Below are positions 1 to 21,381 of a stretch of 21,381 bases of DNA, one piece after another. Where the stretch lies: positions 1 to 21,381 of IMG/VR virus record IMGVR_UViG_3300044700_000275; one strand, given 5' to 3'. The position numbers and the translations under genes are program-made. The stretch is from a virus. Position 1 is the stretch's first letter. Every line of letters starts with the position of its first letter. The notes below the pieces were generated by a model. It was not told where the DNA came from. It made no database searches and saw only the letters and a program-made list of their open reading frames with translations.

Positions 1-14
1 AGCTCGAGACGCCA

Positions 15-94
15 GCCCGAGTGGTGGAATTGGTAGACACGCATGACTTAGGATCATGTTCTTCGGAGTGGAGGTTCGAGTCCTCTCTCGGGCA
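15..94 (+). tRNA. tRNA-Leu (anticodon UAG)
   Basis: The acceptor stem GCCCGAG (15-21) pairs with CTCGGGC (87-93), with discriminator A94. The anticodon arm CATGA/TCATG closes the loop CTTAGGA, giving anticodon TAG at 49-51. A long variable arm and a T-arm with GGTTCGAGTCC fit a class II leucine tRNA. CCA is not encoded. It would read CUA/CUN codons. Confidence 0.97.
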
Positions 95-232
95 CTTGCT
101 ATTTGCGCTGGAGCTGATAATCCAGAATGCCGTAGCAAGATAGAGGGTAAGCCTCTGTTATATCCTTGAGGTATATTACGCTTACTCCATCAACAACACC
201 CCTCAAGCCTATCAACGATGCTCAAACAGAGG
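95..232 (+). ncRNA. candidate structured RNA between tRNA-Leu and tRNA-Val
   Basis: This 145-base spacer has no ORF but folds into two nested stem systems. CTTGCTA (95-101) pairs with TAGCAAG (133-139), enclosing CTGGA (108-112) with TCCAG (121-125). Next, CCTCTGTT (152-159) pairs with AACAGAGG (225-232), enclosing CTTGAGG (165-171) with CCTCAAG (201-207). All four stems are perfect. It could be a small stable RNA like those in the T4 tRNA cluster, a degenerate tRNA, or only a processing spacer. Function is unknown, and the strand is inferred from the flanking tRNAs. Confidence 0.4.
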
Positions 233-239
233 GGTCACT

Positions 240-311
240 GGGCGATTAACTCAGCGGTAGAGTGGCCTCCTTACAAGTGGTAAGTCACTGGTTCGAATCC
301 AGTATCGCCCA
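240..311 (+). tRNA. tRNA-Val (anticodon UAC)
   Basis: The acceptor GGGCGAT (240-246) pairs with ATCGCCC (304-310), discriminator A311. The D-arm is ACTC/GAGT and the T-arm ACTGG/CCAGT. The anticodon loop CTTACAA (270-276) gives TAC at 272-274. The anticodon stem GCCTC/GTGGT contains a U-U mismatch (268 with 278, the 30:40 pair) and a G-U outer pair. CCA is not encoded. It would read GUA/GUN codons. Confidence 0.95.
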
Positions 312-339
312 TCAATTTATACTAATTAAATGAAAGAAA

Positions 340-591
340 ATGTTATCAATAAGATGCCGCATGTGTGGCAAAGAGTTAGAGGCTCACCCAGTCAAAACTA
401 GATCATGCGGGTGTCCAAATATGACATCCATAACTGGAGATAAAATCTCTGCCATTGACCTGTCTGAAGTTGTATTGCTGAATTCTGAAAATATTGTAAA
501 GAAACAACCATTGTTGTCAAATGCTGACCTAAAATACCAAGAAGACCGAAGAAAAAGAAAGGTCCGTAAACTAGACTTCGAGGTACGCTAA
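340..591 (+). CDS. small four-cysteine (zinc-ribbon-like) phage protein
   Basis: This encodes 83 residues of unknown function. Near the N terminus is a CRMC pair (Cys6, Cys9) followed by CGC (Cys23, Cys25), a spacing compatible with a small zinc ribbon. The C-terminal end is strongly basic (RRKRKVRK), which suggests nucleic-acid contact. I recall similar small proteins in many T4-like cyanophages but cannot search for them. The start is the ATG at 340. The stop overlaps the next start as TAATG, so the two genes are probably co-translated. It sits between tRNA-Val and tRNA-Ser, in the tRNA-bearing early/middle part. Zinc binding is inferred from spacing only. Confidence 0.8.
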   Translation: MLSIRCRMCGKELEAHPVKTRSCGCPNMTSITGDKISAIDLSEVVLLNSENIVKKQPLLSNADLKYQEDRRKRKVRKLDFEVR

Positions 592-806
592 TGACACACT
601 CTCCCAATTCCGAACAATCTGCTCTCACAACTGAAGAATGGAACGAATTGGTAGCTCTAAAAGATTTGATCAATCAAAATCCAGCAGCGGTAGTTCCAGA
701 AAAGATGGAACTATTCACTCAACTTTTGGTTCGATCTTGGGACGCAAAGTGTGATCCCCCTGACACTAGTAAATGGCGTAAAGATCATCCATTAAATGAG
801 TGTTGA
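591..806 (+). CDS. small hypothetical protein, partner of the four-cysteine gene
   Basis: This encodes 71 residues with no recognised domain. It is hydrophilic, with a predicted helical centre (residues about 15-50, rich in Glu, Leu and Asn) and a Cys near the C terminus. It begins at the A that ends the previous stop codon (TAATG), indicating translational coupling with the zinc-ribbon-like gene. Its stop codon lies inside the -35 box of the tRNA-Ser promoter, showing how tightly the region is packed. The pairing with the upstream gene resembles a conserved cyanophage doublet as I recall it. No function can be assigned. Confidence 0.75.
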   Translation: MTHSPNSEQSALTTEEWNELVALKDLINQNPAAVVPEKMELFTQLLVRSWDAKCDPPDTSKWRKDHPLNEC

Positions 807-832
807 CAAAACCTTGCAGGATGGTTTATAAT
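803..832 (+). promoter_or_regulatory. sigma70-type promoter for tRNA-Ser
   Basis: A perfect TTGACA (803-808) and a perfect TATAAT (827-832) are separated by 18 bases. An inverted repeat CAGGAT (817-822)/ATCCTG (831-836) overlaps the -10 box. Initiation would fall near 839, just before the tRNA at 845. The -35 overlaps the stop codon of the preceding gene. Confidence 0.8.
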
Positions 833-844
833 CCTGTTAAATCT

Positions 845-929
845 GGAAGGGTGGTCGAGTGGTTGATGGCTCTAGTCTTGAAAACTAGCGATGTGAGAGC
901 ATCCGTGGGTTCGAATCCCACCCCTTCCG
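845..929 (+). tRNA. tRNA-Ser (anticodon UGA)
   Basis: The acceptor GGAAGGG (845-851) pairs with CCCTTCC (922-928), with the serine-typical discriminator G929. The anticodon stem CTAGT/ACTAG closes CTTGAAA, giving TGA at 879-881. It has a long variable arm (class II). CCA is not encoded. A UUCG-capped hairpin (930-943, TTGCC/GGCAA) follows immediately and probably marks the 3' processing boundary. Confidence 0.97.
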
Positions 930-987
930 TTGCCTTCGGGCAATCATGTATCGAAACCTCAAGTACTAGTTGAGATATGTGAAAAAC

Positions 988-1009
988 AAAACCTTGTCGA
1001 GGTTTTTTT
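988..1009 (+). terminator. intrinsic terminator after tRNA-Ser
   Basis: AAAACCT (988-994) pairs with AGGTTTT (1000-1006) around a 5-base loop, and the T-run continues to 1009. It would end the tRNA-Ser transcript before the outer-membrane-like gene. Confidence 0.65.
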
Positions 1010-1052
1010 CATCTGCGGGTATCCATTCCGCAAGTAAATTAGAGGTATAAAC

Positions 1053-1430
1053 ATGATCAAATCCGCTATCGCAGCTGTTGCTGCTACTCCTTTCCTTGCT
1101 TCGGCTGCGTTTGCTGGCCCTTATGTTGAGAGCAAGACCACTACTGCCCTTTCTGATGGCACCTACAAGGGTGCTCAAACCGAACTTCGCATCGGTTACG
1201 AAGAAAAAGTTGCTCCTACCGTGGCAATTTTTGGCGAAATTGGTCCTGGTTATGAGTGGACCAAAGGCACCACTACTACCACTGGCGAAACTGTTGCCGT
1301 TGGTGAAGTTGGTGTGAAAATCAAAGCAACCGATAAGGTTGGCGTGAATGCCAAAGTGACTGGTGAGTATGGCAACACCAGCAAAATCTTTGACCTGGGT
1401 GGTGAACTGAAAGTTCGTTACTCGTTCTGA
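1053..1430 (+). CDS. secreted outer-membrane beta-barrel-like protein
   Basis: This encodes 125 residues. Residues 1-21 form a clear Sec signal peptide (Lys3, an Ala-rich hydrophobic core, AFA before the cleavage point at 21/22). The mature part of about 104 residues alternates hydrophobic and polar residues in short strands separated by Gly/Thr/Asp turns, and ends in Arg-Tyr-Ser-Phe. A terminal aromatic residue is the classic beta-signal of outer-membrane barrels. A good ribosome site AGAGGT lies at 1041-1046, 6 bases before the ATG. The DUF401-like gene follows after 6 bases. Small secreted barrels of this type occur in cyanophages as I recall. Roles in superinfection exclusion, envelope remodelling or uptake are inference. 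Codons look more host-like than in the flanking small genes. Confidence 0.75.
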   Translation: MIKSAIAAVAATPFLASAAFAGPYVESKTTTALSDGTYKGAQTELRIGYEEKVAPTVAIFGEIGPGYEWTKGTTTTTGETVAVGEVGVKIKATDKVGVNAKVTGEYGNTSKIFDLGGELKVRYSF

Positions 1431-1436
1431 TAACAT

Positions 1437-2477
1437 ATGGATCTACTAATGGGTATCTGGGAGAAACTTCTGTTTCTCCCTTACATCATCGGCATCATGA
1501 TTGTCGGTGGTCTCGTAAAACAATACGGAGTGCTCAACGAAGTATTCGTAGCACTTCGCAAAATCTTCAAGTCAAATAGACTTGTAGTTGCTGCTACTGC
1601 TTTAGCTGGTGGTGTTCTACCCATTGAAGGGCGTGTCGTTATGTCGGCACCCCTTCTAGACTCCATCGCTTCAGACAAATCGCAATCTCGTTCCAAGTTT
1701 GGTATTGTAGATTATCTTTCTACTCACCACTATTACTGGTGGTCACCACTTGAGAAGACTGTGGTTCTTCCGATGGCAGCACTGGGTCTATCCTACACAC
1801 AATTTCTAGGATATACTTTGGTTCCCCTCATCATTACACTTGCGTTTGCTGGATCTTTTATCTTTGCTTATGTAAAGGAAACTGATGTGGAGATTATCCA
1901 AGAGACCCGTACTTTTAGTTGGAACAGACTTCTGAAAGGTTGGGCACCTATCGTTGCTACGATGTGGTTCCTGGTTTGCTATGGCGATCCTGATATGCCT
2001 TACCTGTTCTCTGTTTGGTTTGGTGGTCTTGCTGCTTACTATTCATTCATCTGTAATGATTGGAAGTGGGGTCGTTATATCAACTGGAAGTTTGCTGGTC
2101 TTGCAGCACTGGTTCTTACCCTTGCTGCTGTGATGGGCGAGATCAAAGAACCAGTCATGGAATACCTGAAACTGACTGCTGAGCAGGGCACTGCTGCCCT
2201 CTATACGGTCTCTGTTGTGGGGTTCCTGGCATCGTTCGCCATGGGTTCCTCTGGTAAGTATGCTGGCATCGTCTCGCTGCTTGCTAAGGCATTTGGTCCT
2301 GGCTACTTGACATGGTTCCTCTGTGTGGAGTATGCTGGGTACATCATCTCACCGATGCACAAGTGCCTGCTGATCGGTCAGCAATACTTTGGCACTCCTA
2401 TCAAAACTTATTACAAAGTTCTTGGATGGTTGATTGCTGCTTTGGTTGGATGGGGAGCACTAACGCTAGTGTTCTGA
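1437..2477 (+). CDS. polytopic inner-membrane protein, DUF401/ion-transporter-like
   Basis: This encodes 346 residues with about eight to ten hydrophobic segments along the whole length. Two conserved-looking hairpins resemble the DUF401 family of the ion-transporter superfamily: a Gly-Gly-x-Leu-Pro segment followed by SAPLLD near residues 58-75, and ISPMHKCLL near 304-312. Both are polar, proline-containing stretches of the kind that form re-entrant substrate-binding loops. It directly follows the secreted barrel-like gene, so the two are probably one transcript. A weak hairpin (2486-2501) follows. The family's substrate is unknown to me. Assignment is from pattern memory, not a search. ATG 1449 (Met5) is an alternative start; neither start has a strong ribosome site. 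Confidence 0.7.
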   Translation: MDLLMGIWEKLLFLPYIIGIMIVGGLVKQYGVLNEVFVALRKIFKSNRLVVAATALAGGVLPIEGRVVMSAPLLDSIASDKSQSRSKFGIVDYLSTHHYYWWSPLEKTVVLPMAALGLSYTQFLGYTLVPLIITLAFAGSFIFAYVKETDVEIIQETRTFSWNRLLKGWAPIVATMWFLVCYGDPDMPYLFSVWFGGLAAYYSFICNDWKWGRYINWKFAGLAALVLTLAAVMGEIKEPVMEYLKLTAEQGTAALYTVSVVGFLASFAMGSSGKYAGIVSLLAKAFGPGYLTWFLCVEYAGYIISPMHKCLLIGQQYFGTPIKTYYKVLGWLIAALVGWGALTLVF

Positions 2478-2485
2478 TATATACT

Positions 2486-2504
2486 GGGAGGGAAACCTCC
2501 CTTT
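2486..2504 (+). terminator. hairpin after DUF401-like gene
   Basis: GGGAGG (2486-2491) pairs with CCTCCC (2496-2501) around a GAAA tetraloop, followed by only TTT. It is a weak terminator or an mRNA 3'-end hairpin just before tRNA-Pro. Confidence 0.5.
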
Positions 2505-2507
2505 CAG

Positions 2508-2581
2508 CGGAATGTAGCTCAGTTTGGTAGAGCACTCGCTTTGGGAGCGAGATGTCGCAGGTTCGAATCCTGTCATTCCGA
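2508..2581 (+). tRNA. tRNA-Pro (anticodon UGG)
   Basis: The acceptor CGGAATG (2508-2514) pairs with CATTCCG (2574-2580), discriminator A2581. The anticodon stem CTCGC/GCGAG closes TTTGGGA, giving TGG at 2542-2544. The T-arm has GGTTCGAATCC. CCA is not encoded. It would read CCA/CCN codons. Confidence 0.97.
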
Positions 2582-2609
2582 CTTGACTATATAATTTTTA
2601 ACGTGCCAC

Positions 2610-2855
2610 ATGTCATTTACCATCTATTCAAAACCAGGATGTCCCTATTGTGAAAAGTGCATTGCTGTACTGGAACATGAAGGTTTCACCCACGTTGTTT
2701 ATGAATTAGAAAAAGATTTTACAAGAGAAGAATTTTATTCCGAATTTGGTGAAGGATCCACCTTTCCCCAAATTACTTTAGATGGTATACAACTAGGTGG
2801 ATGCCGAGAAACAATCACTTACCTACAAGAAAATAATGTCTGCTGTAATGTCTGA
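2610..2855 (+). CDS. glutaredoxin (CPYC type)
   Basis: This encodes 81 residues, a normal length for a single-domain glutaredoxin. The active site CPYC is at residues 11-14, the cis-proline motif TFP at 51-53 and the GG glutathione-binding turn at 63-64. It would transfer electrons from glutathione in the host cytoplasm, most likely to ribonucleotide reductase, the role of T4 NrdC. Extra cysteines (17, 65, 78, 79) are unusual, in particular a CC pair near the C terminus. It lies 28 bases after tRNA-Pro. A TATAAT (2590-2595) without a clear -35 may help transcription. Its 3' end overlaps the antitoxin-like gene. Confidence 0.93.
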   Translation: MSFTIYSKPGCPYCEKCIAVLEHEGFTHVVYELEKDFTREEFYSEFGEGSTFPQITLDGIQLGGCRETITYLQENNVCCNV

Positions 2856-3096
2856 AGAAGTAACCGAAATCACAGAACTGGAACTGGAAAAAAACTTTGA
2901 TGAAATCATAGAGCGTGTTGAAGCTGGTGAAACATTCATCATTCGTAGGGAAGATGGATCGGCAGTTGCCATGGTCCCAGCTTCAGTCGTTGAGGAGGCA
3001 GGAGTAGATCTGTCAGCACTTTCTAAAAAGGCAGACCCCCTTGACAATGACGATGAACTGTGGGATAATTACTTTGATCACGACGAAGGAACTTGA
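2848..3096 (+). CDS. Phd/YefM-type antitoxin-like protein
   Basis: This encodes 82 residues from ATG 2848. ATG 2836 is also possible, giving 86 residues; an in-frame GTG at 2797 lies deep inside the glutaredoxin gene and is unlikely. Residues about 4-45 match the Phd/YefM N-terminal fold: a short strand, the pattern NFDEIIERVEAGE, then a strand of the type FIIRREDGSAVAMVP. This domain dimerises and binds operator DNA. The acidic tail (DNDDELWDNYFDHDEGT) sits where antitoxins carry the toxin-neutralising segment. No RelE/YoeB or Doc-like toxin lies next to it. It could neutralise a host toxin or act as a plain transcription regulator; both are inference. The overlap with the next start is TGATG. 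Confidence 0.72.
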   Translation: MSEEVTEITELELEKNFDEIIERVEAGETFIIRREDGSAVAMVPASVVEEAGVDLSALSKKADPLDNDDELWDNYFDHDEGT

Positions 3097-3335
3097 TGAC
3101 CAAACCGACTGTTGTTCTTGAACGCTTCCCTTATCGCTATGTTACTTGTGGAGAACTAGAGATCAACGGCAAACCCGATTGCCGTATTCAAAAGTTCAAT
3201 GAATGGACCAAGCGTTACAGCGATATGTATTATTGTGATAATGAACTTCAACTGCATACTGCTCTTGAAGATTTTGAGTATACTAAATGGTTAGATCCTG
3301 ATCCTGAGGTTGGTGCCTATCGTCACTGGACCTAA
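3096..3335 (+). CDS. small hypothetical protein
   Basis: This encodes 79 residues from ATG 3096, which shares its A with the preceding stop (TGATG). An upstream in-frame TTG (3093) is less likely. The protein is rich in aromatic residues and Asp/Glu and has three cysteines. I see no membrane segment and no RelE, Doc or PIN toxin pattern, so the position after an antitoxin-like gene does not make it a toxin on present evidence. Translational coupling suggests it is expressed together with that gene. Function unknown. Confidence 0.72.
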   Translation: MTKPTVVLERFPYRYVTCGELEINGKPDCRIQKFNEWTKRYSDMYYCDNELQLHTALEDFEYTKWLDPDPEVGAYRHWT

Positions 3336-3566
3336 GCATCAAGTCCTGGAATGACTTAAAACTTATCCTGGTGGAGTCAAATTTGACCCTATTATGCCCG
3401 TGATGGAGACACGTTAACAACCCTGGTCGGGAACCCCCTCGATGAGTTTCCAGTTTCTCTCAAAAACTGGTGGTGCGGATGGGATACTCTCCCCGCCTGG
3501 TTTCTTGTTTCCAGTCAAAGAACAAGTGGCGAGCCTGCTCAAAGGGGATTGACCATCCCCATCCCT
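3336..3566 (+). ncRNA. hairpin-rich intergenic region, candidate non-coding RNA
   Basis: This 231-base gap has no credible ORF but contains a row of perfect inverted repeats: AAGTC/GACTT (3341-3345, 3353-3357), the 12-base palindrome GTCAAATTTGAC (3376-3387), CCAGTTT/AAACTGG (3450-3456, 3464-3470), CTTGTT/AACAAG (3504-3509, 3521-3526) and GGGGAT/ATCCCC (3544-3549, 3555-3560). The last ends 6 bases before tRNA-Gly. The density suggests a structured transcript or processing signals. Strand is inferred from the flanking genes. Confidence 0.4.
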
Positions 3567-3638
3567 GCGGACATAGTTCAGTGGTAGAACGCTATCCTTC
3601 CAAGTTAGATGTCGTCGGTTCGAATCCGATTGTCCGCT
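3567..3638 (+). tRNA. tRNA-Gly (anticodon UCC)
   Basis: The acceptor GCGGACA (3567-3573) pairs with TGTCCGC (3631-3637), discriminator T3638 as expected for glycine. The D-arm is GTTC/GAAC. The anticodon loop CTTCCAA gives TCC at 3599-3601. The anticodon stem CTATC/GTTAG contains a U-U mismatch at 3595/3605 (the 30:40 pair). CCA is not encoded. It would read GGA/GGN codons. Confidence 0.96.
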
Positions 3639-3649
3639 TATTCACAGCC

Positions 3650-3656
3650 ATAAATA
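3650..3656 (+). promoter_or_regulatory. late promoter motif before tail fibre
   Basis: ATAAATA resembles the T4 gp55-dependent late promoter TATAAATA and its cyanophage variant. It lies 35 bases upstream of the tail-fibre ATG, the right distance for late structural expression. Confidence 0.55.
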
Positions 3657-3690
3657 AACGAGAGAACTAGTATCCGTTTGGTAAGTATAA

Positions 3691-6600
3691 ATGGCTGACC
3701 GCTTCCCATTGATTGTTAATGCTGTTTCACGAAAGATAGAAGAACTGATATCTGGTGATAATTTAAATCTTAGTGGCAACAACATTATTGCTAATAACTC
3801 TGGTGGTACTGCTGGGCAGTATTTGAAAACCACAGGCACAGAAGTTATTTGGGATAGTCCTGGTGATGTTTATTTAACTGTACCACAAACATTAACAAAT
3901 AAAACGATTGAATCTTCAATCATTTCTGGAACGACCAATACATTCACATTCATTCCAAACTCTGCTTTAGTTAATTCATCTATTACTGTTAATGGTGTTG
4001 CGATTGCTTTGGGTGGAACTGTAACAACCCCAGATAACAATACAACCTATTCCATCTCAGCTCAAGATGGTGGTAATGCAGCAACTAAAGTTATTCGTTT
4101 AACTTCTGGTGGTAATGCGGGTGCTGGTGTAGATGATGACGTAAGTTTAGTAGCGGGAACTAACGTAACATTAAGTAGAACTGGCGATGCTATTACCATC
4201 AACTCCAGTTATGTTGATACAAATACTGTTACTCGTGTTGCAGCAAGTGGTGGCGTTTTAGTTTCTGGTGATGTAACTTTTGCAGTTAGTGGTAATGCTG
4301 CTGGTATTTCGCAGGTTGGAAATACCATTACCATTGCTGCAAACTATGTCAATACTGTTACAAGATTAAGAGGAACAGCAGCTGGAACTTATACCTCTGG
4401 AGATTTACAACTTCTTGCTGGAAGTAATGTAACGATTACTCAATCTTCTGGAACACCCACTGACATCACTATTGCCTCTCAAGATACTATTACTAGGTTG
4501 AGAGCATCTGGGGGAACATTTGGAACTGGTGATTTTACAATTGCCACAGCAACTGGATCAACAACAGCAGGAGCAAATGGTGTCAATACAACCACTGGTG
4601 CAGCATCTATATCTCAAGTTGGTAACACACTAACAATTGATGCACAATATGTAGATACTGTAACCAGCATAAAAGCAAATGGTGAAGCAGATGGAAATGC
4701 TAGAACTGGAATAATCAATATTGTTGGTGGCGGTGATACAACTGTAACCAGAGGATCTGGAGCTACCGCAAACACTTTTACTATTAGTTCAACAGATAAT
4801 GACACCACGTACTCAGCTGGAACTGCGATTACATTAACTGGCACCACATTCTCACTCAAGAATAATGCCAACCTAACTGGTAATAGATTACTCAAATGGG
4901 ATAGTGGTAACTCACAGGTAACAAATAGTATTATCTCTGACGATGGATCGGTAGTAACTATTGCTGGTGACCTTACTGTTACTGGTGCTACAACAACTCT
5001 TACTAGTCAAACTCTTGTTATTGCTGACGCACAGATTGAACTCAGAAAAGGATTGAACCTAACTGGTGTTGATGCTGGCGTTCAAGTTAATAGAACCACT
5101 AATGCTCTAGGTGTTGTTTCATCCTACAGCGTAATGCAGTGGTTTGAAACTGGTGGTTATTGGAGAGTTTATGATGGTTCAGTTGCTAACAGATTGGTAA
5201 CAGAAGGAGAGACACAAACTCTCACAAACAAAACACTCACCAACCCAACACTTACCACACCAACTCTTGGTGCTGCTACAGCTACAACAATCAATGGTTT
5301 AGCAATCTCTCAAGTTGTTAGTGGAACTCTAACGATTGCTAACAACAAAACATTTACATGTAACAACACTCTAACCTTCAGTGGAACTGATGCTTCTACT
5401 GTTGGTTTTGGTACTGGTGGAACTGTTGTTTATACAACCAACAACCTATCAGTATTTCAATCAACAACTTCAGCACAACTTCGTGGTGTTCTCAGTGATG
5501 AAACTGGAACTGGTGTTGCAGTGTTTGGAACCTCACCAACATTCACAACCAGCGTTCTTACTGGCAGCACCACATTTGCTGTCTTCAACACTACCGCAAC
5601 AACGATTAATGCTTTTGGTGCTGCTACTACTGTCAGTCTTGGTGCTACAACTGGTACAACGACAGTAAGAAACTCACTACAAGTTAATGGAACAACAAAC
5701 TTAGGTGACGTTGTTGGTGATGTAATCAATCTAAATGGAACTGTAGACTTTGTTAATGCTGACTTTACCATTCGTGGTGGTGGTGCTAACCCAATTGCGA
5801 TTGGTAGAGGTGGTAATGCGATTGCCACCAACACCAGAATGGGTTACAACTGCTTGAACTCAAACACCTCGGGTAGTCAGAACGTTGCTATTGGATATGA
5901 AGCTTCAAAGACTATTAACTCTGGTGCTGGAACTGTTGCTATTGGTTATCAGGCACTCACAAACGCAAGCACGGGTCAGAACAATATTGCTATTGGTAGA
6001 TCTGCACTTACTGGTATTTTAACAGGTCAAAGAAACGTTGGCGTTGGATCCAATACTTTAGAAGGAAATACAACTGGAACTGATAACGTTGCTATTGGTT
6101 ACTATGCTGGTGCTGGTGCTACTGGAAATGGTAACGTATTAATAGGACCAGCACCTGATGGTAATAACACCAACGTAACTCACACACCACCAACACCATC
6201 AGGAGACAACCAGTTAGTTATTGGTTCTGGAACTGCTACATGGGTCCGTGGTGATGCTAACTTCGATGTTACGCTACCACAAAACGCTAATGTTGGTGGT
6301 AACTTGACTGTTAGTGGAAATTTGATTGTTAATGGAACAACAACTTCAATCAATACAAACGTACTGAGTGTCGATGATAAACTGATTGATCTTGCTGACG
6401 TTTCTGCCAGAACATTCTCGGCAACTATTGTAAGTAATAGTGCTAACATCACTGCTATCTCACCTGTTACGGGATTGATCCCTGGTATGGCAGTTAGTAT
6501 TTCAACTGCTGGTTTGAGTGTTCCTGTTGGCACCACGATTGCTTCGATTACAAATAACACTGCTACGTTATCAAACCCAGTTACTGGTTCTTCTGGAACA

Positions 6601-7584
6601 GCAACATTCAACGCTCAAGGTGCGACAGATACCACAGCTGATGGTGGAGGTTTCCGTGTTAAGGGAACCACTGATAAGTCTATCACTTATGTGAACGCTA
6701 CAACAGCATTCACATCCACAGAACACTTCGACCTTGCTACTGGTAAAGCATACAGAATTGGTAACGTTCAGATTGCTAATGGTAATACAACTACACTCGG
6801 CCCTACTACTGGTTCTTGGAGTATTGGTGCTGGTGTTACTGCTTCCAGTTTGACTTCTGTTGGAACTTTAACTAGCTTAAATGTAAGTGGCGCAGGCACA
6901 TTTACTTCTACAGGTACTGCTTCGTCTGGTTCTATAAATGTAACAGCAACAGACCCATTCATTAGATATACTGTGAGTGGCGGCACAGCGAACGAAAGTA
7001 AGTGGGATCTTCGTGCATATAATGGTAGTGGTGGCTACTTTGCTATTAGAACTATTAACGATGCTAATACAGTATTCACCGAAAGAATGAATATTAGAGC
7101 ATCAACTGGTGATGTCACTATCAACAACGGCAACCTAGTCATCGGAACATCTGGCAAAGGTATTGACTTCTCTGCTAATGCCAACGCCGCTGGCATGACT
7201 TCTGAGTTGTTGAATGATTATGAAGAAGGAACTTGGACACCTTCTATTGGTGGAAATGCTACTTATTCAACTCAACAAGGAACTTATACAAAAATTGGAA
7301 GAATGGTACAAGTTACATTCTATCTGGCTATAAATGTAAAGGGAACTGGCAGCAATACTCAAATAACTGGTTTGCCATTTACAGGAGCTTCACAAACAGG
7401 AGGATGCCCTCTTTCTTATTGGTTCAATTCGGCTTCTTCGGTTACTTATATTGCGGCATACATATACAATGGTACTGTGATTGATCTTTATAGTGCTGGT
7501 TCTGCGGTAATTACCCTTCAATCCAATACTATTTTCACAAACAATACAACAGTTCAAGGTTGTATCACATACCAAGCAGCATAA
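3691..7584 (+). CDS. large repeat-rich tail fibre / virion adhesin
   Basis: This encodes 1297 residues, dominated by Thr, Asn, Gly, Ser and Val with almost no cysteine, typical of a fibrous trimeric beta-structured protein. Several repeat families are visible: ISQVGNTxTIxAxYVxTVT near residues 205 and 306, the TLTNKTL type near 65 and 515, and NVAIGY-type repeats near 730-815 that resemble the head repeats of trimeric autotransporter adhesins. The C-terminal part contains LNDYEEGTWTPSIGG near 1175, a module common at the end of phage tail fibres. It would mediate attachment to the host surface or decorate the virion. A late promoter motif lies upstream, and small probable accessory genes follow. 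Minus-strand ORFs within it are shadows of the repeats. The exact structural position (long fibre or short tip) is not determined. Confidence 0.88.
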   Translation: MADRFPLIVNAVSRKIEELISGDNLNLSGNNIIANNSGGTAGQYLKTTGTEVIWDSPGDVYLTVPQTLTNKTIESSIISGTTNTFTFIPNSALVNSSITVNGVAIALGGTVTTPDNNTTYSISAQDGGNAATKVIRLTSGGNAGAGVDDDVSLVAGTNVTLSRTGDAITINSSYVDTNTVTRVAASGGVLVSGDVTFAVSGNAAGISQVGNTITIAANYVNTVTRLRGTAAGTYTSGDLQLLAGSNVTITQSSGTPTDITIASQDTITRLRASGGTFGTGDFTIATATGSTTAGANGVNTTTGAASISQVGNTLTIDAQYVDTVTSIKANGEADGNARTGIINIVGGGDTTVTRGSGATANTFTISSTDNDTTYSAGTAITLTGTTFSLKNNANLTGNRLLKWDSGNSQVTNSIISDDGSVVTIAGDLTVTGATTTLTSQTLVIADAQIELRKGLNLTGVDAGVQVNRTTNALGVVSSYSVMQWFETGGYWRVYDGSVANRLVTEGETQTLTNKTLTNPTLTTPTLGAATATTINGLAISQVVSGTLTIANNKTFTCNNTLTFSGTDASTVGFGTGGTVVYTTNNLSVFQSTTSAQLRGVLSDETGTGVAVFGTSPTFTTSVLTGSTTFAVFNTTATTINAFGAATTVSLGATTGTTTVRNSLQVNGTTNLGDVVGDVINLNGTVDFVNADFTIRGGGANPIAIGRGGNAIATNTRMGYNCLNSNTSGSQNVAIGYEASKTINSGAGTVAIGYQALTNASTGQNNIAIGRSALTGILTGQRNVGVGSNTLEGNTTGTDNVAIGYYAGAGATGNGNVLIGPAPDGNNTNVTHTPPTPSGDNQLVIGSGTATWVRGDANFDVTLPQNANVGGNLTVSGNLIVNGTTTSINTNVLSVDDKLIDLADVSARTFSATIVSNSANITAISPVTGLIPGMAVSISTAGLSVPVGTTIASITNNTATLSNPVTGSSGTATFNAQGATDTTADGGGFRVKGTTDKSITYVNATTAFTSTEHFDLATGKAYRIGNVQIANGNTTTLGPTTGSWSIGAGVTASSLTSVGTLTSLNVSGAGTFTSTGTASSGSINVTATDPFIRYTVSGGTANESKWDLRAYNGSGGYFAIRTINDANTVFTERMNIRASTGDVTINNGNLVIGTSGKGIDFSANANAAGMTSELLNDYEEGTWTPSIGGNATYSTQQGTYTKIGRMVQVTFYLAINVKGTGSNTQITGLPFTGASQTGGCPLSYWFNSASSVTYIAAYIYNGTVIDLYSAGSAVITLQSNTIFTNNTTVQGCITYQAA

Positions 7585-7590
7585 TAAATA
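7583..7590 (+). promoter_or_regulatory. late promoter motif fused to fibre stop codon
   Basis: AATAAATA overlaps the TAA stop of the tail-fibre gene (7582-7584) and lies 38 bases before the next ATG. It resembles the T4/cyanophage late promoter core. Confidence 0.45.
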
Positions 7591-7628
7591 ACTCTGCCTA
7601 AACCTGTCTTGTTCGGAGAATAACCCTA

Positions 7629-7877
7629 ATGGCATTATCAGAAGTTTCAGTAGTAGATAAGATCGAAGTTCTACTCAACGGATCTATTCAAGTAAGAAGA
7701 AGAGATCAAATCCTCAAAGATGGCACAGAAGTTGCTGCCACATATCATCGCCATGTAATCAACCCAGGCGATGATGTTTCAAACGAAGACCCAAGAGTTG
7801 CTGCTATCGCTGCTGCTACTTGGACCGAAGAAGTTGTTGCTGCTTACCAAGCATCACTAACACCAACAGAAGAATAA
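7629..7877 (+). CDS. small conserved-type protein downstream of tail fibre
   Basis: This encodes 82 residues. The N-terminal part (about 1-35) looks like two beta strands (VVDKIEVLLNGSIQVRRRD), followed by the pattern YHRHVINPGDDVSNEDPRV and a helical C terminus. Similar proteins are often encoded just after phage fibre genes, as I recall, but their role is not established. GGAG (7615-7618) precedes the ATG by 10 bases. Its own late promoter motif lies at the end of the fibre gene. A structural or fibre-accessory function is inference from position. Confidence 0.75.
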   Translation: MALSEVSVVDKIEVLLNGSIQVRRRDQILKDGTEVAATYHRHVINPGDDVSNEDPRVAAIAAATWTEEVVAAYQASLTPTEE

Positions 7878-7883
7878 TAAATA
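7876..7883 (+). promoter_or_regulatory. late promoter motif fused to stop codon
   Basis: AATAAATA overlaps the TAA stop (7875-7877) of the 82-residue gene and precedes the next ATG by 24 bases. It has the same arrangement as at 7583-7590. Confidence 0.45.
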
Positions 7884-7907
7884 AGTCGGACCACATCACA
7901 CGGACCA

Positions 7908-8246
7908 ATGACTAATAAGAAAAACGAAAATGCTATGGGACAACTAATTCGTATATGTATTTTGGGTTGGTCTGCTGCTCTTCTAACCGCAAGCTATGCT
8001 GGCACTCTATCAAAGATGGATCCAACATTTATTGCGACAGTTTTTACTGCCTCTGCTGCGACATTTGGTATTAACACTATGAAGAAAGGCGGTGATGAGG
8101 AAGACGAGAAGAAAGAAGAGCCACGCAGAGAAGAAGTTGTAGAAGCACCACCAGAACCACCTGTAGAAGAAGTAGCAGCAACTCTCGAAGAAAGAGTTGA
8201 AGCACTTGAAGAAGGACAGGTACAACCAAGAACTGGAGTTGCCTGA
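7908..8246 (+). CDS. small membrane protein with acidic tail
   Basis: This encodes 112 residues. Two hydrophobic segments (about 12-31 and 38-56) form a likely membrane hairpin, followed by KKGGDEEDEKKEE and a long Glu/Pro-rich tail that ends in a short coiled-coil-like LEERVEALEEG. The layout resembles small phage membrane proteins, including some holins, but no lysis enzyme is nearby, so I do not call it a holin. The gene shares one base with the next (TGATG), implying joint expression. It is probably late, given the motif at 7876-7883. Confidence 0.7.
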   Translation: MTNKKNENAMGQLIRICILGWSAALLTASYAGTLSKMDPTFIATVFTASAATFGINTMKKGGDEEDEKKEEPRREEVVEAPPEPPVEEVAATLEERVEALEEGQVQPRTGVA

Positions 8247-8446
8247 TGCAGAAAGTATTTAATGCTCTCGCAGTTGCCTCATTTCTATTGAGCGCAACTG
8301 CCGTAGGTGCTGGTGTATATGCCTACATGAATAGAGAAACTTTGATTGAACAGGCAAAGCGTGAGATTATTGAAGCAGTTGTGCCTAAAGGTGTGAAAGA
8401 TCTACAAGAGAAACTACCTATCAAACTACCTATCAAATTGTTCTGA
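8246..8446 (+). CDS. small single-pass membrane protein
   Basis: This encodes 66 residues. One hydrophobic segment (about 7-27, Ala/Val/Gly-rich, with short-side residues resembling an uncleaved signal anchor) is followed by a charged helix and a repeated KLPIKLPIKLF C terminus. It overlaps both neighbours by one base, in a chain 7908-8246-8446-8625. Function is unknown. A partner role with the two-pass protein upstream is inferred only from coupling. Confidence 0.7.
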   Translation: MQKVFNALAVASFLLSATAVGAGVYAYMNRETLIEQAKREIIEAVVPKGVKDLQEKLPIKLPIKLF

Positions 8447-8625
8447 TGTATATTGCTAAGAGAGAAGGGTTTGCTGGAACCTGGGATTACTTCCAAGATA
8501 ACGTGAATGATAGTCCCAAATGGACAAAGGATAAAGAGAAAGCATATCAATTCCAAACAAAAGAACTTGCAGAAAAACATGCGAATGTGAGTGGATTATA
8601 TACTCTTGTATTTGAAGAAGTATAA
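8446..8625 (+). CDS. 59-residue hypothetical protein
   Basis: This short gene starts at ATG 8446, overlapping the previous stop by one base (TGATG), and ends with TAA at 8623-8625. The protein begins MYIAKREGFAGTWDYF, is rich in Lys, aromatic residues and Glu, and appears soluble. It has an ORF-like amino-acid composition with no low-complexity bias, and the coupling to the upstream gene supports it. Its stop codon directly abuts the 3' end of the convergent minus-strand gene with no spacer. Function unknown. Confidence 0.62.
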   Translation: MYIAKREGFAGTWDYFQDNVNDSPKWTKDKEKAYQFQTKELAEKHANVSGLYTLVFEEV

Positions 8626-9321
8626 TTACTTCGAGTGAAACTTTTTGTATTGTTCTTTCTTTTCTTTCTTCTGTTCTTTCTTGAGTAACTTATTGACTTT
8701 CTTTAGGGAAGCAGATTTTTCAAAAGCAAAATAAACCTGAGTTTCATATGGGGTGAGATCCTTACTAAGGAGTTTCTTGCCCCTTACGAATAGTTGTTCG
8801 ATTACAGGTTTCATTCTTTTTACCATCCATTCCACCAAAGATTTGCCAACAAGAGCCGCAGCAACAGAAGCAGTAGCAGTGGTGCCAGCAAGAATAACCT
8901 GCTCTTTAGGTGGGATGGGAACTTCCCCGACGATTGGTACTTCAATGACGGGAACTCCTAGGTTAGTTTTGGGGACATCATCGGAAATAACCCGATTATC
9001 CTGGGGGGTTTGAACAGATGGAGGCAGTTGAGGGGTGGGGGTCTTACTATCGGGTAACCCTCTAGACTTTTCTTCTTTCTCTTCTTGCTGTTGCTTTTTC
9101 TCAGCTGCCACAGCAGCATCAAACTCTTCCTGTGTAGGAACATTGATGACTGGATACTTGATCGAAGTATCTGGTGCTGTGAATACAGGTAGTGCTATGC
9201 TACGACTAACTGGTTGTGGTGCTGAATAGATCACAGGAGGATCTATCGTTGGTATAATACTGGGACCTCCTATACCAACCTTGGGTATGCCATTAGAACC
9301 GATGGTTGGTATCTCACTCAT
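8626..9321 (-). CDS. proline-rich protein with hydrophobic segment
   Basis: This encodes 231 residues. The N-terminal half (1-62) is rich in Pro, Ile and Val with IPTIG/IIPTIDPP-type repeats. Next comes a Lys/Glu/Gln coiled stretch (70-87) and another Pro-rich segment (90-138). A hydrophobic Ala/Thr/Val segment (about 141-159) is then followed by a basic C terminus (190-231) containing many Lys. It could be a virion-associated or membrane-anchored protein. It is the last gene of a four-gene minus-strand operon, starting ATGA over the stop of the 190-residue gene. I recall proline-rich structural proteins in cyanophages, but identity is uncertain. Confidence 0.7.
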   Translation of the reverse strand: MSEIPTIGSNGIPKVGIGGPSIIPTIDPPVIYSAPQPVSRSIALPVFTAPDTSIKYPVINVPTQEEFDAAVAAEKKQQQEEKEEKSRGLPDSKTPTPQLPPSVQTPQDNRVISDDVPKTNLGVPVIEVPIVGEVPIPPKEQVILAGTTATASVAAALVGKSLVEWMVKRMKPVIEQLFVRGKKLLSKDLTPYETQVYFAFEKSASLKKVNKLLKKEQKKEKKEQYKKFHSK

Positions 9322-9890
9322 CTTGCCGCTGCCTCTTTGACAGATGGATACCTCACAACAACGTCAGCACAGACCTTATGATAAGGACTATCGGGATGGA
9401 AACTAATTCCATTCTTGATTGCCTCACCACACTTCAACAATCTGACTAATTCAAAGTCAAGTCTTGCCTTGTCTGCTTCAGCTTGTTGTCTAGATATTTC
9501 AACCTTTGCTCTTGCTTTACAGATCTCTTGTAGTGATCCATCTAGAGGAAAGTTGAAACCTAAACTCACCCCAAAGTTACCACTTTGAGTTTGAAATGAT
9601 TCTGGATCTTGACTGCTGTTGAAGTTCCCTAAAGCAAAGGGAGCAACACTCATCGTTGGTCCCTGACAACTGACACCAGCACCATAAGTATTCATCGCAT
9701 ATGGACCTTGTAATACTTGGACTGCTTGATTAGTAACGTTACCAGTAGCAGATGCTGAAGGTCCAGCGATGTTTGTATTTGATGGTGCTTGTTGTGCTCT
9801 ACCTGATGCTGCCAATAAAAAAATAATTATTGGGTAAATACAGATATGGAGTTTGTGGTAGATTTTTGTTCTGTCGTTCTGTCTATCCAT
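9318..9890 (-). CDS. secreted protein with helical C-terminal part
   Basis: This encodes 190 residues. The N terminus is basic, followed by a hydrophobic core (about 14-29) and SGRA before Gln33, a plausible Sec cleavage site. The mature protein has a Gly/Asn/Ser-rich beta-like part, including NFGVSLGFNF near residues 107-116, and then a charged helix (about 120-160) and four cysteines (Cys17 in the signal and three mature), which could form disulphides in the periplasm. The only available ATG makes its first 64 bases overlap the end of the upstream gene in another frame. The overlap encodes the signal-peptide region. Location in the periplasm or outer envelope is inferred; function unknown. 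Confidence 0.72.
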   Translation of the reverse strand: MDRQNDRTKIYHKLHICIYPIIIFLLAASGRAQQAPSNTNIAGPSASATGNVTNQAVQVLQGPYAMNTYGAGVSCQGPTMSVAPFALGNFNSSQDPESFQTQSGNFGVSLGFNFPLDGSLQEICKARAKVEISRQQAEADKARLDFELVRLLKCGEAIKNGISFHPDSPYHKVCADVVVRYPSVKEAAAR

Positions 9891-10192
9891 GTTTCTTTTG
9901 CCACTCCAGGGCCAAGGTATGTTTCGCTAAACTGGAATGGAGCACCTTGAGTTTGAATGGTATAAGTTTGTCCGTATGAAGGACTGCCAGGGATATTAAT
10001 ATTAGTTCCAGTCACAGTGTATGATATGCCAGTTGTATATTCAACTTGACGAATTGTTTCTACTATTTTTGTAGCTGTTTCTGTGGTTGCAGTAATCGTG
10101 CCTCTAGTAAAATTAGGCACAACACTTTCAGCATGTGCAGGAGTACAAATGACTCCCACTGCTAAAAGCAAAGCGGGAGTTATACGTCTCAT
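9827..10192 (-). CDS. secreted protein, paralogue of upstream gene
   Basis: This encodes 121 residues. Residues 1-21 are a clear signal peptide (Arg2-Arg3, hydrophobic core, AHA before Glu22). The mature part contains SYTVTGTNI, then TYTIQTQGAPFQFSETYLG. These align with SVSGTNI and TYSINTAGQAFTFSETL in the gene just upstream, indicating a local duplication followed by divergence. It is Thr/Ser-rich and probably beta-structured. It starts ATGA over the upstream stop, and its 3' end overlaps the next gene by 64 bases. Export suggests an envelope role in the host or an unusual virion assembly route. Function unknown. Confidence 0.75.
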   Translation of the reverse strand: MRRITPALLLAVGVICTPAHAESVVPNFTRGTITATTETATKIVETIRQVEYTTGISYTVTGTNINIPGSPSYGQTYTIQTQGAPFQFSETYLGPGVAKETWIDRTTEQKSTTNSISVFTQ

Positions 10193-10635
10193 TTAAATAC
10201 GCTCAATTCGATCGATCTTTGACCAGTAGCGGTAGTACCAGCACCACCAGCAGTCACAGTAGGGACTGATGTGTTAGACAAAGTACCAGCAAGGCTTCCA
10301 GCAGAACCAGCAGCAGTAGAGGTAATATTTCCATAGGGAGCAATAGCGCCAGTTGATACAGAGTTAGGTGCGGTGTCTGCATCAATTAACGTTTCAGAAA
10401 ACGTAAATGCTTGACCAGCAGTATTAATTGAATATGTACCAGCACCAGCAACACCACCAAATGTGGATGACTGGATATTAGTACCCGAAACTGAGTATTG
10501 ACCACCAACTCGAATCGCTTGGGAGGCAGCTGCATCTACCTTGAGTTGGACAGAATCTGTAATTTTAGAAGTAATTTCAGCGGCACTTGTAGGAATAGCA
10601 AAGAATAACGAAAAGATAAAGACTAGTCTTTTCAT
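10189..10635 (-). CDS. secreted Ala/Thr/Ser-rich protein, first gene of operon
   Basis: From ATG 10635 this encodes 148 residues. A longer form from ATG 10656 adds seven residues, but the late promoter motif at 10660-10666 is so close to 10656 that the mRNA would begin near that codon. The chosen start gives a classic signal peptide: Lys2-Arg3, a Phe/Leu/Ile core, then SAA before Glu20. The mature part is rich in Ala, Thr, Ser and Gly and shares the YSVSGTNI...FTFSETL core with the next gene. It is probably a beta-structured exported protein. No enzymatic motif is seen. Confidence 0.75.
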   Translation of the reverse strand: MKRLVFIFSLFFAIPTSAAEITSKITDSVQLKVDAAASQAIRVGGQYSVSGTNIQSSTFGGVAGAGTYSINTAGQAFTFSETLIDADTAPNSVSTGAIAPYGNITSTAAGSAGSLAGTLSNTSVPTVTAGGAGTTATGQRSIELSVFK

Positions 10636-10659
10636 TTTCTTATTTTGTGGGACCATATT

Positions 10660-10666
10660 TATTTAG
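10660..10666 (-). promoter_or_regulatory. late promoter motif for secreted-protein operon
   Basis: On the minus strand the sequence reads CTAAATA, followed by a second overlapping ATAAATA (10656-10662). It matches the cyanophage version of the T4 late promoter and sits just upstream of the four-gene operon 10635-8626. Confidence 0.6.
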
Positions 10667-10701
10667 TGTAACTAGTATGTTCATGCGGTGACAATATGGG
10701 C

Positions 10702-10730
10702 TTGACAAACCTTTAGATTTGCTATATACT
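10702..10730 (+). promoter_or_regulatory. sigma70-type promoter for hli cassette
   Basis: A perfect TTGACA (10702-10707) and TATACT (10725-10730) are separated by 17 bases. At the expected start is the inverted repeat TTGTAA/TTACAA (10735-10740, 10745-10750), which may shape the 5' end of the mRNA or bind a regulator. TGACAA occurs twice as a direct repeat (10689, 10703). Confidence 0.8.
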
Positions 10731-10756
10731 CTTGTTGTAAATCGTTACAAAACGAA

Positions 10757-10951
10757 ATGACTGTTACTACTAATGATCGTGGGCAGCAGAATATGTGGGC
10801 AAAGGAGCCTACCATGTACTACGAAAACTACGGGATGGATACTCCCAACCAAGTAAAGGAGAAGTACAATGGACGCTGGGCTATGGTCGGTATTGTTGCT
10901 GGGGCTCTTTCTTATGCTCTCACTGGCAAACTCTTCTTCGGTGTCTTCTGA
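10757..10951 (+). CDS. hli: high-light-inducible protein (Hli/Scp)
   Basis: This encodes 64 residues. The chlorophyll-binding helix motif is present as ExxNGRWAMVG (Glu35 to Gly45), followed by a single membrane helix up to about residue 58 and the short FFGVF end. Hli proteins sit in the thylakoid membrane, bind chlorophyll and carotenoid and dissipate excess excitation or protect new photosystem II; phages carry them with psbA. The N-terminal 30 residues are hydrophilic, and Met13, Met20 or Met27 are alternative starts. The 28-residue membrane peptide gene follows with TGATG overlap, then a second hli and psbA. Confidence 0.93.
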   Translation: MTVTTNDRGQQNMWAKEPTMYYENYGMDTPNQVKEKYNGRWAMVGIVAGALSYALTGKLFFGVF

Positions 10952-11037
10952 TGACTGAACTTATCTGGACGGTTATTAGTGTTGCTTTTTTTGTAACGCT
11001 ATGCTATGCTGTAGAACAACTTGCTGAAACTTACTAG
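10951..11037 (+). CDS. 28-residue single-pass membrane peptide
   Basis: A tiny ORF begins at ATG 10951 overlapping the hli stop by one base and ends at TAG 11037. The peptide is MTELIWT, then a hydrophobic helix (about residues 4-20) and a short polar end EQLAETY. Size, topology and place between two hli genes recall the small single-helix subunits of photosystems and cytochrome b6f. However, I cannot match it to PsbI, PsbT, PsbM, PetG, PetN or PsaM by sequence. It is either a phage-specific photosystem accessory peptide or a chance ORF; the coupling favours the former. Confidence 0.5.
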   Translation: MTELIWTVISVAFFVTLCYAVEQLAETY

Positions 11038-11047
11038 GAGAACTAAA

Positions 11048-11167
11048 ATGAAATTTGGATGGACCCCCGAGGCAGAGATCCTCAACGCTCGTCTAGCTAT
11101 GCTCGGTTTTGTGATTGCCGTTGGCACTTACCTGACTACTGGGCAAATTATTCCAGGTGTCTGGTGA
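11048..11167 (+). CDS. hli: short high-light-inducible protein
   Basis: This encodes 39 residues from ATG 11048, with AGGAG (11036-11040) upstream. It carries the full chlorophyll-binding motif ExxNARLAMLGF (Glu10 to Phe21) and a membrane helix ending in TGQIIPGVW, typical of the minimal phage and Prochlorococcus Hli form. It acts in the thylakoid together with D1 as described for this family. It lies 10 bases after the small membrane peptide and is followed by a late promoter motif fused to its stop and then a terminator. With psbA downstream it completes the photosynthesis cassette. Confidence 0.92.
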   Translation: MKFGWTPEAEILNARLAMLGFVIAVGTYLTTGQIIPGVW

Positions 11168-11173
11168 TAAATA
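11166..11173 (+). promoter_or_regulatory. late promoter motif fused to hli stop
   Basis: GATAAATA overlaps the TGA stop (11165-11167) of the short hli. A terminator follows at 11196, so any late transcript would be short unless it reads through. It could also be coincidental. Confidence 0.35.
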
Positions 11174-11195
11174 CTAATTGAATATCGTCGTCGCT

Positions 11196-11238
11196 GGGGC
11201 ACCCTCTGCCAACTAACAGGGGATGCCCCCATTTTTTT
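11196..11238 (+). terminator. intrinsic terminator after hli genes
   Basis: GGGGCA (11196-11201) pairs with TGCCCC (11224-11229). An inner CCCTCTG/CAGGGG stem is nearly complementary, and a run of seven T follows at 11232-11238. It separates hli transcription from psbA. Confidence 0.8.
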
Positions 11239-11264
11239 AGGTACAAATACCCGTCTTTAGGGGC

Positions 11265-11294
11265 TTGACAGGACATGGGGGTACGGGTTATACT
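11265..11294 (+). promoter_or_regulatory. sigma70-type promoter for psbA
   Basis: A perfect TTGACA (11265-11270) and TATACT (11289-11294) are separated by 18 bases. The inverted repeat ACCCGT (11249-11254)/ACGGGT (11283-11288) encloses the -35. A CTAAATA late-type motif (11293-11299) overlaps the -10, so psbA may be read both early and late. The leader is about 75 bases. Confidence 0.8.
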
Positions 11295-11375
11295 AAATAG
11301 GTAAACAAATGTTACGGATCTCTCACAATTCGTCACAGATGTTTAACTTCATAAACCTTACCTGTCTTAATAACT

Positions 11376-12455
11376 ATGACCGCAACTCTCGCTCGTCAGC
11401 AGCAAGAAACACAGTGGGAACAGTTTTGTAAGTGGGTCACCTCTACCGATAACCGCCTCTATGTGGGTTGGTTTGGCGTTCTGATGATCCCTACACTTCT
11501 CGCCGCTACTACTTGCTTCATCATCGCTTTCATCGGCGCACCCCCTGTCGATATCGACGGCATCCGTGAACCTGTCGCTGGTTCTCTGATGTGGGGCAAT
11601 AACATCATCTCTGGTGCTGTTGTTCCTAGTTCCAATGCTATTGGACTTCACTTCTATCCCATCTGGGAAGCTGCCTCTCTTGATGAGTGGCTATATAATG
11701 GCGGACCATTTCAACTGGTCGTCTTCCACTTTCTGATTGGCATTTATGCTTACATGGGTCGTGAATGGGAACTCTCTTACCGATTGGGTATGCGTCCTTG
11801 GATTTGTGTTGCCTACAGCGCACCCGTTGCTGCTGCTTCTGCAGTGTTCCTCGTCTATCCCTTTGGACAAGGTTCCTTCTCTGATGCCATGCCGCTCGGC
11901 ATTAGTGGAACATTTAACTACATGCTTGTTTTTCAGGCGGAGCATAATATTCTCATGCACCCCTTCCATATGCTTGGGGTGGCTGGTGTATTTGGCGGTT
12001 CTCTTTTCTCTGCTATGCATGGATCTCTGGTCACTTCTTCACTCGTTCGTGAGACGACAGAAGTAGAAAGTCAGAACTATGGTTACAAGTTCGGTCAAGA
12101 AGAAGAGACCTACAATATTGTTGCTGCTCATGGTTACTTTGGTCGTTTGATCTTCCAATACGCATCGTTCAACAACTCTCGTTCACTACACTTCTTCCTT
12201 GCTGCTTGGCCTGTAGTTGGTATCTGGTTCACTGCTCTTGGTGTTAGCACCATGGCATTCAACCTCAACGGTTTCAACTTCAACCAGAGCATCGTTGATA
12301 GTCAGAACCGTGTCATCCCTACTTGGGCAGACATTTTGAACCGTGGTGGTCTGGGTATGGAAGTTATGCACGAGCGTAACGCTCACAACTTCCCTCTTGA
12401 TCTTGCTGCTGCTGATAGCACTCCTGTTGCTCTTACAGCACCTGCTATTGGTTGA
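11376..12455 (+). CDS. psbA: photosystem II reaction-centre D1 protein
   Basis: This encodes 359 residues, full length for D1, with no intron. All key residues are in register: Tyr161 (YZ), His190 (YZ partner), His198 (P680), His215 and His272 (non-haem iron), Ser264 and His252 (QB pocket), and Mn-cluster ligands Asp170, Glu189, His332, Glu333, Asp342 and Ala344. C-terminal processing after Ala344 would remove 15 residues. Residue 130 is Glu (GREW), the state linked with high-light D1 isoforms. It replaces photodamaged host D1 in the thylakoid so that photosynthesis continues during infection. A sigma70-type promoter lies about 80 bases upstream and hli genes precede it. The sequence is very close to marine Synechococcus D1. 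Confidence 0.99.
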
Positions 12456-12464
12456 TACTCGGAA

Positions 12465-12502
12465 TCCTGATAATTGACATTTATCAGGAAAACAACTATA
12501 AT
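12465..12502 (+). promoter_or_regulatory. sigma70-type promoter with -35 in a hairpin loop
   Basis: TTGACA (12474-12479) and TATAAT (12497-12502) are separated by 17 bases. The -35 hexamer forms nearly the whole 7-base loop of a perfect 9-bp inverted repeat, TCCTGATAA (12465-12473)/TTATCAGGA (12481-12489). It would drive glutaredoxin 2. Confidence 0.8.
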
Positions 12503-12528
12503 GAGGGTCTGAAAGGACCCTCTTTTTT
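12503..12528 (+). terminator. psbA terminator overlapping the next start site
   Basis: GAGGGTC (12503-12509) pairs with GACCCTC (12516-12522), followed by six T. The start site of the promoter just upstream (about 12509) falls inside the left arm. Transcripts initiated there lack the complete stem and escape termination, while psbA read-through is stopped. Confidence 0.8.
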
Positions 12529-12780
12529 ATGGAAATTAAAGCTTATACAACCCCAGGATGTTTCTATTGTGAGCAATTAAAAGAACTCTTTAAAAGATCT
12601 GGTGTTGAATATCAGATGGTATTAATTGAGACGGAACAAGAACGAGAACAATTTAGAAAAGATTTCCCTAGAGCTGGTGGTTATCCATACGTATTAGTTG
12701 ATGGAAACCATGTTGGTGGGTTAGTCGAGACAGCAAAATTGTTTTTAGAAAAAGGTTTAGTGGTATCTTCTAAAAAATGA
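12529..12780 (+). CDS. glutaredoxin (CFYC type)
   Basis: This encodes 83 residues. The active site CFYC is at residues 11-14, a YP cis-proline at 52-53 and a GG turn at 63-64, all as in single-domain glutaredoxins. It is a second glutaredoxin in this window, clearly different from the CPYC one at 2610. It probably donates electrons to phage or host ribonucleotide reductase or another thiol enzyme in the cytoplasm. Weak AAAGGA (12512-12517) precedes the ATG by 11 bases. Its stop overlaps the following small gene as ATGA. Confidence 0.93.
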   Translation: MEIKAYTTPGCFYCEQLKELFKRSGVEYQMVLIETEQEREQFRKDFPRAGGYPYVLVDGNHVGGLVETAKLFLEKGLVVSSKK

Positions 12781-12938
12781 AAGATCTTAAAATAAATAGA
12801 GGTGTCGAACTCATGCTTAGGGGGGAGAGACCGAAGGTAAAAGAAGAACCAGACAAAGGTTTTTTTGTTAGTAAAGTTTTTTCGCTCCTAAGAAGAAAAG
12901 TCTACTTCAACTTGGAACTTTGGTGGGAGAAAGAATAA
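12777..12938 (+). CDS. 53-residue hypothetical protein
   Basis: This short gene starts in the ATGA that ends the glutaredoxin gene and stops at TAA 12936-12938. The protein has a basic N terminus with LMLRGERPKVKEEP and a C-terminal half with SLLRRKVYFNLELWWEKE, which may lie on a membrane surface. The four-base overlap indicates translational coupling. I recall similar short cyanophage proteins but cannot confirm. Function unknown. Confidence 0.6.
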   Translation: MKDLKINRGVELMLRGERPKVKEEPDKGFFVSKVFSLLRRKVYFNLELWWEKE

Positions 12939-12958
12939 TAGTAGTTCGGAGTTGAACA

Positions 12959-13186
12959 ATGGAATCAACAATAGTTTACTTCTCAGCAACAGTTTCGTTT
13001 ATATTTCTGTGTGTTGGGGTTATTGCTGGATGGACAGCAAATGAAAAGTTACATGAGTTTATGTACGGTAGAGAAGTAGAAGAAAGATTTCACCCAGAAA
13101 TGTATGATGAAGATGGACAATGGATCAATGAAGAGCTACTAGCAGTTCGCTTCGTCGATGAAGACGAGGATGATTACGAAGACTAA
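12959..13186 (+). CDS. small membrane protein with acidic cytoplasmic tail
   Basis: This encodes 75 residues. A hydrophobic N-terminal segment (about 5-25) forms one membrane helix, followed by a tail rich in Glu and Asp that ends EDEDDYED. GGAG (12948-12951) precedes the ATG by 7 bases. The stop codon lies inside a CTAAATA late promoter motif. It appears in a run of small genes common in cyanomyoviruses. No catalytic motif is visible. Confidence 0.75.
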   Translation: MESTIVYFSATVSFIFLCVGVIAGWTANEKLHEFMYGREVEERFHPEMYDEDGQWINEELLAVRFVDEDEDDYED

Positions 13187-13189
13187 ATA
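13183..13189 (+). promoter_or_regulatory. late promoter motif before DUF6433-like gene
   Basis: CTAAATA contains the TAA stop of the preceding gene (13184-13186) and lies 23 bases before the ATG at 13212. This is the cyanophage late promoter core. Confidence 0.45.
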
Positions 13190-13211
13190 CACATACGAAT
13201 TAAATTAGGTT

Positions 13212-13643
13212 ATGCAATTATTACTCAATGAAGTGCTACAAAAGGTAAGCAACGCAAAAACAAAACCTGAAAAAATAAAACTTCTTCAGGAATATAATAC
13301 TCCAGCACTCAGACAAATTCTGATTGCTAATTTTGATGAGAGTATTGTATCAATGCTTCCAGAAGGTGATCCCCCATACACCCCTAATGAGGCACCAGAA
13401 GAGACGGAACACACCCGTCTAGTCCATGAGTACCGTAAACTCTATCTCTTCTTCAAGGGCGGCGCAACGATCTCTCAGAGCCGTCGTGAAACTCTCTTTG
13501 TTCAATTGCTGGAGGGTTTGCAGAAGGGGGAGGCTGAAGTATTATGTCTCATGAAAGATAAGAAACTTGGCAAGCGTTGGAAGATTACAAAGCAATGTGT
13601 CGAAGAAGCTTTCCCACAAATTAAATGGGGTAATAGGAGTTGA
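13212..13643 (+). CDS. conserved T4-like phage protein, DUF6433-like
   Basis: This encodes 143 residues, mostly helical. The pattern TPALRQILIANFDESI near residues 30-45, a LPEGDPPY segment near 49-56, then YRKLYLFFKGGATISQSRRE near 73-93 and EAEVLCLMKDKKLG near 107-120 agrees with a family I recall as DUF6433 in T4-like cyanophages and related marine phages. The role is unknown, and the name is from memory only. The gene ends in TGA overlapping the TTG start of the next gene. Confidence 0.78.
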   Translation: MQLLLNEVLQKVSNAKTKPEKIKLLQEYNTPALRQILIANFDESIVSMLPEGDPPYTPNEAPEETEHTRLVHEYRKLYLFFKGGATISQSRRETLFVQLLEGLQKGEAEVLCLMKDKKLGKRWKITKQCVEEAFPQIKWGNRS

Positions 13644-13891
13644 CAGTTCAAATCATTCATCAAAATTGTGATCCCTCTTTGGCAGAGGATAAAACTCTGC
13701 CATATACAGCATATATTGTAAAGTACTTTGATGATGAACAATACAATTATGACATTGTAATTACTGATAAGAAATCCGATATCTTTGATTACTACTGGGA
13801 TAAGTATAGAGAAGGTCTTATTGCTTTTAAACAAACCGAAGGTCGTGTTAATCCAAGATTATGGTGTCCAACTAACAAAAAGAAAAAATGA
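13640..13891 (+). CDS. small conserved-type protein, TTG start
   Basis: This encodes 83 residues. The only usable start in this frame after the stop at 13634-13636 is TTG 13640, overlapping the previous stop; AGGAG touches it directly, so initiation may depend on coupling. The protein has an aromatic, Asp-rich core (YDIVITDKKSDIFDYYWDKY) and ends in Lys-rich residues after NPRLW. I recall comparable small cyanophage proteins. No function is evident. The stop overlaps the next gene as ATGA. Confidence 0.68.
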   Translation: MTVQIIHQNCDPSLAEDKTLPYTAYIVKYFDDEQYNYDIVITDKKSDIFDYYWDKYREGLIAFKQTEGRVNPRLWCPTNKKKK

Positions 13892-14154
13892 ACTCAGATC
13901 CACATGGCAACTGGTGTGTTCACTATTGTAAAAAAAGTGACACTACCACATGGAATGTAATGAAGATTAGACGTAGTGATGGTGTGATTGTATCTGCAAA
14001 GACATATAGTGATGTCTTTAAATTTGTGAAATACCAAGAAGCGTTTGATTTTGTGAGGCAATTAATTACTGAAGAACCAGAACCAAAGTATGATGCAACA
14101 GTAAAACGAGTTTGCCTTGCTAGGGAAGATGCTTTTTACCTTTCGGAAAATTAA
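13888..14154 (+). CDS. small hypothetical protein
   Basis: This encodes 88 residues, starting in ATGA over the upstream stop. It is hydrophilic with mixed alpha/beta character, containing three cysteines, a WCVHYC segment near residues 9-14, and KFVKYQEAFDFVRQLI as a likely helix near 45-60. There is no recognisable domain. An AT-rich 11-bp inverted repeat follows two bases after the stop and may protect or end the transcript of this gene run. Confidence 0.68.
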   Translation: MNSDPHGNWCVHYCKKSDTTTWNVMKIRRSDGVIVSAKTYSDVFKFVKYQEAFDFVRQLITEEPEPKYDATVKRVCLAREDAFYLSEN

Positions 14155-14156
14155 AA

Positions 14157-14185
14157 TTTTGTAAAATGTATTTTATTTTACAAAA
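14157..14185. repeat. perfect 11-bp AT-rich inverted repeat
   Basis: TTTTGTAAAAT (14157-14167) and ATTTTACAAAA (14175-14185) are separated by 7 bases. The element follows the stop at 14154 and precedes a TATAAT (14193-14198) by 7 bases. It may be a terminator-like 3' hairpin or an operator. Confidence 0.6.
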
Positions 14186-14192
14186 AATATAG

Positions 14193-14198
14193 TATAAT
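14193..14198 (+). promoter_or_regulatory. -10 box for 50-residue gene
   Basis: TATAAT stands without a recognisable -35 at the right distance; upstream is only the AT-rich inverted repeat. The leader (about 14205-14257) has CGTTCATC twice (14207-14214, 14249-14256) and a UUCG-capped mini-hairpin (14213-14222). An activator-dependent middle promoter is possible. Confidence 0.4.
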
Positions 14199-14257
14199 TA
14201 CATATACGTTCATCCTTCGGGACGGAAGTAAGACAACTCGGAACGGGTCGTTCATCT

Positions 14258-14410
14258 ATGGAAGCAGTCATTCTTACATGCTTGCAAGCACAATTAATCG
14301 TGGGAAGAGTTCATCAACAGAACATTCCTAAGCAAGCTAAGAATGATTTGATTTGGGAGATCAAACAGATCTCTCCAAAAACTTGTACCATAGACGCAAA
14401 AGTTGACTGA
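14258..14410 (+). CDS. 50-residue hypothetical protein
   Basis: This short gene runs from ATG 14258 to TGA 14410. The protein starts MEAVILTCLQAQLIVGRVHQ, an amphipathic or weakly hydrophobic helix, and continues IPKQAKNDLIWEIKQISPKTC; it has two cysteines. It appears soluble and helical. A promoter-like -10 and a leader of about 50 bases precede it. I recall similar short proteins in marine cyanophages and cyanobacteria but cannot verify. Function unknown. Confidence 0.6.
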   Translation: MEAVILTCLQAQLIVGRVHQQNIPKQAKNDLIWEIKQISPKTCTIDAKVD

Positions 14411-14449
14411 AGGAACGCTCTTTAACCTAAACCACTAAGGAGAAACCTA

Positions 14450-14599
14450 ATGTCACAAGCAACATATCGTGGTGTACAATATGACACCGAAACAAAAAGA
14501 GAGGAATTGGTAGCAAACTGGCTTCCAATTATCCAAAAACAAATTGAAAAGCAGAATAAACTAAAGCAAGCACAGCTTGCCATGGCAATGAAAATGTGA
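14450..14599 (+). CDS. 49-residue DUF4278-like protein
   Basis: This short gene starts at ATG 14450 with a strong AAGGAG (14437-14442) 7 bases upstream. The N terminus TYRGVQYDTE matches the short signature of the cyanobacterial DUF4278 family (YRGVxY). The rest is a Lys/Gln-rich helix ending MAMAMKM-like. The family's role is not known to me. Its 3' end contains a sigma70-like promoter (14577-14605). Confidence 0.68.
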   Translation: MSQATYRGVQYDTETKREELVANWLPIIQKQIEKQNKLKQAQLAMAMKM

Positions 14600-14605
14600 T
14601 ATAAT
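14577..14605 (+). promoter_or_regulatory. extended -10 promoter within end of DUF4278-like gene
   Basis: TTGCCA (14577-14582), a 17-base spacer and TG-A-TATAAT (14597-14605). The -35 is half of the perfect palindrome TTGCCATGGCAA (14577-14588). A terminator at 14630-14655 lies only about 20 bases beyond the start site, so the transcript would be about 45 bases. Confidence 0.6.
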
Positions 14606-14607
14606 AT

Positions 14608-14655
14608 ACTTCCGTGTGAAGGAAGTGGGGGGGAGGTTCACCTCCCCTTTTTTTT
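14608..14655 (+). terminator. tandem hairpins with T-run
   Basis: First hairpin ACTTCC (14608-14613)/GGAAGT (14621-14626). Second hairpin GGGGAGG (14630-14636)/CCTCCCC (14641-14647) with loop TTCA, followed by eight T. It is a strong intrinsic terminator for the DUF4278-like gene. Confidence 0.85.
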
Positions 14656-14665
14656 ATGTTATAAT
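14637..14665 (+). promoter_or_regulatory. extended -10 promoter overlapping terminator
   Basis: TG-T-TATAAT (14657-14665) is an extended -10. At a 17-base spacing lies TTCACC (14637-14642), a 4/6 match to TTGACA, beginning in the loop of the terminator hairpin. It would start near 14672 and read the 52-residue gene. Confidence 0.55.
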
Positions 14666-14687
14666 TAGTAGTGTATGTCATGCTACC

Positions 14688-14846
14688 ATGGACAAGGAAA
14701 GATTAAAACTTATAGTTAAAAACTTGAAACTCCTGGTGCAATCGTTAGAATCAGAAATATATTCTGATGTGGATGCTTATAAGGCAGGTCCTACATCAAG
14801 CAAATCCTACTCTAGCGGAGACGATGATGATGGCTACCCCGATTAA
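14688..14846 (+). CDS. 52-residue hypothetical protein
   Basis: The chosen start is ATG 14688, downstream of the promoter at 14637-14665; a longer frame from 14616 would begin inside the terminator hairpins and is rejected. The protein has an N-terminal amphipathic helix (MDKERLKLIVKNLKLLVQSL) and a Ser/Asp-rich acidic tail ending DDDDGYPD. It overlaps the next gene by about 20 bases in another frame. Function unknown. Confidence 0.6.
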   Translation: MDKERLKLIVKNLKLLVQSLESEIYSDVDAYKAGPTSSKSYSSGDDDDGYPD

Positions 14847-15057
14847 TTCGGATTGGAGGTATAAAGATGAAAACTTCCAGAAAAGATCCTTTGTTCTTAG
14901 TGGTTTTGTTAGAATGAAAATGCCCCTGATAAGAGAGGTATACGAATTCTGCGATTACATTATCAGTCAAGGATATCAATTTGATCTTGGATCATTAAAC
15001 GTTGTTGACCAACAAATCAAAGAAGAATACACCAAGTATATGGAGGCTAGTAAATGA
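14827..15057 (+). CDS. small hypothetical protein
   Basis: This encodes about 76 residues. Three consecutive ATG codons (14824, 14827, 14830) follow GGAG (14817-14820); spacing favours 14827 or 14830. The protein is mixed alpha/beta and contains SFVLSGFVRMKMPLIREVYE, with two aromatic-rich stretches and a Lys-rich C terminus. No domain is recognised. Its stop overlaps the next start as ATGA, so it is part of a coupled run leading into thyX. Confidence 0.66.
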   Translation: MMATPINSDWRYKDENFQKRSFVLSGFVRMKMPLIREVYEFCDYIISQGYQFDLGSLNVVDQQIKEEYTKYMEASK

Positions 15058-15329
15058 GATTTAAAGATACAATCAAGGTTGCGAAGAAAGCGATTAAGCT
15101 TGCAGAAAAGAACCCAATGATGTATACTAATGAGGAGATCCTGTATATGAAGAAGGCACTTCGCCTGGCAAAGCAAGGTCTTGAAGAAAAACGTGAACGA
15201 TTGAGTAGAGGATTTAAACCGAATGCAACAACATGGTCAAGTCAAACTAGTGTCAGTGACACCCCAAGCGGAACAGACGATGGGGTATGTAGCGAGAGTG
15301 AGCAATCCTCAGAACCAGGAGAACCCTAA
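15054..15329 (+). CDS. basic helical protein with Ser/Glu-rich tail overlapping thyX
   Basis: This encodes 91 residues. Residues 1-52 form a Lys/Ala/Leu-rich helix pair (KVAKKAIKLAEKNP, KKALRLAKQGLEEKRERL). The remaining part is a disordered Ser/Thr/Glu-rich tail. GGAGG (15042-15046) lies upstream and the start overlaps the previous stop as ATGA. The last 107 bases overlap the start of thyX in a different frame, so the tail may be under constraint from ThyX rather than selected itself. Function unknown. Confidence 0.68.
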   Translation: MRFKDTIKVAKKAIKLAEKNPMMYTNEEILYMKKALRLAKQGLEEKRERLSRGFKPNATTWSSQTSVSDTPSGTDDGVCSESEQSSEPGEP

Positions 15330-15870
15330 CGTCGCTGGTCTGCTCAAGTACTGCATCAATCATCAGCATTGGTCTGTATTTGAGCAGGCACATATGACGC
15401 TGGAGATTGAAACCAACCGTGGTATCGCAGCTCAAATCTTGAGGCACCGTTCTTTCACCTATCAAGAATTCTCACAGCGTTATGCTGATGTGAATTGGTT
15501 GGAGGGTGGTATTCCTATACCTGATCTCCGCAGTCAAGATAACAAGAACCGTCAAAATTCGATCGATGATATCCCTGAAACCACAAAAAAAGATCTCCAA
15601 GCGCACATTAATCGTCACTTCGTTGAAGCGATGGATCTATACAACGAGTTGCTTAGGCAAGGAGTTGCGAAGGAGTGTGCGAGATTTGTTCTCCCACTAG
15701 CAACGCCCACAAAAATCTACATGACAGGATCTGTGCGTTCGTGGATACATTACATAAATCTACGCAGTGCTCATGGCACTCAGAAAGAACACATGGATAT
15801 TGCTAACGCTTGTAAGCAAGTCTTTGTTGAACAATTCCCTATTTGTGCTGAAGCGTTGGGGTGGAACTAA
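15223..15870 (+). CDS. thyX: flavin-dependent thymidylate synthase
   Basis: This encodes 215 residues, the usual ThyX length. The signature RHRSFTYQEFSQRY (residues 74-87) carries the RHRxxSxxExSxRY pattern that binds FAD and dUMP. The N terminus VKLVSVTPQAE and a C-terminal TGSVRSWIHYINLRS stretch also fit. The enzyme makes dTMP from dUMP using methylene-tetrahydrofolate and reduced flavin, supplying thymidine for phage DNA. ATG 15223 is required to include the first beta strand, which forces a 107-base overlap with the upstream gene. The stop overlaps the next gene as TAATG. Confidence 0.97.
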   Translation: MQQHGQVKLVSVTPQAEQTMGYVARVSNPQNQENPNVAGLLKYCINHQHWSVFEQAHMTLEIETNRGIAAQILRHRSFTYQEFSQRYADVNWLEGGIPIPDLRSQDNKNRQNSIDDIPETTKKDLQAHINRHFVEAMDLYNELLRQGVAKECARFVLPLATPTKIYMTGSVRSWIHYINLRSAHGTQKEHMDIANACKQVFVEQFPICAEALGWN

Positions 15871-16133
15871 TGGCTACTTATCCTGTAGTAAATAAACAAA
15901 CTGGTGAGCAGAAAGAAGTGGTCCTCAGTATTCATGATTGGGACCAGTGGAAACAAGACAACCCAGATTGGGAGAGAGACTGGAGTGATCCATCTACTCT
16001 CCCAGGATCTGGGGAGGTTGGTGACTGGAGAGATAAGATGAAGAAAACTCATCCTGGTTTCCATGATATCATCCGCAACAAAATTGGAGCGAAAGCTCCT
16101 CGTAACCGTACCATTCACGACAAGTATAACTGA
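15870..16133 (+). CDS. FmdB-like phage protein lacking zinc cysteines
   Basis: This encodes 87 residues from ATG 15870 (TAATG with thyX); an in-frame GTG at 15861 is less likely. The N-terminal TYPVVNKQTGEQ, the DWDQWKQDNPDWERDWSDPS middle, and the Gly-rich linker followed by a WRDKMKKTHPGFHDII helix resemble FmdB-type small phage proteins. However, no cysteine is present, so there is no zinc ribbon. The family is widespread next to thyX and phoH in T4-like marine phages as I recall. Function unknown. Confidence 0.72.
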   Translation: MATYPVVNKQTGEQKEVVLSIHDWDQWKQDNPDWERDWSDPSTLPGSGEVGDWRDKMKKTHPGFHDIIRNKIGAKAPRNRTIHDKYN

Positions 16134-16134
16134 T

Positions 16135-16890
16135 ATGCCAGTAAGAAAGAAAACCATTCATAAAGCACCTGGACAAGGTATGAGTTCCAAGCAGAAGAAA
16201 CGTCGCAAACCAATTGATGAAGCATACATGCTTCCGATTGAACCTCTCACTCATAATCAACAACTCTTCTTTGATGAGTGGGACAAGGGGCAGATGCTCT
16301 ATGCTTATGGAGTAGCTGGAACAGGTAAGACTTTTATTGCTCTATACAAAGCACTCAAAGATGTGTTGAATGAATACACACCTTATGAAAAGATCTATAT
16401 TGTTCGTTCTCTTGTAGCTACACGAGAGATTGGTTTTCTTCCTGGCGACCATGAAGATAAATCTTCTCTCTATCAGATCCCATACAAGAACATGGTACAA
16501 TCTATGTTCGAGATGCCAGATGATAACTCATACGATATGCTGTATGATAATCTGAAGCAGCAAGAAACTATTTCGTTCTGGTCTACAAGTTTCATTCGTG
16601 GCACCACTCTTGATAACTCAATCGTTATCATCGATGAATGTCAGAACTTGAATTTTCACGAACTTGATAGTATAATTACTCGTGTGGGGCAAGATACAAA
16701 GATTGTTTTTTGTGGTGATGCTTCACAAACAGACCTCGTTAAGATCAGCGAGCGTTCTGGTATCCTAGACTTCCAGCGTATTCTGAATAAGATGCCTGAG
16801 TTTTCTCTTGTTGAATTTGGTATTGAAGATATCGTTCGTTCTGGTCTTGTCAAGTCTTATATTATTAACAAAATCAATCTTGGTCTATGA
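16135..16890 (+). CDS. phoH: PhoH-like P-loop ATPase
   Basis: This encodes 251 residues from ATG 16135, one base after the preceding stop; an upstream start inside that gene would add 24 residues and is unlikely. Walker A GVAGTGKT is at residues 59-66, FIRGTTLDN at 153-161, Walker B IVIIDECQN at 163-171 and the sensor-like GDASQTD at 194-200; RSGLVKSYI near the end is typical of phage PhoH. A basic N-terminal segment (KKTIHK, KKRRKP) precedes the domain. It is a cytoplasmic ATPase with a proposed RNA or phosphate-stress role, not settled. The stop overlaps the nuclease gene as ATGA. Confidence 0.96.
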   Translation: MPVRKKTIHKAPGQGMSSKQKKRRKPIDEAYMLPIEPLTHNQQLFFDEWDKGQMLYAYGVAGTGKTFIALYKALKDVLNEYTPYEKIYIVRSLVATREIGFLPGDHEDKSSLYQIPYKNMVQSMFEMPDDNSYDMLYDNLKQQETISFWSTSFIRGTTLDNSIVIIDECQNLNFHELDSIITRVGQDTKIVFCGDASQTDLVKISERSGILDFQRILNKMPEFSLVEFGIEDIVRSGLVKSYIINKINLGL

Positions 16891-17582
16891 AGTTATTTAA
16901 TCATGTTGGTGGTCTAACGCCAATCGAACTGGAAGCTGAAACGGTAGATGGCAAACGTCTTTACCCAACACCAGATGGAAACTTTGCGTCAGTCACCACC
17001 GTGATTAGTAGCAATAAAGAAAAGATGGCGGGTATTGCTCGCTGGAGACAACGTATAGGAGAGGAGAAAGCAAATGCAATCTCCTCTCGCTCTACCAATC
17101 GTGGAACAAAGTATCATTCTATTGTTGAAGACTACCTCAATAATAAACTTGATCTCAAAAAGTATCAAAAGTTCCCACTTCCTGTGCTGATGTTCCAGCA
17201 TAGTCGTGAAGTTCTTGATAGGATAAATAATATATACCTTCAGGAAGCAGCACTCTACTCTAAGCATCTAGAGTTAGCAGGGCGTGTTGATTGTATCGCA
17301 GAGTTTGATGGTGAATTATCTATTATTGATTTCAAAACAGCAGCAGAACCAAAGCGAGAACAATACCTTTACGACTACTTTGTTCAGGAAACAGCATATG
17401 CCTGTATGCTTCAAGAACTATATGGATTGCGAGTAAAACAACTCGTGACAATCGTTGCTTGTGAAAACGGTGAAACTCAAGTCAAGGTGCTTCCACCAAA
17501 GAAAGAATTTTTCATCAAACTGATGGGTTACATCGAAGAATACCAAGAACGATATGGACAAAAAACAATTATTAGAGGATAG
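16887..17582 (+). CDS. PD-(D/E)XK exonuclease, RecB/MGME1-like
   Basis: This encodes 231 residues. The nuclease core is visible: RGTKYH (72-77) with His77, a Glu at 120, GRVD (132-135) and IIDFK (146-150) giving the Asp-x-Lys catalytic pair, then the Q-x-x-A-Y-A helix (167-172). This order matches the RecB/Cas4/MGME1 group that degrades DNA ends, often single-stranded. In the phage it would act in recombination, replication-fork processing or host DNA breakdown. It is coupled to phoH (ATGA) and its end precedes the gp33-like start by four bases. No Cas4-type iron-sulphur cysteine cluster is seen. Confidence 0.9.
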   Translation: MKLFNHVGGLTPIELEAETVDGKRLYPTPDGNFASVTTVISSNKEKMAGIARWRQRIGEEKANAISSRSTNRGTKYHSIVEDYLNNKLDLKKYQKFPLPVLMFQHSREVLDRINNIYLQEAALYSKHLELAGRVDCIAEFDGELSIIDFKTAAEPKREQYLYDYFVQETAYACMLQELYGLRVKQLVTIVACENGETQVKVLPPKKEFFIKLMGYIEEYQERYGQKTIIRG

Positions 17583-17586
17583 ATTT

Positions 17587-17808
17587 ATGACCGCTGCGAA
17601 ATTCTCGCAGGAAGTGGAAAAGATTGCGCTAAACAATCCAGATATGAATTATATTGATTCGGTTATCCACTATTGCGAGACAAATGAAATTGAAATAGAT
17701 AGTGTTGGTAAGTTGATTAGCAAACCTCTAAAGGAAAAGATCCGTCATGAGGCACAGCAACTTAACTTCATCAAGAAAACAAGTCGTGCCAAGTTGATGT
17801 TAGTATGA
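17587..17808 (+). CDS. late transcription coactivator (gp33-like)
   Basis: This encodes 73 residues from ATG 17587, preceded by GAGGA (17575-17579) at 7 bases. An upstream ATG (17554) lies inside the nuclease gene. The core NNPDMNYIDSVIHYCETNEI followed by LISKPLKEKIRHEAQQLNF matches the small late-promoter accessory proteins of T4-like phages, which bridge the sliding clamp and RNA polymerase carrying gp55. It would activate the TAAATA-type late promoters seen here. The C-terminal hydrophobic Leu-Met-Leu-Val could be a clamp-binding tail. Stop overlaps next start (ATGA). Confidence 0.88.
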   Translation: MTAAKFSQEVEKIALNNPDMNYIDSVIHYCETNEIEIDSVGKLISKPLKEKIRHEAQQLNFIKKTSRAKLMLV

Positions 17809-18146
17809 GCTTCTTTCAATCAGAATTAGTCCGTGGGGACATTCAAGAGATGGTGGATCTTCAGCAGTTTTGCTTTAGATCTGCCATGAACTTTGTTTTA
17901 TTGGATCATGATAGAAAACTTGAATACTTTGACAAACTAGAAGAGTTGGTCGAGAAACAAAAAGTATTCTACTTCAGAATTAAAATGAGCGATGATCCCG
18001 AAGCAGTTTCTGTTAGAGAAACCATGCAGCAGAGTGTTATAATGTTGGGTGCCACACCAGGCACACCAATTGAAAGTATGTTTGATGAGCTCATCGAAAA
18101 AATCCATGTCATGAGAACCAAACTGCAAAGTGGCACAGGGGGTTGA
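17805..18146 (+). CDS. DUF1825-like cyanophage protein
   Basis: This encodes 113 residues, almost wholly helical. The start MSFFQSELVRGDIQEM, the central LEELVEKQKVFYFRIKMSDDPEA (residues about 45-68) and the C-terminal helix agree with the DUF1825 family shared by cyanobacteria and cyanophages, as I recall it. Function is unknown. Being placed between the gp33-like gene and gp32 suggests a part in late transcription or replication, but that is inference. The stop TGA lies inside the -35 region of the gp32 promoter. Confidence 0.85.
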   Translation: MSFFQSELVRGDIQEMVDLQQFCFRSAMNFVLLDHDRKLEYFDKLEELVEKQKVFYFRIKMSDDPEAVSVRETMQQSVIMLGATPGTPIESMFDELIEKIHVMRTKLQSGTGG

Positions 18147-18172
18147 CGCCCGACCCTGTGCCCTGTTATGAT
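18132..18172 (+). promoter_or_regulatory. gp32 promoter with -35 inside a perfect inverted repeat
   Basis: TTGACG (18143-18148) and TG-T-TATGAT (18164-18172), 18-base spacer. The -35 sits in the 13-base loop between GGCACAGGG (18132-18140) and CCCTGTGCC (18154-18162), a perfect 9-bp inverted repeat. It could also be the 3' hairpin of the upstream mRNA. Confidence 0.72.
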
Positions 18173-18227
18173 GTACGAGTGATAAGGGTATCACAGACCA
18201 AATCCAAACCTAATCCTAAAAAATCCT

Positions 18228-19136
18228 ATGTCTTTTGCTGATCTTAAGCGTAAATCCCAGAACAACTTTGAGTTCCTCCAGAAGGAACTTGAAAAGTCTG
18301 CCAGCGGTAAGCAGGTTGACGAACGTTTCTGGAAGCCCGAGGTTGATGCTGCTGGTAACGGTTATGCCGTGATCCGCTTTCTGCCTGCTCCTGAAGGGGA
18401 GACTGTGCCCTGGGCGAAACTATACTCCCACGCCTTCCAAGGTCCTGGTGGTTGGTACATCGAGAACTCGTTGACTACCCTTAACGAGAAGGACCCTGTT
18501 GGTGAGATCAACCGTCGCCTGTGGAACAGCGGTGGTGATGATGATAAAGAGACTGCCCGTAAGCAGAAGCGTAAGCTCTCTTACTACAGCAACGTCTATG
18601 TGGTGAAGGATCCTAAGCACCCCGAGAATGAGGGTCGTGTGTTCCTGTATAAGTATGGCAAGAAGATCCATGATAAGATCCTTGCTGCTATGCAACCTGA
18701 GTTTCAAGATGAAACCCCTGTGAATGTGTTTGATCTTTGGGAAGGTGCTAACTTCAAACTGAAGATCAAGAAGGTTGCTGGTTACTGGAACTACGATAGT
18801 TCTGAGTTCGATAGTGTCTCTGCTCTTTCTTCAGATGATACTGCGCTGGAGAAAGTCTGGAAGAGTGAATACTCCCTTGAGGCATTCACCGCTAAGGATA
18901 ACTTCAAGACCTACGAAGAACTGGAAGCACGACTGAACCTTGTGCTTGGTGTTACTTCCCGTCCTGCTCGTCCTTCCTATAGTGAAGATGAGGAAGACTT
19001 TGAACCTGTGGCAGAAGAACCCGTGTCTTCATTCCGTTCTCGTGTGACTGCTGCCCCCACTCCAGTCAAGGATGAGGCAGTTGTTGATGATGACGATGCA
19101 CTCAGCTACTTCGCCCGTCTGGCTGAAGAAGACTGA
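18228..19136 (+). CDS. 32: single-stranded DNA-binding protein gp32
   Basis: This encodes 302 residues, the length of T4 gp32. It has the basic N-terminal segment LKRKS for cooperative binding, an OB-fold core with VIRFLPAP (48-55) and GGWYIENSLTTL (74-85), and an acidic C terminus ending in Asp-rich residues that recruits replication partners. It coats single-stranded DNA at the phage fork. The protein contains no cysteine, so the structural zinc site of T4 gp32 is absent. A dedicated promoter lies at 18143-18172 with a leader of about 50 bases without a clear ribosome site, and a strong terminator follows. Codons are optimal-looking, fitting high expression. Confidence 0.96.
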   Translation: MSFADLKRKSQNNFEFLQKELEKSASGKQVDERFWKPEVDAAGNGYAVIRFLPAPEGETVPWAKLYSHAFQGPGGWYIENSLTTLNEKDPVGEINRRLWNSGGDDDKETARKQKRKLSYYSNVYVVKDPKHPENEGRVFLYKYGKKIHDKILAAMQPEFQDETPVNVFDLWEGANFKLKIKKVAGYWNYDSSEFDSVSALSSDDTALEKVWKSEYSLEAFTAKDNFKTYEELEARLNLVLGVTSRPARPSYSEDEEDFEPVAEEPVSSFRSRVTAAPTPVKDEAVVDDDDALSYFARLAEED

Positions 19137-19160
19137 AATCAAAATTGAAAACTGATTTCA

Positions 19161-19193
19161 TTGGCGGGGAAAAAATTTCCCGCCAATTTTTTT
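19161..19193 (+). terminator. strong intrinsic terminator after gp32
   Basis: TTGGCGGG (19161-19168) pairs with CCCGCCAA (19179-19186), extended inward by GAAA/TTTC pairing, followed by seven T. It lies at the convergence of gp32 with the baseplate genes. Confidence 0.9.
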
Positions 19194-19204
19194 GTCAAAA
19201 AAGT

Positions 19205-19834
19205 TTAGTTGGTTTTCTTTAGTTGCTGTGTAACATAGTTACCAGACTTCTTGTAGAGATTTTGCTTTCTGAAATCATCCACAAATGCTTGTAAATATAC
19301 TGGTTTTAGCAAATAGATTTCTCTCTTTTTTTCATTCTCTGCTGTGTAATGTTCAATGATTGTAACTGGTCTACACAATTCGTTTCCAGATTTAGTTACA
19401 ATTTGACCATTCACGTTTAGTTTATGTGTTTTGTTGTAGAATGCTTGATCTACATGTAATCCAGTAGGGTATGGACCATATTCATAAGTCTCGTAGTGAT
19501 GAATGGTGCCATATGGATCGCTGAATTCCTTTTCTACTACCTTAGACAATTCATAGTTAGTCATCGGCCAATCGTACTGAGCATTGACCATGTTGTTTGT
19601 CAGAAGAATGACCCAATCATAGAATGGATCACCGTAAAGTCTATCTGCCAAAGTATCGGGTCTATCACCATCTACAATTGTATATTTTGTAAAGAATACA
19701 ACGTATGAAAAGATTTCATCATTGACTTTGTATCTACGGAAGAAGTTCTTGGCAGTGATAAAATCTGCTTCCGAAAAAGGATAACTGATTGGTTTCTCGT
19801 CGTATGAGATATTGGGAACGATTGAAAAAAACAT
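19205..19834 (-). CDS. 53: baseplate wedge protein gp53
   Basis: This encodes 209 residues. The conserved stretch DRPDTLADRLYGDPFYDWVI (57-76), a LysM-like element shared by gp53 proteins, is followed by LLTNNMVNAQYDWP. The N terminus (FFSIVPNISYDE) is also typical. gp53 is the last component added to each wedge of the T4 baseplate and joins wedges around the hub. It is transcribed after gp48 with a one-base gap, ends just before the gp32 terminator and is probably expressed late from a promoter upstream of the window edge. Confidence 0.93.
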   Translation of the reverse strand: MFFSIVPNISYDEKPISYPFSEADFITAKNFFRRYKVNDEIFSYVVFFTKYTIVDGDRPDTLADRLYGDPFYDWVILLTNNMVNAQYDWPMTNYELSKVVEKEFSDPYGTIHHYETYEYGPYPTGLHVDQAFYNKTHKLNVNGQIVTKSGNELCRPVTIIEHYTAENEKKREIYLLKPVYLQAFVDDFRKQNLYKKSGNYVTQQLKKTN

Positions 19835-19835
19835 T

Positions 19836-20969
19836 TTAGTAACCTGCCTCTATATCTTCTCTGAAGATGAGTTTTGTTTCTTGGAAGTTTAATGACAGTT
19901 GATAAGCAACCATACGTCCATCTCTTGTTGTAGCATATGTCCCATCAGGAGTATAACTAACATCAACCTGAGTAAGAGCACATATTTTATACTGTGGGAC
20001 ATTAATGTTTAGTGTTCCGCCACGCATAAATGATACTCTACAAAGATCTGGAACTCTAATAAAGTTTGCTGCCAAGGAATTATTTTCTCCTCCAAACAAC
20101 GCTCCAATATCTAAAGTAAATAGATTTCCCAATGCGGCTCCACCTGGATCTCTATAATCAGAGTTTCCATATGGAAGCATTCCTTTTTTGAATGTTTTGA
20201 TGATCTCTTCTATATTATTCGCTTCACTTGAACTTCTTGGTACTAATTTGTAATTAAGTGAAAAGTTACGCATATCCAATCCAGAAAATAATAACTCGGA
20301 ATTTGGGTTTAAAATAACCCCTCTTGTACCAGCAAAAAATTCATCAAGTGAAACACTTTCTCCAGTAATTTTACCAATCGCAGCGTTAACCAGTTGAGCT
20401 CCTGCTATAGGTACAATTTTTGTTAAAGCTTCATCAAGTGTTGTTAAACCTTGAGTTAATTTATCTGCTGGAGTTTCTCCCCCAGCAGCTTTCATTATCC
20501 CTGCGCCAATATTACTGAAGTTTTTGCCAGTCCAGTTAGTTTTAAATCCAGTACTTATATCTTCTGGCATATAAAGCATAATGTTTGGCAACTTTGATGG
20601 AGAATATTCTTGTGCTGAAGAGTTATAGCTCGCTGTTGGGTTGACATTTCTGCTTACATCATTACTATCTGCTTTAAATGGAGGACTATATTCAAAAAAT
20701 TGAAATAGAACGTAATCTGTATCAGCACCAATTTCTGGATCACTGGGATATCTTAATAATCCTTTTTTGTTTAGAGTTGGATTTTTTGGACCAGATATTG
20801 TAATCTTTTCTTGTTCCTTTGTCGCATTTTCTTGAGCTACTTTGTTAGCAGCCGCAGTTGAGGCAGAAGCAACTGGTTTTCCATCTACATCTTTAACCTG
20901 CCCAGTGGCAGTCATAGTCATACCAGGAGTGATTAACAATTCTCCCGATGTATATGGATCGTATGGCAT
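19836..20969 (-). CDS. 48: baseplate tail-tube cap protein gp48
   Basis: This encodes 377 residues. A variable N-terminal tail of about 65 residues (Thr/Ala/Lys-rich) is followed by LRYPSDPEIGADTDYVLFQF, then PNIMLYMPEDIS near 130 and a Gly/Ala-rich central part. The C-terminal region has FSLNYKLVPRSSSEANNIEE, a PDGTYATTRDGRM segment and LSLNFQETKLIF, as in cyanophage gp48 as I recall. gp48 caps the baseplate hub and starts tail-tube polymerisation. It shares one base with the upstream gene (TAATG) and precedes gp53. gp54 is a less likely alternative. Confidence 0.85.
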   Translation of the reverse strand: MPYDPYTSGELLITPGMTMTATGQVKDVDGKPVASASTAAANKVAQENATKEQEKITISGPKNPTLNKKGLLRYPSDPEIGADTDYVLFQFFEYSPPFKADSNDVSRNVNPTASYNSSAQEYSPSKLPNIMLYMPEDISTGFKTNWTGKNFSNIGAGIMKAAGGETPADKLTQGLTTLDEALTKIVPIAGAQLVNAAIGKITGESVSLDEFFAGTRGVILNPNSELLFSGLDMRNFSLNYKLVPRSSSEANNIEEIIKTFKKGMLPYGNSDYRDPGGAALGNLFTLDIGALFGGENNSLAANFIRVPDLCRVSFMRGGTLNINVPQYKICALTQVDVSYTPDGTYATTRDGRMVAYQLSLNFQETKLIFREDIEAGY

Positions 20970-21381
20970 TACTGTGTCATCTCCCTACTTTGTTTTGTGC
21001 CGTATCCTTTTATTGTTCTGTGACCAGTAATTTTGTCATAATATTTGTCAAGTGTTTCTTTCCAAACTTCTTCTTTATTGATAGGAAATTTGACACCATT
21101 CACATCTTTGACAAAATCTTCTGTGGGCAGAAGAATAGCAGTGTCCCATTCAGCAGAAGCAAGATCAATATATAATCCCTGGACATGATTGTGTATGTAT
21201 TTATGGAAACATGCCTTCGGTATATCAATTTTTCCTTCCATCAATTTCTTGACGCCAATAATTCTTTTTTTGATCGGTAAGTAATGTAGATTTGCTCCCC
21301 AAAATTCATCTTTATTTGATTTAAAAACATAAACGAGAGGAAATCTATCATAGTAAGGTAACCATTTCATCTTTGCCTTGT
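20969..21381 (-). CDS. virion-associated protein, 5' end outside window
   Basis: At least 133 residues are visible. The frame stays open from ATG 21370 to the window edge (Lys-Ala-Lys before the Met), and proteins of this kind usually have more residues before the YYDRFPLV segment, so the real start is probably outside. Visible features are PYYDRFPLVYVF, a GANLHYLPIKKR stretch and a Lys-rich C terminus. I recall similar conserved virion proteins beside baseplate genes in T4-like marine phages. Its exact structural role is unknown. The stop overlaps the gp48 start. Confidence 0.72.
   Translation of the reverse strand, partial: KAKMKWLPYYDRFPLVYVFKSNKDEFWGANLHYLPIKKRIIGVKKLMEGKIDIPKACFHKYIHNHVQGLYIDLASAEWDTAILLPTEDFVKDVNGVKFPINKEEVWKETLDKYYDKITGHRTIKGYGTKQSREMTQ

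Follow-up and report, generated by a model that had tools for sequence, protein, structure and literature searches.

The question raised by this locus is what a phage might do with a compact set of overlapping genes whose products appear to be sent out of the cytoplasm, and at what stage of infection. The window studied (the whole stretch of DNA, 21,381 nucleotides of an IMG/VR virus record) is placed among the T4-like cyanomyoviruses by psbA (11376-12455, plus strand), by its T4-type genes and by its relatives, the closest of which among the phage records searched are the freshwater Synechococcus phages DSL-LC02 and DSL-LC03. An earlier note on this DNA had placed four overlapping minus-strand genes at 8626-10635; these coordinates are correct, and the genes, here termed g1 to g4, overlap by 4, 64 and 4 nt at the g1/g2, g2/g3 and g3/g4 junctions, with g3 starting inside g2 in a different frame. 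psbA lies upstream of the g1 operon and diverges from it, as it does in DSL-LC02, DSL-LC03 and S-SM2; the divergent neighbour in S-SM1 and Syn9 is hsp20.

All four genes belong to, or are related to, families met in other cyanophages. The putatively secreted products of g1 (10189-10635, 148 residues; T4-GC 237, phrog_564) and g2 (9827-10192, 121 residues; T4-GC 236, phrog_650) are, by profile comparison, paralogues (hhalign E 3e-9 / 5e-7), g2 matching Pfam DUF6322 (PF19847) at 51 bits against a cut-off of 30.6 and g1 scoring 14.1 bits, below that cut-off. The third gene, g3 (9318-9890, 190 residues; T4-GC 235, phrog_848/1755), also encodes a predicted secreted protein, and g4 (8626-9321, 231 residues; phrog_9426, a relative of T4-GC 234 / phrog_570) a Pro-rich protein with a C-terminal transmembrane segment and a Lys-rich tail. 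The assignments to T4-GC 234-237 follow from PHROG matches, from gene order in P-SSM2, Syn19 and S-SM1, and from hhalign comparisons between the groups; the records of these three phages label the counterparts of g1, g2 and g3 as T4-GC 237, 236 and 235, adjoined by T4-GC 234 (the g4 relative), 219, 414 ('plasmid stability') and 218 (DUF6450).

The evidence for export is consistent for the first three proteins. The signal peptides of g1 (10582-10635; MKRLVFIFSLFFAIPTSA followed by AEI) and g2 (10130-10192; MRRITPALLLAVGVICTPAHA followed by ESV) pass a rule combining n/h/c regions with the (-3,-1) positions, as does that of g3 (9795-9890), for which the rule picks the site LLAASG/RA and LLAASGRA/QQ is preferred, and whose n-region shares its coding sequence with the end of g2. 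A second in-frame ATG for g1 is present at 10656. The rule is crude, in that transmembrane segments also trigger a pass, and control ORFs (150 residues or longer) pass it in 17-20% of cases; relatives pass in 129 of 130 cases for g1, 225 of 231 for g2 and 201 of 246 for g3. Most homologues have one hydrophobic segment, located at the N terminus (g1, 121/149; g2, 232/247; g3, 235/248), and mature g3 has four invariant Cys residues. Together the signal peptides, the single-segment hydropathy and these Cys residues indicate, from the sequences, that g1-g3 are exported.

The fourth protein is of another kind. Only 24 of 230 g4 homologues pass the signal-peptide rule, and the most hydrophobic 17-residue stretch of the window protein (residues 142-158, 8848-8898, minus strand; KD 1.89) lies between a Pro-rich N-terminal part and a basic tail, as a single transmembrane segment. 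The flank after this segment is more basic than that before it in 98% of 231 homologues, and marine relatives have several Cys residues in the N-terminal part; since both features fit an N-out/C-in topology, that topology is predicted for g4. Thus the reading of this block as encoding Sec signal peptides in three genes and a hydrophobic segment in the fourth has held, and the signal-peptide prediction that was proposed as a check, run with the simple rule, came out positive for g1-g3 and negative for g4.

The late-type promoter that had been reported ahead of these genes is also present. An AATAAATA motif at 10656-10663 on the minus strand, overlapping the second ATG, precedes the g1 start at 10635 by about 28 nt; it belongs to the NATAAATA class, which is a published cyanophage late promoter (PMC2984593). 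The window has only 8 NATAAATA sites with both strands counted, and the motif occurs in 29 of 102 distinct g1 upstream regions, where it clusters some 30 nt ahead of the start codon; among random 90-nt segments 1.0% contain it. Late timing of the operon is a prediction resting on the motif. Scans for sigma-70 promoters and for terminators gave no signal above shuffles, and no terminator-like fold was found 3' of g4. The cyanophage virion, transcriptome and genome papers searched do not give virion presence or expression class for the genes concerned. The earlier proposal of export in late infection is supported by the signal peptides and the motif, export itself being a prediction.

A second AATAAATA motif (7876-7883, plus strand) lies 32 nt upstream of a gene at 7908-8246 (plus strand, T4-GC 218) that converges on g1-g4 and encodes a candidate holin, a two-TM protein of the DUF6450 family (PF20048; 58.4 bits, cut-off 25; P-SSP7 orf43 scores 111 bits). 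It is followed at 8246-8446 (plus strand) by a gene for a small single-TM protein (T4-GC 414, phrog_568), the usual companion of these genes in cyanomyoviruses, labelled 'plasmid stability', a name without Pfam support. Elsewhere in the window, ORF 2797-3096 (plus strand) weakly resembles Phd/YefM antitoxins, at 20.7 bits and under the cut-off, and no toxin partner was recognised in the ORF that follows.

Five of the gene groups involved have been described together before: Sullivan et al. in 2010 reported T4-GC 218, 219, 234, 235 and 237 as a cluster present in all their cyanophages except S-PM2, gave it no function, and read it as a possibly mobile cassette, in cyanomyoviruses (PMC3037559). 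The genes in the window are the same, with 7908-8246 corresponding to 218 and 8246-8446 to 414, and with g4 being only a relative of 234. S-PM2, although without the cluster, is a lytic phage (PMC3037559), and no gene of the module was found in the 1-49.9 and 115-164.9 kb regions of S-CREM2 that were examined, which makes the virion proteome of that phage uninformative for these genes. A tblastn search with g3 reached 461 phage records, nearly all named Synechococcus, Prochlorococcus or cyanophage, a number to be read against the approximately 460 records so named that are matched by another cyanomyovirus gene, ORF 16887-17582. It had been suggested that the four-gene block be sought in other cyanophages; g2, g3 and g4, together with DUF6450, are found in cyanomyoviruses, in T7-like cyanopodoviruses including P-SSP7 (orf42-45), S-RIP1 and P-SCSP1a, and in phage MED4-184. 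The cluster in cyanomyoviruses was known; its extension to podoviruses and MED4-184, and its tie to export and to lysozyme genes, are added here.

The linkage of the module is conserved even where its arrangement is not. About 250 loci, most of them taken from three viral scans and many on incomplete contigs, were searched with profiles, which found g3 in 251, g2 in 247, g4 in 240, DUF6450 in 215, g1 in 149 and the 'plasmid stability' gene in 141. Across these cyanomyovirus and T7-like cyanopodovirus loci g2, g3, g4 and DUF6450 stay together in several orders and orientations: phages like that of the window have g1>g2>g3>g4> facing the 'plasmid stability' and DUF6450 genes, marine phages have g1>g2>g3> facing g4, 219, the 'plasmid stability' gene and DUF6450, and 73 podovirus loci have the order g4>DUF6450>g2>g3>. 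Because pooled profiles can force homology, the families were split into freshwater-myovirus, marine-myovirus and podovirus sets; all between-set hhalign pairs were significant (g2, E 2e-14 to 3e-31; g3, 7e-29 to 3e-53; g4, 6e-11 to 3e-14, limited to the transmembrane segment and the C-terminal ~60 residues; DUF6450, 1e-19 to 3e-35), and seven mismatched controls were all negative.

Two observations on individual loci may be recorded here. The g4 gene is inverted relative to g1-g3 between DSL-LC03 (locus L091, 9049-9696) and DSL-LC02 (locus L001, 9284-9949), and the module has therefore been rearranged while being kept together. In P-SSP7 orf45 (locus L003, 6477-7040) and similar podovirus loci, the deposited start leaves out the signal peptide; the frame runs upstream into orf44 through a signal-like segment and, since there is no ATG, GTG or TTG close by, a distant upstream start or a rare initiation codon may be used.

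One scan of cellular genomes found no cellular homologue of the module. A host origin was considered for its 17 matches and rejected, as all have module neighbours and most plausibly represent phage contigs within MAGs, SAGs or isolate genomes. These results bear on the proposal that the proteins serve an auxiliary function in the envelope, as an outer-membrane channel or periplasmic assembly keeping up nutrient inflow to the infected cell. In several cyanomyoviruses the block is indeed near pstS, phoA, psbA or hli genes, and cyanophages also have a separate outer-membrane-type barrel protein, represented in the window by 1053-1430. The presence of the module in small podovirus genomes and the outcome of the cellular scan nevertheless argue against such a role, as does the late motif, given that the auxiliary metabolic genes of P-HM2 are expressed in the middle cluster (PMC5082946); we consider it very unlikely. 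The 1053-1430 gene itself (plus strand) encodes another exported protein (125 residues, N-terminal signal) matching PF24653, 'Cyanophage outer membrane protein like beta barrel domain', at 97 bits, and precedes a gene for a DUF401-type membrane protein (1437-2477).

The most informative neighbour is DUF6450. Its members are small (median 111 residues) and 210 of 215 have two TM-like segments, so that they have the size and the two TM segments of class II holins, such as S of lambdoid phage 21, which they also resemble in a charged C-terminal tail and, in some freshwater cyanomyoviruses, in lying adjacent to a lysozyme gene; they differ from class II holins in falling outside the holin families by sequence. 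The best reading of DUF6450 is, on these grounds, as a holin-like protein, with holin activity inferred. A PF00959 lysozyme gene is on the DUF6450 strand in 30 freshwater cyanomyovirus loci, and directly upstream of DUF6450 and abutting it in 18 of the 55 freshwater loci with room for it; as these loci are related to one another, the 18 do not count as independent events. A gene for a C39-type peptidase often comes next after the freshwater lysozyme. In DSL-LC02 (locus L001) the lysozyme (14163-14834) and the C39 peptidase (15193-15864) have some 40 N-terminal residues in common (DLHNFFKFYD..HV.AVQWLEDNLP), which may form a shared targeting or binding domain. No lysozyme gene was seen beside DUF6450 in the window itself or in any of 47 eligible marine cyanomyovirus loci; among podovirus loci with room, 11 of 50 have a PF00959 lysozyme 2-3 kb downstream.

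The position of the module in podoviruses is also suggestive. It lies close to terminase genes in P-SSP7, S-RIP1 and P-SCSP1a; in P-SSP7, orf42-45 are flanked by the tail fibre genes on one side and terS on the other. In T7 the holin gene 17.5 is likewise between fibre and terS, and the Rz/Rz1 genes 18.5/18.7 are interleaved with the terminase genes 18 and 19. The cyanopodovirus modules thus occupy the same interval as the T7 lysis genes, with which they also have in common a small TM protein and partner genes overlapping out of frame, but comprise a larger set of envelope proteins rather than an Rz/Rz1 pair.

Since exported proteins with a late motif are linked to a two-TM protein that neighbours a lysozyme in freshwater phages, and since the module is kept in phages with different tails and the same kind of host, g1-g4 are probably, a judgement that we hold with moderate confidence, the component, within a lysis (phage-release) cassette, that acts on the outer envelope; the cassette would be common to most phages of Synechococcus and Prochlorococcus, the most abundant phototrophic bacteria in sea and lake water. 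Set against this reading are the marine loci and the window, with no lysozyme gene beside DUF6450, the small share of podovirus loci that have one nearby, and the lytic nature of S-PM2, which lacks the cluster. The option of lysis or release raised by the earlier note is therefore supported by the linkage to DUF6450 across virion types, by the freshwater lysozyme and C39 genes and by the T7-lysis-like position in podoviruses; what that interpretation missed is that the functional unit extends onto the opposite strand (7908-8446, plus), that the cluster was already on record from 2010, with no function assigned, and that g1 is a paralogue of g2. No sequence similarity of the module to holin or spanin families was found, a search of NCBIfam gave no match, and profiles of g2, g3 and g4 gave no significant match in PDB sequence searches. 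Our literature search found no paper naming a holin or outer-membrane lysis protein for Synechococcus or Prochlorococcus phages.

Structure models give some indication of how such proteins might act. That of g3 is weak overall and poor at the N terminus (pLDDT 68, pTM 0.38), with two strands of ~12 residues and a 42-residue helix predicted better (pLDDT about 80-92); the predicted β-hairpin spans mature residues 47-81 (9552-9656, minus strand) and the helix mature residues 86-127 (9414-9539, minus strand). The second strand of the hairpin is strongly amphipathic, with hydrophobic/polar alternation across 60 sequences (permutation p 0.005-0.03, uncorrected per-window values), and the loop between the strands is highly variable in length, as in surface loops. 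The order of amphipathic hairpin, Pro turn and long helix is like that in TolC and the OEP family (PF02321), which is the commonest weak Pfam match within the g3 family (15.3 bits, cut-off 22) and supplies about half of the best 50 Foldseek rows, none of them significant and all with E > 0.5 (VIA Z 2.2-2.4); it differs in that g3 has one hairpin rather than two repeats, and four conserved Cys residues. hhalign gave no match of g3 to E. coli TolC, CusC or the control CusB, and membership of g3 in the OEP/TolC family was rejected on this result with TolC and CusC and on the PF02321 score. The model hints at an oligomeric outer-membrane channel, oligomerisation being inferred; the idea that g3 acts in the manner of an OEP half-repeat is a lead.

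The same anatomy is compatible with a trans-envelope export channel, in which g3 in the outer membrane, g4 and DUF6450 in the inner membrane, and g1/g2 would move a product, e.g. muralytic enzymes, without general lysis. Proteins are predicted in both membranes, and muralytic genes are near in freshwater phages. The module, however, has no ATPase or other energy source, OEP membership fails, and the substrate is a guess; this explanation is distinctly unlikely.

The g2 model (pLDDT 80) has two 24-residue antiparallel strands without a membrane-type amphipathic pattern. Its Foldseek/VIA look-alikes, comprising pore-toxin stems, FliF rings and phage collar proteins with Z values up to about 4, were set aside as a likeness of shape, not a relationship. 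Such a long hairpin would suit superinfection exclusion or receptor masking, in which the exported proteins would cover or alter the outer membrane of the late-infected cell and block adsorption or injection by released or competing phages; export, the late motif and the confinement of the module to phages of a single host group would suit it too. At least four linked proteins are, however, kept in nearly all loci and with different tails, which we take to exceed the usual need of exclusion, and the freshwater linkage to lysozyme and C39 peptidase points elsewhere, so that this alternative is unlikely.

The weak fold matches of the g2 model to phage collar/tail proteins (phi29, P68, Andhra), and the genes annotated as tail fibre that adjoin the P-SSP7 homologues, raise the further alternative that g1-g3 are virion proteins, i.e. 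appendage or tail components with incidental cleavable N termini. That virion proteins normally lack signal peptides, as had been argued beforehand, is reasonable as a rule of thumb, though it cannot serve as a test. Capsids and tails are assembled in the cytoplasm, and the same set of genes occurs in contractile-tailed and T7-like cyanophages, both of which weigh against a place in the virion. An indirect marker agrees: in the S-SM2 record gp4, gp53 and T4-GC 15, orthologues of proteins that the 2010 paper names as part of the S-SM1 virion (PMC3037559), are annotated as 'similar to Synechococcus phage S-SM1 protein', whereas T4-GC 234, 235 and 237 do not. We regard a virion role as highly improbable.

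Returning to the lysis reading, late transcription would supply the periplasm and outer membrane with g1-g3 and the inner membrane with g4, the Pro-rich N-terminal part of which would face the periplasm. DUF6450 would act as a class II-type holin, giving muralytic enzymes access to the peptidoglycan, and a g1-g4 assembly would then breach or bridge the outer membrane, replacing spanins. In the most speculative step, g3 would oligomerise, each protomer contributing one amphipathic β-hairpin to an outer-membrane barrel with a helical periplasmic stem, and g1/g2 would contribute long β-hairpins. That these components make up one spanin-independent outer-membrane breaching machine with no known counterpart, in which a g3 channel and g1/g2 hairpins are linked across the periplasm to g4, is a possible but doubtful extension.

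The proposed outer-membrane step, and the out-of-frame overlap of g2 and g3, recall lambda Rz/Rz1, and g4, with its long extracytoplasmic part and C-terminal TM segment, recalls the unimolecular spanin T1 gp11. By contrast with spanins, the module has no lipobox, g4 has no N-terminal export signal, and g3 appears to be a hairpin-plus-helix protein rather than a lipoprotein; since there is no lipobox, the module proteins are not considered to be spanins. A two-component spanin was rejected because the cleavage sites deduced for g1-g3 are of the AxA type and have no Cys at +1, and a unimolecular spanin because g4 has a C-terminal TM segment and neither N-terminal signal nor lipobox. Disruptins, small cationic peptides that replace spanins, as in phage phiKT, offer a precedent for spanin-independent rupture of the outer membrane of the kind proposed, but are single short peptides rather than a multi-protein secreted set.

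If the lysis reading is correct, it would give a function to five widespread groups (PHROGs 564, 650, 848/1755, 570/9426 and 721/2714/21865), explain a cluster that has been without one since 2010, and provide a spanin replacement for study in engineerable cyanophages, of which Syn9 and S-TIP37 are already examples (PMC8776855). The lysis of Synechococcus and Prochlorococcus by viruses ranks among the main routes by which marine carbon is turned over.
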